A stretch of DNA of 64,000 bases. It comes from Mycolicibacillus parakoreensis (lineage in GTDB: Bacteria; Actinomycetota; Actinomycetes; Mycobacteriales; Mycobacteriaceae). Location: contig NZ_CP092365.1 in the NCBI RefSeq assembly GCF_022370835.2, forward strand, positions 3,596,001-3,660,000. The letters are read 5' to 3'. Below are positions 1-64,000 of this stretch, one piece after another (position 1 is the stretch's first letter; each line of letters starts with the position of its first letter). The position numbers were made by a program, and so were the translations under genes. The notes under the pieces were generated by a model. The model did no database searches, was not told where the DNA came from, and worked only from the letters and a program-made list of their open reading frames with translations.

Positions 1-347
1 CCGGCGGTGGAGTGGGTGAGCAACCCCAGCCGGCCCAGCGACGACTTGCCCTCCAGACGGCCGGCCAGGTCGTCGGGCAGGGTGAACAGCTCCAGGGTGG
101 CGCCCAGCACGAACTCCCCGGGATGCAGGACAAACGGCTCGCCGTCGACCGATTCGACCAGGCTGGTCAGGTCGTCCTGCTGGCGGGCGGGGTCGATGTG
201 GGTGTAGCGGGTGTTGTTGAACACCCGGAACAGGCTGTCGAGGCGCACGTCGATGCTGGAGGGCTGCACCAAGGTGTCGTCGAACGGGTCGATGCCCAGC
301 CGCCCGGCGGCGATGTCGGCGCGCAGGTCACGATCGGAGAGCAGCAC
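1..347 (-). CDS. dcd: dCTP deaminase, 5' part only (runs off the window)
   Basis: The reverse strand encodes the first 115 residues of dCTP deaminase, which converts dCTP to dUTP (bifunctionally to dUMP in mycobacteria) for thymidylate synthesis. The N-terminus [20 protein letters not shown] and the segments [24 protein letters not shown] and [15 protein letters not shown] are characteristic of this trimeric enzyme; the last carries the conserved nucleotide-binding residues. The start is a GTG at 347, chosen because it gives exactly the family N-terminus. The C-terminal 40 percent lies outside the window. A tRNA-Gly lies divergently upstream, and dcd beside a glycine tRNA is, from memory, also the M. 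tuberculosis arrangement. Confidence 0.95.
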
Positions 348-429
348 CCGATGAGCCTATCCGCTGGGGTGCGCAGGCCCGCCGGCGCCGGAGCAAACCG
401 CGCCACGCGCGGCGACGATCCGGGGATGA

Positions 430-446
430 CCGGGGTTTTTCCCCGG
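430..446. other. Perfect hairpin upstream of the tRNA
   Basis: CCGGGG-TTTTT-CCCCGG forms a perfect 6-bp stem with a five-base loop in the dcd/tRNA intergenic region. It could be a terminator for something outside this layout or part of the dcd leader. No T-run follows on the plus strand. Function unknown. Confidence 0.4.
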
Positions 447-503
447 CGGCGACCTGCGGTGAGAGGCGGATACCGGCGGGTGCTAGCCTGCGAGGGCACC
501 TGC

Positions 504-577
504 GCCGATGTAGTTCAATGGTAGAACATCAGCTTCCCAAGCTGAGAACGCGGGTTCGATTCCCGTCATCGGCTCCA
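504..577 (+). tRNA. tRNA-Gly (anticodon CCC)
   Basis: A complete cloverleaf can be folded. The acceptor strand GCCGATG (504-510) pairs with CATCGGC (567-573), the anticodon loop TTCCCAA carries CCC, the T arm is GCGGGTTCGATTCCCGT, and CCA is encoded at 575-577. Its 3' half is the attachment site of the adjacent integrated element. The tRNA is left intact because the element carries an identical copy of the duplicated segment. Confidence 0.96.
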
Positions 578-579
578 CT
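533..579 (+). repeat. attL core: tRNA 3'-end direct repeat
   Basis: These 47 bp, from the tRNA anticodon loop to just past its CCA, are repeated without mismatch at 9694-9740. A tRNA-3'-end duplication flanking a tyrosine integrase is the standard signature of site-specific integration. This copy sits beside the integrase gene and belongs to the functional tRNA. Confidence 0.95.
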
Positions 580-612
580 CTGACCAGCATCGATGCTGTT
601 CGATAGCGTCGA

Positions 613-629
613 ACACCCCTTTCGGGTGT
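613..629. terminator. Hairpin between tRNA-Gly and integrase stop
   Basis: ACACCC-CTTTC-GGGTGT forms a six-base-pair stem between the tRNA and the 3' end of the convergent integrase gene. The position suits a terminator serving either transcript. There is no strong T-tract. Confidence 0.45.
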
Positions 630-646
630 CACAGAATGTCACAACT
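626..646 (+). promoter_or_regulatory. Arm-type integrase-binding site, left end (putative)
   Basis: Two direct TGTCAC motifs separated by a short spacer (GTGTCAC-AG-AATGTCACAACT). The same arrangement recurs in the same orientation at 9581-9602 near the other att core. Tyrosine integrases of this class bind arm sites flanking the core. The site overlaps the integrase stop codon. Confidence 0.6.
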
Positions 647-1832
647 CCCCCGTAACTCGATCCAAGCTGCTCCCCGCCTGGCGCAGCGCATCGTCCTGTG
701 AATGGGCGTACAGCCGCATGGTGAGAGAGGCATCCTTGTGGCCGATCCAGGCGGCAACCACCGCAGTCGGCACACCGTCGAGGTGCATCAGCGTGGCGCA
801 CGTGTGGCGGGCCGCGTGGAGCTTGATATGCCGGATACCCGCCGCCTCAACGGCCTGGCGCCAGTACCGAGAGAGGGTCTGCGGTGCATACGGCTGGCCG
901 ACCTCATTGCTCACAACGTATTCACCCGGCCCATACGACGGGCCGACGGCAAGCCGCTCCGCCGCCTGCCGTGATCGCGCCGCCCGAAGCACCATCTTCA
1001 TACGATCCGTTAAGGGCAGCTCCCTCCGCGATGTGGCTGATTTCGGCTGATTCTCTACCGACGTGTTCCCGGCCTGAACCCGGTTGTTCGCCACCCGCAG
1101 CACACCGGCATCAAGGTCAACATCACCCCAGCGGAGGCCGGCGATCTCACCGCGCCGCAACCCTGATAAAGCCAACTCCCACGCATGAGCAAGGCGATCT
1201 TGGCCCAGCGACGCCCGGAGCGCCCGCACCTCGGCGACGGTGAACGTCTCTACCTCCGAATGGGGCACTTCCACCCGAGATACCAATTCGGCCGGGTTCC
1301 GAGCAATGAGACCCTGCCGCTGGGCATCAGCAAGCACCTGCTCGATGGTGGAGATCACCTTGTTCACCGCCACGGCTGACCATGGCTGACGAACGCGCCC
1401 CAGGGGTGTCTTGGTGCCACCGGCCACCAGGTCGGCCACCAGAACGTCGATATGGGCCTTTGTGAGGCGCTGCACCGGGAGCTCGCCGTACCGCTGTCGC
1501 AACGGACCCAAGTCATATTCGAGTTTCGACAGCGACGACGCCCGCAGCCGGTGCCGACCCGCAATGTAGTTCGCGCAAACCCTATCCACAGTGATAGAGG
1601 TCCGGGGGATAAAAGTGCCCTTCGCGGTGGCGTCGGTGATCTCCGCCAGTGCCTTGCGTGCTTCCCGTTCGGTCGCGTACCGGCGGCGTGTCTGCTGCCG
1701 GCGTCCCGTCACCGGATTAAGGCCGGTATCCACCGTGACCTGATACCGCACAACGGATTTACCCGTCCGCCGATCCTGTACTTCTATTTTCCGGATCTGC
1801 GGCGGCAGTTGCCGGCGGCGAGGGCTAGTCAT
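639..1832 (-). CDS. int: Tyrosine-family phage integrase
   Basis: A 397-residue tyrosine recombinase that would integrate and, with an excisionase, excise the element at tRNA-Gly. It has an AP2-like arm-binding N-terminus (about 14-80), a SAM-like core-binding domain (about 80-180) and a catalytic domain with Arg226 (SGLRRGEIAGLRW), the HAARHT box (His339, Arg342), the GH pair (His365) and nucleophile Tyr375 in RLYAHSQ. All expected catalytic residues are present. I start it at ATG 1832, which begins MTSPRRRQLPP and overlaps the end of the upstream repressor gene by 8 bp. A longer in-frame reading to 1874 has no better support. The overlap implies co-transcription with the repressor. Confidence 0.95.
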   Translation of the reverse strand: MTSPRRRQLPPQIRKIEVQDRRTGKSVVRYQVTVDTGLNPVTGRRQQTRRRYATEREARKALAEITDATAKGTFIPRTSITVDRVCANYIAGRHRLRASSLSKLEYDLGPLRQRYGELPVQRLTKAHIDVLVADLVAGGTKTPLGRVRQPWSAVAVNKVISTIEQVLADAQRQGLIARNPAELVSRVEVPHSEVETFTVAEVRALRASLGQDRLAHAWELALSGLRRGEIAGLRWGDVDLDAGVLRVANNRVQAGNTSVENQPKSATSRRELPLTDRMKMVLRAARSRQAAERLAVGPSYGPGEYVVSNEVGQPYAPQTLSRYWRQAVEAAGIRHIKLHAARHTCATLMHLDGVPTAVVAAWIGHKDASLTMRLYAHSQDDALRQAGSSLDRVTGEL

Positions 1833-2334
1833 CGTCGCCCAGCATTTCGCGCAACGTATTCCGCTGATCCTCAAGGGACGCGATGGAAGCCCGGTACCGT
1901 TCCGCGTCCGCAGCCAGACGTTCCTTGAAGGCGTCGGGCATCCGAAGCTTCTTCGGGCCCTCTTCGGCCTGGAACAGGCTGTGGCGCATCGTTTCTAATT
2001 GTTCTTCCACCGTGATTAACATCGCCCGCAAATCAACCCGCGCAGGATCATGTTTACCGACAAGGTGGGGAACACCGTCAGCGGCGGCGACCAGCCAGTC
2101 CACCCAATCCGCGTTAAGCGCCTTGCCCAGTGACACCAGTTCCGGGACCGTCACCGCCTGCTCGCCGCGTTCGATGCGAGTAATCGCCACCCGGTGAATG
2201 CCGACCCCGGCGGCGTTTGTGGCTTCGGCCAGCTTCACCGCGGACATGCCGCGATCCCGCCGCGCCTTCTCGATCTGCTCACCGAGTCGCAAAGACAGCT
2301 CACTCGGCCAAAGCTCCACATTGCTGTCGCCCAT
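1825..2334 (-). CDS. XRE-family HTH transcriptional repressor (immunity-type)
   Basis: A 169-residue protein with an N-terminal helix-turn-helix (about 14-75; MSAVKLAEATN, RVAITRIERGEQ, VPELVSLGKALN) and a C-terminal alpha-helical, Glu/Arg-rich segment (about 105-165) that probably dimerises. It lies divergent from the excisionase-like gene across a 99-bp operator region and just upstream of int, the usual place of a phage repressor. It lacks a RecA-cleavable peptidase domain, so induction would differ from lambda CI. Which operators it binds is inferred. Confidence 0.8.
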   Translation of the reverse strand: MGDSNVELWPSELSLRLGEQIEKARRDRGMSAVKLAEATNAAGVGIHRVAITRIERGEQAVTVPELVSLGKALNADWVDWLVAAADGVPHLVGKHDPARVDLRAMLITVEEQLETMRHSLFQAEEGPKKLRMPDAFKERLAADAERYRASIASLEDQRNTLREMLGDDD

Positions 2335-2433
2335 GACGACAACTATGCCCTAAGTCCGTTGCCGTACGCAACAGGTCATGTTAGTGTCATTGCAGACGAC
2401 AGCATATGTCGATCGTTACGACAGGAGGCAGTG
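2335..2433. promoter_or_regulatory. Divergent repressor/excisionase control region
   Basis: The region holds four CGACA half-sites: plus orientation at 2337-2341, 2397-2401 and 2419-2423, and inverted (TGTCG) at 2407-2411. They form overlapping inverted repeats just in front of the 2434 gene. A near-palindrome TTGC-CGTAC-GCAA lies at 2359-2371. This is the expected place for the lysogeny switch operators. The rightmost half-site touches the AGGAGG ribosome-binding site at 2423-2428. Confidence 0.5.
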
Positions 2434-2604
2434 ATGAACGACTGGAAGGCCACCGGGGAAAAACTCGGCGGAGTGGGGCGCTCCACAGTTTTTGAACTCT
2501 GGGGCTCCGGCGAGCTCGCTTCGGTCACCATCGGTCGCCGCCGCTTCTCCACCGACACGCAGATCGCCGCGTACGTCCAGAGCTTGGAGCGGGCCAGCGC
2601 CTGA
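2434..2604 (+). CDS. Excisionase-like small HTH protein
   Basis: A 56-residue protein (MNDWKATGEKLGGVGRSTVF...) with a winged-helix pattern like MerR/Xis proteins: an N-terminal helix-turn-helix (GGVGRSTVFELWGSGELA) followed by a short wing (VTIGRRRFST) and a final helix. ATG 2434 is placed five bases after a perfect AGGAGG. It is the first rightward gene after the repressor, where phiRv-type elements carry a small recombination directionality factor. Its role in excision is inferred from size, fold and position; it could equally be an early regulator. Confidence 0.6.
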   Translation: MNDWKATGEKLGGVGRSTVFELWGSGELASVTIGRRRFSTDTQIAAYVQSLERASA

Positions 2605-2670
2605 CCGCGTTACGTCGATTCGCTCAGCGACGAGGCGGCAACGGCATAGCCACCAAATAGGAGGACGCTG

Positions 2671-2994
2671 ATGTCCACAAAAAATGATGACCCCGGAGTC
2701 GATTCCGAGGCCACCTACACCGCCACAGTGTGCCCACAGTCTAGCGCGACCGTCGCGCGGGCGCACCGCCGTCGCGCGGGATCGCGCCGGCTGAGCCCGC
2801 TCGATGGCGGCTATTCCGACCCCTGGCGACCTTATCGCGGTCCCTGTCGCGGGTACGCCGACGCCGCGCGGCACCTGGCGGGTGCCGGATTTCTGCCGGC
2901 ACCGCCGCGTGACCTCGACGATCTGCGCGTCATGTGGAGGTCGGAGCGATCGCTCGCAGCCTGGATCGCGGAGCGCTGGGAGCTCGCGGCATGA
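2671..2994 (+). CDS. Element-encoded hypothetical protein
   Basis: A 107-residue protein of unknown function, rich in Arg and aromatic residues, with no motif I recognise. It has a good ribosome-binding site (AGGAGG, 2660-2665) and its stop overlaps the next gene's ATG by four bases, making it the first gene of an overlapping string running to about 6400. Its C-terminus (DLDDLRVMWRSERSLAAWIAERWELAA) is predicted helical. It may be a partner of the downstream ATPase, but that rests on coupling alone. Confidence 0.6.
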   Translation: MSTKNDDPGVDSEATYTATVCPQSSATVARAHRRRAGSRRLSPLDGGYSDPWRPYRGPCRGYADAARHLAGAGFLPAPPRDLDDLRVMWRSERSLAAWIAERWELAA

Positions 2995-4169
2995 CCGACG
3001 ATGTTGCCGCGGTTCCCGGTTCCCGGAACCCGGGTACGGAACCGGAACCGCGCGCGGTTCCCGGTTCCCGGTCGGTTCCCGGAACCGATGAGAGCCCCGG
3101 AACCGCTCGGGAACCGCTCGGCGAAAACTACGGAGAAACCGCAGGTCACAGCTCGGTTCCCGGTTCTCTACATGGGTTCCGGGAACCGGGAACCGCCGGG
3201 GACGATGGACCCCCGCTCTATGTCGACATCGCTGCCCTTCTTGACGGCACGGTTCCGGAACCGCCGGAACCGCAGCTCGGGCGTCGGGCGGATGGCGTCT
3301 GCCTGTTTTACCCGGGCCAGGTGAACTGGATTTTCGGTGACCCCGAGGTGGGTAAGTCCTGGCTCTGCCTCGCCAGCATCGTCGAGGCACTGCGCGCAGG
3401 CCGCAAGGCGCTGGTAATCGACCTCGACCACAACGGCGCTGCCGCGACCGTTCGCCGCCTGGTCGACCTCGGCGCACCGATCGAGGCGCTGCGCGATCAC
3501 AATCGGTTTCGCTACTGCGAGCCCGAGGATCGCACCGAAGTGCGTCAGGTGGTCGCCGACTCGGTGCAATGGCGTCCCGCTGTCGCGTTGGTCGACTCCA
3601 TCGGCGAGCTGCTGCCCATGTACGGCGCCAGCTCCAACAGCTCCGACGACTTCACCCTCGCTCATACCCAGGTGCTCAAACCCTTAGCAAAGGCCGGCGC
3701 CGCCGTGCTGGTGAACGATCACCTCGCTAAGAGTCCCGATTCCCGCGCCGCCGGCCCCGGTGGAACCGCGGCCAAGCGCCGCGCGATCGGCGGCGTCTCC
3801 CTGCGCGTGAAGATCAAGAAACCTTTCACCCCCGGCCACGGCGGCAGCGCGATCTTGCTGATCAACAAGGACCGACACGGCGGTCTGCGTAAGCACTGCC
3901 CGGTCGGCGACCGGGAACCCGTCGCCGGAACCTTCAAGCTCCTGGCTTTCGCTGACGGGGTTCTGGAGTGGGCGATCTACCCGCCCGCCGACGGGGAGCG
4001 CAACGAGGACGAGAACGCGCCAGCCGAGGACGTTGCCGCTGTCGCGGCACTCGATCCGCCGCCGACCACCGTGGAGGACGCCAGGCAGCGCCTCAAGTGG
4101 CAAAAACAACGCGCGGTAGCCGCACTGCGCACATGGAGACAACAACAAGATTCGGGAGATACGCCATGA
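2991..4169 (+). CDS. RecA-like/AAA_25-type ATPase (RepA-like replication protein)
   Basis: A 392-residue protein with a disordered Pro/Gly/Arg-rich N-terminus (about 1-75) and a RecA-fold ATPase core. Walker A is GDPEVGKS (about 116-123), Walker B is VALVDSIGEL (about 197-206), followed by a conserved VNDH segment and GGVSLR. This resembles the hexameric RepA helicase/AAA_25 family found in mobile elements and suggests it unwinds or primes the element's DNA. ATG 2991 overlaps the previous stop. The DNA encoding residues 7-94 is packed with GGTTCC/GGAACC repeats in all three codon registers, suggesting selection on the DNA itself. Function is inferred from fold and context. Confidence 0.75.
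   Translation: MTDDVAAVPGSRNPGTEPEPRAVPGSRSVPGTDESPGTAREPLGENYGETAGHSSVPGSLHGFREPGTAGDDGPPLYVDIAALLDGTVPEPPEPQLGRRADGVCLFYPGQVNWIFGDPEVGKSWLCLASIVEALRAGRKALVIDLDHNGAAATVRRLVDLGAPIEALRDHNRFRYCEPEDRTEVRQVVADSVQWRPAVALVDSIGELLPMYGASSNSSDDFTLAHTQVLKPLAKAGAAVLVNDHLAKSPDSRAAGPGGTAAKRRAIGGVSLRVKIKKPFTPGHGGSAILLINKDRHGGLRKHCPVGDREPVAGTFKLLAFADGVLEWAIYPPADGERNEDENAPAEDVAAVAALDPPPTTVEDARQRLKWQKQRAVAALRTWRQQQDSGDTP
3011..3271. repeat. Dense GGTTCC/GGAACC array (iteron-like)
   Basis: I count 18 hexamers in 261 bp. GGTTCC starts at 3011, 3018, 3056, 3063, 3074, 3155, 3175 and 3251; GGAACC starts at 3025, 3038, 3044, 3081, 3099, 3110, 3182, 3189, 3257 and 3266. Many are spaced 6-7 bp and the set includes inverted pairs. 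Spacings are not multiples of three, so the pattern is not a simple repeated peptide. It is a candidate replication origin or protein-binding array. Confidence 0.85.
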
Positions 4170-4651
4170 CGACCACGACAGCCACCGTCGAGACCCTCAC
4201 GGCCGAAGTCCGCGTGCTGCAGGTCGGCAATCGACAAATCACATTGTCTGTCGCCAAGCAACTCGACGCCTTCGATCTGTGCCAGGACGAGGCCCTCGAT
4301 TTCACACCGTTCGGGCGCATCCGAACGGGTCGCAAAGGTGAAACATTCGTACCCTGCACCTTCAGTGCACCCGGAGCAGAATGGTTTCCCGTTAGCGGCA
4401 AGGAAAACGTGTGTAAGCGCTTCCTTGAGCGTCACACGTGTCTGCACCGACAGAAATACGTGGGCACGAACATCGTATGCGGCAGATATGAGCGCCTGGA
4501 ATTGCGTCCGTACGACTTCGAGTGGATCGGCCGGAATTACGCCGGAGACCTGATCGTCGTTTGCGCACACAGCACTGACGCCGAACTGGACGACGATGAA
4601 TTTTCCGGGTGGAAAGAACTTCCCCTGATCGTCCTGGCGGGGCTGCGATGA
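4166..4651 (+). CDS. Element-encoded hypothetical protein, Cys-containing
   Basis: A 161-residue protein of unknown function that overlaps the ATPase gene by ATGA. It begins with a Thr-rich stretch, then a segment VRVLQVGNRQITLSVAKQLD that looks like a small beta domain, then six cysteines (for example FDLCQDE, VPCTF, NVCKRF, HTCLHR, IVCGRY) that might bind metal. The end is acidic. It is a candidate accessory factor of the replication gene. I do not recognise the family. Confidence 0.6.
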   Translation: MTTTTATVETLTAEVRVLQVGNRQITLSVAKQLDAFDLCQDEALDFTPFGRIRTGRKGETFVPCTFSAPGAEWFPVSGKENVCKRFLERHTCLHRQKYVGTNIVCGRYERLELRPYDFEWIGRNYAGDLIVVCAHSTDAELDDDEFSGWKELPLIVLAGLR

Positions 4652-4773
4652 CCCCCACCGAGCCGTCGCCGCGATGCGCCTGCGGTCAAGAGCTATGGGC
4701 ACGGCAATCAATTGCGCGCGGCTTTTGCGAACGGTGCCGCATCGAGCGCACGCGCTTAGGAGGACGCGGATGA
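4648..4773 (+). CDS. 41-residue zinc-ribbon-like microprotein
   Basis: A very short frame (MTPTEPSPRCACGQELWARQ...) with two knuckles, CAC at residues 10-12 and CERC at 27-30, spaced like a small zinc ribbon. It overlaps the upstream gene by ATGA and the downstream gene by four bases, which supports translation by coupling. The ribosome-binding site of the next gene lies inside it. Its role is unknown, perhaps DNA or protein binding. Confidence 0.55.
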   Translation: MTPTEPSPRCACGQELWARQSIARGFCERCRIERTRLGGRG

Positions 4774-4976
4774 CGCACCCCAACTACCGCCGACCCCCCG
4801 TTCGCCGCGGCGAGGATCACCTTCACGCCCGACTTAATGATGAGTTGGTCCGAGAGATCCGCGTTCGCTATGCCACCGGCAACTGCACTCACCGAAGCCT
4901 CGCCGCCGAATTTGAAGTGTCGCACTTCACCGTCGGCGAAGTCCTGCGCCGCCGGCGCTGGACGCACGTCAAGTAA
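4770..4976 (+). CDS. Small HTH protein (resolvase/Hin-type DNA-binding domain)
   Basis: A 68-residue protein consisting almost entirely of a helix-turn-helix like that at the end of resolvases: LNDELVREIRVRYATGNCT, then HRSLAAEFEVSHFTVGEVL, then a basic tail RRRRWTHVK. The start at 4770 follows AGGAGG at 4758-4763. It probably regulates the element's late genes or recognises the origin array; both are guesses from position. Confidence 0.7.
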   Translation: MTHPNYRRPPVRRGEDHLHARLNDELVREIRVRYATGNCTHRSLAAEFEVSHFTVGEVLRRRRWTHVK

Positions 4977-4998
4977 CCCCACTGAAAGGACACTCCCA

Positions 4999-5322
4999 AT
5001 GACCGACAGCCTCAACGACTTCGACCCCCGCCTTGGAACGGTGCTCGACCCCTACCGGCCTTCCCGGTCGCTCGACGCGCGCGTCAAGCAGCTCGCCGCG
5101 GAGTATGTGGCGCGCGATCGGAAGGCGGTCCACACCCTCCTCGATGTCTGCGCCGATGCGCTGGAGTTCGACCAGGTTCCCGGCGTCGTCACCTCGCTGC
5201 TCGAAATCCTCGCAGAGCACCTGACCAACGCAGTGGGCGAGCCGCTGGCTGCCAGGCGTTTGGCAGCCGACGCACACGGTGTCCGCGCCGACATCTTCGA
5301 GTATGGCGAGGTCCGCGCATGA
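4999..5322 (+). CDS. Element-encoded hypothetical protein
   Basis: A 107-residue, largely alpha-helical and acidic protein (RVKQLAAEYVARDRKAVHTL, LLEILAEHLTNAVGE). No known domain is recognised. It starts at ATG 4999 after GAAAGGA and overlaps the next gene by ATGA, placing it in the same coupled operon. It may be an early regulator. Confidence 0.6.
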   Translation: MTDSLNDFDPRLGTVLDPYRPSRSLDARVKQLAAEYVARDRKAVHTLLDVCADALEFDQVPGVVTSLLEILAEHLTNAVGEPLAARRLAADAHGVRADIFEYGEVRA

Positions 5323-5717
5323 GTGACCTCGACGGCGTGACCCAGCTCGACCAGCCCGACCCGCGCGGCATCCTCGCGCTGCGCAACCTGCCGGACGACC
5401 TGCAGGCCGCCGAGGACTCGACGCAATCGGCGGATTTCGTCCGCGAGCTGAATTGGCAGTGGTGGCAGCCGGGAACGTGGTCGGTCGGAACGTATGACGA
5501 TGTGCGCCAAGCCGAGGATGCGGCGCTGAACGTGTTGCGCGCCGTCGGATTCACCCCGGCGTGGAGCGACCGTCTGAGACCCGCCACCGATGCCGAGCGC
5601 ACGCTGCTGGCCTACCTGGACTATGAGCTGCCCGACGAGCTCTACACGGTTGTCTCATTCCCGAGCCCCGGCGTCCGCTGCCGGCGCTTCCCGCAAATCG
5701 AGGGGGCGGCGCCATGA
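5319..5717 (+). CDS. Element-encoded hypothetical protein
   Basis: A 132-residue acidic protein, tryptophan-rich in the middle (ELNWQWWQPGTWSVGTYDD), with no family I recognise. It overlaps both neighbours by four bases, so it is translated as part of the string. Position between regulatory and structural genes gives little further hint. Confidence 0.6.
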   Translation: MSDLDGVTQLDQPDPRGILALRNLPDDLQAAEDSTQSADFVRELNWQWWQPGTWSVGTYDDVRQAEDAALNVLRAVGFTPAWSDRLRPATDAERTLLAYLDYELPDELYTVVSFPSPGVRCRRFPQIEGAAP

Positions 5718-5920
5718 CCGAACCCACCCCGGCGAACATGCCGCGTCACAGGACCCGGATTCGCAACCGTGGCCCGACGACCGAGGACGACGCCGAACTC
5801 GCCGACCTCGACGGACGCCCGCTGCGGAAAGCCAAGCAACTTAGGGCCGAGAATCGGCGGCTGCGCCAGCGGCTCCGCGCCATCGAAAAACTCACCCGCG
5901 AAATACTCAAGGAGTTCTAA
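5714..5920 (+). CDS. Small coiled-coil protein
   Basis: A 68-residue protein with a disordered N-terminus and a strongly basic/acidic coiled coil over the second half (LRKAKQLRAENRRLRQRLRA). The heptad pattern is echoed in the next gene (LRKLRQENKSLRERLRESE), suggesting duplication or heterodimerisation between the two. The start overlaps the previous stop by ATGA. It may take part in capsid assembly with the scaffold-like protein. Confidence 0.6.
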   Translation: MTEPTPANMPRHRTRIRNRGPTTEDDAELADLDGRPLRKAKQLRAENRRLRQRLRAIEKLTREILKEF

Positions 5921-6400
5921 ATGACCACACCCGAAACCCCCGACACCCCCGCTCCCGGCGCCCAAACGGACCCGCCCCCGACTGATAACACCCCCGACGC
6001 CGACAACGATGGTGGTGCGCTGCGGAAGCTGCGTCAGGAGAACAAATCACTCCGCGAACGGCTCCGCGAGTCCGAAGGCGCCACCGCGGCACTTTCCGGC
6101 GTCGTGGACACCATGCGCACGACAGAACTGCACCGAATGGTCAGCGACCGGCTCGCCGACCCGGCGGACCTCACCGTGGACATGACGGAGTTGCTCGGCG
6201 ATGACGGTCAGCTCGATGCCGAGAAGGTCGACGCCGCAGTCGGCGCGCTACTGGACGAGAAACCCCACTTCGCCAAGCAGTCGGAGCGACCTGCACCGCC
6301 GCCGTCCGACCGGCCTGTTGAGGGCTTGCGTCCCGGCGCATCGCCGGAATACAAACCCGCGAAACTCGACTGGCACACGGCAATCCGCGGATCGCTGTAG
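5921..6400 (+). CDS. Scaffold-like protein preceding the capsid gene
   Basis: A 159-residue protein: an acidic Pro-rich N-terminus (1-30), a coiled coil (about 32-55), a helical middle (RMVSDRLADPADLTVDMTELL) and a basic C-terminus. Size, coiled coil and position just before the major capsid gene match phage scaffolding proteins, which direct shell assembly and are then lost. Ribosome-binding site AAGGAG lies at 5908-5913. No protease domain is visible, so scaffold removal would need another factor. Identification is by context. Confidence 0.6.
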   Translation: MTTPETPDTPAPGAQTDPPPTDNTPDADNDGGALRKLRQENKSLRERLRESEGATAALSGVVDTMRTTELHRMVSDRLADPADLTVDMTELLGDDGQLDAEKVDAAVGALLDEKPHFAKQSERPAPPPSDRPVEGLRPGASPEYKPAKLDWHTAIRGSL

Positions 6401-6553
6401 AATGGGGAGAGCTTTGCAGGCCGTGAGACCCAGGTGGCAGGCCCGCAGAGCATCGCCCCTGGTGGGCACGCCGCTCGAGCCCCGGTGCTCGCGGATTCCA
6501 ATCACGTTCATTCTGCGCGCCTTCACGCGCGCACTAACCGATAGGTAATCAAC
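6401..6553 (+). other. Capsid-gene leader; possible 48-codon frame
   Basis: This 153-bp gap between scaffold and capsid contains several short inverted repeats, including GCGCG-CCTTCA-CGCGC near 6518-6533. It also holds an ATG-initiated frame at 6402-6548 (MGRALQAVRPRWQARRASPL...) that shows no recognisable domain. It may be a structured leader for the highly expressed capsid gene. Confidence 0.35.
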
Positions 6554-7387
6554 ATGTCTCTCACCACATCTGGCGGCAGCTCGATTCTGTCGCCCGAACA
6601 GGTCTCGGCCCTGGTCGTCCAGCCGCTGATGCAACAGTCTGTCGCCGGCCAGGTCTCGACCGTCGTGCAGACCGACGCCAACGAATTCCGGGTGCCCGTC
6701 GTCACCGATGATCCGTCTGCGGCCTGGACGGCCGAAGGTGCCGAAATCACTGCCGATGATCCGACGTTGACCGAGGTCACCGTTAAGCCCAGCAAGCTCG
6801 CCGGGCTGACCATCATCAGCAACGAACTCGCCGCCGATAGTTCCCCGGCTGCCTTGCAGGTTGTTGGTGACGGCCTGGTCCGCGATCTGCGCCGCAAGGT
6901 CGATGCCGCCTTCTTTGGCAGCACCACCACCAATGGGCCGTCCGGGCTGGGAAGCCTGACGACTCAGACCGTGGACGCCGGCGCGAGCTGGAGCAACCTC
7001 GATGCGTTCTCCGAGGCGATTAGCAAGGCCGCCGACAAGCACGCCACCACAACCGCGTTCGCCTGCAACAGCGCGACCGCCCTGGCGCTTGCGAAGCTCA
7101 AGGAGGACTCCACGAGCAACAAGGCGCTGCTCGGTGCCGACCCGACCAGCCCGACCGCGCGAGTCATCGCCGGCGTGCCGCTGTACGTGTCGCCCGAGGT
7201 TGACGACGACGTGGTGTGGGCCATCCCGCGGCAGCACGTCCTGCTGGTCCACCGCACCGGCGCCCAGGTCGTCACCGACACCAGTGCGTATTTCTCCAGC
7301 GACCGCGTTGGTGTGCGTGTCACGATGCGGCTCGGCCTCGGGTTCACCTACGCCGACGCCGTGGTCAAGATCGCGCTCAGCGGGTAA
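6554..7387 (+). CDS. Major capsid protein, HK97 fold
   Basis: A 277-residue protein matching the phage_capsid family of mycobacteriophages. A flexible N-terminus is followed by ANEFRVPVVTDDPSAAWTAEG (strand pair and P-domain entry), then SKLAGLTIISNELAADS, a long spine helix (LVRDLRRKVDAAFFGST) and an A-domain ending in VGVRVTMRLGLGFTYADAVV. At 277 residues it is short, consistent with a gene that lacks the delta domain because scaffold is encoded separately. It would build the element's own shell. No tail or portal gene accompanies it in this window. Confidence 0.88.
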   Translation: MSLTTSGGSSILSPEQVSALVVQPLMQQSVAGQVSTVVQTDANEFRVPVVTDDPSAAWTAEGAEITADDPTLTEVTVKPSKLAGLTIISNELAADSSPAALQVVGDGLVRDLRRKVDAAFFGSTTTNGPSGLGSLTTQTVDAGASWSNLDAFSEAISKAADKHATTTAFACNSATALALAKLKEDSTSNKALLGADPTSPTARVIAGVPLYVSPEVDDDVVWAIPRQHVLLVHRTGAQVVTDTSAYFSSDRVGVRVTMRLGLGFTYADAVVKIALSG

Positions 7388-7394
7388 CAGACCC

Positions 7395-7424
7395 GCACCG
7401 GCCGAAGGGGGTTCCGGTCGGTGC
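7395..7424 (+). terminator. Hairpin after the capsid gene
   Basis: GCACCGGCCG pairs with CGGTCGGTGC (one G-U pair) around a ten-base G-rich loop, eight bases past the capsid stop. It could terminate or stabilise the capsid transcript. No U-tract follows, as is common in mycobacteria. Confidence 0.6.
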
Positions 7425-7547
7425 GCTGGTGGTCGGTGAGTTGCCGTTTCTAATCTCCCTCGGCAGCTCGTCGGTCACCACTCGGCGGCGGCGTGGTCGT
7501 TCAACAGGGGCTGCGCCGCCGCCACCTACCAACAACAGGAGGACGCG

Positions 7548-7859
7548 ATGAGTAGCTGGGGAACCGGAAGTGGTGCCAGCCAACGGGTGCGCGCCGAGGT
7601 GCTGACCCGCGATGGATATCGCTGTCAGATCGGTGACCAAGGTTGTCTCGGCGTCGCGTCCGTTGCGGACCACACGACACCGATAGCCCGCCTCGGCATC
7701 GCCCGCCGCGATGCCAACGACCCGGCGTTGCTCCAGGCTGCCTGCTCGGAATGCCACGACCGCAAGACCAAGCGGGAAGCTGCTGACGGGTTGCGCGCCC
7801 ATCATGCTCGCCGCCGTGCGCGCCTGCGCCTTCCTCAGCAGCCACACCCCGGCGCCTAG
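7548..7859 (+). CDS. HNH endonuclease
   Basis: A 103-residue HNH nuclease with the canonical zinc and catalytic pattern: RDGYRCQI (Cys), DHTTPIARLG (Asp-His), then NDPALLQAACSECHDRKTKRE (Asn, CxxC-H). HNH proteins next to terminase genes assist cleavage of packaged DNA in many siphoviruses, and this one precedes a small-terminase-like gene. ATG 7548 follows a perfect AGGAGG. It could also act as a stand-alone homing or interference nuclease against a helper phage. Confidence 0.88.
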   Translation: MSSWGTGSGASQRVRAEVLTRDGYRCQIGDQGCLGVASVADHTTPIARLGIARRDANDPALLQAACSECHDRKTKREAADGLRAHHARRRARLRLPQQPHPGA

Positions 7860-8158
7860 CAAACATCGGAGCGAACGATGAGCGCGCGAGCCAGCAAACT
7901 CTATCGAACAGATGTGCAACTCTGTGACCTGCGGCGATGCGAGGCGGTGAAACGGTCACGACCGCTCGATGCGGCACAGCAAAGCGAGAACCATGCTCTG
8001 ACCTGCGGGGATGGACTCTCCGCAACGATTTGCGCCGTACCCAACAGACATAGCATCTCGGGCTCAGCGCACGCATTCCCCAGAAAACAGGGTAAAAATC
8101 GGCCCCTACAGCAAACACCGCAGGTCAGCCAGGGTCCGACACCGAAAAGGAGGTGCCC
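7860..8158 (+). other. Non-coding stretch before the terminase-like gene
   Basis: About 300 bases with no convincing gene. A 94-codon frame (7878-8162) is present but is compositionally poor and overlaps the well-supported downstream start. The stretch may hold a packaging or promoter site; nothing specific is recognised. Confidence 0.35.
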
Positions 8159-8491
8159 ATGACACCCCGAAAACCGCCCGGAAAGCGCCTTGTCGAGTCC
8201 CTGAACGCGGCCCTGCCGCCCAACTTCGAATGGGATGAAGCCGAGGCCGCGACCCTGGCCCTCATCGAGCGCGCCGAGGACCGCTGCGCCGACCTCCGCC
8301 AACTGTTCGATGCCGAGATGGCCAAACCCGTGCCGACCCGCCGCGCCGTCGAGTTGGCCGGCGAGCTGCGCTTGCACGAGGCCCAGGTGGCCAAGCTCAT
8401 CGCCGAACTTGACCCGTGCGCGTCGAAGGCCAACCCGAAGAGCCGGCTTCACCAGAAAGCGGCCCAGGCGAGGTGGCGCGGTGCGAGTTAA
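8159..8491 (+). CDS. Terminase small-subunit-like protein
   Basis: A 110-residue protein whose ending SRLHQKAAQARWRGAS and central pattern of two helices linked by a charged turn resemble mycobacteriophage small-terminase proteins. Small terminases recognise the packaging site and hand DNA to the large subunit. ATG 8159 follows AAAAGGAGG. Position directly after HNH supports the call. No large-terminase gene follows, which fits an element that redirects a helper's motor. The family assignment is by memory of motif and context only. Confidence 0.55.
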   Translation: MTPRKPPGKRLVESLNAALPPNFEWDEAEAATLALIERAEDRCADLRQLFDAEMAKPVPTRRAVELAGELRLHEAQVAKLIAELDPCASKANPKSRLHQKAAQARWRGAS

Positions 8492-8759
8492 AGGCGGGGC
8501 GCACCGGACCCTGCGCGCGGACCTCCTGGCCGACGCGACCGAACTCCGGGACTTCATGGTCGAGGCGTTCATCGCCGACCCCGAGCTGGCACGGGCGGCT
8601 GCCCGCGAGTACGGCAAGCTGGTCGATGATCTCGCCGCCGGTCGCGAGTGCTGGCTGTATCGGTGGCAACTCCCCGATGACGTGCCGCAGAGCTACGAGG
8701 GCACCCCCGGCGATATTCTTGTCCTCGGCGTCGATGATCGGTTGCGCGAGCGGGACTAG
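8481..8759 (+). CDS. Element-encoded hypothetical protein
   Basis: A 92-residue protein starting at GTG 8481, overlapping the previous gene by 11 bp. It is helical at the start (LRADLLADATELRDFMVEAF) and acidic towards the end. No domain is recognised. The overlap suggests joint expression with the terminase-like protein, so a packaging role is possible. Confidence 0.5.
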   Translation: MRVKGGAHRTLRADLLADATELRDFMVEAFIADPELARAAAREYGKLVDDLAAGRECWLYRWQLPDDVPQSYEGTPGDILVLGVDDRLRERD

Positions 8760-8895
8760 GTGTGTCTGACCAGGCATTTGGACGCTGGGGCCACCAGTCC
8801 GACGCGGCGTTTCCGCAAGTCGACCCGTTCGACGTATCATCGTGATGTCCGTGAGCTATCTTGGGCCCAACTGTTAGGTGGGAGCAGGTATAACG

Positions 8896-9165
8896 ATGTC
8901 GGTAACGGCGATCAGCTACGAGTCGGAGTCTCAGATCGTTGAGACCGACTCGGAATCCCGGCTGACCATGGACGCACCGCACCGTAAGTACGTGCGGATC
9001 ATCGAAGCAGATGGCACTATCCGCCTAGTGCCGCTAGACCGCCTGCACGAATCAGAGCGAGCGATTCTGGAGAACCGCCAGCTTTATGCAGATACGCACA
9101 AAGGCCTAAAAGAGTTCGCCGAGGGTAAGCGCGTCTCGACCGATTGGCTTTTTGACGGCGAGTGA
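8896..9165 (+). CDS. Putative antitoxin of a RelE-like pair
   Basis: An 89-residue acidic protein (KYVRIIEADGTIRLVPLDRL, then GLKEFAEGKRVSTDWLFDGE) directly upstream of, and overlapping by GTGA, a RelE-like gene. Order, size and translational coupling fit a type II antitoxin. The N-terminal third may bind the promoter; the C-terminal segment would bind toxin. ATG 8896 is chosen over upstream alternatives because the sequence TATAAC, a possible -10, lies immediately before it. Confidence 0.6.
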   Translation: MSVTAISYESESQIVETDSESRLTMDAPHRKYVRIIEADGTIRLVPLDRLHESERAILENRQLYADTHKGLKEFAEGKRVSTDWLFDGE

Positions 9166-9488
9166 GCGCTGAGACGGTCTGGACCTCACCGAAGGTTGAC
9201 GAGTGGTTGAGGGTCGCCAAGGATTCCCCGCACCTACAGGAGAAGTTCAAGAAGGCGAAACGGGCCATCCGCATAATGCGCGAGGCTGGGCCGAAACACC
9301 CCTCGTTCTGCACTCATAAGATGCAGCACCTTAAAGGCCCCGGCGGCGCCATCATCTGGAACTCCTACATTGAGAATCGGACGCCACAAGCTTGGCGCAT
9401 GTATTGGGTGCGCTGTGATGATGGATCGCTGCAGATCGTCTCGCTCGGCCCGCATGACCACACGCCGGGTATGCAGCCGGCCCCTTAG
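9162..9488 (+). CDS. RelE/ParE-like toxin
   Basis: A 108-residue basic protein with the fold pattern of RelE-type ribosome-dependent nucleases: helices (LQEKFKKAKRAIRIMREAG) followed by strands KMQHLKGPGGAIIWNSYIEN, AWRMYWVRCDDGSLQIVSLG and a terminal PHDHTP. It starts at GTG 9162, coupled to the antitoxin. It sits next to attR, the usual cargo position, and would stabilise the element or block competing phage. The closest precedent from memory is the toxin-antitoxin pair in phiRv2. Toxicity is not shown. Confidence 0.62.
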   Translation: MSAETVWTSPKVDEWLRVAKDSPHLQEKFKKAKRAIRIMREAGPKHPSFCTHKMQHLKGPGGAIIWNSYIENRTPQAWRMYWVRCDDGSLQIVSLGPHDHTPGMQPAP

Positions 9489-9580
9489 GGCCCATCACCC
9501 ATTCTCCGCTGCGAATCGGCCCGTCGTACAGCAACGCGGCCGATTTTTGGGGCGTTCGTCATGGATTGACCTACCCCTCG

Positions 9581-9602
9581 GTGTCACGAGAATGTCACAA
9601 CT
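9581..9602 (+). promoter_or_regulatory. Arm-type integrase-binding site, right end (putative)
   Basis: GTGTCAC-GAG-AATGTCACAACT repeats the arrangement at 626-646, one spacer base longer and in the same orientation. It lies about 90 bp inside attR. Matching sites at both ends support a role in integrase or excisionase assembly. Confidence 0.6.
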
Positions 9603-9693
9603 GTTTGGACGCACCCGGACTTTCACGGTTGTGTTTTCCCACTTCGGTCGCACCCCTGGACCCGCCTGGACCCCTAGAATCGGCTCGAATCTA

Positions 9694-9740
9694 CTTCCCA
9701 AGCTGAGAACGCGGGTTCGATTCCCGTCATCGGCTCCACT
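9694..9740 (+). repeat. attR core: tRNA 3'-end direct repeat
   Basis: A perfect 47-bp copy of 533-579 holding only the 3' half of tRNA-Gly. There is no acceptor or D arm upstream, so it is not a functional tRNA. It marks the right end of the element. Confidence 0.95.
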
Positions 9741-9771
9741 GGGCCCCGCGGCCACCCGCTAGCCTTCTGCG

Positions 9772-10170
9772 GTGACCACAGCTGACGACGTTCCCGACGC
9801 CTGGCGCTCCCGGTTCGCGTTCTTCGACGCCTACGGGCTGCAGACCACGACCCTGCCGGCCCGGGAGGCCTACAAGGCCCTGCCGTTCACCCGCCGGCTG
9901 CGGATCAGCAGCAACTTCCTGGCGTTCCTGTTCGGTCCCATCTATTTCTTCGTCAAGGGCATGTGGCGCAAGGGCCTGACCCTGCTGGGCATCACCCTGG
10001 CGGTCGGCACGGTGGGCACCGCGCTGAACCTGCCCGGCTCGGTGGCCAACGCCGTCGGGGTGGCGTTGGGCGCGCTGGCGATGATGACCGCGAACTACGC
10101 CTACTACCTGCATGTGCGCGCGCACAGCCGGTCGTGGAACCCGTTCGAGGGCTGGCGTTCGCGCAGCTGA
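9772..10170 (+). CDS. DUF2628 membrane protein
   Basis: A 132-residue protein with a soluble N-terminus and three hydrophobic segments (FLAFLFGPIYFFVKGMW, LTLLGITLAVGTVGTAL, AVGVALGALAMMTANYAYY). The FxFGPxYFFxKGMWxKGLxL pattern is typical of DUF2628. Function unknown. It starts at GTG 9772, immediately outside attR, and resumes the ordinary chromosome. It points away from the tRNA and would be cut off from any upstream promoter by insertion of the element. Confidence 0.8.
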   Translation: MTTADDVPDAWRSRFAFFDAYGLQTTTLPAREAYKALPFTRRLRISSNFLAFLFGPIYFFVKGMWRKGLTLLGITLAVGTVGTALNLPGSVANAVGVALGALAMMTANYAYYLHVRAHSRSWNPFEGWRSRS

Positions 10171-10176
10171 GGGCTC

Positions 10177-10848
10177 TCAGCGGTAGTAGACCTCGCCGCC
10201 GGTGGGGTAGCCGCCGCCGGTGGTGGTGATGTGCACGTGGTCGAAGTGCCCGTAGCCGCCGCTCTGCGCCCCGTGCGGGGTGTAGTAGACCCCCCGCCAG
10301 ATCACGTCCTGCAGGGCGAACCGCTCGGCGTTCTGCAACGCGTAGGCGGCGACCTGGTTGCCCAGCTCGATGCCCGCGGCACTGCCGGGGTTGGGGATCA
10401 TCACGTCCAGGGCGAGCCCGTCGGGGTGCCAGCGCAACGCGTCGGCGCGCACCCCGCCGATCTCGTGGATCTCGGGGAACACCACGCTGATGTTGCGGGC
10501 GACCAGAATCGTTTTGACCTGCAGACCCGACTCGGAGGCGATGCTGGGGCCCAGTTGCTGCGGGATCGCGGCCTGATCGACCACCCGCCACCGTGACGCG
10601 GCCCGCTCGGGCGGGGCGGCCGGGCCGGATTGGCCGACGAACGAGGCCGCCGTCGCCGCGCCCGGCTCCGCCGAGATCACCTGCGGGCAGCACAGCGGGT
10701 CCCCAACCGGCGCGGCGGCCTCGGCGGTGATCACCGGCGGCGCGTTGCCCCCCACGGCGAAGCACGCGGCCGTGGCGGCACTGACCGCCGCGACGGCCGC
10801 GAACGGCCTCCGCCGTCCGCTGGCTAATGCTTGCCAAGCCACCGACAC
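10177..10848 (-). CDS. Exported protein with M15-like/extensin-like C-terminal domain
   Basis: About 223 residues. A signal region RRRPFAAVAAVSAATAACFA and an Ala/Pro-rich linker precede a C-terminal domain with RWHPDGLALDVMIPN and YGHFDHVHIT, a His/Asp/His metal-binding pattern like D-Ala-D-Ala carboxypeptidase-type (M15) folds. It is probably a secreted cell-wall protein, similar by memory to Rv0320. I place the start at GTG 10848; a TTG seven codons upstream (10869) is possible. The function of the domain in mycobacteria is not established. Confidence 0.75.
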   Translation of the reverse strand: MSVAWQALASGRRRPFAAVAAVSAATAACFAVGGNAPPVITAEAAAPVGDPLCCPQVISAEPGAATAASFVGQSGPAAPPERAASRWRVVDQAAIPQQLGPSIASESGLQVKTILVARNISVVFPEIHEIGGVRADALRWHPDGLALDVMIPNPGSAAGIELGNQVAAYALQNAERFALQDVIWRGVYYTPHGAQSGGYGHFDHVHITTTGGGYPTGGEVYYR

Positions 10849-10945
10849 ACCATACGAGCTGTTGAGCAAATAGTCACAATTTCATAAACATTCCGTGTCG
10901 CTGCCGGGGCGCCGGACGCCCGGGCCGATTCCGCCCCGGAGCCGG

Positions 10946-12862
10946 TCAGGGCCTGCCGAAGCCCCCGGAGTTGCCGGGCAGGCCCGGGCTTCCCGGCTCA
11001 CCGGGGTTGAGGAACGGGTTACGCGGGGCGTTCTGCCCCTCGGGCACCTGCACCGGGATCGGCACCGGCACGAACGGCACCGTGAGCCACTCGGTGGTCA
11101 TCGGGGTGGTCGCCGGTGTCGTCGTGGTCGGCGGGCGGGTCGTGGTGGTCGTCGGCGGGGTGGTGGTCGTGGTGGTCGGGGCCTCGGTGGTGGTCGTGGT
11201 GGTGGTCGGCGCCTCGGTGGTCGTCGTGGTCGTCGGGGCCTCGGTGGTGGTCACCGGGGCCTCGGTGGTCGGCGGCGGGGGCGGCGGCGCCTCGGAGTGC
11301 ACCGGCGGGGGCGGCGGCGCCTCCGACGGCGGCGGCGGGGGTGCGGGCGGAGGCGGTTCGGCCTCGCTGGGTTCGGGCAGCGACCCGCTGGGCGGGGGCG
11401 GCACCGTCACCGAGTTCGACGGCGCGTCGTCGTGGTGTTGGGAGGTGTTCGACAAGGTGTAGGCCACCCCGCCGACGGCGACCGCGGCGACCACCGCCCC
11501 CAGCCCGAGGGCCAGCTGCGGCAGCTGAAACCACCGACGTCCGGGCTCGTCGAACGGCTCGGGGGCCACCGCCGGCTGAATGCGCGACGGCGGTTCGCGC
11601 AGGTCGCCGTCGCCGTAGTAGCTGTCGTCGGGCACGTCACCGGTGAACGGCACCGGTTCGGCGCTGTCGTCCTCGGCCGACCAGGCCAGCTCACCGACCT
11701 CGGCGGAGCCGGTGGGGTTGGCCGCGGTGGCCGCGGTGGGCGTGGCGGTGGGCGTGGCGGCCGGGGCCATCGCGGTGCGCCCGGCGTCGGGCGCACCGGT
11801 GGAGCTCACGGGGGCCATCGCGGTGGCCGTGGCGGGTTCACCGCCGGCTTCCTGCGCCGAGAGCAGTGCGGCCCCCAGCGCGGCGTTGAGCCCGGGCTGC
11901 GCGGTGATCACCACCGGCGCCCGCAGCCGGGCCGACAGGGTGCGCGCCACCAGCGGTGTGGCGGCGGCGCCGCCCACGGCGGCGACCGCCGTCAGCTGGG
12001 CCGCCGTGATGTTGTTGCGCTGCAACATCTCTTCGAGTTCCTCGACGGCACCGTCGAGGGGCGCGGTGATGAGCGACTCCAGCTCGGCGCGGGTCAGCGG
12101 CACCGTGGTCTGCCGCCCGGGCAGCGCCACGGCCAACTCGGTGGTCTCGGCCGCGGAGAGCCGCTCCTTGGCCAGCCGGCAGTCCTCGCGCAGTTGAGCG
12201 ACCGCGCCGACGGCGGTCGTGCCGGTGGGGTCGTCGTGCTCGGCGGCGCCGACGCGCTCCAGCACGTGCCCGAGCAGCAGGTCGTCGACGCGGTTGCCGG
12301 ACAACGGTGCGTACCGGCGGGTCTCGATGGGCTCATAGCCGGCCGCGGCGTCAGCGAGGGTCAACGTGGTGCCGCCGCCCCCGAAATCGCAGAGCGCCAC
12401 CACCCCGGCGGTCGGCAGCCCCGGGTCGGCGCCCAACGCCGCCAGCGCCGCCGCCGCGTCGGACACCAGGCTGGGCGCGCCGTGGGCGGTGGCCAGCCGC
12501 GGATGGTTACGCAGGCCGTCGCGCAGGGTTCGGGCGCGCCGGTCGTCCCAGTACGCCGGCAGCGCCAGCGACAGCTGGGCGATCCCGGGCTGGGCGCCCA
12601 CGGCGATGACCATCGCCTCGATCGCGTCGAGCAGCAACTGGTCCGGGGTGTGGGCGATGCCGTCGGCGCCCACCAGCGGGGTGGGGTCCTCGACCCGGTC
12701 GACGAACCCGGAGAACGTCGGTCCCGCACCCGGCGGGGCACCGATCTGCGGCGGCTGATGCGGCAGCAGGGTCACCACGGCACGACGCGTCATCGGCGGG
12801 AAACCGACACGCGCCGCAACGAAATTGGTCGTCCCGATAGACAACCCCAACGGGTCGTACAT
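10946..12862 (-). CDS. Hsp70-fold protein with transmembrane segment and Pro/Thr-rich tail (Rv0312-like)
   Basis: A 638-residue protein. The N-terminal 330 residues have an Hsp70/actin-type ATPase pattern (DPLGLSIGTTNF near residue 3, VVALCDFGGGGTTLTLADA, and AVAAVGGAAATPLVARTL). A linker with PSRIQPAV follows, then one transmembrane helix (LALGLGAVVAAVAVGGVAYTL, about 465-485), and an outside tail dominated by Pro/Ser and Thr-Glu-Ala-Pro repeats ending in a Gly/Pro-rich segment. There is no substrate-binding domain of classical DnaK. This layout matches Rv0312/Rv2264c-type proteins and suggests a sensor or scaffold in the envelope. ATG 12862 is chosen because it gives the family N-terminus; 12880 is in frame upstream without a ribosome-binding site. 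Confidence 0.82.
   Translation of the reverse strand: MYDPLGLSIGTTNFVAARVGFPPMTRRAVVTLLPHQPPQIGAPPGAGPTFSGFVDRVEDPTPLVGADGIAHTPDQLLLDAIEAMVIAVGAQPGIAQLSLALPAYWDDRRARTLRDGLRNHPRLATAHGAPSLVSDAAAALAALGADPGLPTAGVVALCDFGGGGTTLTLADAAAGYEPIETRRYAPLSGNRVDDLLLGHVLERVGAAEHDDPTGTTAVGAVAQLREDCRLAKERLSAAETTELAVALPGRQTTVPLTRAELESLITAPLDGAVEELEEMLQRNNITAAQLTAVAAVGGAAATPLVARTLSARLRAPVVITAQPGLNAALGAALLSAQEAGGEPATATAMAPVSSTGAPDAGRTAMAPAATPTATPTAATAANPTGSAEVGELAWSAEDDSAEPVPFTGDVPDDSYYGDGDLREPPSRIQPAVAPEPFDEPGRRWFQLPQLALGLGAVVAAVAVGGVAYTLSNTSQHHDDAPSNSVTVPPPPSGSLPEPSEAEPPPPAPPPPPSEAPPPPPVHSEAPPPPPPTTEAPVTTTEAPTTTTTTEAPTTTTTTTEAPTTTTTTPPTTTTTRPPTTTTPATTPMTTEWLTVPFVPVPIPVQVPEGQNAPRNPFLNPGEPGSPGLPGNSGGFGRP
11115..11275. 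repeat. Thr-rich coding repeat (TEAPTTTT units)
   Basis: Degenerate tandem units of GG(T/C)GGTCGT and GGGGCCTCGGTGGT encode repeated Thr-Glu-Ala-Pro-Thr tracts in the tail of the Hsp70-like protein. Length polymorphism by slippage is expected. Confidence 0.8.
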
Positions 12863-13015
12863 GTACCGCGCACCTTGCATCGACGATCGAGCAGTCCCCC
12901 ACCCTAACGGCGCCGCGCGTCATCGCTGCGGGCCCGTAAAAAACGATACCGGCGCGTTATCGAGTCGACGTCGAATCGGTGCGGTCACACCGGAACCGCC
13001 CCGATGAGACGGCGG

Positions 13016-14257
13016 TCACACCACCGTCAGCGGCAGCGAGCGACGGGGTTTGAACTGGAAGGTCGACCCGCCGCTGACCTTGGCCACCGACACCTCGGGC
13101 AGTTCGGCGGCCGCGGTGTCGGAGTGCACCAGTTCCGCGGTCCAGTCGGTGTCGGTGCCGGTGACCGTCACCTGCAGGTGCGGGTCGACGGCGGTGGCGA
13201 TGGCCTGCAGCGGCTGCACCGACGCGGGGGTGCACAGCGAGATCCAGGCCGCATCCTCGTGTGCCGGGCAGGGCCGCACGTGGATCCGGTTGGCCTCGAA
13301 GTCGGCCTCGACGTAGCCGGCCGGGTTGAACAGCGGGTGCAGTTCGAAGACGCGCATCGCCCCGTCGACATCGGCGGGCAGCGCCAGCGCCCGGTGCAGC
13401 CGCTCGGCGGCCAGCCCGGCCAGGCCGGTCAACTGCCGGGTTCCAACCGAGACGGCCTGCTCGGTGTCCTCGCCGGTGCGTGCGCGCACCGCGATCGCGA
13501 ACGACAGGTACAGCAGGTGCATCTGCAGACACACCTCGTCGGCGAGCCGGACCAGCGCGGAGTGGGAGAAGTCGTTGAAGTCGATGTCGGAGAGCAGCGG
13601 ACCGGTGTACTCGCCCACGCCCGCCTCGCTGAGGTCGATCGCGGAGAGCTCCCAGCCGGCGGCCCGGGTGCGGCGCACCTCGTCGAGTGCCGGGATGCCC
13701 TCGACCGGCGGGAAGGACTCGTCGATCTTCACCGTCCACGCGCAGTGCGGGTGCTGATCGACCGGCTCCCGTGGCGGCCGGTGGATGGGCCGGCACTGGG
13801 CTTTCGGGTTGGTGGCCACCGCGGTCGCATCGAAGGTGGGGTCCTCGATGGTGTGGCACATCCCGAAGACGAACTCCTCGCCGAGCGGTTCGACGTCGAG
13901 AAGCGCACCACAGCTGTTCAGCTCGAACTCCCCGTCCCAGGCGTTGTGCACGGTGAACCGGAAATCCATGAACTGCGGCGGCGAGCCGATGTCGAACTGC
14001 ATGCCCTTGAAGATCGTGGGCACGTCGTTGCCGACGAAGTTCAGCGCCCGCTGGATGCGTTGGGCGTACACCGGGCTGGCGCCGGCCCACTCCTCGATCG
14101 CGACCTGTTCCATGCCTTCGCGCCCGAACGCCTGGATGCACCACGCCATCCCGGACCGGTCGATCATGTGCCCGATCAGCAGCAACTCGGGCAGCAGGGT
14201 GGCCAGTTCGTCGCGCGTCAACGACGCGTACCGCGAGGAAGTCACGCCTCCAAACAT
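13016..14257 (-). CDS. Conserved mycobacterial hypothetical protein (Rv0311-like)
   Basis: A 413-residue protein without signal or membrane segments and no domain I can name. Segments such as MAWCIQAFGREGMEQVAIEE and FDIGSPPQFMDFRFTVHNAW are distinctive, the former resembling a sterol- or lipid-binding fold. Size and synteny agree with Rv0311. It is divergent from a TetR gene, and its predicted start overlaps the palindromic operator at 14253-14272, so it is probably that regulator's target. GTG 14245 is an alternative start that would leave the operator wholly upstream. Confidence 0.7.
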   Translation of the reverse strand: MFGGVTSSRYASLTRDELATLLPELLLIGHMIDRSGMAWCIQAFGREGMEQVAIEEWAGASPVYAQRIQRALNFVGNDVPTIFKGMQFDIGSPPQFMDFRFTVHNAWDGEFELNSCGALLDVEPLGEEFVFGMCHTIEDPTFDATAVATNPKAQCRPIHRPPREPVDQHPHCAWTVKIDESFPPVEGIPALDEVRRTRAAGWELSAIDLSEAGVGEYTGPLLSDIDFNDFSHSALVRLADEVCLQMHLLYLSFAIAVRARTGEDTEQAVSVGTRQLTGLAGLAAERLHRALALPADVDGAMRVFELHPLFNPAGYVEADFEANRIHVRPCPAHEDAAWISLCTPASVQPLQAIATAVDPHLQVTVTGTDTDWTAELVHSDTAAAELPEVSVAKVSGGSTFQFKPRRSLPLTVV

Positions 14258-14272
14258 AGTCGGATCTATGTT
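14253..14272. promoter_or_regulatory. TetR operator (inverted repeat) in divergent promoter
   Basis: AACATAG-n6-CTATGTT is a perfect 7+7 inverted repeat centred between the divergent genes. TATAA sequences at 14270-14275 lie about 10 bases ahead of both starts, suggesting leaderless transcripts in both directions that one bound regulator would shut off. Confidence 0.7.
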
Positions 14273-14284
14273 ATAAAGTCAACA

Positions 14285-14938
14285 ATGTCTGTTTCTGCGG
14301 GTCAGAGCGCGGGCCGGGGCGCCGTCCCCACCCGCCAGACCCGTGCGCCGCGCAAACGCGGGGACCGGACGCGGGCCAAGATCATCGACGAGACCGTGCG
14401 CTGCGTGGTCGAAGAAGGCTTCGCCGCGACCACCGCCAAGCATGTCGCCGAACGCGCCGGCGTCACCTGGGGCGTCATCCAATACCACTTCGGGGATCGC
14501 AACGGGTTACTGATGGCCGTCGTCGACGACGGGGTCGCCCGACTGCTCGACAGCCTCAGCGCCATCGACGTCGAGGAACTGCCGCTGCGCCAACGCATCG
14601 AGGTCGTCGTCGACACCGCCTGGCACTGTTACAGCAGCCCCACCTCGATGGCGGCGTTCGAAATCCTGCGCGCCACCCGCGGCAGCCTCGGGGACCGGTC
14701 CCGACGCCACCTGCTGGAGATGAACGACGCGATCGGTGAACTCGGCCGGCTGATCTCGACCGATTCCGCCAACGCCGGAGTCGCCGAGGTGATCTGGGCG
14801 GCGCTGCGCGGAGTGGTCTTCGCCCAGATGCTGGTGGGCACCGCCGTCGACTGGGAGCGAGAACGACGCGCGCTGATCGCCATGGTGGCGCACTATCTGC
14901 AGCGGCCCGCCGATGTGCTGCAATGTCCTGATGGGTGA
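14285..14938 (+). CDS. TetR-family transcriptional regulator
   Basis: A 217-residue TetR regulator: basic N-terminal arm (TRQTRAPRKRGDRTRAK), HTH at about 40-75 (ATTAKHVAERAGVTWGVIQYHFGDR), then a helical ligand-binding domain. ATG 14285 has no ribosome-binding site and lies seven bases after TATAAA, so a leaderless mRNA is likely. It probably autoregulates through the inverted repeat just upstream and controls the divergent Rv0311-like gene and the SnoaL-like gene that overlaps its end. The ligand is unknown. Confidence 0.9.
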   Translation: MSVSAGQSAGRGAVPTRQTRAPRKRGDRTRAKIIDETVRCVVEEGFAATTAKHVAERAGVTWGVIQYHFGDRNGLLMAVVDDGVARLLDSLSAIDVEELPLRQRIEVVVDTAWHCYSSPTSMAAFEILRATRGSLGDRSRRHLLEMNDAIGELGRLISTDSANAGVAEVIWAALRGVVFAQMLVGTAVDWERERRALIAMVAHYLQRPADVLQCPDG

Positions 14939-15398
14939 CAAGGCCGCGATCAAGAACGTCAAATACCGCTACCTGCGGGCGCTCGACACCAAACACTGGG
15001 ACGATTTCGCCGACACCCTGACCGACGACATCGTCGGCGACTACGGCTCGTCGCTCGGGGAGTCGCTGCGGTTCACCAACCGCGCCGATCTGGTCGACTA
15101 CATGCGCTCGACGCTGGGCGCGGCGATCCTCACCGAACACCGGGTGACCCATCCGGAGATCACCGTGACCGGCGACGAGGCCACCGGCATCTGGTATCTG
15201 CAGGACCGCGTGATCGTCCCCGAGGCCGATTTCATGCTGATCGGCGCCGCCTTCTACTACGACCGCTACCGCCGCACCCCCGACGGCTGGAAGATCAGCG
15301 CCACCGGCTACCAACGCACCTACGAGGCGACGATGTCGTTGGGCGCCCTCGGGTTCAACGTCACGGCGGGCGCGGCGCTGGCCGGCGAGCCGCAGTAG
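14931..15398 (+). CDS. SnoaL-like/NTF2-fold protein (Rv0310c-like)
   Basis: A 155-residue protein of the SnoaL_4/bile-acid 7-alpha-dehydratase-like family: alpha+beta cone fold with AIKNVKYRYLRALDTKHWDDF at the start, ADLVDYMRSTLG, HRVTHPEITVTGDEATGIWYLQDR and ending DGWKISATGYQRTYEATMS. Tyr, Asp and His side chains for dehydratase chemistry are present, though the substrate is unknown; steroids or polyketides are typical. The start overlaps the TetR stop by 8 bp, indicating one operon. Confidence 0.82.
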   Translation: MGDKAAIKNVKYRYLRALDTKHWDDFADTLTDDIVGDYGSSLGESLRFTNRADLVDYMRSTLGAAILTEHRVTHPEITVTGDEATGIWYLQDRVIVPEADFMLIGAAFYYDRYRRTPDGWKISATGYQRTYEATMSLGALGFNVTAGAALAGEPQ

Positions 15399-15424
15399 GC
15401 CCCCCTAGGTCGCTTCGCCGCGCA

Positions 15425-17056
15425 CTACGCGAGCGCCGGCGGGCGGACCCCGGCGATCACCGCGCCGAGATTGGCCAACGCGATGTTGTCGTCGTCCCAG
15501 TAGCTGCTGTGCGCATCGACGGTCGGGAACACCCCGGCGAAGCTCGGGCCCGGGTCGGCGGCCAACCGGATCGCGCCGAACCGCGGATCGTCGGGCGGAC
15601 ACGATCCCAACCCCAGTCCTCCAGCACCCCACCGGACGATGTCGTTGCGGGCCTCCAGCGCATAGACCGCGGCCCCGGGGTCGAGGTCCAACTGGGCCGC
15701 CCGGTCGACCAGCATCCCGGGGCTGCCCACCGCGACCACCTTGTCGACGTCGAGGTGATGCCCGGCGCTGGCGGCATCGCCGATCACCACCGACCCGTAG
15801 CTGTGCCCGATCACGGTGTTCAACGACCGCGGGCCCACATGCGAGGCCCGCAGCCCCTGCTCGAAACGGTCCAGGGGCAGCGCACCGGAGTGGGCGCTGT
15901 CCGGCCGGGCCGCCTCCCACAGACTCATCGGCCGGTCGTATCCCATCCACGTGGTCACCGACAGGTCCTGGGGACGCAGCCGCGGGTCGGCGGACAGGGC
16001 CGCGCGGTACATCGCCGTCGACTTGTGGTCGCTGAATTGCCAGCGCCGCAGGTCCTGCCCGGTGCCCGGAATGAACACGGCGGTGCGTTTGGCGTGGTCG
16101 GGATCGCCGATCGTGATCGCCGCGTGGCCCTGCGCGTCGATCATCGCGAGAAGCCGCGGGGCGCCGTCCTGAGCACTCAGCCCCTGCTGCACCGCGGTGT
16201 AGGCGTCGAGCGTGCGGTTGATCTCGGCCCATCGTTGGCTCCACGCCGGCCAGCCCGGCGGTGTTGAATGGTCCTGGCCGAGGATCGGGGGGTGGGCGGC
16301 CCAATCGGGATGCTCGGCGGCCAGCCGGGCACGCTCGGCCGCCGCGGCGGACGTGAGCTCGTTGAGGTGGCGCCGGTTGTAGTGGTTCTTGTCGGCGAAG
16401 TCGACGCCCGGACGGTTGCCGACCGTGGGATCCCGGCGGTAGAACCAGTCTTTCTCCGCCGGCGTGAGCATCACCCACACGTCGTGGAGTTCGTCGGGAT
16501 CGTCGGGAAGTCCGGCGTAGAGCACCCGCTGCACCGCCGGCCGGTTGTCGTGCAAGCCGGGCGGCACCGGCCGGTCGCCGTCGGCCATGTCGATGGCGGC
16601 GGCCAACTGATGGTTGATGGCGTTGGCGGTGTCGAGGATCTTGGCGAGAAACGGCTGCAACTGCCGCTGGGCGGTCGACATGTCGACGGTGTAATCCTCT
16701 GCGCCGGCGGCCGGGATGAGCCGGTCGTTGATCGCATCGATCGCCAGATTCCGATCGCGCGCGTAGATCTCCAGCGCCGAGAGTTCGTGCTGGACATGCT
16801 CGATACCGTCGGCGGCGCGGCTGGCGGCGTGGGCCACCACGACGGCCTCGACACCGTGCGCATCGAGGTCTTGGCGCAGCAGCGCATTGGCATGCTGGGC
16901 GGCCTGCGCCGTGGCCCCGCCCCACGTCGCAAAGACCTGCAGCGCCCCGATCTCCCGCGAGACGGTGGCGGTGATCTGGGCACGGTCGATCGCGGCGTGG
17001 AACACCGCACGAACCGCGTCGGGGTCCCAGCGCCGGATGTCAGCGACGGTCAACAT
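15425..17056 (-). CDS. DUF1023 alpha/beta hydrolase with helical N-terminus (type VII effector-like)
   Basis: A 543-residue protein. The first roughly 160 residues are helical and WXG-like in character (LQVFATWGGATAQAAQHANAL). The C-terminal 300 residues are an alpha/beta hydrolase of the DUF1023 type with the nucleophile elbow GHSYGS and preceding AVFIPGTGQDL. Later His and Asp residues (VDAHSSYW, ARNDIV) suit the triad. It overlaps by 7 bp a small WXG-like gene, so the pair probably forms a secreted hydrolase with its partner. No signal peptide is seen, as for ESX substrates. Substrate and secretion are inferred. Confidence 0.8.
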   Translation of the reverse strand: MLTVADIRRWDPDAVRAVFHAAIDRAQITATVSREIGALQVFATWGGATAQAAQHANALLRQDLDAHGVEAVVVAHAASRAADGIEHVQHELSALEIYARDRNLAIDAINDRLIPAAGAEDYTVDMSTAQRQLQPFLAKILDTANAINHQLAAAIDMADGDRPVPPGLHDNRPAVQRVLYAGLPDDPDELHDVWVMLTPAEKDWFYRRDPTVGNRPGVDFADKNHYNRRHLNELTSAAAAERARLAAEHPDWAAHPPILGQDHSTPPGWPAWSQRWAEINRTLDAYTAVQQGLSAQDGAPRLLAMIDAQGHAAITIGDPDHAKRTAVFIPGTGQDLRRWQFSDHKSTAMYRAALSADPRLRPQDLSVTTWMGYDRPMSLWEAARPDSAHSGALPLDRFEQGLRASHVGPRSLNTVIGHSYGSVVIGDAASAGHHLDVDKVVAVGSPGMLVDRAAQLDLDPGAAVYALEARNDIVRWGAGGLGLGSCPPDDPRFGAIRLAADPGPSFAGVFPTVDAHSSYWDDDNIALANLGAVIAGVRPPALA

Positions 17057-17358
17057 GACCGGAACTCACCGAGTTCGCGCAGCGCTGTCCCGCCGGCCTC
17101 ATCGGTACCTGCCGCGGCCGTCGCCGCGTCGCAGAAGCCTTGCGCGTGTTGACCCAGCCGGGCGAGAAGCCGGGCCGACTCCTGCTGCCAGGAATCCAGT
17201 CGCGCACCGAGGGCTGTCGCCGAGGTACCGACCCATCCGACTCGAGCATCCTCGATCCTGTTGCCCGACAACAGGTGTCCGGTAGCCAACGATTCGCAGT
17301 GGTCGCCGGCCTGCTGCGCAGAGCGATGCAGCTCATCGAGGTTGAGATGCAGTGTCAC
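17050..17358 (-). CDS. WXG100-like small protein
   Basis: A 102-residue helical hairpin protein starting at GTG 17358 (MTLHLNLDELHRSAQQAGDH) with the signature turn GWVGTSATAL near residue 42. It is the size of EsxA/DUF2580 proteins and precedes and overlaps the DUF1023 hydrolase gene, suggesting a co-secreted or chaperoning partner. The C-terminal YxxxD/E motif is not obvious. It may be an Esp-like chaperone instead. Confidence 0.75.
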   Translation of the reverse strand: MTLHLNLDELHRSAQQAGDHCESLATGHLLSGNRIEDARVGWVGTSATALGARLDSWQQESARLLARLGQHAQGFCDAATAAAGTDEAGGTALRELGEFRSC

Positions 17359-17458
17359 CGCTAACCCCCTGCAACCGAAGTTGATGGGTCAGGGATAGCA
17401 GCGCCGCGAGAAGGCGGCCAGTCACCGTGCGGTCAGGCTGTGGAAAGTGCGCCGGTGA

Positions 17459-18127
17459 CTACTCGGCGATGGCGATGACCGCGCCGGGCTTGAGCCATTG
17501 AATGATCTTGACCAGGGTGTCGTCATCGATGGCGACGCAACCCTCGGTGGGGCGGCCGTCGGTGGTGTGGAAGAAGAACGCCGCACCGTCACCGGGTGAG
17601 CGCTGTTTGTTCACCCCCATCACCACCGCGTGCTTGTACTGCGGGATCTCCAGGTTCTCGCTGGCAGAGGTGTCGAACGGACATTGGTCGCGTTCGCAGA
17701 CCTGCATGGTGTTGAAGGTGCTCGGGCTGTTGTCGTCGCCGCTCCACCAGTGGTTCGGGCCCACCTGCACATAGCGCAGTCCGCTGCCCGGGTTCGGGGC
17801 CGTGCCGAACGCGTAATCCAGGGAGTACACCCCCATCGGCGTCGCCGGATAACCGCTCTTGGCCTTGGGGGCCATGCCCTCCGAGCCGACGAAGGTCGGG
17901 ATCCCGGCCGCCAGCGGCTGCCACCCCGCGCTGGTCCGCTGGTAGACGTCCATGTTGGCCTTCGAACCCCCGGTGCTCACCACCGAGACCACCTGGGTGG
18001 CGTTGCCCACCATGTTCGCGAACCAGGGATTGCCGGCCGCCGCGGTGCGCGGGGCCAGCGCAACGGTCACGGCGGTGGCACAGACCGCCGCACACAGCAG
18101 AGTTAGCAGGCGGCGCACGGCATCCAT
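17459..18127 (-). CDS. L,D-transpeptidase-type (YkuD) exported protein (Rv0309-like)
   Basis: A 222-residue protein with signal peptide (RRLLTLLCAAVCATAVTVALAPRTAAA, cleavage near 31-33) and a YkuD domain. The segment HTTDGRPTEGCVAIDDD holds the catalytic Cys with its upstream His, the L,D-transpeptidase signature for 3-3 cross-links in peptidoglycan. ATG 18127 is the only start giving a signal peptide. Synteny by memory matches Rv0309. It could also serve in cell-wall-anchored modification other than transpeptidation. Confidence 0.85.
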   Translation of the reverse strand: MDAVRRLLTLLCAAVCATAVTVALAPRTAAAGNPWFANMVGNATQVVSVVSTGGSKANMDVYQRTSAGWQPLAAGIPTFVGSEGMAPKAKSGYPATPMGVYSLDYAFGTAPNPGSGLRYVQVGPNHWWSGDDNSPSTFNTMQVCERDQCPFDTSASENLEIPQYKHAVVMGVNKQRSPGDGAAFFFHTTDGRPTEGCVAIDDDTLVKIIQWLKPGAVIAIAE

Positions 18128-18259
18128 CGTTATGGCGCCCCGCCTAAGGGTCAAGTCAATGTTCAGCGTCGAATGGGTCACGCCGCGGTCGCTTCCGGGG
18201 CCGACTGCACGCGCAAATCGGTGAATACCGAAACACCGAATCGGCGTTACGATCATCCA

Positions 18260-18826
18260 ATGGCGGATATGCCCCCTGCGGGGCTTCCTCCAACACCGGC
18301 GGCGCCGCCCACCTGGACACCGACACCGCCCGCTCCCCGGCGCACCGCACCCCGTTGGCCCGGCTTCACCGCGCTGGGCATCGCTTTGGTCGCCTTGGTG
18401 GTCGCGGTCGCCGGATGGTTCCGTCCACCGGCCCCGCCCCCGACGGACACCGCCCCGACCTACAGCGACCAGCAGGTCGCCGACGCTAAAGCCAGGGCGT
18501 GTGAGGCGTTTGATTTGGTGGACCAGGGGGTTGTGCTGCAGACGAGCGGCGGTGAACAGGGCGGCGTTAGCTCTGAGCCCGTAATGGCTGAAGCGCAAGC
18601 GGCCAATGCTCGACTGTCCCTGATCGCTGGGAGCGCCTATCTTCGCGATCACGTCAGTTCTGCGACGCCACCCGACCTGGCAGGTGGGATCAATCATCTT
18701 GCGGATGTACTCGCAGACCTCGGGGTCCGCTATCTCGCTGGGGAAAAGGACATCGACCCGGAGTTGGCGACCCTCCTGGCGGACGGCGAAGCGAGTTTCC
18801 AACAGATCGAAGGGCTCTGCAAATGA
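18260..18826 (+). CDS. Proline-rich single-pass membrane protein
   Basis: A 188-residue protein with a Pro/Ala/Thr-rich cytoplasmic start, one transmembrane helix (ALGIALVALVVAVAGWF, about 35-52), and an exported soluble domain. This layout is common in mycobacterial genes beside ESX substrates. ATGA overlap with the next gene makes it part of the EspK-like module. The last 100 residues are lower in GC than the flanks. Function unknown. Confidence 0.75.
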   Translation: MADMPPAGLPPTPAAPPTWTPTPPAPRRTAPRWPGFTALGIALVALVVAVAGWFRPPAPPPTDTAPTYSDQQVADAKARACEAFDLVDQGVVLQTSGGEQGGVSSEPVMAEAQAANARLSLIAGSAYLRDHVSSATPPDLAGGINHLADVLADLGVRYLAGEKDIDPELATLLADGEASFQQIEGLCK

Positions 18827-21008
18827 GCGATCTGCCGCCCGGCGAATACTCCGAACTCCTTGTAGGCGAACATTGGCCGAGTTCCGTCGCCATGACGTCG
18901 GTGCACGATGCCATGGCGAATCGCGGCGCAGCAGCAAACCTGTTCACTGACCTGGGTGAGCAATTACGGCTGATCCAATCAGGCCCGATTGCGAATCAGT
19001 CCGGCATTACCGCAGACGAAATTCGTGACGTCTTCGACCGTGGCGAACGCGACGCGCGCACCATCGCGACGAACAGTCAGGCTAAGCGGACCGCCTACGC
19101 AGCGGCCCACAGTTCCGCCGAATCTCTCCGCAGAACGTTAGAAATGATTGCAGAGGAGGGAAACTCGAAAATTGACCAGATCCAGAAATCGAAGGGGAAT
19201 CTGCCGGAGAAAATTACGAGAATCACCGACATCGTCGTATCCGCGCAGTACCAAGCGAATGTCGAGGCCGCGGACTGTGCCGCCGAGATCCTCGACGCCA
19301 CTCAACGCGTCTTCTCCAAGCAGGGGTTCGAACACTCGGCACGAGATTTCGCGAAGCACCATGGCGTTGACATCGCCTCGATGTTCACCTCACCGGATCC
19401 CGGTGTAGTGCGCGAAAAAGTCACCGCGATGCTCAATCCTCCAGCAAGCCCGCAAGACCCTACGCTGGCTAATTCTACGCAACATTTGCAGGGTGCTACC
19501 GAAAATGCCGCGGCACTGGCTCCATCGCCGACGGACACCAGCCCGGTTGCTGCACCGCGTTTCAAAAGCGCTTGTGAGAACCCGACGTCCCTAGCGTTGA
19601 CCCCTGTCGACACAACTAACGATCATCTATATAAGGCCAGTCAAAACGCACCATCCAACCCACCCGTAACCAGCCCCACTCCAAATCAATCGGCACCAAC
19701 TCCTACACCACCCGCCCCCGTATCCCCCACAAACCCCTCACCCACCGCCAACACGCCCACCCCCGCGGTCGCACCGACATCCGCGCCATCGCCACCCACA
19801 GCACCGGGGGCTGCCCCGCTGAGCAACACGGCATCCACATCACCGGCCGGGTTGGTAGAGAGCTTCGAGCACGGGATGCACCAGGGTGCCGACGTGGCGC
19901 CGATCCCGACCGCGCCACCGCCGTCCCCCGCAGTCGAGACCCCTCCCGCCGTCGGCGTCGCGGACGCACCACCCCCGCCCCCGGCGATGGTGGCCTCCCC
20001 GGGCCCGCAACCCCCCCGGATCTACCGGGGGTGGCGCCGGCGCTTCACCCGCCGTCCGATGCCGCGACGCCGTATCTGGCTGCGCCGCTTCTGCAGACGC
20101 CCCCGCCTGTGGCCACCGCAACATCGATTCCGGCAGGCCCGCTGCCGGGATACGGAACGGATCTGCGCGCACCCGTTGCGGCCGCGTCGCCCGCGCCGAC
20201 CGGACCACCCGCCTCGCCGATGCCGGCGAACCCGTCCAGCGCCCCGGGCACCGGGCAGAGCCTGGGCCAACCCACGGTGGTCCGCCGGTCGTCGGCCCCG
20301 GCCGCCGCGGTCGTCGAGCAGGCGGTGACCGCCACGTCGGGCGGGGCGGCTGCGGGGGCGCTGTCGGCCGAGGCGACCGCGCGACAGCGGCTACGGTGCC
20401 TGCTCGCCGGTGTCGCACGCCAACAACCGCGGCTGCGCTGGGCCGCCGGTGAGCGCGACGACGGCAACACGCTGTTGGTGACCGACCTCGCCAGCGGGTG
20501 GATCCCCCCGCACATCGCCGTGCCGACCGCCGTGCGGCTTTTGGCGCCGGCTCGGCGGCGCGGCGACCTGGGGGATCTGCTGGGCCCGGTCACGGTGTCC
20601 GTACAGCTCCTTCCCGGCGATGCTCTGCCCCGCCTTGGGCGCGACGACCCGCAACCGGCCACACAGGTGGCCCGCAGTGCGGCGCCCGCAGACGAGCTGG
20701 GGTGGGAGCTGATCCAAACAACCCAGTGGCGTGACGGTCTGCCGCTGCTGGCGCACACACTGGTCAAAGCCGCCTGTGCGCGCACCGGCGTGCTGAACTC
20801 CGAGATCGCCCTGCTGCGCGAGCACCTCACCGAGCTCGGCACGCGGGTGCTCGACGGCTATCCCGGCGAGGTCGACGTGACCGCCCTGACCAACTGGCAG
20901 CTGCTGGCCGCCATCGAGTCGTTCATCGACGCCGACCCGCGTGCCGCGACCTATCACCTGGGTTGGTTCACCGCGCTCACCGCACCCGCCCCGACCGGGA
21001 GGGCCTGA
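18823..21008 (+). pseudogene. EspK-like ESX-associated protein, interrupted by a frameshift at a C7 run
   Basis: If read as one gene this encodes about 728 residues: a helical N-terminus (about 1-200), a Pro/Thr/Ser-rich linker and a C-terminal domain (LLVTDLASGWIPPHIAVP and LGWELIQTTQWRDGLPLL), the same order as EspK of ESX-1. The first frame (from ATG 18823) is sound to residue ~399 but then turns Arg-rich at the C-run 20011-20017, stopping at 20328. One extra C returns to the frame that carries the C-terminal domain (about 20018-21008). A sequencing error, a true mutation, or slippage on C7 are all possible. The first ~850 bp are much lower in GC than the rest, suggesting a mosaic gene. 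The final stop overlaps the next ATG. Confidence 0.7.
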
Positions 21009-21922
21009 TGGACCCGGAGCTGGTCGCGGTCATCGAGGAGTATCTGCGGGCCCACGGGATGAGCACGCCGGCACCGGAGGTGATGTCGGACCTGGTAACC
21101 GGTGTCGGCTCCACGATCGACGGCCTGCTGGCGACCTTGGGGCTGGCCGCGAACCTGGGTGATCCCGCCGACAACGCCGAGGCCCAGCTCGACGAGGCCG
21201 ACCGGGAGGCGGGTCTGGTCGACGCCGAGACCAAGTTCCCGGCCAACGAAGCCCAATCGGCCCAACTCCTGCAGCAGCTGCCGCAGGCCGCGGCCGGGAT
21301 CGCCGGTGCGGCCGGCGGGATCTTCACCGGGTTCCTGCAGGGCATGGCACAGCTGCCCCAGCAGGCCGCCCAGGGGGTGTCGCAGGCCCTGCAGGGCGGC
21401 CTGGGCGCACTGCAACAAGGCGTCGATCCGGCGCTGGATCTCGGTGCCGACGTATTCGAGGACGATCCGCTGGAGGAGTTCGACGACTTCGGCGGCGACG
21501 ACGTCGGCTGGGGTGGCGTGGGCCCGGAGGCCGCCGGGGATTCCGGCGTCATCGACGGCACCGCGCCCACCGGCTATCTCGGCCCTCCACCGACCCCGTC
21601 GCCGGGGACCGCGCCGGCCTCGGCCGCGGTCGGTCCCACCGCACCGGCCGGGCCGCCGCCCGCGCCGGCCGGTTCGCGGGGCGCCATGGGCGCGGTACCG
21701 CTGATGCCGCCCGCCCCGATGTACGGCACCGGCGCCGACGGCGACACCAAACCCGCGACGAAACGCATCGTCGGGCCGACGGTGACCAACGGCGCACCGG
21801 TTCAGGGCCGGATCGTCGCCCCGCCCACCCCGGCGGTGACCAAGCGGGTGGAGGGCAAACCGGTGCCGACACGTCGGGTGGTGGCGGTTCACCCACCCGC
21901 CGACGGTGACCCGGACGGCTGA
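21008..21922 (+). CDS. ESX-module hypothetical protein (Pro/Gln/Gly-rich)
   Basis: A 304-residue protein. The N-terminus is helical and acidic; the centre is a Gln/Gly/Ala-rich amphipathic region (AAAGIAGAAGGIFTGFLQGM, LPQQAAQGVSQALQGGLG) that resembles PE/PPE- and Esp-type helices; the C-terminal 130 residues are Pro-rich and basic. The start overlaps the EspK-like stop, and its end overlaps the convergent PAP2 gene by 34 bp. I do not recognise the family. It probably belongs to the same secretion-associated module. Confidence 0.7.
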   Translation: MDPELVAVIEEYLRAHGMSTPAPEVMSDLVTGVGSTIDGLLATLGLAANLGDPADNAEAQLDEADREAGLVDAETKFPANEAQSAQLLQQLPQAAAGIAGAAGGIFTGFLQGMAQLPQQAAQGVSQALQGGLGALQQGVDPALDLGADVFEDDPLEEFDDFGGDDVGWGGVGPEAAGDSGVIDGTAPTGYLGPPPTPSPGTAPASAAVGPTAPAGPPPAPAGSRGAMGAVPLMPPAPMYGTGADGDTKPATKRIVGPTVTNGAPVQGRIVAPPTPAVTKRVEGKPVPTRRVVAVHPPADGDPDG

Positions 21923-22566
21923 ATCGTTCGGCGCTGCGGCGGCGCCGGGAACCGCAGAATCTGCATCCACAGCACCACATAGGCGTAGCCGAGTGCCCAC
22001 CCGGCGACCACGTCGGAGGGGTAATGCACATTGAGCGCGACCCGCCCGAACCCGACGGCCGCCACGATCAGCACGCCCAGCACGATCAGCCACACCTGTG
22101 CGGTGCGGGTGAGCATCGGCAACACCACCACCAGCAACCCGAGCACCCCGACCATCGCCCCGAGCGAATGCCCGGAGGGAAACGAGGTGGAGCTCACCGG
22201 CGACAGCGCGGTCTCCGGCCGCGGGCGATCGGCGAGCCGCTTGGCGACCTCGATGATCACCCCGCTCAGCTCCACGGTGAGCAGCACGAACAGCCCGGCC
22301 CGCAGGTTGCGGCGCACCAGCGCCACCACGATGACCACGAGGCCGACGAGTCGAAACCCGGTCGGGCTGAACACCGCGCAGACGATCTCCCAGAACCGCA
22401 GCCAGCCCGGGTGCGCGATCGCCACGTCGTGCAGAGCGCGCAGGCTCGGCGAATCGGCCCAGTTCCACCATCCGTGGTGGTAGCCCACCCAGAGCGCGCC
22501 GTAGGCCGCGACCGCGAGCAGCGCCGCGATCGTCGCCCCGGCCCGCTGCGTCCCGGTTGTCCCCAC
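21889..22566 (-). CDS. PAP2-family membrane phosphatase (Rv0308-like)
   Basis: A 225-residue integral membrane enzyme with the three PAP2 signatures: KRLADRPRP, FPSGHSLG and GRVALNVHYPSDV, supplying Lys/Arg, Ser-His and Arg-His-Asp. It dephosphorylates lipid phosphates such as undecaprenyl or polyprenyl pyrophosphate on the outer face of the membrane. Six hydrophobic segments are visible. From memory it corresponds to Rv0308. It overlaps the end of the convergent ESX-module gene. Confidence 0.9.
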   Translation of the reverse strand: MGTTGTQRAGATIAALLAVAAYGALWVGYHHGWWNWADSPSLRALHDVAIAHPGWLRFWEIVCAVFSPTGFRLVGLVVIVVALVRRNLRAGLFVLLTVELSGVIIEVAKRLADRPRPETALSPVSSTSFPSGHSLGAMVGVLGLLVVVLPMLTRTAQVWLIVLGVLIVAAVGFGRVALNVHYPSDVVAGWALGYAYVVLWMQILRFPAPPQRRTIQPSGSPSAGG

Positions 22567-22613
22567 GGTCCACGATTATCACGAGCAGTCGCCGAGATGG
22601 GGATACTGGAGCC

Positions 22614-23096
22614 ATGTCTGTCGTGATCCGCAAGCTGCTCGGCATCGGGAAACTCCCCGACGACCTGCGTGAACAGCTCGAGGCGGAGGGCCTGATCCAC
22701 CTGGTGGATTATGTGGCGGTGACCCGTCGGTTCAGCGGCGCGATCCCGGGCATGCGGTCCACCCACAGCGTCGCCAGTTACGTCGGATCGGTGGCGTTCA
22801 GTTCCCACCGGGTGCTGGCCACCCTGTCGGCACTGCCGAAAATGGCCGGACGCACCGTTGACGTGCGCTGGGACCAGCCCCAGGGTGGTGCGGCCACCGT
22901 CGCCATCACCGAGTCCGGGTTGTCCGTCGACGTCGACCTCGATGAGTCCGATCCCCGGTTCCACGGCCGGCTGGAGTTGGATTACAAAACCGAGCTTCCC
23001 GCATCGGTCCTGGATCGGTTGCCCGCCCGAACCCTGAGGTTCGACGTGCCGCCGGAGTACGTGTTCCGCGCGGTCGGTGTCGCCTATCACCCGTGA
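22614..23096 (+). CDS. Conserved mycobacterial hypothetical protein (Rv0307c-like)
   Basis: A 160-residue soluble protein, mostly beta strands (AATVAITESGLSVDVDLDE, LPARTLRFDVPPEYVFRAV), with a helical N-terminus (IRKLLGIGKLPDDLREQL). No domain is recognised. Length and position match Rv0307c. ATG 22614 follows GATACTGGAGCC, a fair ribosome-binding site. It is divergent from the PAP2 gene, with 47 bp between them. Confidence 0.75.
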   Translation: MSVVIRKLLGIGKLPDDLREQLEAEGLIHLVDYVAVTRRFSGAIPGMRSTHSVASYVGSVAFSSHRVLATLSALPKMAGRTVDVRWDQPQGGAATVAITESGLSVDVDLDESDPRFHGRLELDYKTELPASVLDRLPARTLRFDVPPEYVFRAVGVAYHP

Positions 23097-23148
23097 CCGC
23101 GGGACGGCGGCGCGCGGCCGGTGTTCTGCGGCTTCCTACGATGGCATC

Positions 23149-23799
23149 GTGACCGCACACGCCTTCAGTGACCTCGAACGCAGGGCGGTGTATCGTGCGA
23201 TCGCCGAGCGCCGCGACATGCGGCGCTTCGTCGCCGGGGCGACGGTGCCCGACACGGTACTCGCCCGGTTGCTGCAGGCGGCGCACCGCGCCCCCAACGT
23301 CGGACTGATGCAGCCCTGGCGGTTCGTCCGGATCACCGACACGGCACTGCGCACTCGGATCCACACACTCGTCGACGCCGAGCGCCGTCGCACCGCGGCC
23401 GAACTCGCCGAACGGGAGCGTGAGTTCTTGGCGCTGAAGGTCGAAGGTATCCGGGAGTGCGCCGAGCTCTTCGTGGTGGCGTTGCGCGACGGCCGCGAAC
23501 GGCACATCTTCGGTCGCCGTACCCTGCCACAGATGGATCTGGCGTCGGTGGCCTGCGCCATCGAGAACATGTGGCTGGCGGCCCGTGCCGAAGGGCTGGG
23601 CATGGGGTGGGTGTCGCTGTTCGACCCCGCGGCGCTGGCCGCCCTGCTGGACATGCCCGCCGGAGCCGAGCCCGTCGCGATCCTGTGCCTGGGTCCGGTA
23701 CCGCGGTTTCCCGATCGCCCCGAGCTGGAGGAGGCCGACTGGGCCCACGGTCGGCCCCTGTCGGAATTCCTCAGCGAAAACTCTTGGGAGACAACGTGA
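23149..23799 (+). CDS. BluB-like nitroreductase-fold flavoprotein (Rv0306-like)
   Basis: A 216-residue FMN-dependent protein of the nitroreductase fold, BluB branch, which makes 5,6-dimethylbenzimidazole (the lower ligand of vitamin B12) from FMNH2. Signatures: RAIAERRDMRRFVAG, RAPNVGLMQPWRFVRI and ARAEGLGMGWVSLFDP. GTG 23149 is chosen because upstream residues do not fit the family. No cobalamin riboswitch is seen before it. Nitroreductase-type activity on other substrates cannot be excluded. Confidence 0.82.
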   Translation: MTAHAFSDLERRAVYRAIAERRDMRRFVAGATVPDTVLARLLQAAHRAPNVGLMQPWRFVRITDTALRTRIHTLVDAERRRTAAELAEREREFLALKVEGIRECAELFVVALRDGRERHIFGRRTLPQMDLASVACAIENMWLAARAEGLGMGWVSLFDPAALAALLDMPAGAEPVAILCLGPVPRFPDRPELEEADWAHGRPLSEFLSENSWETT

Positions 23800-23824
23800 A
23801 CAATACCACGACGGAAGGCCGGCG

Positions 23825-24724
23825 ATGAGCCAACAGCCCGGGAGCGCCGACGAGATCGCCGCGGTCCGCGCGATCTGGTCACAGTTGGGTCTACCGGGAA
23901 TGATCGACGTCCACACCCACTTCATGCCGAAACGGGTGATGGATAAGGTCTGGGATTACTTCGACTCGGCCGGCCCGCTGCTGGGCCGCTACTGGCCGAT
24001 CAGCTATCGCACCGATGAACAGGAGCGGGTGCGCACACTGCAGCAGTTCGGGGTGCGCGCGTTCACCTCCCTGGTGTACCCGCACAAGCCGGACATGGCG
24101 GCGTGGTTGAACCAGTGGTCGATCCAGTTCGCCGGCGACACCCCGTCGTGTCTGCCCACCGCCACGTTCTACCCCGAACCGGGTGCCGCCGAGTATGTCG
24201 GCGACGCCGTCGACGCCGGGGCACGGGTGTTCAAGGCACACCTGCAGGTGGGTCGCTACCACCCGAATGATCCGTTGCTGCAACCGGTGTGGGAGCGCAT
24301 CGAGCGCGACCGGATCCCGGTGGTGATCCACTGCGGGTCGGGCCCGGTGCCCGGCGAGCACACCGGGCCCGCGCCGGTGCGCCGGCTGCTGGATCGGTAT
24401 CCGCGGTTGCCTCTGATCATCGCGCACATGGGCATGCCCGAGTACGGCGAGTTCTTCGACATCTGTGCGGAGTTCCCCGAGGTCCGCCTGGACACCACGA
24501 TGGCGTTCACGCCGTTCACCGAGGAGATCATGCCGTTTCCGCCCGCCCTGGGGCCACGGCTGATCGAGATGGGTGAGCGCATCCTGTTCGGCAGCGATTT
24601 CCCGAACATCCCCTACGGTTACCTCGCCGCGATCCGGGCTCTGACCGATCTGCCCGGTGTTGACGACGCGTGGTTGCGCGCCGTGCTGCACACCAATGCC
24701 GCACAGCTGTTTTCGCTCGAGTGA
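23825..24724 (+). CDS. Amidohydrolase-2 family metal-dependent hydrolase
   Basis: A 299-residue TIM-barrel hydrolase with DVHTHFMP (metal-binding HxH), VVIHCGSGPVPG, IIAHMGMPEY and the catalytic Asp in LFGSDFPN. The family includes decarboxylases and lactonases for aromatic or cyclic substrates; which reaction applies here is not clear. It starts 25 bp after the BluB gene on the same strand and is probably co-transcribed. Confidence 0.85.
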   Translation: MSQQPGSADEIAAVRAIWSQLGLPGMIDVHTHFMPKRVMDKVWDYFDSAGPLLGRYWPISYRTDEQERVRTLQQFGVRAFTSLVYPHKPDMAAWLNQWSIQFAGDTPSCLPTATFYPEPGAAEYVGDAVDAGARVFKAHLQVGRYHPNDPLLQPVWERIERDRIPVVIHCGSGPVPGEHTGPAPVRRLLDRYPRLPLIIAHMGMPEYGEFFDICAEFPEVRLDTTMAFTPFTEEIMPFPPALGPRLIEMGERILFGSDFPNIPYGYLAAIRALTDLPGVDDAWLRAVLHTNAAQLFSLE

Positions 24725-24749
24725 ATCCGCTGACGCGGCAACGGAGATC

Positions 24750-25202
24750 TCAGCCGAAATCGCCCTCGGTCAACATGGTGGCGAGGAAGACGATCCCGAC
24801 CGAGCCGGTGAGCGCGGCGATCGAGGCGATCCGGGCGTACCGCGGCCGACGGGTGCGTTGCAGGAAACCGTGCACGGTGGAGGCCGCCATCACCGCGACG
24901 AACAGACCGATCTTGGTGGCCAGTACCCGACCGTAGCCGGGCTGCAGCAACGACCCCCACGTCACACCGTGTGCGTAGGCGAGCAGCACTCCGGTGGCGA
25001 TCTGCAGCGGGATGAACACCGTCCAGGTGACGGTCGCGAAACGCAGACCGACCCGGCGCACCAACATCGCCCGGTCGGCGACCGTGGTGAGCACCTCATA
25101 CACCGGCGGCAGCACCACCACGGTGATCGTCAACAGGCCGCCCACCCAGATGATGGCGCCGATGATGTGCAGGAACCGCACGATCGTCCACAGATCGAGC
25201 AT
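24750..25202 (-). CDS. CopD-like/DUF4149 four-helix membrane protein
   Basis: A 150-residue membrane protein with four hydrophobic segments: FLHIIGAIIWVGGLLTITVV with the HxxGAxxWVGG motif of the CopD/hemerythrin-like family, VTWTVFIPLQIATGVLLAY, KIGLFVAVMAASTVHGFLQ and IAALTGSVGIVFLATMLT. It lies two bases downstream of the multicopper oxidase, suggesting a metal-related or electron-transfer partner. Heme ligation by the conserved His is possible but unproven. Confidence 0.7.
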   Translation of the reverse strand: MLDLWTIVRFLHIIGAIIWVGGLLTITVVVLPPVYEVLTTVADRAMLVRRVGLRFATVTWTVFIPLQIATGVLLAYAHGVTWGSLLQPGYGRVLATKIGLFVAVMAASTVHGFLQRTRRPRYARIASIAALTGSVGIVFLATMLTEGDFG

Positions 25203-25204
25203 GG

Positions 25205-27799
25205 CTATTCCGTCACCGTCACGGTGCCCCGTGCACCGCCCTCGGCGTGGCGCAGATCGTGGTCCATGATCATGTAGTGCCCCGGTTCGGGGAAGGTGAG
25301 TTCGACGAATCCGCCTTGGGCCGGGGCCAGATCGAGGACCTGCGATCCGCCCCGCGGGGCGTTCGCGGCGCCCGGGCGCAGCAGCCAGGTACCTTCCTTG
25401 TAGACGGTGTCGAATTGGGTCCCGACGATGTGGAAGGCGATGGCGTCGCCGGGTCCGGCGTTGACCAGCCAGATCCGCACCCGCTCACCGGCACGCACCT
25501 CAAGCGGGGCGTGGCGGTACTGGTCGGCCATGCCGTTGAACATCCAGCCGTCGGGGCGGTCGGCCCGGATCGCGGTCGGCTTGTCGTCGCTGTCGGGGTC
25601 ACCGAGGTACAGCTGTGCACCCACCATGGCGAATTCGTGGTCGACCGCCGCCAACCCGGGCGGGTCGATGACGACCGCGCCGTACATGCCGTTGGCGATG
25701 TGCAGGGAGATCGGATCGGTGCTGCAGTGGTAGAGCCAGGCACCGGCCCGGTCGGCGGTGAACCGGTAGATCAGCCGCTCCCCCGGTTGCAGGGTCCGCA
25801 TCGGCTGGTCCGGGGCGAGCGCACCGGCATGGAAGTCGATCCCGTGGCCCATGGTGGTGTCGTTGATCACGGTGATCTCGAAACGATCGCCGACCTCGCC
25901 GTGCAGGATCGGCGCCGGCTCGGTGCCGCCGAACGTCCAACGGGTCTCCCGACGACCGGGGGCGACCTCGAGCTCCTCGTCGGTGGCGCGCAGCTCGACG
26001 CGGTGCAGGCCGGGCTGCGCGGCCGGCAGCGCCGGATCGCGCGGGGTCCATCCCGGTGACGGGTCGGTCGCGAGATTGAGCTCGGGCGCCTGCCCGGTCG
26101 CCTCCCCCTGATGACCGGCGTGGGCCTCGCCGCGCTCGGCTTGGCCGCCGACCGCGACGACGGTCATCGTCATCCCGGCCGCCTTGTGGCCGGGAACATC
26201 ACACCAGATGTCCCGATCATGGTCGACCACACCGATATCGAGCATCGCCGTCTCGCCGCGACGCAGCCGCGGGGTGTGCTCGCCGCTGTCGGCACGCAGA
26301 TCGTGCGGCAGCGACTCGTCGTTGGTCACCCGCAGCACCAGATGGGTGCCGGCGGCCACCTCGACGGTGTCGGGCCACACCCGCATGTCGTGCAGCGCCA
26401 CGTCGACGACCGTGGCCGCGTCGGGCACCGGGGCCTGCTCGTCGCCGACCGACGGTCCCACGCCGGCGGCGACGGCGACGACCACCGCGGCCAAACCGGC
26501 CACCAGCCCGGTCATCGTTCCCGGAAGCCGCCGCTCGATCGCCTCGACGTTCATCCGTCGCCGCAGCATCGCCGGAATCGCCAGGCGCAGTGCCAATCCG
26601 ACGAAAGTGGCCACACCGATCGCCGCCAGCGCCCAGCCGACCACCCGGATCGGTCCCGGCCAGTGCGCCGCGACCAGGGGCACGGCGAGGTTGAGCACCG
26701 CCAGGCGCGCCTGCCAGCCCTGGGCGAGATAGCCGACGACGGCCTTGCGTTCGGCCGGGCCCTGGGCCACCACGACGGGCAGCATCTGGGTCAGCGCACC
26801 GATGAGGATCTGGGCGACGAAACCGATGACCAGCAGGGGCATCACGACGGATTCGACCAGCCCGGGAAGCACCTCCACCGAGCGTGACCACGCGGCGCCG
26901 ACCATCTCGATCAGCACGGCGACCGCCAGCCAGCCCATCGCGGCGGCCAGGTTCCACGAGGCGACCTCCCGCGGTTTGCGGGTGGGCCACAGCGCCACCA
27001 CCGCGATGACCACCCCGGCGGCGTAACCGATCAGGCCCACGCCGGCCAGCCACACGTTGTCGATCAAGACCCCGGCGACGACCGCGACCAGCCCGGCGAC
27101 CAGGGTGGGCAGCGTGCGGCGGGCCAGTTTGATGCTGCGCTCGGTGATCCGCACCCCGGAGGCCACCGGCCAGAGCGTGAACAGGGTGCCCACCACGGTC
27201 AGCCCGATCCAGCCGTAGAGCATGACGTGCACGTGGGTGGACCACAGCTGCGCATACCAGCCGTCGGCGCCCAGGGCCAGGGCCGCCCCGGCGGCGGCGC
27301 CGATGAGCAAGGCGGTGCCGGAGGCCACGTAGAAGCTGATCAGGTAGTCGAACCGGGCCTGCAGTGCGGCGCGTCGCATGACGATCAGATGCGCCGCGTG
27401 CACCACCGCCACCACCGCGACCGCCACCCCGGCGACCGCGGTCAGCACCATCACGCCGCTGTAGACACCGGCCAGGGCGGTGATCGCGGCGACGTTGAGC
27501 ACGGCGAGTTTGGCGCTCAGCTGCCACGACGGCGGGTCCGGTGCCCGGCACAACGTCGCGGCGAAATGCTCCGACCAGATCACGATGGCGTTGGTGGCCG
27601 CGCCGAGCAGCAGCGCGTGGACCGGCAACCACACCGACAGGCCCAGCGCGTCGTAGCTGAGCAGCAGCGCCACCGCCACCGCCAGCCAGGCCAGCACCAC
27701 GACGTTGCCGATGACGAAGACCGGCCGCCGCGGCCCGCCCGGTTTACCGGGCCTGATCGGCGGAGGCTTCTTCGAACTCGAGGCCGCCACCTGGATCAT
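25205..27799 (-). CDS. Fusion of polytopic membrane domain, cupredoxin and multicopper oxidase
   Basis: An 864-residue protein with three parts. Residues 28-445 form about 11-12 membrane helices, resembling NnrS/heme-copper-oxidase-subunit-like domains (HVHVMLYGWIGLTVVGTLF). Residues ~470-560 are a cupredoxin with a His, Cys, His and Met ligand set (LPHDLRADSGEHT, IWCDVPGHKAAGM). Residues ~590-864 are a two-domain multicopper oxidase like AniA nitrite reductases, with HYxC-type copper ligands (WLYHCSTDPISLHIANGM, HYMIMDHDLRHAEGG). The likely role is nitrite or copper/NO-related electron transfer at the outer membrane face. It may be part of nitrosative or hypoxic response, given the DosR-like box upstream. 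Confidence 0.82.
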   Translation of the reverse strand: MIQVAASSSKKPPPIRPGKPGGPRRPVFVIGNVVVLAWLAVAVALLLSYDALGLSVWLPVHALLLGAATNAIVIWSEHFAATLCRAPDPPSWQLSAKLAVLNVAAITALAGVYSGVMVLTAVAGVAVAVVAVVHAAHLIVMRRAALQARFDYLISFYVASGTALLIGAAAGAALALGADGWYAQLWSTHVHVMLYGWIGLTVVGTLFTLWPVASGVRITERSIKLARRTLPTLVAGLVAVVAGVLIDNVWLAGVGLIGYAAGVVIAVVALWPTRKPREVASWNLAAAMGWLAVAVLIEMVGAAWSRSVEVLPGLVESVVMPLLVIGFVAQILIGALTQMLPVVVAQGPAERKAVVGYLAQGWQARLAVLNLAVPLVAAHWPGPIRVVGWALAAIGVATFVGLALRLAIPAMLRRRMNVEAIERRLPGTMTGLVAGLAAVVVAVAAGVGPSVGDEQAPVPDAATVVDVALHDMRVWPDTVEVAAGTHLVLRVTNDESLPHDLRADSGEHTPRLRRGETAMLDIGVVDHDRDIWCDVPGHKAAGMTMTVVAVGGQAERGEAHAGHQGEATGQAPELNLATDPSPGWTPRDPALPAAQPGLHRVELRATDEELEVAPGRRETRWTFGGTEPAPILHGEVGDRFEITVINDTTMGHGIDFHAGALAPDQPMRTLQPGERLIYRFTADRAGAWLYHCSTDPISLHIANGMYGAVVIDPPGLAAVDHEFAMVGAQLYLGDPDSDDKPTAIRADRPDGWMFNGMADQYRHAPLEVRAGERVRIWLVNAGPGDAIAFHIVGTQFDTVYKEGTWLLRPGAANAPRGGSQVLDLAPAQGGFVELTFPEPGHYMIMDHDLRHAEGGARGTVTVTE

Positions 27800-27857
27800 G
27801 GTCGCCAGGGTACGGTCGCGCGGTCACCGTCGGTGCTCACCGAAGTCAACCCTTTCA

Positions 27858-27872
27858 AGGACCAAAGGCCCT
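27858..27872. promoter_or_regulatory. DosR/DevR-like box upstream of the oxidase
   Basis: AGGACCAAAGGCCCT matches all but two defined positions of the DosR core pattern GGGACYTNNGNCCCT. It is 59 bp upstream of the oxidase start and could also serve the divergent hydrolase at 28049. Hypoxia or NO control is an inference. Confidence 0.4.
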
Positions 27873-28048
27873 GTTGATCGAGCCGGATGGGGAATGCGGC
27901 CGTGCCGGTCGGCGAGACCGGATCGGCCCCGTCGAGAGCATATCGAGCACCGGTGCGCGGCCGTGGCCCGCTGTCGGCGCAAACCAGCTACCATCCGGTT
28001 GGTCGGGCCCTGGCTGATCTCGGGCCCCGCACAGAAAGGCCATCGACC

Positions 28049-29266
28049 GTGACAGTCGACACCAGCGCACCCGAGCCCGCCCTGCCGGTACCGGACGTAC
28101 CCGGTGGTGTGGCCGATCAGACCGGCCTGCCGCAGCGCGCGGCGCTCACCTGGGGGCAGCGGGCCGTCGTGGACGCCTCGGCCCTCGCCGACCTCGGGTT
28201 ACGGACCGCGATCGCGTCACTCGTCGGGGCGGCGATGCTGCCGCCGATGATGACCACGGCTCTGCAGCGCAACCAGTCGCGCACCGAGCAGGACAACCTG
28301 CGTTTCTATGCCGACTTGGCTGCGCAGGGCGACCCGGCCGTGTCGTTTCCCGCCCCGACCGAACTGCCCCGGGTGGTCTCGCGGCTGGCCAACCCGTTCG
28401 CCGAACGCATCGCCGGCGGCAACGTCGACAACATCGCGTTCCCCAGCAGTTTCGTGCCGCGCAACCCGACGATGCGCCCGCTGTGGCAGACGCTGTCCCG
28501 CAACAACGTCGTGCGTGCCCAACACTGGCGCCACGACGACGGGGCACGCCCCACCCTCTGCGTCATCCACGGTTTCATGGGATCGCCCTATCTGTTCAAC
28601 GGGCTGTTCTTCTCGCTGCCGTGGTTCTACCGGTGCGGCTACGACGTCTTGCTGTTCACGCTGCCGTTCCACGGCCGTCGCGCCGAGAAGTACTCACCGT
28701 TCAGCGGCTACGGATTGTTCTCGCACGGTATGGCGGGTTTCGCCGAAGCGATGGCGCAGGCCGTTCACGACTTCCGCTCGGTGATCGACCATCTGCGCCA
28801 CACCGGTGTGGACCGGATCGCCTTGACCGGCATGTCGCTGGGCGGCTACACCTCGGCGCTGATCGCCTCGGTCGACGACCGCCTGGATGCGGTCATCCCG
28901 AACGTTCCGGTGGTGTCGGTGCAAGACGAGGTCGACGACTGGTTCCCGGCGAACAAACTGTTCAGCCTCGGGCGCCGACTCGGCCGCATCGACCACGAGC
29001 AGTTCGCCGCGGCCACCGCGTTCCATTCGCCGCTGACCTACCGTCCGCTGGTTCCCAAGGACCGGCGACTGATCATCACCGGGTTGGGTGACCGGCTCGC
29101 CCCACCGGAACAGTCCGAGATGCTCTGGGAGCACTGGGACCGGTGCGCGTTGCACTGGTTCCCCGGCAACCACATCCTGCATGTCAGCCAGCCCACGTAC
29201 CTGCGGCGCACCAACCGGTTCCTGCGGCCGTTCATGTTCGACCACGCGGGCGAGACGCCGGCTTAA
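28049..29266 (+). CDS. Alpha/beta hydrolase
   Basis: A 405-residue hydrolase with oxyanion/lid segment VIHGFMGSPYLFNGLFFSLP, nucleophile elbow GMSLGGYTS and late His in FPGNHILHVSQ; the acid is probably the Asp in TGLGDRLAPPEQ. The N-terminal 100 residues are extra and helical. It resembles ABHD18-type hydrolases. GTG 28049 follows AGAAAGG and gives a plausible N-terminus. Its stop overlaps the convergent eccE3 stop by four bases. The substrate is unknown. Confidence 0.8.
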   Translation: MTVDTSAPEPALPVPDVPGGVADQTGLPQRAALTWGQRAVVDASALADLGLRTAIASLVGAAMLPPMMTTALQRNQSRTEQDNLRFYADLAAQGDPAVSFPAPTELPRVVSRLANPFAERIAGGNVDNIAFPSSFVPRNPTMRPLWQTLSRNNVVRAQHWRHDDGARPTLCVIHGFMGSPYLFNGLFFSLPWFYRCGYDVLLFTLPFHGRRAEKYSPFSGYGLFSHGMAGFAEAMAQAVHDFRSVIDHLRHTGVDRIALTGMSLGGYTSALIASVDDRLDAVIPNVPVVSVQDEVDDWFPANKLFSLGRRLGRIDHEQFAAATAFHSPLTYRPLVPKDRRLIITGLGDRLAPPEQSEMLWEHWDRCALHWFPGNHILHVSQPTYLRRTNRFLRPFMFDHAGETPA

Positions 29267-30273
29267 CCGCCGACGGTGGCGTGGCGCCCCCGGGACTTCT
29301 TCTTCGCGCGCCGCGGTCGCCGCAGCGGCCACGGCACGCCCGCCAGCGTCGCCACGCCCACCTCGGTGCGCCCCTGCAGACGGTCCCCGGAGAGCGGATC
29401 CATCGCCGCGAGCACCGCACGGTGGATCCCGCGCTGCGGGGTCAGCCCGCCCAGCGGTGCCGCCGCGGCCGGGCGTTCCGCGGTGCGCAACGCGCAGGCG
29501 GCCGCCACCGCGGGCTCGGCGGGGGTGCCGGTGATCTGCATCGCGGTCCAGGTCTCCTTGGTGGGCTGCAACCAGACTTCACGCAGCGTCTCCGACAGTG
29601 CGCCGTCCACCGAGATCCGGTAGGCCGCAAGGTAGTCACCCTGCTCGTCGGCGACGGCGCGCCACGTCTCCTTGCCGCCCGTCTCGATGAGCATCGGAAC
29701 GTCCTCCGACTGCGCCACCGCGGCGTCCCACCCGAGTTCACGAAGGTGGTCGGCGAGCCGCCGGGCCGCCACCCGGGCGGTCTCCTGCAGTGGCACCGAC
29801 GCCGATCGGGCCTGCAGCGCGGCGAGGTTGTCCGCGGCCGCCACGGTGAGCCCGATCCAGGTGTCGCGCTGCCCCTGTTCGGGGTCACCGTCACGGCTGG
29901 TGATCTGGATACTGTCGGCCCGGATGCCGTAGCGGTCCAGATAGCCGGCGAGCAGCGGCAGGGGCAGCACCCCGTCGGCCCCCTCGGTGGGGGTGACGCT
30001 GAGCACCGCGGTCGTCGTCGTGACCGGATCGGCGGGGGCCCGCTTGATCCGGTTGCCGCTGAGCACGGCCAGACCGCGACGCAGCAGCGTGGTGATGTGC
30101 AGGCCACGCCACCAGGCCAACAGCAAAATCACGATCGCGACGGCCACCCCGAGTATCCAGCGGTCCCGCGTCGTCGGCCACGGGTAGGCCAGCGCCGCCG
30201 GGATCACCGCCAACGCGACCAGCGTGAGGCGCGCGGGGCCGGGCCACACCATTGTCGGTCGGTTCATGCTCAT
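29263..30273 (-). CDS. eccE3: ESX-3 component EccE3
   Basis: A 336-residue membrane protein: two N-terminal helices (ARLTLVALAVIPAALAYPW, WILGVAVAIVILLLAWWRG) followed by a soluble EccE domain. It is the peripheral inner-membrane subunit of the type VII secretion machinery. The length and the last position in the operon match EccE3. The ATG at 30273 overlaps the mycP3 stop by four bases. The C-terminal 20 residues are strongly basic. Confidence 0.93.
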   Translation of the reverse strand: MSMNRPTMVWPGPARLTLVALAVIPAALAYPWPTTRDRWILGVAVAIVILLLAWWRGLHITTLLRRGLAVLSGNRIKRAPADPVTTTTAVLSVTPTEGADGVLPLPLLAGYLDRYGIRADSIQITSRDGDPEQGQRDTWIGLTVAAADNLAALQARSASVPLQETARVAARRLADHLRELGWDAAVAQSEDVPMLIETGGKETWRAVADEQGDYLAAYRISVDGALSETLREVWLQPTKETWTAMQITGTPAEPAVAAACALRTAERPAAAAPLGGLTPQRGIHRAVLAAMDPLSGDRLQGRTEVGVATLAGVPWPLRRPRRAKKKSRGRHATVGG

Positions 30274-31649
30274 CCGGAGGTCTCCTTTCGCCGACGCGCG
30301 ACCAGCGCGGCGACAACAGCAACGGCCAGCAACAGAACCGCGGATCCGGTGTAGGCGACGATCCGCGGGGTGGGATCGACCGGCTCTGGATCTGGGGGTG
30401 CCGGAATGGATTTCGTGGGTGCGGTGTCAGCGGCGGCGGGCAGCTCCCAGGTCAGTGCCGCAACCGGGTCCAGGGTGCCGGCACCGACCAGGTTCGACGG
30501 TGCCCGCGCCGCGTTGTGCGCGGTGGCGGTGATGCGCTGCACCACCTGATTGGCCTTCATCTCCGGAAAACGGCTGCGCACCAACGCCGCGACCCCCGCC
30601 ACGTAGCCGGCGGCGTACCCGGTGCCACTGAGCGGCACCAGCTTCTGTTTGTCGCCGGGCAGCGCGTTGGCCAGCCCGCCGTCGTCGCGGTTGGAGACCG
30701 AGGCGATGTTCTCCCCGGGTGCGGCGATCCCCACCCACGGGCCGGACATCGTCAGCTTGGACGGCTGCCCGGTCGGGGTCAGCGCCCCCACCGACAGCAC
30801 GTAGGGCTGCCAGTACGACGGCAGCGACAGGGAGCTGACTCCGTCCCAGTTCCGCGAGTTGGGCCGGTTCAGGTCGGTGAGGGGGTTGGACTCGCAGGCC
30901 GCGCCGCCCCCGAATGCTCCGGAGGCGCCGTTGTTTCCGGCCGCGGCCACCACGACCGCGTCCTTCTCCACGACGGCGTAGCGCAGCGCGGCACCCAGCG
31001 CACTCAAGTCGATGGGTCGATCCACCGGCAAACAGCTCGGCTGGGACAGGGTGATCACCCGGGCGCCGAGGTCGGCGGCGTGCACGATGGCGCGGGCCAT
31101 CATCGCCACCGCGGCCGTCGCGTGGGCCACCGTCGGTTCGCTTCCGTCTCCGGTGCGCGGCGAGAACCGCATCGACGCCGCACGGATCGCCAGCAGGGTG
31201 GATTCCGGTGCCACACCGGAGAAGCCGTCGTCGCCGGGTTGGCCGGCGACGATCCCGGCAACCAGGGTGCCGTGGCCGTCACAGTCGGTGAGCCCGTCGG
31301 TGGATTCCACGTAATCCCCACCGGCCTCCACCTCCGGCAGCCGCGGCCCGGGCCGCACCCCGGTGTCGATGATGGCGACCTTCTGACCGGCACCGCGGGA
31401 GAACTGCCAGGCGTCGGGCAGGTTCAGCATCTGCTGGCTGGTCGTGGCCGCACCGGGATCGGTGCCCGGCAGCACCTCGGACACTCCGCAGGCACCGAAC
31501 TGCGACATCTCGGTGACCGGTCCGGGGGTGCCGTCCGGTGGGGCCACGGCGGCATCGATCTGCGGCGGGTCGATGGCCGCAGCCGGTGGGCTCACCGCCA
31601 GCCCGGCGGTGAGCACCACGGTCAGCAGGCTAAGGCCGACACGGCTCAT
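30270..31649 (-). CDS. mycP3: ESX-3 mycosin MycP3, catalytic Ser replaced by Gly
   Basis: A 459-residue subtilisin-like mycosin with signal peptide (LSLLTVVLTAGLAVSPPAAA), catalytic domain and a C-terminal transmembrane anchor (GSAVLLLAVAVVAALVARRR). Asp95 (VAIIDTGV) and His126 (DCDGHGTLVAG) are present. The motif that normally reads SGTS is SGTG here (SGTGYAAGYVAGVAALV), with a GGG codon at 30620-30618, so residue 344 is Gly. M. tuberculosis MycP3 has Ser in this position from memory. The gene is otherwise intact. Mycosins are needed structurally to keep the membrane complex together, and protease-dead versions still secrete, so this may be a natural pseudoprotease. A base-call error should be excluded. 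Confidence 0.93.
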   Translation of the reverse strand: MSRVGLSLLTVVLTAGLAVSPPAAAIDPPQIDAAVAPPDGTPGPVTEMSQFGACGVSEVLPGTDPGAATTSQQMLNLPDAWQFSRGAGQKVAIIDTGVRPGPRLPEVEAGGDYVESTDGLTDCDGHGTLVAGIVAGQPGDDGFSGVAPESTLLAIRAASMRFSPRTGDGSEPTVAHATAAVAMMARAIVHAADLGARVITLSQPSCLPVDRPIDLSALGAALRYAVVEKDAVVVAAAGNNGASGAFGGGAACESNPLTDLNRPNSRNWDGVSSLSLPSYWQPYVLSVGALTPTGQPSKLTMSGPWVGIAAPGENIASVSNRDDGGLANALPGDKQKLVPLSGTGYAAGYVAGVAALVRSRFPEMKANQVVQRITATAHNAARAPSNLVGAGTLDPVAALTWELPAAADTAPTKSIPAPPDPEPVDPTPRIVAYTGSAVLLLAVAVVAALVARRRKETSG

Positions 31650-33064
31650 CGATCGAGGATCCAGGTGAACAGCCCGACCAGGTACGCCATCACCGGGATC
31701 AGCGAAGCGTCCAAACCCGAGGCCAAAAATCCGAGCAGCCGGCGCATCGGCAGCGAGTAGCTCTCCGGGGCGGCGACCACCGGGTTCAATGCCACCACCA
31801 CCCAGGCCAGCGCCACGGCGGCCATCGTCACCAGCACCCAGCCGGCCGAGGCGTAGTGGCCGGTCGCGGCGTAGACGACCAGCAGGGTCACCGACAGCAG
31901 CAAGGGCTGGGCCAACAGCCACGCCTTGCACGGCGCCGAATCCCACACCCGGGCCCGCAGCACCGTGGCCAGCGCCGTGGCGGCCACCAGGTACCAGCCC
32001 CAGCCCGGCACGGTGTCCGGGCGGACCGCGATCGCCACCGAACCGACCACGCTGAGCAGGACCGCGGCGGCGACGAAACCGCTCTGGTGGGAGTCGCTGG
32101 CCCGGACCCGCCGTGGCAGGTCACGCAGCAGGCGCTGCGACGGCGGCGCCGGCGTCGGGTCGCCGGGGGCGGGGATCACCGGCAGCGGGAAGCGGGCGCA
32201 CATGGTGGAGAGCTGCGGGGCCATCACGGTCACCAGCAGTGCCGCCACGATCAGCCCGCATCCCAGGCTGGAGATCGGCAGATCCCAGATGGATTTCGCG
32301 CCGGCGGCCAGCAGCAGCGCCAGCGCCGTGACGGTGGCGGTGGTGAAGAACGCCACCGCCCGCTCCTGGTCGCGACGCGGGACGATCAGGCTGACCAACG
32401 ACCACGCCGCCACGCCGGCGGAAGCGAACATGATGTGGGCGGGCCCGAACTCCCCGGGTACGGCCAAAAAGCACGCCGCCGCGATCGGCGCCAGCGCGGT
32501 GATCGCCAGCGCCACCGCAACCCGGCCGGAGCGTGCGCGGCTCACCAGCGAGGCGACCGCGGTCAACCCGGCGATGGCCGTGGCGGCGAACAGCCCGGCC
32601 AGATCCCCGGAGACGGCCTGGTAGGCCGTCGCGAGGCCGGTGGCGGTCAGGATCACCAGGATCAGCGTGGCCAACGCGCCCCGCTGAATGTGTTTGGTGC
32701 CCCACGGTTTGGTTCGTGACGCCGAGAAGATGACCGCCGCATCGGCGATGTCCTCCACGATGCCCGGAGACGCCGGGCCGGCCGGCACCGGCTGCAGCGC
32801 CAGCAGGTCACCGTCGACGACCCCGACGGTGTCCAGGGTGGCGTCGAGGCTGAACGGCGCGCCGCCGATGGGGGCCAGGCTCAGCGGAACCGTCGCGTGA
32901 TCGTCGTCGTCGGTGGCCGGGGCGACCAGTTGCTGTACGGCGGGCAGGATCTCGCGCAGCGGCAGTTCCGCGGGCAGGGCGACTTCGGTCAGCCGGCTTT
33001 CGGCAAGCACGGCGACCCGGACGATCGGCATCACGACGTCGGGCAGCACCGAGGTCTCGGACAT
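31646..33064 (-). CDS. eccD3: ESX-3 integral membrane channel subunit EccD3
   Basis: A 472-residue protein with an N-terminal ubiquitin-like domain (RVAVLAESRLTEVALPAELP, about 10-95) and about 11 membrane helices, the accepted architecture of EccD, which dimerises to form the main body of the type VII secretion pore. It overlaps the mycP3 start by ATGA and is 40 bp from espG3. No unusual residues noted. Confidence 0.95.
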   Translation of the reverse strand: MSETSVLPDVVMPIVRVAVLAESRLTEVALPAELPLREILPAVQQLVAPATDDDDHATVPLSLAPIGGAPFSLDATLDTVGVVDGDLLALQPVPAGPASPGIVEDIADAAVIFSASRTKPWGTKHIQRGALATLILVILTATGLATAYQAVSGDLAGLFAATAIAGLTAVASLVSRARSGRVAVALAITALAPIAAACFLAVPGEFGPAHIMFASAGVAAWSLVSLIVPRRDQERAVAFFTTATVTALALLLAAGAKSIWDLPISSLGCGLIVAALLVTVMAPQLSTMCARFPLPVIPAPGDPTPAPPSQRLLRDLPRRVRASDSHQSGFVAAAVLLSVVGSVAIAVRPDTVPGWGWYLVAATALATVLRARVWDSAPCKAWLLAQPLLLSVTLLVVYAATGHYASAGWVLVTMAAVALAWVVVALNPVVAAPESYSLPMRRLLGFLASGLDASLIPVMAYLVGLFTWILDR

Positions 33065-33104
33065 GGGTTATCTCTTCTCTGTTTAACCGGTTGCTGGTGG
33101 GGGC

Positions 33105-33959
33105 TCAGATGTGTTGTGCGGTGAAATCCCGCAACAGACGCGCGTCGGGGAACCATCGCCCGTCGGGCAGTAATTCGGTGAGGTGGTCGACCGCGGTGGC
33201 GATCGCCAGGGGGGTGCCGGGGGTGAACGTCGAGACCCATTCGTCGTCGAAGGCGCGCGACGGGCTGACCAGGACCCGGCCGGCCTCGGTGTCGACGACG
33301 CTCATCCCGACCTCGGTGGTGGCGTGTCGGCCGTTGCTGCGCTGACCGGCGACGATCTCGACGTAGCTGCGGGGGCCGGTGAACACCGACTCCACGACCG
33401 AGCGAGCCGAACGCGGAATCCCGAGGTATTCGAGCACCTCGGTCAGCGGGGCGCCGCCGCGCAGACGCTCGTCGGCGCGGGCGCCCACCCGGGCGGGCAG
33501 CCGGAACTCCTCGAAATGAGCGGGGGCACGGCCGCTGAGCCCGGCCGTCAGCACCGGACCCAGCTCCCTCGGGTCGTTGATGTCCATCGCGGTGAAGGTG
33601 ACCAGTTGGGCGTTACGCAACGCGACCACGGTCTGCTGCCCACGGCGCGCCACGATGCCGCGCAGCAGATCGTCGGGGGACGAACTCGGCCCGATGAACC
33701 GCAGATCCAGCCACCGTTCCGGGAAGCACACCACCCGGATCCATTCGGCCACAGCGGGGTTGATGTCACCTTGCGGTGACATCAACCCCATCTCGGCCAA
33801 TTCGGCAGCCTGACCGTCGAGGAATGCGGCACGCTCGCCGGCATCCCGATACGGCGTGGTAATCGCCAGAACCCAGGGGAACGATCCCGCTCCACCGGTT
33901 TCGGCGATGTACCACGCCTGCTCGACGGTGAGTTCAACCGCGTTGGGTCGCAAGGACAT
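33105..33959 (-). CDS. espG3: ESX-3 chaperone EspG3
   Basis: A 284-residue cytosolic chaperone of the EspG family ([40 protein letters not shown]). It binds the tip of PE-PPE heterodimers and delivers them to the ESX-3 channel. Its start codon directly abuts the esxH stop. Family length (about 295 residues) matches. Confidence 0.93.
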
Positions 33960-34247
33960 TTAGCCCCATTTAGCGGCTTGCGCCTGGTCGCGACCGAGCA
34001 TCGCCAAGGTGTTGGTCTCGTGCGTGCCGGCCATCGCGTGGTAGGCGCGGATCAGCTCCTCCATCGCGGTGTTCCACTGCGCCTGCCAGGCCTGGTAGGT
34101 CAACCCGGTGTCACCCATCCAGGCGCCCTGCAGCGCGGCCTGCTCGGTGGCGATGTCGGCGCCGACGGCCTGCAAGGTGCCGGCGTAGCCGGTCATCTCG
34201 CCGGCGTGGGCCAGCATCGCCGGGTAGTTGTACATGATCTGCGACAT
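33960..34247 (-). CDS. esxH: ESX-3 secreted protein EsxH (TB10.4-like)
   Basis: A 95-residue WXG100 protein, [20 protein letters not shown]..., nearly identical in pattern to EsxH. The hairpin turn is AWMGDTG, and the C-terminal helix ends in DQAQAAKWG. With EsxG it forms a heterodimer secreted by ESX-3 for iron and zinc acquisition. Met rather than Gln at the middle of the WxG turn is a small difference from M. tuberculosis. Confidence 0.97.
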
Positions 34248-34280
34248 GGTGATTCCTTTCGAGAAGATCGGTGAGTCGGG

Positions 34281-34580
34281 TTAGACCGCGCCGCCGCCGT
34301 AGGCGCTGGCGGCCGCGGCGTCGGTGGCCACGTAGGTGCTGCCGGCCTCGCCGAGGTTGACCTGCGCGAGATCGAGCAGCATGTTCACCTTGCTCGCGAC
34401 CTCGGTGAAGCGCATGTGCGCGGCCTGGAAGGCCGCCGAGGCCTCACCCTGGTGGAACGCCTGCGACGACAGCGCCGCCTGCTCGGCCTGCGCGATGGTG
34501 CTGCGCATCAGGGCGGTCTTGGCGCCGAACGCCGACTCCGCGGCGACCAACTGGGGGATGTGTGCGTCGAGAAGACTCAT
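34281..34580 (-). CDS. esxG: ESX-3 secreted protein EsxG
   Basis: A 99-residue WXG100-fold protein, MSLLDAHIPQLVAAESAFGA..., with the EsxG-specific turn FHQGEASAAF in place of WxG and a YVATD secretion signal (YxxxD) near the C-terminus. It partners EsxH. The ribosome-binding site GAAAGGAAATCCC precedes the start. Confidence 0.96.
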   Translation of the reverse strand: MSLLDAHIPQLVAAESAFGAKTALMRSTIAQAEQAALSSQAFHQGEASAAFQAAHMRFTEVASKVNMLLDLAQVNLGEAGSTYVATDAAAASAYGGGAV

Positions 34581-34638
34581 GGGATTTCCTTTCTCACTTC
34601 CGGTGATGGGGTGTGGTGGGTGTGTTGCGGAGGTCTGT

Positions 34639-36189
34639 TCAGTTGTCGCCGCCCCCTTCCGCGCTCTCGTCGGGCGGAGGCTCCCAGGTGCCCGGCATCA
34701 TCGGCACCGTCGGGCTTTTGCCGACCTCGTCGGCGGTCAGCGTGGCCAGCCCGGTCGCACCGGCCGCGGATTTGGCCGCGGTCCCGGTGAACCCGAGCCG
34801 TCCTGCGCTGCGTTCGGACGCGGTCGACGCCGGGTCGGACCCGCCGGCGTCCGGTGCGCCGCTGTTCATGTCCATGAACTCGTCGCCGAAGTCCTTCATC
34901 TTCTTGCGTTGCCGGCGCCGGGCGCGCGCCTGCTCACGGGTCATCGCCCGCACCCCGGCCGCCGCGGCCGGCACCCGGGCAGCCGGCGCCGGGGCGCCCT
35001 TGCGGTCGATGAGGTTCGGTCCGACCGCCGGACCCCATCCTTCGGTGCGCACCACGTAGCCGACGGCTTCGGCCCCGGTGACCGGCACCGCGGGCGACGC
35101 CGGGGCTGCCGGAGCCGGTGTCGCCGGGGCGCCCGGTGCCGCGGCGCCCGGAGCCGGGGTGACCGGCGCCGACAGCGGCGGGGCGTCCTGACGGGCCGTC
35201 GCCTGCTCGCCGGGGCCGGGCTGATCGGCCGGGGCCTGCTCTCCGGGCATCCCGTCGACACCGACCTGCTGCAGCTGCGAACCGACGCCCAGGGCGAGCC
35301 CCAGCACCAGCGGCAGCAGGAAAGGGGAGCTGAGGATCATCGCCCAGGTCGGCCAGCCCACCAGGTTGAAGAACACCTGGTAGACGACCAGGAACAGCAG
35401 CGCCGGGTTCGCGAACGGGTTGGCCAGGAACGCCCACAGCGCGCCGGGTTCGGTGAACAGGTTGATGATCGGCTCGTACATGCCCCTGAGGAGATCCATA
35501 TAGCCGCCGATCGGGTCTTGGAAGAGCCGCATCAACGACTGGAGCAGATCAGTGATGACGTTCGACGAGTCCAGCGCCGATCCGGACTGCGCCGCCTGCG
35601 GCTGTGCCTGGGCGGACATGGGGTTCGCCGACGCGTCGGCGGCCTCGGCGCCGGGCAGCATCACCGGCGGTGCCGGCGCGGTGCGTGACGTGGAGGCCAC
35701 CGCCATGGTCGAGGTCGTCTGGTAGGTCGTCATCGTCATGGCGGCCTGGATCCACATCCGCACGTAGTCGGCCTCGTTGAGCGCGATCGGGATCGTGTTG
35801 ATACCGAAGAAGTTCGTCGCCACCAAGACCCCGTGGATGGCGTGGTTGGCGGCCAGCTCGCCCAGCGTCGGCATGGTCGCCAGCGCCGCCACGTAGCTGC
35901 CCGCCGCCACCTCGTGCTGGGCCGCCTGCACCCCGGCATTCGCGCCGGCCTGGGCCAGCCACGCCAGATAGGGCAGGTGGGCGGCCAGGTAACGCTCGGC
36001 GCTGGGGCCCTGCCAGGCGCCGGATTGGACCGCCCCCAGCACGGTGGTGAGCTCAGCCGCCGCCGAACTGTATTCGGCACCCAGTTGGGTCCATGCGGTC
36101 GCCGCGGCCTGCAGTGGTCCCGGTCCGGGACCACTGCTGAGCATCGCCGAATGCACCTCCGGCGGCGACGCGAACCAGACGGGAGACAT
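34639..36189 (-). CDS. ppe4: ESX-3 substrate PPE4
   Basis: A 516-residue PPE protein, [20 protein letters not shown]..., with PPE motif at 9-11, SGAWQGPSAERY turn and the N-terminal roughly 180-residue helical domain. The C-terminal part holds membrane-like helices (VFFNLVGWPTWAMILSSPFL) and an Ala/Pro-rich tail ending in EPPPDESAEGGGDN. It pairs with PE5 and is part of the iron-acquisition function of ESX-3. Genes in this position are PPE4 in M. tuberculosis. Confidence 0.93.
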   Translation of the reverse strand: MSPVWFASPPEVHSAMLSSGPGPGPLQAAATAWTQLGAEYSSAAAELTTVLGAVQSGAWQGPSAERYLAAHLPYLAWLAQAGANAGVQAAQHEVAAGSYVAALATMPTLGELAANHAIHGVLVATNFFGINTIPIALNEADYVRMWIQAAMTMTTYQTTSTMAVASTSRTAPAPPVMLPGAEAADASANPMSAQAQPQAAQSGSALDSSNVITDLLQSLMRLFQDPIGGYMDLLRGMYEPIINLFTEPGALWAFLANPFANPALLFLVVYQVFFNLVGWPTWAMILSSPFLLPLVLGLALGVGSQLQQVGVDGMPGEQAPADQPGPGEQATARQDAPPLSAPVTPAPGAAAPGAPATPAPAAPASPAVPVTGAEAVGYVVRTEGWGPAVGPNLIDRKGAPAPAARVPAAAAGVRAMTREQARARRRQRKKMKDFGDEFMDMNSGAPDAGGSDPASTASERSAGRLGFTGTAAKSAAGATGLATLTADEVGKSPTVPMMPGTWEPPPDESAEGGGDN

Positions 36190-36191
36190 GA

Positions 36192-36503
36192 CTATCCGCC
36201 GCGGGCAATCAGGTAGGTCGACGCGGCGGCGGCGTCACCGGTGGCGTAGCTGATGCCGGACTCGCCGACGCCGACGCCGGCGCGGCCGAGTTCCTCGACG
36301 CCCTGGGTCGCGACCGTGGTGTGCTCCGCTCCCTGGGCGCTGAAGCCGGCGGCGGTCTGCAGCGACACCGGGTCGGCGGCCGGGGGCACCACCGCGGTGA
36401 TCGCGGGGGCGGCCGCCGCGTGGGCGGCGGCCAGGCGGGCGGTCAGCGCTTCGACGGCGCTACTGGCGGCGGCCAGTCCTTCGGGGACAACACGGAGGTT
36501 CAT
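36192..36503 (-). CDS. pe5: ESX-3 substrate PE5
   Basis: A 103-residue PE protein, [20 protein letters not shown]..., consisting of the PE domain alone, with YxxxD signal in GISYATGD. It pairs with PPE4, whose gene follows two bases away. Spacing and order match the ESX-3 operon. Confidence 0.94.
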
Positions 36504-36570
36504 CGGTTGTGCTCCTTTCGGGTTTCGGTTCGGGTTTCGGTTCTCGAAGTCGACGGTGGACTCGGCGGCG

Positions 36571-39500
36571 TCATCGGGCCAGGCTCTCGTTGACCAGCGG
36601 GTTGACCAGCTGCAGGAAGGTCGGGGTGTCGCTGTCGCTCAACAACATCGCCCGTCCCGCCGGCATCCGGGCGAACCGCTGACCGCGCACCTTGCCGGCA
36701 TCGGTCGGGTTGCCCGAGAGCATCAGCGTGTTCGCCTGCAGGTCGGTGAACCGGCGCAGCAGCGGGTTGGTCATCAGCACGTGGCCCGACCCGCTGGCGC
36801 GCGCGGTGATGATGACCCGCAGCCCCAGGTCGCCGGCCTGCGCCAGCAGACCGATCAGGCTGGTCCACGGCCGCTGGCCGGTGAACGGGCCGTTCATCGC
36901 CGGTCCGTCCGGGATCTGGTCGGCGTCATCGATGATCAGATAGTGCAGATGCCCCTGGTAACTCCAGTGGGCGAGCTCCTGCGGTGACAACCCCGCCGGC
37001 GGGCGGCGCTTCTCGATCAGCGCCGAGAGCCCCATCATCGCCGGCACCACCCGGTCGATGTTGGCGGTGTACTCGTTGTCGGGGAACAGCGGCTCGTCGA
37101 CCAGGTGCAGACGGCGATCGAGGATGGTGAACGCCACCTGATCGGCGGTGGAGTTCTCCCGCACGGTCCGGATGATGTGACGCAGCAGGGTCGTCTTGCC
37201 GGACTTGGAGTCGCCGAGCACCATCAACAGCGGGTTGTCGGCGAAGTCGAGCGCCACCGGCGCCAGGTCCTCCTCGCGTTGGCCGATGACGATCCGCTCC
37301 CCGCCCCGGTACAGCTGTCCGAGCGTGTCGGGGGCCAGGTTGGTCGGCAGCAGCCGTACCGGCGGTGCGACCATGCCCGGGTAGCGGGCGTTGATCGCCG
37401 CGACGTCGTTGAGATCCGGTGCGGCGAAAAGGAAATGCTCGGCGCCCATGGTCAGGCCGCGCCCCGGCTGGTCGGCCGGGACCGCCTCGGCCGGGCGGCG
37501 CAGCGCTCCGGGCACCCGCACGTTGCTGTCGCGGGCGTCGTGCAGCTTGAGCTCGAGGCGAAGCCCCAGGCCGTCGCGCATCGCCAACGGCACCTCCAGC
37601 CAGTTCGGCGTGGTGATCACCACGTGGATGCCGTAGGCCAGCCCGACGTTGACCAACTCGGTCACCTTGATCAGCAACGGGTTGCGGGTGTTGAACTGGT
37701 CGGTGTTGTCGCGGCTGAACGCGTACAGGTTGTCGATGACCAGAAACACCTCGCCGAACCCGTCGTCGAACCCGGCGGCGCTGCCGTTGCCGCTGGAACG
37801 GCGGAAGGCCTGGCGCTGCTGACGGGCCAGCAGGAGCTGTTCGAGTTCGCCGAAGGTGCGACGGATCTTCTCCGGCTCCAGGGCGGAGGCGACACTGCCG
37901 ACGTGGCCGAGATCCTCGAGGTTGCTCAGCTGACCGCCGCCGTAGTCCAGGCAGTAGAAGCTGACCTCGCGCGGGGTGTGCAGGGCGGCCGCCGACATGA
38001 TGAACGTCTGCAGCGCGGTCGATTTACCCGATTTGGGCCCGCCGTGGATGAGCATGTTGCCCGAGGCCGATGCCGCGTCGAACACCAGCGGGTCGCGCCG
38101 CATCTCGAACGGCTTGTCGATCTCGGCCAGCGGCCAGCGCAGCGAATGCTCGGCCACCCCGCTGCGCACCAGCAGGTCGTCGAGGGCGATCTCGTCATCG
38201 AGCGGGGGCAGCCACAGCTGCGGAGCCTGCGGACCGTACCCGGCCAGCTGGCTTCCGACCGTGGCGATCAGCTTGCGCGGCGGGCCGGCCGGCGCGTCGT
38301 GGTCGTCGTTGACCACGACCGTGCCGTGGTTGGGCTCGACCCGGGCGGCGGTGAACAGCTTCGGTTCCGGAGCCGCGTGCACCACCACGGTCCGCGCCGA
38401 GCGCGGCGGGTCGTAGATCCCGTCGACGTAGGTGCTGCGGAACTTGATCGGCGGGGCGCCGGGGGCGGGTACCAAGAACCCGACGCCCTTGTGCTCCTTG
38501 CCCGATTCGATGTGATAGGCGTCCTCGACACCGATGATCTGCCGCGACACCGAGGGGCTGGCCACCTTCAACCCGATCCGGTAGGAGGTGTTCTTGTCGA
38601 TGTCCTTGATCTTGCCGACGTCGAGTGTCTGCGACGCGAACAGGATGTGGATGCGGAACGAGCGTCCCTTGCGGGCCACGTAGTCGAAGAGCTCGGCGTA
38701 CTCGGGGTGGTCGGCGAGCATCAGGGTGAACTCGTCGGCGACGACGAACAGCGTCGGGATCGGCGGCAGGTCGTGCCCGGCGGCGATCGCCTCTTCGTAC
38801 TCGGTGACCGAGTTGAACGTGCTGCCTTGAACCTGACGTCCGGCCTCGCGCAGCATCAGCTCGCGACGGGCCACCTCCCCGCGCAGGGTGTCGGCGAACC
38901 GGTCGGCCAGGGAACGCTTTTCGGCCATGTTGGAGATCACCGCGACGACTTGCGGGAAGTTGCGGAAGATGTCGGCCCCGGCCTCGCCCTTGAAGTCGGC
39001 GTAGATCACGATGAGCCGCTCTGCGGAGTGGGTGGTCAACAGCGACAGCAGAATCGACATCAACGTCTGCGACTTGCCGGAACCGGTCATCCCGATCATC
39101 AGGCCGTGCGGCCCCATCCCGCCCTCGGCCTCGTCTTTGAGGTCGAAGTACAGCGGCTCGCCGGTCGCGGTGACCCCGATGGGGACCCGCAGCTCGTCGT
39201 CGCGGTGCCGCGGCGCCCACAACGCCGGCACGTCCAGTTGAGTGGCGTCGGGGATGTCGAGCAGCGTGGTGAACGTCGCGCCGCGGGTGGCCGCCGACTG
39301 CAGCCCGACGTGGGTGGGGTTGGAGTCCCACCGCGACAGCCGCCGGGCCAGATGCGCCGCCTCATCGACACCGAGGGTGTCGGCGGCGTCGATGTAGGTC
39401 TGCCAGCCACCGCTGGCCCACCGCTGCAGTTCGCCGTCGAGGACCCGCAGGATCGGGCGTTCCGGGTCGGGGTACTGCTCGCGGTGCGGCGGTGTGGTCG

Positions 39501-40545
39501 AGCGGTGGATGACCGTGACGCCGGCGCGCCCGCGCGCCAACGGCGATCCCTTGATGTCGTAGTCGGGGTCGTCGACGACGACCAGCAGGTGCCGCAGCGC
39601 CTCGACCGGGTCGCCGGTGAACTCGGGGCGGTCCGCCAGCGTCGGCTGCAGGTGATCGAGCAGATCCTCCACGCTGGTCGACAGGTAACGCGCCGATCCC
39701 ACGCCGTCGATGTGGCCCGGGATGTCGACGTGGGGAAGCCATTTCAGCCACGACCACGCCGGGTCCTCGACCTGCGGGCAGGCCAGCGCCACCCCGAGCA
39801 CGGTGGGGTCGTGCCAGGTGACCGCCTGGGCGATCCAGGCGCGCAGCACGGCGCGCACCTCGTCGGCGGCGTCCTCGGGCTCGGTGGCGTCGCTGAACAG
39901 CGTGATCCGCGAGACCCGTCCCAGCTCGATGCCGACCGGCGCCTCGCGCACCAGCCGCTGGGTCTCCAGCAGACCGCGCAGCGCGCTGTGGGAGACCGGC
40001 TCGAGGTCGATCTCGTCGGCGATGTCCTGCACCCGCAGGTGGGTGTCCAGCGGCACGTCGTGCAGCCCGGTGCGCAGCACCAGGAAGTCGGTGTCGCGCG
40101 GGTCGCGCTCCCACTGCCGGCGGGTACCGGCCACCGCGGCCAGGGTGTCGGGTTCGGGATGCGACCACTGCAGGCGGGTGCGCTGCTGGGCGGCCTGTCC
40201 GCGGATGTTGTCGCGGACCACCGACAGGTAGCGCAGGTAGTCGGCGCGCTCGGCGTCGACGTCGGCGGTGCGGTTCTTCTTGTCACCGCGGAAGAACCCG
40301 GTCGCGGCGAACAGCAGCACCAGCGGGAAGAACAGCACCAGCGGCGAGATCATCCGCATACCGGTCGCCACGATGGCGACCACGGCTCCGACCACGAGCA
40401 GGATGATCAACACCGGCAGCGCACGCTGCAGCATCGAGGCGGGCACCATCCGCGGCAGTTCCGGCGGCGGCTCGATACTGATGGTGCCCTGGCGGGTTGC
40501 CGGCGGTGGCACCCGTCGGCGCGCCTCAAAGATCAATCGGCTCAT
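36571..40545 (-). CDS. eccC3: ESX-3 secretion ATPase EccC3
   Basis: A 1324-residue FtsK/SpoIIIE-type motor. Two N-terminal membrane helices ([36 protein letters not shown]) are followed by three ATPase domains with Walker A motifs GMTGSGKS (~485), GGPKSGKS (~835) and GDSKSGKT (~1112). Substrate signals of EsxG/H bind the last domain. ATG 40545 is used because it gives the family N-terminus [14 protein letters not shown]; it overlaps the eccB3 stop by ATGA. Size agrees with EccC3 (about 1330). Confidence 0.96.
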
Positions 40546-42116
40546 CGGGTCTCCTGGGCTGCCCGGACGGTGCGTCCGGAGGCGGGTGTGTCGGGGGCGA
40601 TGCCGTCGTGCGCGATCAGCGCGTCGGCGCGCGACAGCGCCGGACCGGGCGCGAACAGCGTCAACATCGACCACGGGATCGGTAGGGCCGGTGGTGTCAG
40701 CCCGAGGGCCTCCACGGTTTTCGAATCCCCGGTGGCTCCGGGCGCATCGTCGATGCCGTAGCGCACACCGGTGTCGGAGACCCAGTACAACGCGCCCTCG
40801 ACCGGCGAGGTCGGCTCCGAGCCCACGACCTGGGTGAAATAGCCGCTGCCCGGCGGCACCGCCACGCGCGCGGCGGTGCCCTCGGCACCGGCGCCCACCA
40901 GGTCGACGGTGTGCATGTCCGCGCCGATCGGAAGCGCCGATCCCGACAGCAGGGTCAGGGTGGAGGCGGCCGCCCCGGACTCCTTGGCCCAGTTGGCGCA
41001 GGTGACCGGATCATGGTCGGCGTCAACAAGGTTCAGCCGCTGCTCGGGGTACCGGGAGGTGTCCAGGGCGCGCGACACCGGGAGCTGGGCGATCGCGTCG
41101 GCCGACAGCCGCGGCGGTTGGTCCAGCCCGTAGGAGTCGGTGTTGCGCAGCAACGCGGCCAGCACCGGGGAGATCGGCTGCAGCCCGTCAGGAAGCACCG
41201 CGTAGTACAACGCGGAGTGGTCGGCGGCGTAGGCGACGACCACCGCGCCGACCGGGGCCGGCACCGGCAGCTCGAAGTCCGCCGGTTCGCCCGCGCCGGG
41301 GATGTCCGGCTGCGCCAGCGGCGGAGCCTCCGGGATCACGTTGAACAGCCCGGTCGCGATCGGGCGGGCGGGCGGAACATTGACACCCCAGCCCAGCGCT
41401 CCGGTCACGGCACGGTCGTTGACGTCGATCGGGCTGCGTCGGCCGTCCCACAGCAGCCAGGTGCGTGCGCCGTTGTCGACCAGCACCGCCTGCTGCTCGC
41501 CGAGCAGCCCGGCGCGCGCGCCGTCGCTCTGCGGCGCCCCGGCGATCACGGTCAGCCCGGCGTCCCGACCCGACGCCGCATCGCAGACGGTCCAGTCCGC
41601 GTCGGTGGCGTCGCTTTGCACCATCCGCTCGGGAGCGCCCGGGATACCCAGCAGGTTGCCCCGCGGAATCTCGTCGAGCTCACTGGTTTTGACGGTCTTC
41701 GGGTCTTCGTCGCGACCGACGATCAGTCGCGCCGAGGTCAGGTTCAACACCGGGTGCAGCTGCTCGCCGAGGCGCACATACAGCGCCGACGTGGTGCGGT
41801 CGGCCAGAATCGGCTCGTTGCCCGGAGCACCGCCGGGACGGATGAAGGAGAACACGAAGAACCCGCCCACGGCGGTGATCGTGATCAGCGCCCCCATCAC
41901 CACCGAGCGGGTCTGGGTGCGCAGCGGCTCCACCAGCATCCGCGCGTCGTGCAACGCCACGCCGGAGGCGATGCGCCGCATGACGAAACGCCACCCGGTG
42001 ACCTGATGTTTGGTGACGAAGCCACGCCGGTAGACCACCCGGTCGGGGTTCTCGTTCACCGGCGTGCGGGAGGCGAACCCGCGGCGGTCGTCGTCGAGCG
42101 ATTCGGAATCGGTCAT
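40542..42116 (-). CDS. eccB3: ESX-3 component EccB3
   Basis: A 524-residue protein: cytosolic N-terminus with [20 protein letters not shown], one transmembrane helix ([20 protein letters not shown], about 72-92) and a large periplasmic EccB domain. Forms the periplasmic part of the type VII channel with EccC/D. Paired ATGA overlaps with eccA3 and eccC3 show tight operon organisation. Confidence 0.95.
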
Positions 42117-43954
42117 GCGGGCACCGTCAATCCCAGACCGCGCAGCAGCGGGGTCACCGAGTAGCCGACATCGGCGGCGGTAATCGTCATCAGTTCCTCA
42201 TCGGTGAATTCGCCGGTTCCGGCCTGCTCGGAGTGGTCCAGTCGGAATTCGCGTTCCTCCTCGGAGCGTTCGACGAGGTTACGCACGAAACGACCGTTGC
42301 CGGCGATGTCGAGACTGCGCCGCTCGACGCCGTTGGCGTCGGGGCTCGACGCGGCGGCCAGCTGACCGAAGAGCTGCTCCATGTCGGTCAGCGCGCTCTG
42401 TTCGAACATGGAGTCGCGGTGCTGGGCCATGACATGGGCGATCTCGACCAGCTCGGCCGGGGTGTAGGACGGGAAGTCGATGCTGCGGGTGAACCGGGAG
42501 CGCAGACCTTCGTTGGTGTCCAGGAACCGGTCCAGGTCGGCGCGGTACCCGGCGATGATCACGACCAGCCGGTCGCGGTCGTTCTCCATCCGGGCCAGCA
42601 GCGTGTCGATCGCGACCAGACCGAAGTCGTTCTTGGCTCCGGTGGCCACCAACGCGTAGGCCTCATCGAGGAACAGCACCCCGTCGAGCGCGCTGTCGAT
42701 GATCGCGTTGGTCTTCGCCTCGGTCTCACCGATGTGCTGACCGATCAGGTCGGCGCGGTGGACCTCTTTGACGTTCTCCTTCTTCAACAGCCCCAGGCCG
42801 CAGTAGATCTTGGCGACCACGCGCGCGATCGTGGTCTTACCGGTTCCGGGTGGTCCGGCGAAGATCAGGTGGTGGGTGCGCTGGGCGACGGTCAGCCCGC
42901 GCTCCTGGCGCATCAGCCCCATCGCCACCGAACTCTTCAGCCGCTGCACCTGGTTTTTGACCTCGTCCAGGCCGATGAACTCGCCGAGTTCGCGTTCGGC
43001 CTGCTCCAGCAGCTCCGCCTTGCGCTCGGCGGCCTCCGGGTCGATGAAGTCGCCCTCGTCGGGCTCGGTGGCCGGGTCCCACGGGTCGGTGCGGGCGTCG
43101 ATGCGGTCGCCGGTGGTGGTCGCGATCCCGAACGACCGGTCGTTGAGGGCCTGCTGGACCTGCTCGTTCTCCGGGTTGGCGGCGAACAGGTCTTGGAGGA
43201 CCTCCTCGGCGGCATCCTCGTCGACGTGCACCCGCAGCACCAGCCCGCGCGCCAGCGCCCCGTCGACGGCGGCCACCGCGACCGGCCCCTCCGGCTCCTC
43301 CAGGTAGGACAGAGCCGCGGCGTGCATGCCCAACCGGGCCAGGCTGATCCCGAGCGTGACCTTGACGGCGTGGGTGAACAACTCGTCGAGGGCGGCGTCG
43401 TTGACCAGCGGCGTGAGCAGCTTCACCACGTCGGACCAGCGTTCGGCGCGGTAGTGGATGGTGGCCAGCACCCAGCGGGCCTCCCGCCAGGCCGGGCGGC
43501 GCTCGGTGATCTCCAGGGCGATCTCGTGGGCTTCGGCGAACCGGTCGGCCGCGCCCAGCGCGGCGGCGTAGGCGAGCCGGAAATCGTCGGCCTCGACCGC
43601 CCGGAACCGCAGGTACAGCCCGGTGTCGTAGCTGAACGACACCGCCCCCTGCTGCAGGTCGACCTCGCGCTGCAGCACCCCGGCGGTGCCGACCGCCTGC
43701 GCGGCGGCCTCCAGCACCGGCAGCGAGTCGTCCCCGGCGGCCGCCAGCCCCACCCAGGCGTCGCACTGGTCGTGGGCGATCCGGGTCAGCGCGGCGAAAC
43801 CGGTGCGCGCGGCGACCAGATCGGCGGGCCGCTGCCGCCCGTGCACCGTCACCCCCAGCGCCCGACAGCAGGTGGCGAACCGGCTGACGATGTCGCCGTC
43901 GACCCGGTGCGCGGCGTTCCGCGCCGCCAGCATGCCGGTGTCAGCGTTTCCCAC
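42113..43954 (-). CDS. eccA3: ESX-3 cytosolic AAA+ ATPase EccA3
   Basis: A 613-residue CbxX/CfqX-type AAA+ protein. The N-terminal 280 residues form TPR-like repeats; the ATPase core has Walker A FAGPPGTGKTTIA (~366) and Walker B GVLFLDEAYAL. It helps recycle EspG chaperones and disassemble substrates. The start is GTG 43954 with GAAAGGG about 9 bases upstream. It is the first gene of the operon, directly behind an IdeR-like box. Confidence 0.95.
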   Translation of the reverse strand: MGNADTGMLAARNAAHRVDGDIVSRFATCCRALGVTVHGRQRPADLVAARTGFAALTRIAHDQCDAWVGLAAAGDDSLPVLEAAAQAVGTAGVLQREVDLQQGAVSFSYDTGLYLRFRAVEADDFRLAYAAALGAADRFAEAHEIALEITERRPAWREARWVLATIHYRAERWSDVVKLLTPLVNDAALDELFTHAVKVTLGISLARLGMHAAALSYLEEPEGPVAVAAVDGALARGLVLRVHVDEDAAEEVLQDLFAANPENEQVQQALNDRSFGIATTTGDRIDARTDPWDPATEPDEGDFIDPEAAERKAELLEQAERELGEFIGLDEVKNQVQRLKSSVAMGLMRQERGLTVAQRTHHLIFAGPPGTGKTTIARVVAKIYCGLGLLKKENVKEVHRADLIGQHIGETEAKTNAIIDSALDGVLFLDEAYALVATGAKNDFGLVAIDTLLARMENDRDRLVVIIAGYRADLDRFLDTNEGLRSRFTRSIDFPSYTPAELVEIAHVMAQHRDSMFEQSALTDMEQLFGQLAAASSPDANGVERRSLDIAGNGRFVRNLVERSEEEREFRLDHSEQAGTGEFTDEELMTITAADVGYSVTPLLRGLGLTVPA

Positions 43955-43971
43955 GCGACCGCCCTTTCAAC

Positions 43972-43990
43972 ATAGCTTTACCTAACCTAA
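43972..43990 (-). promoter_or_regulatory. IdeR (iron) box
   Basis: Read on the minus strand, TTAGGTTAGGTAAAGCTAT agrees with the IdeR consensus TTAGGTTAGGCTAACCTAA in 15 of 19 positions, with a perfect left half. It lies 17 bp upstream of the eccA3 GTG, where Fe-IdeR would block transcription. Confidence 0.8.
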
Positions 43991-44160
43991 CTTGAAGAAG
44001 CTAGCACTGCCCCACACCGCCTGTCGAGACGGCTGCCAGTGATCGCACCGTGGCCTCAATCACCGTGGTCAGCGACGCCCGGCCGCGGGCACCGCAAACT
44101 TCCGCGCGCCGGATCACCCGCACCGTCGCGCCCCCTTCCCCGCGGCCGGACCCCGGCCGT

Positions 44161-44188
44161 CATTACTGAAAATGGTTTTCGTTAACGG
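44161..44188. promoter_or_regulatory. Zur-like box 1
   Basis: Contains GAAAATGGTTTTC, a perfect 5+5 inverted repeat at 44168-44180 flanked by TTA and GTTAACGG, the pattern of actinobacterial zinc-uptake-regulator sites (TGAAAAT..TTTTCA). It is repeated, degenerate, 48 bp downstream. Confidence 0.7.
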
Positions 44189-44208
44189 GGACGATACCCC
44201 GGATAACG

Positions 44209-44236
44209 CGTTATTGAAAACGATGACCGTTAACGG
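44209..44236. promoter_or_regulatory. Zur-like box 2
   Basis: Aligns with 44161-44188 at 21 of 28 positions: CGTTATTGAAAACGATGACC then GTTAACGG. The left half is a good Zur half-site and the right half is weaker. The pair may bind co-operatively. Confidence 0.6.
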
Positions 44237-44267
44237 CGGTTGAACTCGGCACGCCACGGGGACTCTC

Positions 44268-45176
44268 CTAGCCCTTGATCCCGCTGACCAGGGTGATGCG
44301 GGCGATCATCGGCCCCGCCTCGACGTCGGCCGTCGGCACCGGGCGCCCCAGGTCACCGAGCCACGCGGCCAGCGGCGTCGGGGCGGCGCTCCAGCCCCGC
44401 GCACCGAACCACTCGTGAGCGGGCGCGCAGCGCTGGTTGTAGATCAGCTGGTGGAACACCCGGGCGTCATCCCCGGCCGCCTGCTCCTCGGCCAGGGCCG
44501 CGGCGTAGTCGGCCGGCGGCATCGGCGCCCCGTCCTCGACGGCGACGTGGCTTCCCGGCGCCGCCAACGCGTCGATGCCGGTGAACAGCTGTTCCTGCGC
44601 GCCGGCCGGCAGGTAGATCAGCAGCCCCTCGGCGATCCACGCCGACGGGCGCGCCGGGTCGAACCCCGCCTCACGCAGCGCCTGCTGCCAGTCGTCGCGC
44701 AGGTCGACCGCGATCTCGCGGCGCTCGGCACGGGGCCGGGCACCGTGATCGGCCAGGGCCTGGCGCTTGAACGCCAGCACCTCCGGTTGGTCCAATTCGA
44801 ACACGGTGGTGCCGTCCGGCCACCCCAGCCGGTAGGCGCGCGAGTCCAGGCCGGCGGCCAGGATGACCACCTGACGCACCCCGGCCTCGGCGGCGCGGCG
44901 GAAGTAGTCGTCGAAGTACCGGGTGCGCGCCGCCTGGAAGTTCACGAAATGCGCACCGAAGTCGGCGGATTTGAGGTCGTGATCGGGGCGGCTGCCGTCG
45001 AGCACCCCGGCCCAGTCGCCGCCGACCGCGCGGCAGAACACCTCGGCGTAGGGGTCGACGACCAACGGGTCGGGCTTCTGCGCCTCCAGCGCACGGGCGG
45101 TGGCTACGAACAAGGCGGTGGACCCGACACTGGTGGTGATGTCCCAGCTGTCGTCGTCGCTACGGATTCCAGACAT
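44268..45176 (-). CDS. SAM-dependent methyltransferase (Rv0281-like)
   Basis: A 302-residue methyltransferase of the mycobacterial TIGR00027/leucine carboxyl-methyltransferase-like family: [20 protein letters not shown], the SAM loop [34 protein letters not shown] and [12 protein letters not shown]. Substrate unknown. It sits upstream of the ESX-3 promoter region, matching Rv0281. ATG 45176 gives the usual family N-terminus. Confidence 0.9.
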
Positions 45177-45296
45177 GGTCGGGACGTTACGCCGCCCGTC
45201 GCGGCGCAAATCCGGTCGGGGCGCCGGGCGCACGCTCATCGCGCGCCGGCCGCCGAGCCCACGCTTTTCACCGACGAAGCCTAGCAAGAACCGTTT

Positions 45297-45312
45297 CTCC
45301 GCAACAGCGGAG
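45297..45312. terminator. Hairpin between PPE and methyltransferase genes
   Basis: CTCCGC-AACA-GCGGAG is a perfect stem with a tetraloop in the 212-bp gap. It is followed by a second inverted repeat at 45330-45352. Termination of the PPE transcript is the likely role, as both flanking genes are leftward. Confidence 0.5.
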
Positions 45313-45329
45313 TTATCGATGGGGATCCA

Positions 45330-45352
45330 CCGGATATTTGCTGGATATCCGG
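45330..45352. promoter_or_regulatory. CCGGATAT inverted repeat
   Basis: CCGGATAT-n7-ATATCCGG is a perfect 8+8 inverted repeat about 154 bp upstream of the methyltransferase start. It looks like an operator for an unidentified regulator, or a second terminator. Confidence 0.45.
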
Positions 45353-45388
45353 GCAATACGGGCGTATCCACGGTTTTCAGGGTGGGTG

Positions 45389-46954
45389 TCACGCAGGCGG
45401 CTCCGCGTCCCAGGTCTCGGGCATCAGCGGGCGCGCCGGCCCGGGGTCGTCGCCGACCGTCAGCGTCGTCAAGCCGGCGGCGGGGCGCGACGCCCCCTTG
45501 TCGACGGTGCCGGCGAACCCGAGCCGGCCGGCGTCGCGCGCCGAGGTCGTGACCGCCTCGGGGTCCGCGGGCCGGTCCAGATACTCGTAGCGATGTCCGC
45601 GGTCGATGACCGGCCGACGGGCCCGACGCCGGCCGTGCCGGTCCGGCGCGGCGGCCGGGGCGCCGGTCGCGGTGGCGTCGAGCGCGGTCGGTGTGGGCGC
45701 CCGCGAGGCGGTGCGCGCCGCCGTGCCCTGGGGCAGTCCGAAGCCGGTCGCCATGTATCCGAAGCCCTCCAGCCCGGTGGCCGGCGCGGCCGGCGGGGCG
45801 GGACCGGCCGGCGGGGTGCTCGGCGCGGCGGGGGCCGCGGTGACCGTGTCGGCCGGGGCGGTCGGGGTCGTCGGGACCGTCGATCCGGTCGGGGCCGCCG
45901 TCACGCCCGGCCCGGTCGGCACCGCGGCAGCACCGCCCGGCGCGGGCAGCGGTGCCGACGCCGCCGGCGGGCCCAACCCCGCGAGTCCGGCGAGTCCGGC
46001 GAGCCCCGCGGTGGCGCCCAGGCCGGTGACCGGCGCCAGGGCGGCGACGGCCACGCCGACACCGACGGTCACCAGCAGGGGAAGCTCCTGGATCAGGAAC
46101 CGCAGGGTGCGCAGCGTCCACATCACGGCGCGGTAGGTGTTCCACGCGATCAGGTACTCGATGATCACCGGCAAGTCGGCCGGGTTGGCGCCCAGGTGGG
46201 TCACGAAGTACTCGATGGTGCTGCTGGGCAACTGGGTGACCAGGTTCGGTAGGTGCTGCAGATACTGATCGGGGGTCCAGTTGCCCTGCCCGTCCGGCCC
46301 GAAGAGCATGTTCCAGATCTCCGCGGGCGTGGGCAGGGTGAAATCACCGGTGCCTCCCGGGCCGGTGCCGCCCCCACCACCGCCGCCGCCTCCGCCGGAT
46401 CCCGCCCCCTGCCCGCCCCCGGCGCGGGCCGCGGCGCCGCCGGACGTGTGGCCCAGGCTCCTCGCGCTCTCGGCGGTGGCCTCATAGCCCTGCATCGTGG
46501 TGGCCGCCTGCACCCACATGCGCGTGTAGTCGGCCTCGTTGACCGCGATCGGGATGGTGTTGACGCCGAAGAAGTTCGTTGCCAGCAGCGCCGCGTGCAC
46601 GGTGTGGTTGGCCGCCAGCTCGGCAAGGGTCGGCATCGCCGCCAGCGCGGCGCTGTAGGCGCCGGCGATGATCTCGTGGCGGGCGGCGGAGCGGGCGCTG
46701 AGCTCACCGGCCAGCCGCAGCCAGCCCAGATACGGCAGATGCGCGCCCGCGTAGGTCTGGGCGGTCGCCCCCGACCAGACCGCCTCGGCGTCGGTGAGCA
46801 CCGCGGTCAGTTCGGCGGCCGCCGTGGCGTATCCGGCGCTGAGCTCGGTCCACGCGCCGGCGGCCGCCAGGACCGGGCCCGGGCCGGGCCCACTGCTCAG
46901 CGCCGCCGAATGCACCTCCGGCGGCGAGGCCAGCCAGATGGGAGCCAGCAGCAT
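45389..46954 (-). CDS. PPE-family protein (PPE3-position)
   Basis: A 521-residue PPE protein starting [23 protein letters not shown] motif near residue 11, [19 protein letters not shown] turn, SVP-less helical domain to about 180, then a poly-Gly stretch, a hydrophobic region ([20 protein letters not shown]) and a Pro/Thr/Ala-rich tail ending [20 protein letters not shown]. The C-terminal region echoes PPE4 (LGFTGT.../LGFAGT...), so the pair is probably a duplication of pe5-ppe4. By position it matches PPE3/Rv0280. Confidence 0.88.
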
Positions 46955-46964
46955 CGCGGCGCGC

Positions 46965-47264
46965 CTAGCGCGGGTAGGTCGCCGCGGCCAGCGCGTCACC
47001 GCCGGCGTAGTCGGCGCCGGCCTCGGCGGCCCCGACACCGGCGCGGCCCAACACCGCGGCCGCGTAGGCGCCGACGGCGGCGTGCTGGGCGCCCTGGGCG
47101 CTGAGATCGGTCGCCGCCCGCACCGACACCGGGTCACCGGCCGGCGGGGCCACGACCCCGATCACCGGGGCGGTCGCCGCATGCAGCGCGGCCAGCTGGG
47201 CGGCGATGGCCTGCACGGCGGCGCCGGTGGCCGCCACCCCCTCGGGCAGAATCCTCAGGGTCAT
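46965..47264 (-). CDS. PE-family protein
   Basis: A 99-residue PE-only protein ([20 protein letters not shown]...) with YxxxD in ADYAGGD. It is 10 bp upstream of its PPE partner and similar to PE5, supporting duplication of the ESX-3 PE/PPE pair. A weak ribosome-binding site is present. Confidence 0.9.
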
Positions 47265-47375
47265 CGCGGTGCCCCCTTCCCGTCGGCCGCGGTGCGCCCG
47301 GATCGATGCAGCAGCCGCGAATTCGGTTCAGGTCTCATCATCACACCGCTTTTTCGGATATTCATCGGTATCTCC

Positions 47376-48167
47376 TCAATATTTCTTGACCACTGAGCGG
47401 GCGGCGGTGCGCCAGCGTCGCCGCCCGCGCTCATCGACGGTCGGCGCCTCCAACAGCAGCACCGCCCGCCCGTCGAGCAGCACCGGGCGCACCCAGTCGC
47501 CCATGTCGATCGGCTCGCCGGCGGCGGGTCGACCGTCGGCGCCGTCGCGGGCGACGTCGATGGGGATCAGGGCCCGCACCGTGTCGATGTCGGCCCGGGC
47601 GGGCAGCGCGCCGAGCCCGGGAAGGTCGATGAAGAACCCGTCGCGCCCGCCGAGGTGCAGCCCGACCGCGGCCAGGGCACCGAGCACGCCGTCCTCGGTG
47701 CCGCCGTGCCCGGAGAGGTGCACCCCGACGGCCGCGGCCAGGCGGCGCGCCGAGACGGTCGCCAGCACCTCACGCTGGGCGCGCCGGCCGAACGCGGTGA
47801 GGTCGGCCGCGGCGCCGCCCAGCCGTGTCGGCACGGCGACCACCAGCCCGGGGTCGGCGGCCGGCGGGCAGACCCGCTCCAAGAACTCCGCGGCCACGGC
47901 GATGACGGCATCGCGGATCGCCTCGGGGTCACCGGCGGGGCTGCGCCAGGCCAGACAGGCACTCGTGTTGTGCGAGGTGTAGGGGATCCGGTCGTCGCGA
48001 AGCAGCTGGTGCCGGGTCGCCCCGGCCGGGGTGCCGAGCCCGGCGCGCTCCAGCACCTGCAGCAGCTGGCGGGCCCGTCGACCGGTCCCCGGGCTGACCA
48101 GGTCGTCGGTGTCGTCGATCCCGATCAGCAGATCGACACCGGCCAACGCCCCGGCCACCACAGACAC
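47376..48167 (-). CDS. TiaS-like/COG1571-type nucleotide-binding protein
   Basis: A 263-residue protein with the N-terminal TiaS-type signature DLLIGIDDTDDLVSPGTGRR and conserved RHQLLRDDRIPYTSHNTSAC. It resembles the catalytic region of tRNA(Ile2) agmatinylcytidine synthetase but lacks the RNA-binding extensions, so in bacteria its substrate is unknown. It is divergent from a membrane-protein gene across a perfect palindrome. Start at 48167 is by reading-frame limit and family alignment. Confidence 0.7.
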   Translation of the reverse strand: MSVVAGALAGVDLLIGIDDTDDLVSPGTGRRARQLLQVLERAGLGTPAGATRHQLLRDDRIPYTSHNTSACLAWRSPAGDPEAIRDAVIAVAAEFLERVCPPAADPGLVVAVPTRLGGAAADLTAFGRRAQREVLATVSARRLAAAVGVHLSGHGGTEDGVLGALAAVGLHLGGRDGFFIDLPGLGALPARADIDTVRALIPIDVARDGADGRPAAGEPIDMGDWVRPVLLDGRAVLLLEAPTVDERGRRRWRTAARSVVKKY

Positions 48168-48214
48168 CGCCTCACCCTAGAAGTCGCATACGCGCAGATT
48201 CAAGCAAATACATT

Positions 48215-48226
48215 CCGCAATTGCGG
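48215..48226. promoter_or_regulatory. Perfect palindrome CCGCAATTGCGG
   Basis: A 12-bp perfect palindrome in the middle of the 71-bp divergent promoter region between the TiaS-like and membrane-protein genes, 12 bp before the latter's start. It is likely an operator for a dimeric regulator that is not encoded next to it. Confidence 0.6.
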
Positions 48227-48238
48227 TATCCTGCCGGA

Positions 48239-48856
48239 ATGGTCGCCGCGTTCCCGACACTGCCCCGGGGGCCGGCGGCGGTACGCGCGGGGTGGCTGGC
48301 CCGCGAGATCGTCGTCGGGGCGGGCGCGGTGGCGCTGATCGTCACCTCCGCGGAGCTGCGGCTGCCGATCGGGGTGCCCGGGCATCGCGGCCTGATCTGG
48401 CTGACCCTGCTGGTCGCGGTCGCCGCGACCAGCAGGGCACGCACCACGGTGCTCGCCGTCGGCGCGGCCTCCGCGATCGGGCTGCCGGCCGTGGGCGGCG
48501 CCCCCGGGCACGGCGGGCGGTATGTGCTCGCCGCCGCCCTGCTCTATGTGCTCACCGACCTCGCGGCGGTGCGGCGTCGGCCGTGGCTGCTGGCGCTGGC
48601 GGCGGCACCGATCCATCTTCTCGCGGTGGGCGCCTCGACCGGCCTGCTCGGCGCGGCCGGGATCGCCACCAAGATCGGCGGCCACCTGGGTTTCGGCCTC
48701 GGCGCCGGGGCGCTGGGCCTGCTCACCGCCGCGCGCCCGGGTCACACCAGCGCCGGGTCGGCGGGATCACCACCAGGATCAGCAGGATCAACAGGAACGG
48801 CACCGGCAAGGTGGCCAGGTTCACCGGATCGGAGCCCCCCACGGCCCCGACGTTGA
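48239..48856 (+). CDS. Hypothetical polytopic membrane protein
   Basis: A 205-residue protein with about five hydrophobic segments (IVVGAGAVALIVTSAEL, LIWLTLLVAVAATSRA, YVLAAALLYVLTDLA, LLALAAAPIHLLAVGAST, HLGFGLGAGALGLLTAA). It may be a transporter or a substrate-binding membrane component. After residue ~165 the sequence is low-complexity, and its 3' end overlaps the convergent gene by 134 bp. The true end may be nearer 48740 if a frameshift is present. Family not recognised. Confidence 0.6.
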   Translation: MVAAFPTLPRGPAAVRAGWLAREIVVGAGAVALIVTSAELRLPIGVPGHRGLIWLTLLVAVAATSRARTTVLAVGAASAIGLPAVGGAPGHGGRYVLAAALLYVLTDLAAVRRRPWLLALAAAPIHLLAVGASTGLLGAAGIATKIGGHLGFGLGAGALGLLTAARPGHTSAGSAGSPPGSAGSTGTAPARWPGSPDRSPPRPRR

Positions 48857-49226
48857 GGCCCTGCCAGATGAGCGCGAACCCCACGCCCGCCGCGCACGCG
48901 GCGGTGAGCACCCGGCGCCCGGCACCGCGGCGGCGACCCAAAAGCACCCCGCCGCGGATCAACGCCGCCACCAGGGCGCCCTGCACGACGGTGCCGACCG
49001 CCAGCAGCACCAGCGGCCACGCCGACTGCGCGGCGTTCGGCCCGCCCCACGGGTGCCGCCAGCCGTCGGACCACGTCGACCAGACCAGCACCGAGCCGAG
49101 CACCACCGCGCAGAACCCGTACCAGACCGCGCCGGCGAACCCGAGCAGGCTTGCCGCCCCGGCGATCACGCCGTCGGCGGGTCTGGCCGCCGACGCCGGG
49201 CGCCCCTCTCGCCCGTCTGGGGTCAC
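48723..49226 (-). CDS. Hypothetical membrane protein
   Basis: A 167-residue protein with four hydrophobic segments (GVIAGAASLLGFAGAVWYGF, AVVLGSVLVWSTW, PLVLLAVGTVVQGALVAALI, VLTAACAAGVGFALIWQGLN, and VPFLLILLILVVIPP). It starts at GTG 49226, overlapping the upstream VOC gene by four bases, so both are in one transcript. Function unknown. Confidence 0.6.
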   Translation of the reverse strand: MTPDGREGRPASAARPADGVIAGAASLLGFAGAVWYGFCAVVLGSVLVWSTWSDGWRHPWGGPNAAQSAWPLVLLAVGTVVQGALVAALIRGGVLLGRRRGAGRRVLTAACAAGVGFALIWQGLNVGAVGGSDPVNLATLPVPFLLILLILVVIPPTRRWCDPGARR

Positions 49227-49603
49227 GCGACCGAGGGGTTGCGCCGGGCGGCGGCGGTCCTGGGCGCCACCCGCGGATCCGCTTCACCGAATTCCCTGGT
49301 CCAGCAGGCGAATTCGACCGCGCTGACGATCTCCCCGATGCCCGGGATCGCGGCCGGGCAGGAGAGCACCGGCACCCGGTCGGGCGCCTCGGCGAACCAG
49401 AGGAACGCCACACAGTCGCCGTTGCCGGCGTCGAAGAAGAAGTGCTGGCCCAGGCCGTCGGGCAGGTCCAGGGCCTCGACCAGCGGCATACCCAGGGTGT
49501 TGCTGTCGAAGTCGACGGTGCGCGCCATGTCCGAGCAGACCAGCGCGACGTGGCTGATGCCGCTGCAGGCGAACTCCTCGTTGGTGTTGGACGGCTTGAT
49601 CAT
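49223..49603 (-). pseudogene. VOC-family protein with in-frame internal deletion (Rv0274-like)
   Basis: A 126-residue frame that starts as a normal VOC/glyoxalase-fold protein (MIKPSNTNEEFACSGISHVA, then DFDSNTLGMPLVEALDLPDG and QHFFFDAGNGDCVAFLWFAE). At ~residue 97 it jumps from EIVSAV straight to EFACWTREF, which resembles the C-terminal end of the 193-residue Rv0274 group from memory. About 65 residues, covering most of the second beta-alpha-beta half and one metal ligand region, appear to be missing without a frameshift. It probably has no dioxygenase function, though the frame remains open. Confidence 0.65.
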
Positions 49604-49637
49604 CGCCGGACCCCCTGGTCACCCTGGCCTTACCGTG

Positions 49638-49665
49638 AATCTGAACCTAACATCAGGTTCAGATT
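49638..49665. promoter_or_regulatory. TetR operator, perfect 11+11 inverted repeat
   Basis: AATCTGAACCT-n6-AGGTTCAGATT lies between the divergent VOC gene and the TetR gene. Its size and location fit an autoregulatory operator acting on both. Confidence 0.75.
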
Positions 49666-49700
49666 GCGACCAGGGGATCTGGCGTACAGGAGGTACGACG

Positions 49701-50354
49701 CTGCCCACCGAACAGACCACCGACACGGGTCCGCCGCGACCCACCGAGCGGGGACGGCAGACCCGGGCGGCGATCGACGCCGCCGCCCGCACGCTCATCG
49801 CCCGCCGCGGCGTGCTTTCGACCACGATCGCCGACATCGCGGCGGCATCGGGCCGCTCGGCGGCGTCGTTCTACAATTACTACGACTCCAAGGAAGACAT
49901 GCTGCGCCAATGGGCGTGGCGGTTTCGCGACGAGGCCGCCGGGCGCGCGGCTCCCCTACACCGGTCGGGGCTGTCGAACTGGGAGCGTGCCCGCCAGGCG
50001 GCCGCCGCGCACTGGCAGACCTACCGCCACCGGACGGCGGAGATGATCGGCATCTGGCAGCTGGCGATGGTCAACGAGGACTTCGCCGGGTACTGGGCCG
50101 AGATCTGCGCCATCCCGACCGCCTACTTCACCGAGACGGTGCGCCGCGCCCAACGCGAGGGCTACTGCGCCGGCGACGACCCGCGGCTGCTGGCCGAGGC
50201 CCTGGTGGCGATGTTCAACCAGTTCTGTTTCGTCCAGCTCGGCGGCGCCCGCGGTGGTGTCGACCCCGACGACGACGCCTGCATCGCCACGCTGGCCCAC
50301 ATCGTCTACCGGGCGATCTATTTCCCCGCGCCGCACCGGGGCGCACCCCGGTGA
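49701..50354 (+). CDS. TetR-family regulator (Rv0273c-like), probable CTG start
   Basis: A 217-residue regulator: HTH about 33-60 (TTIADIAAASGRSAASFYNYYDSKED) and a TetR_C domain with conserved LSNWERARQAAAAHWQTYRH. No ATG, GTG or TTG suits the N-terminus. CTG 49701 lies seven bases after a perfect AGGAGG (49688-49693) and begins LPTEQTTDTG, so CTG initiation is proposed; GTG 49635 upstream would place the operator inside the gene. It is translationally coupled to the hydrolase gene and likely controls the operon, including FadE6. Confidence 0.82.
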   Translation: MPTEQTTDTGPPRPTERGRQTRAAIDAAARTLIARRGVLSTTIADIAAASGRSAASFYNYYDSKEDMLRQWAWRFRDEAAGRAAPLHRSGLSNWERARQAAAAHWQTYRHRTAEMIGIWQLAMVNEDFAGYWAEICAIPTAYFTETVRRAQREGYCAGDDPRLLAEALVAMFNQFCFVQLGGARGGVDPDDDACIATLAHIVYRAIYFPAPHRGAPR

Positions 50355-51484
50355 GCGCCGGCGGGCGCACCCCCGGCGTGGTGCGCGAGTTCCTCGGGCT
50401 GGCGTCGACCACGGCCCGGCGCGCCGGCGCCGGCGGGCATCCCTGCCAGGGTCTCTACCACCGTCCGGTCGGCAGCAAGCCGAAGGTGGCGGTCATCGCC
50501 ACCCACTACCAGATCGACTTCTCCGAGCACTATCTCGCCGACTACCTGGCCACCCGCGGCGTCGGTTTCCTCGGCTGGAACACCCGCTTCCGCGGGTTCG
50601 AGAGCAGCTTTCTGCTCGACCACGCGCTGGTCGACATCGGCGTGGGGGTGCGCTGGCTGCGCGAGGTGGCCGGGGTCGACACCGTGGTGCTGCTGGGCAA
50701 TTCCGGCGGCGGATCGCTGATGGCCGCCTACCAGTCGCAGGCGGTCGAGCCCAACGTCACCCCGCTGGCCGGGATGCGGCCGGCCGTCGGGCTGGAGACC
50801 CTGCCACCGGCCGACGGCTACGTGGCCGCCGCCGCACACCCCGGGCGTCCCGACGTGCTCACCGCCTGGATGGACGGCGCCGTCGTCGACGAGAACGATC
50901 CGGTGGCCACCGACGCCGAGCTCGACCTGTTCAACGGGCGCCACGGCCCGCCGTACCCGGCGGAGTTCGTCGCCCGCTACCGCGCGGCGCAGACGGCGCG
51001 CAACCACGCGATCACCGACTGGGTCGAGGCGGAGTTCACCCGGGTACGCGCCGCGGGGTTCTCCGATCGCCCGTTCACCGTGATGCGCACCTGGGCCGAT
51101 CCGCGCATGGTCGACCCGGCCCTGGAACCGACCAGCCGCACCCCCAACCTCTGCTACGCCGGCGCGCCGGCCAAGGCCAACCGCTCCACCTACGGCATCG
51201 CCGCGGCGTGCACCCTGCGCAACTGGCTGGGCATGTGGAGTCTGCGCCACGCCCAGACCCGCGCCGAACCGCACCTGGCGCGCATCGACGTGCCCGCCCT
51301 GGTGATCAACGCCCACGCCGACACCGGGGTGTTCCCCTCCGACGCCCAGCGCATCCTCGACGCGCTGGCGGCCCCCGACAAGACCTTCCGCTCGATCGAG
51401 ACCGACCACTACTTCACCACCCCCGGGGCGCGCAGCGAACAGGCCGACGTCATCGCCGAATGGATCGCCCGACGATGGCCGTGA
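50351..51484 (+). CDS. Alpha/beta hydrolase-like protein (Rv0272c-like)
   Basis: A 377-residue protein with hydrolase features: oxyanion strand VAVIATHYQIDFSEHYLADY, nucleophile elbow LGNSGGGSLMAAY, Asp in INAHADTGVFPSDAQ and His in TDHYFTTPG. It resembles Rv0272c in length and position. It overlaps the TetR gene by GTGA and the next gene by 10 bp, hence one operon. The substrate is unknown, perhaps a CoA ester or lipid. Confidence 0.85.
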   Translation: MSAGGRTPGVVREFLGLASTTARRAGAGGHPCQGLYHRPVGSKPKVAVIATHYQIDFSEHYLADYLATRGVGFLGWNTRFRGFESSFLLDHALVDIGVGVRWLREVAGVDTVVLLGNSGGGSLMAAYQSQAVEPNVTPLAGMRPAVGLETLPPADGYVAAAAHPGRPDVLTAWMDGAVVDENDPVATDAELDLFNGRHGPPYPAEFVARYRAAQTARNHAITDWVEAEFTRVRAAGFSDRPFTVMRTWADPRMVDPALEPTSRTPNLCYAGAPAKANRSTYGIAAACTLRNWLGMWSLRHAQTRAEPHLARIDVPALVINAHADTGVFPSDAQRILDALAAPDKTFRSIETDHYFTTPGARSEQADVIAEWIARRWP

Positions 51485-52455
51485 GAGTGTTGGCGCACCT
51501 GGCGCCCGGCCCGAAGGTGCGCGACCTCGTCGCCGCCGAGGCGCCCTGGCTCGACGTGCGGTTCTGCGCCGAAGACGACGACGCGACGTTCTACCGCGAA
51601 CTGCCGCACGCCGAGGTGCTCTGGCATGTGCTGCGCCCGGTGTCGGGCACCGACCTGGCGGCCGGGCGGCGGCTGCGGCTGGTGCAGAAACTCGGTTCCG
51701 GGGTCAACACGATCGACGTGGCCGCGGCCACCGACCGCGGTATCGCGGTGGCCAACATGCCCGGGGCCAACGCCGCCTCGGTGGCCGAGGGCACCGTGGG
51801 GCTGATGCTCGCCGCGTTGCGCCGGCTGCCGGCGCTGGACCGCGCCACCCGCAGCGGGCGCGGCTGGCCCACCGACCCGAGCCTGGGCGAGACCGTGCGC
51901 GACATCGGCGGATGCACCGTCGGGCTGGTCGGCTACGGCAACGTCGCCCGGCGGGTGGAGACCATCGTCGCCGCGATGGGCGCCACCGTGCTGCACACCA
52001 GCACCCGCGACGACCGGCACCCCGGCTGGCGGCCGCTGCCGACGCTGTTGGCCGCCAGCGACATCGTCTCGCTGCACCTGCCGCTGACCGAGTCGACCCA
52101 CCACCTGCTCGACGCCGATGCTCTCGGGCTGCTGCGCCCCGATGCGGTGCTGGTCAACACCGCCCGCGGCCCGATCGTCGACGAGGTCGCCCTCACCGAG
52201 GCGCTGCGCACCGGCCGGCTCGCGGCGGCCGGACTCGACGTGTTCGACACCGAACCGGTGGCGGCGGACAACCCGCTGCTGGCGCTGGGCAACGTCGTCG
52301 TCAGCCCGCACGTCACCTGGTACACCGCCGACACCATGCGCCGGTATCTGGCCACCGCGATCGACAACTGCCGGCGGCTGGCCGACGGGCGGGATCCGGC
52401 CCATGTGGTCAACGCGGTCACCCCCACCCGCCTCGCGAACCGACCGACCAGTTAG
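51475..52455 (+). CDS. D-2-hydroxyacid dehydrogenase
   Basis: A 326-residue NAD-binding dehydrogenase. Rossmann motif VGLVGYGNVARRV, catalytic Arg in NTARGPIVDE, Glu in FDTEPVAADNP and His in SPHVTWYT form the family set. Reversible oxidation of D-2-hydroxy acids such as glyoxylate or hydroxypyruvate derivatives is typical. It is placed between Rv0272c-like and FadE6 genes, which are adjacent in M. tuberculosis from memory, so it may be an insertion or a loss in that species. Confidence 0.88.
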   Translation: MAVRVLAHLAPGPKVRDLVAAEAPWLDVRFCAEDDDATFYRELPHAEVLWHVLRPVSGTDLAAGRRLRLVQKLGSGVNTIDVAAATDRGIAVANMPGANAASVAEGTVGLMLAALRRLPALDRATRSGRGWPTDPSLGETVRDIGGCTVGLVGYGNVARRVETIVAAMGATVLHTSTRDDRHPGWRPLPTLLAASDIVSLHLPLTESTHHLLDADALGLLRPDAVLVNTARGPIVDEVALTEALRTGRLAAAGLDVFDTEPVAADNPLLALGNVVVSPHVTWYTADTMRRYLATAIDNCRRLADGRDPAHVVNAVTPTRLANRPTS

Positions 52456-52497
52456 TAGATTGAGTCCCACCGACCCCCCCACGAAGGAGAGCCCGCC

Positions 52498-54699
52498 ATG
52501 CCGATCGCGATCACCACCGAGCATCACGACCTCGCCGACTCGGCGCGCTCCTTCGTGGCGAAAGTGGCGCCGTCGGAGGTGCTGCACGCCGCCTTGGAGA
52601 CGCCGCTGGAGAACCCGCCGCCGTACTGGCAGGCCGCCGCCGACCAGGGGCTGCAGGGCCTGCACCTGCCGGAATCCGCGGGCGGGCAGGGATTCGGCGC
52701 CCTGGAGCTGGCGGTGGTGCTCGCCGAGTTCGGCTACGGGGCGGTGCCCGGACCGTTCGTGCCGTCGGCGATCGCCAGCGCCCTGATCGCCGCCGACGAC
52801 CCCGCCGCGGCGCCGCTGGCCGCGCTGGCCTCCGGCGAGACCATCGCCGCCTACGCCCTGGAGTCCTCGCTGACCGCCACCCGCTCCGGGGACACCCTGG
52901 TGATCCGCGGTGAGGCCCGGTCGGTGCCCGCCGCCGCGCAGGCGTCGCTGCTGGTGCTGCCGGTCGCGATCGACGGCGGCGAGGAGTGGGTGGCGCTGGC
53001 CGCCGACCGCCTGGAGATCGAGCCGGTGGACAGCGTCGACCCGCTGCGCCCGATCGCCCACGTGCGCGCCAACGCCGTGGAGGTCGGCACCGACGCCGCG
53101 CTGAGCAACCTCGGCAGTGCCCGCGCCCACGCCCTGATCACCACCCTGCTGGCCGCCGAGGCCGTCGGGGTGGCCCGCTGGGCCACCGACACCGCCGCGG
53201 CCTACGCGAAGATCCGCGAGCAGTTCGGCCGGCCGATCGGGCAGTTCCAGGCCATCAAACACAAGTGCGCCGAGATGATCGCCGACACCGAACGCGCCAC
53301 GGCCGCGGTCTGGGACGCCGCCCGGGCCCTCGACGAGGCCGACGCGGCCGGCGACGGCGGCTGGCAAAGCGCCCACGTGGACTTCGCCGCGGCGGTCGCG
53401 GCCACCCTGGCCCCGGCGGCCGCGCAGCGCTGCGCCCAGGACTGCATCCAGGTGCACGGCGGGATCGGGTTCACCTGGGAGCACGACACCAACGTCTACT
53501 ACCGGCGCACGCTGCTGCTGGCGGCGTCGTTCGGTCGGCGCGCCGGCTATCCGCAGCAGGTGGTCGACACCGCCACCGGTTCCGGCATGCGCCCGGTCGA
53601 CATCGACCTGGACGCCGACACCGAGGAGCTGCGCAGCGAGATCCGCGCCGAGGTGGCCGCGCTCAAGGCGATCCCGCGCGAGCAGCGCACCGCCGCGATC
53701 GCCGAGGGCGGGTGGGTGCAGCCGCATCTGCCCCGCCCGTGGGGGCGCGACGCCACCCCGATCGAGCAGATCATCATCGCCCAGGAGTTCACCACCGGGC
53801 GGGTCAAGCGCCCCCAGATGGGCATCGCGGCGTGGCTGATCCCGTCGATCGTCGCCTACGGCACCGACGCCCAGAAACAACAGTTCCTGCCCCCCACCTT
53901 CCGCGGCGAGATGGTCTGGTGCCAGCTGTTCTCCGAGCCGGGGGCGGGATCGGACCTGGCCAGCCTCACCACCAAGGCCACCAAGGTCGACGGCGGCTGG
54001 CGGCTCACCGGTCAGAAGATCTGGACCTCGGCCGCGCAGTTCTCCGCCTGGGGGGCGCTGCTGGCCCGCACCGACCCCAGCGCACCGAAACACAGCGGGA
54101 TCACCTACTTCCTGCTGGACATGAACAGCGAAGGGGTGACGGTCTCGCCGCTGCGCGAGCTGACCGGCGGGGCGATGTTCAACACCGTGTTCATCGACGA
54201 CGTCTTCGTCCCCGACGACATGGTGCTCGGCGAGGTCGACCGCGGCTGGGAGGTCAGCCGCAACACCCTCACCAACGAGCGGGTCTCGATCGGCAGCACC
54301 GAGTTGCCGTTTTTGGCCAGCCTGGAGCAGTTCGTCGACTTCGTCGGCGACGGCCAGTTCGACGCGGTCGCCCAGCACCGGGCCGGCCAGCTGATCGCCG
54401 AGGGGCACGCCGCCAAGCTGCTCAACCTGCGCTCCACGCTGTTGACGATCGCCGGCGGGGACGCGATGCCCTCGGCGGCGGTCTCCAAGCTGCTCTCGAT
54501 GCGCACCGGTCAGGGCTACGCCGAGTTCGGGGTGGGCTCCTTCGGGGTCGACGCCGCGATCGGCGACACCGAGCAGCTGCCCGGCATCTGGACCGACTAC
54601 CTGCTGTTCAGCCGCGCCACCACGATCTACGGCGGCACCTCGGAGGTGCAGCTCAACATCATCGCCGAGCGGCTTTTGGGCCTGCCCCGCGACCCGTAG
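52498..54699 (+). CDS. fadE6: Two-domain acyl-CoA dehydrogenase FadE6
   Basis: A 733-residue fusion of two acyl-CoA dehydrogenase domains. The N-terminal half has QFGRPIGQFQAIKHKCAEM and QVHGGIGFTWEHDTNVYYRR; the C-terminal half has QLFSEPGAGSDLASL, TGQKIWTSAAQFSAW and IYGGTSEVQLNIIAERLL. It probably performs an acyl-CoA alpha,beta-dehydrogenation in lipid catabolism. It sits 42 bp after the dehydrogenase gene with ribosome-binding site GAAGGAGAG. Size matches FadE6 (Rv0271c, about 731). Which domain is active was not resolved. Confidence 0.93.
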   Translation: MPIAITTEHHDLADSARSFVAKVAPSEVLHAALETPLENPPPYWQAAADQGLQGLHLPESAGGQGFGALELAVVLAEFGYGAVPGPFVPSAIASALIAADDPAAAPLAALASGETIAAYALESSLTATRSGDTLVIRGEARSVPAAAQASLLVLPVAIDGGEEWVALAADRLEIEPVDSVDPLRPIAHVRANAVEVGTDAALSNLGSARAHALITTLLAAEAVGVARWATDTAAAYAKIREQFGRPIGQFQAIKHKCAEMIADTERATAAVWDAARALDEADAAGDGGWQSAHVDFAAAVAATLAPAAAQRCAQDCIQVHGGIGFTWEHDTNVYYRRTLLLAASFGRRAGYPQQVVDTATGSGMRPVDIDLDADTEELRSEIRAEVAALKAIPREQRTAAIAEGGWVQPHLPRPWGRDATPIEQIIIAQEFTTGRVKRPQMGIAAWLIPSIVAYGTDAQKQQFLPPTFRGEMVWCQLFSEPGAGSDLASLTTKATKVDGGWRLTGQKIWTSAAQFSAWGALLARTDPSAPKHSGITYFLLDMNSEGVTVSPLRELTGGAMFNTVFIDDVFVPDDMVLGEVDRGWEVSRNTLTNERVSIGSTELPFLASLEQFVDFVGDGQFDAVAQHRAGQLIAEGHAAKLLNLRSTLLTIAGGDAMPSAAVSKLLSMRTGQGYAEFGVGSFGVDAAIGDTEQLPGIWTDYLLFSRATTIYGGTSEVQLNIIAERLLGLPRDP

Positions 54700-54714
54700 A
54701 ACCGGGTGCGCGAC

Positions 54715-54785
54715 TGAGATCGACGTCTCAGCGGACACACACCCCCGGTTTCGGGGGGGGTGTGTCCACCACGGTGTCGATCTCA
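54715..54785. terminator. Nested hairpins after fadE6
   Basis: The outer pair TGAGATCGAC (54715-54724) and GTCGATCTCA (54776-54785) encloses an inner hairpin GGACACACACCCCC / GGGGGTGTGTCC (about 54733-54767) with a GGTTTC-type loop. Such a strong structure between two rightward genes is a terminator. Confidence 0.7.
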
Positions 54786-54852
54786 GCAGCGCAAGGCGCG
54801 TCGAGGCGCGTTGCGGGCCAACGCGGCGGTGCGGCCCCGGTAGGTTCGCACC

Positions 54853-55356
54853 ATGACCGACCCGCCTGCGGTACCGGCCGCCGACGCGACCGCCGCCGGT
54901 GAACGCCGGACGCTCGATGCGTTTCTCGACGGCTACCGAGACGCCGTGGTGCGCAAGACGACCGGGCTCTCCGACGCCGACGGCCGCCGTCACCTGGTGG
55001 CCTCGGCGACCACGGTGTCCGGGCTGATCAAGCATCTGCGGTGGGTCGAGTACGGCTGGTTCGACCAACTGCTGACCCAACGCGCCGAGGACCACCGCCG
55101 CAGCCACGACCGGAACTGGGAGTTCGAGGTCGGCGCCGACGAGGCGCTGCCGACGCTCGTCGACGAGTACCAGCGCCAGTGCGAACACTCCCGGCGGGTG
55201 GTGGCGCGGTACCCGCTCGACCACGAGGTGGCGCACCGGCGGCTGGGCCGGGTCTCGCTGCGCTGGATCTATGTGCACCTGATCGAGGAGACTGCCCGGC
55301 ACTGCGGCCAGATCGACATCCTGCGTGAACAGCTCGACGGCGCCACCGGATTCTGA
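54853..55356 (+). CDS. DinB/DUF664-family protein
   Basis: A 167-residue four-helix-bundle protein of the DinB/DUF664 type, with the metal-binding histidines in LIKHLRWVEYGWFDQLL and HLIEETARHCGQIDILRE. Actinobacterial members act with mycothiol or are damage-induced; function here is unknown. ATG 54853 follows a good start region. It is convergent with fadD2. Confidence 0.85.
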   Translation: MTDPPAVPAADATAAGERRTLDAFLDGYRDAVVRKTTGLSDADGRRHLVASATTVSGLIKHLRWVEYGWFDQLLTQRAEDHRRSHDRNWEFEVGADEALPTLVDEYQRQCEHSRRVVARYPLDHEVAHRRLGRVSLRWIYVHLIEETARHCGQIDILREQLDGATGF

Positions 55357-55382
55357 CCGCTCAGCGCCCCGGAGCGCCGCGT

Positions 55383-57053
55383 CTACATCTCGCGCAGCTC
55401 GCGTTTGAGGATCTTGCCGGTCGGGTTGCGCGGCAGCTCGTCGAGGAAGACGACCTCGCGCGGCACCTTGTAGCGGGCCAGGTGCTCCTTGACGTAGAGC
55501 TTGATCGCCTCCTCGTCGACCGTGGAGCCCTCCTTGCGCACCACGAACGCACGCAGCCGCGCGCCCCACTCCTTGTCGTCGACGCCCAGGGCGGTCGCCT
55601 CGGTGACCTCGGGGTGCCCGCTGAGCAGATCCTCGACCTCGGCGGGGAACACGTTCTCCCCGCCGGAGACGATCATCTCGTCGTCGCGGCCGGAGACGTA
55701 GAGCAGACCGTGCTCATCGATGTGGCCGACGTCGCCGGACGACAGCAGCCCGTCGATGATCTGCTTGCCGCCGCCGCCGGTGTAGCCGCCGAACGGGAAC
55801 GCGTTGCCGACGAAGATCCGCCCGGTCTGCCCCTGCGGCACGTCCTGGCCGTTCTCGTCGAGGATGCGCACCCGCACCCCCTTGACGATCGGGCCGACCG
55901 TGGCCGGGTTGAACGAGAGGTCCTGCGGGCGGGCGATGGACGCGAACGCCACCTCGGTGGAGCCGTACATGTTGTAGATGACCGGCCCGAGGTCGTCCAT
56001 CGCCCGGGTGGCCAGCTCCGCCCCCAGCTGCGAGCCGGAGACGAACACGATGCGCAGTGCGGAGAGGTCCGGGCGTTTGTCGGTCTTCTCCAGCTGGTCG
56101 AGGATGCGCGAGAGCATCACCGGCACCACGACCATCGCGGTCACCTTGTGCTTCTCCAGGTCCTCCAGCACGGTGGCCGGTTTGAAGCGCCGCCGCAGCA
56201 CCAGGGTCGACCCCATGAACATCGCCAGGGTGCCGTGCAGGTAGCCCAGCGCGTGGAACATCGGCGACGGCAGCGAGGTCACCTCACCGGCCTTGAACGG
56301 CACGTGCGAGAGGATCCCGCCGATCGGCTGCAGGGTCGGCGGGGTGCCCCGGTTGGCGCCCTTCGGGGTGCCGGTGGTGCCCGAGGTCAAGATGATGATC
56401 GAGGCGTGCTTGGTCACCTTCGGCGGCGGGGCGATGCTGCTGTGGCTGATCAGGTCGGCCAGGGTCTGATCGGTGCTGCCCGACGGCTCGGCGGAGTCGG
56501 GGTTGGTGCCCAGCGCCCGCAGCTTGCCCAGCGGCGGGTCGGCCTGGGCGACCGCGGTGGTGTACTCGTCGTCGTAGATGATGACCTTGGCGCCCTCGCG
56601 CTCGGAGACGTCCTTGATCTGCGGGCCGGAGAACTCGCTGTTGAGCATGATCAACCGGGCGCCGACGCGTGCGGCGCCGTAGTTGGCGACCAGGAACCAG
56701 CGGTGGTTGCGGCACAGGATCGCCACCCCGTCGCCGCCGCGCACCCCCATCGCCAACAGCGCATTGGCCAACGCGTTGGCCGCGTCGTCGAGCTCCTTGA
56801 ACGTCATCGTGCCCTCGTCGTCGACCACGGCGCTGCGGTGCGGGGTGCGCCGCGCGTTGAGCGCCGGGATCATGCCCAACTCGCCCCAGCGCACGGCGTC
56901 GGCGACGGCGCCGGCCAGGATCTGGGGGGACTCCAGTTTCAGCGCCCCGGAGCCGATGATTTTGCGCAGGTAGTGCAACTCGGTCGTCCCCCGGTCGGCA
57001 AGCACCTGCAGCTTGGAGACCACCTGGCCGGGCAGATCCATGAGATTCGGCAT
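55383..57053 (-). CDS. fadD2: Fatty-acyl-CoA/AMP ligase FadD2
   Basis: A 556-residue AMP-forming ligase: P-loop IILTSGTTGTPKGAN (~218), NMYGSTEVA, SSGDVGHIDEHGLLYVSGRD and ELPRNPTGKILKREL with the catalytic Lys. It activates fatty acids with CoA for lipid metabolism. By memory its position next to fadE6 matches FadD2 (Rv0270). The start gives MPNLMDLPGQVV. Confidence 0.92.
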   Translation of the reverse strand: MPNLMDLPGQVVSKLQVLADRGTTELHYLRKIIGSGALKLESPQILAGAVADAVRWGELGMIPALNARRTPHRSAVVDDEGTMTFKELDDAANALANALLAMGVRGGDGVAILCRNHRWFLVANYGAARVGARLIMLNSEFSGPQIKDVSEREGAKVIIYDDEYTTAVAQADPPLGKLRALGTNPDSAEPSGSTDQTLADLISHSSIAPPPKVTKHASIIILTSGTTGTPKGANRGTPPTLQPIGGILSHVPFKAGEVTSLPSPMFHALGYLHGTLAMFMGSTLVLRRRFKPATVLEDLEKHKVTAMVVVPVMLSRILDQLEKTDKRPDLSALRIVFVSGSQLGAELATRAMDDLGPVIYNMYGSTEVAFASIARPQDLSFNPATVGPIVKGVRVRILDENGQDVPQGQTGRIFVGNAFPFGGYTGGGGKQIIDGLLSSGDVGHIDEHGLLYVSGRDDEMIVSGGENVFPAEVEDLLSGHPEVTEATALGVDDKEWGARLRAFVVRKEGSTVDEEAIKLYVKEHLARYKVPREVVFLDELPRNPTGKILKRELREM

Positions 57054-57108
57054 GACCTCACCTTATGTGACTCCGCTCGCACCGTGTCGGCGAATTACCA
57101 TCGATGCG

Positions 57109-60693
<3,585 letters not shown>

Positions 60694-60702
60694 TCTGCCC
60701 CG

Positions 60703-61674
60703 GTGGACCAACACTGGAGCCGCCGCGGGTTCTTCGGGCTCACCGCCGCGGGCCTGCTGACCGCCGGGGTGTCGTCCGCGTGTTCGCGCGCCGAACCCGA
60801 CGAGGACGGCCAACCGGTCACGATCGAGCACCTGTTCGGCGAGACCGCCATCGAGGCCGCGCCCACCCGGGTGGTCAGCGCCGGGTTCACCGGCCACGAC
60901 GACCTGCTGGCCCTCGGGGTGGTGCCGATCGCGCTGACCCACTGGTTCGGCGACGAGCCGTTCGCGGTGTGGCCGTGGGCGCAGGCCCAGCTCGGCGACG
61001 CCGAGCCGGTGGTGTTGAGCCTCGAGGACGGCATCGACGTGGAGCGCATCGCCGAACTCGCACCCGACCTGATCGTGGCGACCAACGCCGGGGTCGACGC
61101 CGACACCTACGACCGGCTGTCCCAGATCGCCCCGACGGTGCCGCAGACCGGGCCCGAGGCGTTCTTCGAACCGTGGCGCCAGCAGGCCCGGACCATCGGT
61201 CGCGCGGTGCTGGCCGGGCAGCGCATGCAGACGCTGATCGACGGGATCGACGCGCAGTTCCGCGGCGTCCCCGAGCGCTATCCGCAGTTCGACGGCCTCA
61301 GCGTGCTGCTGCTCGACGGCACGCTGCGCGGCGCGGACGTGCTGGCGGTGCCGGCCGGCTGGCAGACCGATTTCCTCACCGACATGGGGTTCACCGTCGC
61401 CGCCAGCATCGCCGAGTTCGGCACCGCGGGGCGGGCGGTGATCCCCCGCGACCGGATCAGCGAGGTGCTCGACGCCGCCGACGTGCTGATCTGGACCACC
61501 GGCAACGACGACGAGATCGCCGCGCTGCAGGCCGACCCGGAGATCGCCGCACTCGCCGCGCGCCAGGTGTTCACCACCGGCGAGCAGGCCGGCGCGATCG
61601 CGTTCGCGTCCCCGCTGAGCTACCCGCTGGTGGCCGACCAACTGCCGCCGCTGATCGCCGACGGGCTGCGCTGA
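60703..61674 (+). CDS. Iron/siderophore ABC substrate-binding lipoprotein (Rv0265c-like)
   Basis: A 323-residue FecB/periplasmic-binding family protein. N-terminus HWSRRGFFGLTAAGLLTAG is a Tat-type twin-arginine signal and the lipobox-like VSSAC ends at the modified Cys near 25. Segments GHDDLLALGVVPIALTHWFG and IAELAPDLIVATNAGVDADT are typical of iron-complex binders. No permease follows, so its transporter lies elsewhere. It starts at GTG 60703, 9 bp after oplA, so an oxoprolinase-linked ligand cannot be excluded. Confidence 0.87.
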   Translation: MDQHWSRRGFFGLTAAGLLTAGVSSACSRAEPDEDGQPVTIEHLFGETAIEAAPTRVVSAGFTGHDDLLALGVVPIALTHWFGDEPFAVWPWAQAQLGDAEPVVLSLEDGIDVERIAELAPDLIVATNAGVDADTYDRLSQIAPTVPQTGPEAFFEPWRQQARTIGRAVLAGQRMQTLIDGIDAQFRGVPERYPQFDGLSVLLLDGTLRGADVLAVPAGWQTDFLTDMGFTVAASIAEFGTAGRAVIPRDRISEVLDAADVLIWTTGNDDEIAALQADPEIAALAARQVFTTGEQAGAIAFASPLSYPLVADQLPPLIADGLR

Positions 61675-61764
61675 CGGCCCCGGTCCTGAGCGGTTGGTAA
61701 GACGGCTCTGGCAGTGCCACCAAAACTCCAACCGGCCCCCCGCGGGGGCGATACCGTCGTAACC

Positions 61765-62415
61765 ATGAGTGTGGCATTGGATCTGACGGTGCCCGAGACG
61801 ATCCTCGACTACGGCGATCGGGCGTTGCTGTTGCAGTGCGCCGGCACCGCCGAGGTGCTGGCGTGGACCGAGGCGGTGCGCAAGGCGGCGCTGCCCGGTG
61901 TGCACGACGTCGTCCCGGCGTCGCGCACGGTGCTGGTGAAACTGGAGGATCCCACCCTGCAGGGCGTCACCCGCCAGCGGCTGCGCACGCTGCGGGTGGT
62001 GCCCGAGGACATCCAGACCGCCCCGCCCGCCGACGGCGCCGACGTGACGATCGACGTCGTCTACGACGGCCCCGACCTCGCGGTGGTGTCCGAACACACC
62101 GGGCTCAGCGTCGCCCAGATCATCGCCGCCCACACCGCGGCACCGTGGCGGGTCGGATTCGGCGGCGCCACACCGGGTTTCGCCTACCTCACCGGTGGCG
62201 ACCCGCGGCTGGCCATTCCGCGGCGGGCCGACACCCGCGAGTCGGTGCCGGCCGGGTCGGTGGCGCTGGCCGGTGAGTTCAGCGGCATCTACCCGCGCAC
62301 CGGCCCGGGGTGGTGGCAGTTGATCGGCCGCACCGACACCGTGGTCTGGGACATCGACCGCCCGAACCCGGCGTTGTTGACCCCGGGGATGTGGGTCCAG
62401 TTCCAGCCCGTCTGA
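61765..62415 (+). CDS. pxpB: PxpB/KipI-type 5-oxoprolinase subunit
   Basis: A 216-residue cyclophilin-like KipI-type subunit ([54 protein letters not shown]). It pairs with the next gene as part of the PxpABC 5-oxoprolinase. No PxpA (LamB/YcsF) gene is seen in this window, though a distinct OplA is next door. ATG 61765 follows a weak ribosome-binding site. Confidence 0.9.
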
Positions 62416-62438
62416 ACGACGCTGCAGAGGAGACCGCC

Positions 62439-64000
<1,562 letters not shown>

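What the first reader, a model, noticed from the sequence alone, without database searches (positions are those of the whole stretch)
30618..30620. ESX-3 mycosin MycP3 lacks its catalytic serine (Ser to Gly at residue 344)
Sequence shows Asp95, His126 and all surrounding motifs intact but SGTG in place of the SGTS box, codon GGG. From recall, M. tuberculosis MycP3 has Ser here. Mycosins keep the type VII membrane complex together even when protease-dead, so a naturally protease-dead MycP3 with an otherwise intact ESX-3 locus would separate the two roles in nature. GGG differs from the usual AGC/TCC by two or more bases, so a single base-call error is less likely.
Basis: partly seen in the sequence, partly recalled or inferred. 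Interest (0 to 1): 0.82.

Follow-up and report, generated by a model that had tools for sequence, protein, structure and literature searches.

The report
ESX-3 mycosin that lost its protease
A bacterial secretion machine carries a protein built like a protease whose cutting residue is missing; the same loss has happened many times in related bacteria while the protein stayed well conserved, which suggests its lasting job is to hold the machine together rather than to cut.

Summary
In detail: window codon 30618-30620 (minus strand, GGG) puts Gly at residue 344, the nucleophile position of the ESX-3 mycosin MycP3. Asp95, His126 and Asn239 are kept, and the ESX-3 locus from eccA3 to eccE3 is intact. 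It is very unlikely to be a sequencing error, and it is not unique. In 217 distinct mycP3 genes of the genus with ESX-3 neighbours (not a random sample), 51 lack the Ser and 59 lack at least one triad residue. On three trees this needs at least 17-18 changes at the Ser site and 9 at the His site. Serine-less genes are full length, keep four cysteines, and have dN/dS not detectably different from intact ones. The window's genome also has a Ser-less MycP4 and MycP5; two other mycosins are intact. MycP1 kept the triad in 70 of 70, including 12 genomes with a Ser-less MycP3. That contrast is confounded at the Ser site: MycP1 uses TCN serine codons and MycP3 uses AGY. Best explanation: MycP3 is maintained as the structural cap of the ESX-3 complex, and its proteolysis is dispensable and repeatedly discarded. 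New variant of a known kind. Activity and assembly were not tested.

The parts
30270..31649 (-). mycP3 (ATG form, 459 aa), mycosin of ESX-3
30618..30620 (-). codon 344, GGG (Gly) at the catalytic Ser position
31365..31367 (-). codon of Asp95 (kept)
   Evidence: coordinates counted from the start codon
31272..31274 (-). codon of His126 (kept)
   Evidence: coordinates counted from the start codon
30933..30935 (-). codon of Asn239, oxyanion hole (kept)
   Evidence: coordinates counted from the start codon
29263..30273 (-). eccE3
   Evidence: TIGR03923; PF11203
31646..33064 (-). eccD3
   Evidence: TIGR03920
33105..33959 (-). espG3
   Evidence: PF14011
33960..34247 (-). WXG100 gene, esxH position
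   Evidence: TIGR03930
34281..34580 (-). WXG100-like gene, esxG position
   Evidence: TIGR03930 below cut-off
34639..36189 (-). PPE gene
   Evidence: PF00823
36192..36503 (-). PE-like gene (weak match to the first 87 positions of the LipY model)
36571..40674 (-). eccC3 open frame, three Walker A motifs; the true start is probably inside, near 40545
40542..42116 (-). eccB3
   Evidence: TIGR03919
42113..43954 (-). eccA3
   Evidence: TIGR03922

Best explanation
The window's MycP3 is a pseudoprotease: a mycosin that kept its fold, its place in the ESX-3 operon and its C-terminal membrane helix but lost the serine nucleophile, so it should not cut peptides by the subtilisin mechanism. It most likely works as the periplasmic cap that locks the ESX-3 membrane complex together, as MycP5 does in ESX-5. 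Across the genus the triad of MycP3 has been broken repeatedly, through different residues, while the rest of the protein stays under strong purifying selection. So the structural role is what selection maintains, and ESX-3 proteolysis is dispensable in many lineages. Shown here: the residue changes, their recurrence, the conserved frame and low dN/dS, the predicted fold. Inferred: loss of activity, and a capping role for MycP3.
Against: No activity or assembly data for this protein. The sample is not random. Asp95 is kept in 49 of 51 and His126 in 45 of 51 Ser-less genes, so the pocket may keep some use. Most genes (158 of 217) keep the whole triad, so proteolysis is probably useful in many species. 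The dN/dS test shows no difference but is weak: the ratio of MycP3 to EccD3 is a little higher in broken pairs (disjoint 0.94 against 0.89, p 0.12; over all pairs 1.19 against 1.03), and over all 546 mixed pairs MycP3 has 0.225. PMC6389172 (passages) reports that deleting mycP3 alone hardly affected growth of M. smegmatis, which speaks against a vital cap there; PMC5082899 cites MycP3 as essential for viability. Parsimony cannot tell loss from regain; some Ser-bearing genes could be revertants.
Confidence: 0.8

Rival explanations
1. Sequencing or assembly error, or a decaying pseudogene.
For: A single codon in one assembly was the original evidence.
Against: Gly at this site in a separate 93%-identical protein and in 50 of 217 mycP3 genes; 51 of 51 Ser-less genes full length and low dN/dS.
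Confidence: 0.02
2. Another mycosin in the same cell supplies proteolysis to ESX-3 in trans, so the loss in MycP3 is buffered.
For: The window's genome keeps two mycosins with all catalytic residues (L049 ESX-2-type, L052 ESX-5-related). PMC5082899 (passages) prefers redundancy with other proteases, possibly other mycosins, to explain its MycP5 mutant.
Against: Four of six sampled genomes with two ESX-3-type loci have both MycP3 copies Ser-less. Ser state does not track presence of MycP1 on the tree: same way 1.4, opposite 3.0 of 15 independent pairs, median p 0.69 (only MycP1 was scored). Each mycosin is described as working specifically within its own ESX system (PMC5082899 passage).
Confidence: 0.15
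3. The cleft has been reused: without Ser, Asp95, His126 and often Asp239 form a ligand- or metal-binding or substrate-guiding pocket.
For: Asn239 is replaced by Asp in 39 of 51 Ser-less genes but in 3 of 166 Ser-bearing ones. On the combined tree the two changes go together in 6.8 of 16 independent pairs and oppositely in 0.0, median p 0.016, range 0.008-0.07. A lineage with Asp at both 239 and 344 exists. Asp95 and His126 are mostly kept.
Against: The commonest changes S to G, N to D, H to R and D to G can each be a single A-to-G change (codons), so neutral change after loss could look the same. Asp239 is fixed in MycP5, of which 103 of 120 have Ser. On the masked MycP3 tree the pairing is weaker (5.8 of 15, median p 0.03, range 0.016-0.375). 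The 239 state is alignment-dependent in at least one row (L038). No ligand evidence.
Confidence: 0.06
4. The protein still cuts by an unusual route (water- or substrate-assisted, or another nucleophile).
For: Asp-His pair and oxyanion Asn kept in the window's protein.
Against: The residue at -3 varies. Other relatives lack His or Asn.
Confidence: 0.04

Closest known systems
MycP3 structure PDB 4kg7 (organism recalled as M. smegmatis)
   Different: 4kg7 has the Ser (GTSYAAAY); the window has Gly.
Engineered protease-dead MycP1 and MycP5 of M. marinum (PMC5082899 passages; PMC5156307 part 1 of 2)
   Same: Catalytic Ser removed, protein otherwise whole; secretion kept in those mutants.
   Different: Laboratory mutants of ESX-1 and ESX-5; here natural, recurrent, in ESX-3, and old enough for species to diverge with it.
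MycP5 of M. tuberculosis in the intact ESX-5 complex (7np7, PMC8131196)
   Same: Mycosin fold; a trimer caps the periplasmic chamber and stabilises the complex (passages).
   Different: Ser present; another ESX type; about 45% identity.
Non-peptidase homologues of family S8 (general concept, recalled)
   Same: Subtilase fold without the full triad.
   Different: No named example was tested here.

Membership tests
T7SS mycosin (NCBIfam TIGR03921) | Score over the curated cut-off | tested here: met
   376.3 bits against 278.75
T7SS mycosin (NCBIfam TIGR03921) | Encoded in an ESX locus beside eccD and eccE | tested here: met
T7SS mycosin (NCBIfam TIGR03921) | Subtilase fold with C-terminal membrane helix | tested here: met
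   Model and match to 4kg7; helix 427-456 predicted, its membrane location inferred
T7SS mycosin (NCBIfam TIGR03921) | Binds EccB and caps the membrane complex | not testable with these tools
   Seen in print here for MycP5 only (PMC8131196)
Catalytically active S8 serine protease | Asp-His-Ser triad | tested here: not met
   Gly344
Catalytically active S8 serine protease | Oxyanion-hole Asn | tested here: met
   Asn239
Catalytically active S8 serine protease | Proteolytic activity | not testable with these tools
   Needs purified protein
ESX-3 orthologue (MycP3) | Closest to MycP3 rather than to other mycosins | tested here: met
   4kg7 is the best solved match; the kept related loci hold EccD3- and EccE3-like genes in the same short stretch

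The most novel reading that the evidence does not exclude
Loss of Ser and gain of Asp at the oxyanion position are a repeated, directed conversion of the mycosin cleft from a protease into an Asp-His-Asp pocket that binds a ligand, metal ion or passing substrate in the ESX-3 export chamber, a system linked to iron and zinc.
Probability: 0.06. Interest if true: 0.78.

Novelty: new variant of a known kind. Interest (0 to 1): 0.62.

Why it matters
What mycosin proteolysis is for, and why mycosins are needed when it is not, has been argued from laboratory mutants of MycP1 and MycP5. Recurrent natural loss in MycP3, in genes that stay conserved, gives many independent natural mutants. Comparing ESX-3 substrates and complexes between neighbouring species with and without the Ser makes the question directly testable. 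It also warns against annotating every mycosin as a serine protease (records of triad-broken relatives such as M. koreense and M. trivialis are named so) and against treating MycP3 as a protease-inhibitor target across the genus.

Tried and rejected
Sequencing error and pseudogene decay were rejected (see rivals). A relocated nucleophile was rejected because the neighbouring Ser is not conserved.

The reading 'unique to this genome' was rejected by the genus survey.

The reading 'MycP1 proves the contrast' was weakened by my own check. MycP1 serines are TCN in 70 of 70 (a narrower pattern read 55 of 70, all TCN) and MycP3 serines AGY in 166 of 166, so Gly is one step away only from MycP3's codons. 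The His comparison is free of this: lost in 14 of 217 MycP3, 0 of 70 MycP1, 0 of 120 MycP5, 1 of 120 MycP4. By independent events it is weak, and I ran no test on it.

Association of Ser loss with lack of MycP1 looked strong in raw counts (29 of 42 Ser-less loci without MycP1 against 29 of 119 Ser-bearing ones) but vanished on the tree. His loss does not go with Ser loss.

A first structure job with 30 sequences gave a useless model (pLDDT 44.7); 96 sequences gave pLDDT 84.5. Papers PMC3859186 and PMC6442028 are not held, so earlier remarks on missing catalytic residues there cannot be excluded. One regular-expression hit (MycP4, L360) was wrong; reading the frame shows GTSFAAP there.

Rows dropped before the 217 count: 17 loci (15 loci of other mycosins, ten of them fetches and repeat fetches of the own genome's other four; two repeat fetches of the window) and 5 identical repeats, out of 239. 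Listed places that were not fetched were left out for the cap, without knowledge of their residues. The 40 extra MycP1 stretches were picked partly because their genome has a Ser-less MycP3.

Full report
WHAT IS THERE. The window (G000:C1:3596001-3660000 of a 3.94-Mb genome) holds a complete ESX-3 locus on the minus strand: eccA3, eccB3, eccC3, PE-like, PPE, two WXG100-type genes, espG3, eccD3, mycP3, eccE3. Among the named loci its mycosin is nearest to that of Mycolicibacillus koreensis (90%), then sp. 1274756.6 (78%) and M. trivialis (77%). Codon 30618-30620 is GGG, Gly344 of the 459-residue MycP3. Asp95, His126 and oxyanion Asn239 are kept. The solved MycP3 4kg7 has Ser at the site.

NOT ALONE. 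I read the four residues (Asp95, His126, Asn239, Ser344) in the best 120 proteins listed (of 5,547 passing the threshold; the window's own is one of them): 23 of 120 lack Ser (15 Gly, 7 Asp, 1 Ala) and 17 of 120 lack His. After dropping other mycosins and repeats, 217 distinct mycP3 genes remain, each with EccD3- and EccE3-like genes in the same short stretch, from 210 genome handles and one further named contig. States: 155 DHNS, 33 DHDG, 10 DHNG, 5 DRNS, 14 others. Ser is lost in 51 of 217, His in 14, Asp in 2, any of the three in 59. This is not a random sample. Per genome, no sampled MycP3 has Ser in 45 of 210, and every sampled copy lacks some triad residue in 53 of 210.

HOW OFTEN IT HAPPENED. 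On FastTree trees the Ser state needs at least 18 changes (EccD3+EccE3), 18 (MycP3 with active-site blocks masked) and 17 (all together); 20 label shuffles per tree need 42-50, so the losses also cluster by descent. His needs 9. If loss is irreversible, Ser was lost 20-21 times. In the window's own clade the triad broke by different residues: S344G here; H126Q with Ser kept in M. koreensis; H126T, N239D and S344A in M. trivialis; H126T, N239D and S344G in sp. 1274756.6; one near relative on record keeps all three (P0007, 84% identical). M. triplex has Gly where M. genavense and M. ahvazicum, found by the same search, have Ser.

OTHER MYCOSINS. The window's genome has five mycosins (seven matched pieces). 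MycP5 (L051, best match M. tuberculosis MycP5 at 1.5e-225) has Ala in an AGPAY box. MycP4 (L050; some of its homologues are named MycP4) has Gly. An ESX-2-type one (L049; gene order recalled as ESX-2) and an ESX-5-related one (L052) are intact. So three of five lack the Ser. Among the best 120 homologues listed, MycP5 lacks Ser in 17, including the first seven rows, and MycP4 in 5. In 30 genomic loci each nearest to the window genome's own proteins, MycP5 lacks Ser in 1 (the own one) and MycP4 in 2, so the loss is commoner in MycP3. MycP1 has no match in this genome at E 1e-120. In 70 MycP1 genes, from 157 genomes with a match, 70 are DHNS, including 12 whose genome has a Ser-less MycP3. I first took this as a clean contrast. 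It is not clean at the Ser site: MycP1 serines are TCN in 70 of 70, MycP3 AGY in 166 of 166, MycP5 AGY in 29 of 29. Gly is one A-to-G change from AGY and not from TCN, so codon class alone may shield MycP1. MycP1 does have a known substrate, EspB (PMC5082899, passages), so constraint is a second reason.

PATTERN OF CHANGE. Asn239 is Asp in 39 of 51 Ser-less genes and in 3 of 166 Ser-bearing ones. On the combined tree the two go together in 6.8 of 16 independent pairs and oppositely in 0.0 on average, median p 0.016, range 0.008-0.07; on the masked MycP3 tree 5.8 of 15, median p 0.03. Asp95 and His126 are mostly kept (49 and 45 of 51). The commonest changes can each be a single A-to-G step, so a mutational account suffices, but reuse of the pocket is not excluded. 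The 239 state depends on the alignment in at least one row (L038).

MECHANISM. In ESX-5 three MycP5 cap a periplasmic chamber with active sites facing inward, and the complex loosens without them (PMC8131196, passages). Protease-dead MycP1 and MycP5 still support secretion in M. marinum (PMC5082899, passages; PMC5156307, first of two parts). By homology MycP3 should do the same for ESX-3. The natural data fit: the fold is kept, the triad is not. Against a vital role everywhere, deletion of mycP3 alone hardly changed growth of M. smegmatis (PMC6389172, passages). Loss of activity and capping by MycP3 are inferred.

NOVELTY. Full-text searches showed me no report of natural loss of mycosin catalytic residues: searches returned nothing, and for the others I saw listings, plus passages of PMC5082899, PMC8131196, PMC6389172, PMC11217815, PMC6986878, PMC1660551 and PMC10924467 and part 1 of PMC5156307. 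Other listed papers were not opened. Most subscription papers, and the two mycosin papers I asked for, are not held. The claim is limited to that.

VERDICT. Real, recurrent, well supported as sequence evolution, mechanism inferred: a new variant of a known kind.

Noticed in passing
L051:9514-11256 (own genome, G000:C1:1125001-1145000): MycP5 of the same genome has AGPAY where M. tuberculosis MycP5 has AGTSF: catalytic Ser to Ala; the first seven of 120 listed MycP5 homologues, own one included, lack Ser.
   Followed up: partly
L050:8208-9584 (own genome, G000:C1:3092001-3112000): MycP4 of the same genome has EGTGY: catalytic Ser to Gly; the residue aligned to the oxyanion Asn is Gly, as in 96 of the 120 listed MycP4 homologues.
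   Followed up: partly
MycP1 loci L239-L308 versus MycP3 loci: The active-site Ser codon is TCN in 70 of 70 MycP1 but AGY in MycP3 (166 of 166), MycP5 (29 of 29) and six ESX-2-type mycosins. The classes are not one step apart, so one lineage switched class somehow.
   Followed up: no
L049:13162-15678: Beside an ESX-2-type cluster lies a second WXG100 pair (93% and 79% identical to the window's) with PPE- and PE-like frames, on the opposite strand.
   Followed up: no
G022, G069, G073, G078, G143, G174: Six sampled genomes carry two ESX-3-type loci; in four of them both MycP3 copies lack the Ser.
   Followed up: partly
G069, G076, G099, G123, G130, G133, G156: MycP4 matches with one stop inside the matched range; it may be only the natural end read through by the search.
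   Followed up: no
P0025, P0053, P0064, P0071, P0093, P0109, P0120: MycP3 proteins with Asp at both the oxyanion and the Ser position (DHDD).
   Followed up: no
window 25205-27799 (-): An 864-residue frame with many hydrophobic stretches and copper-oxidase-like motifs by eye (recalled, no search).
   Followed up: no
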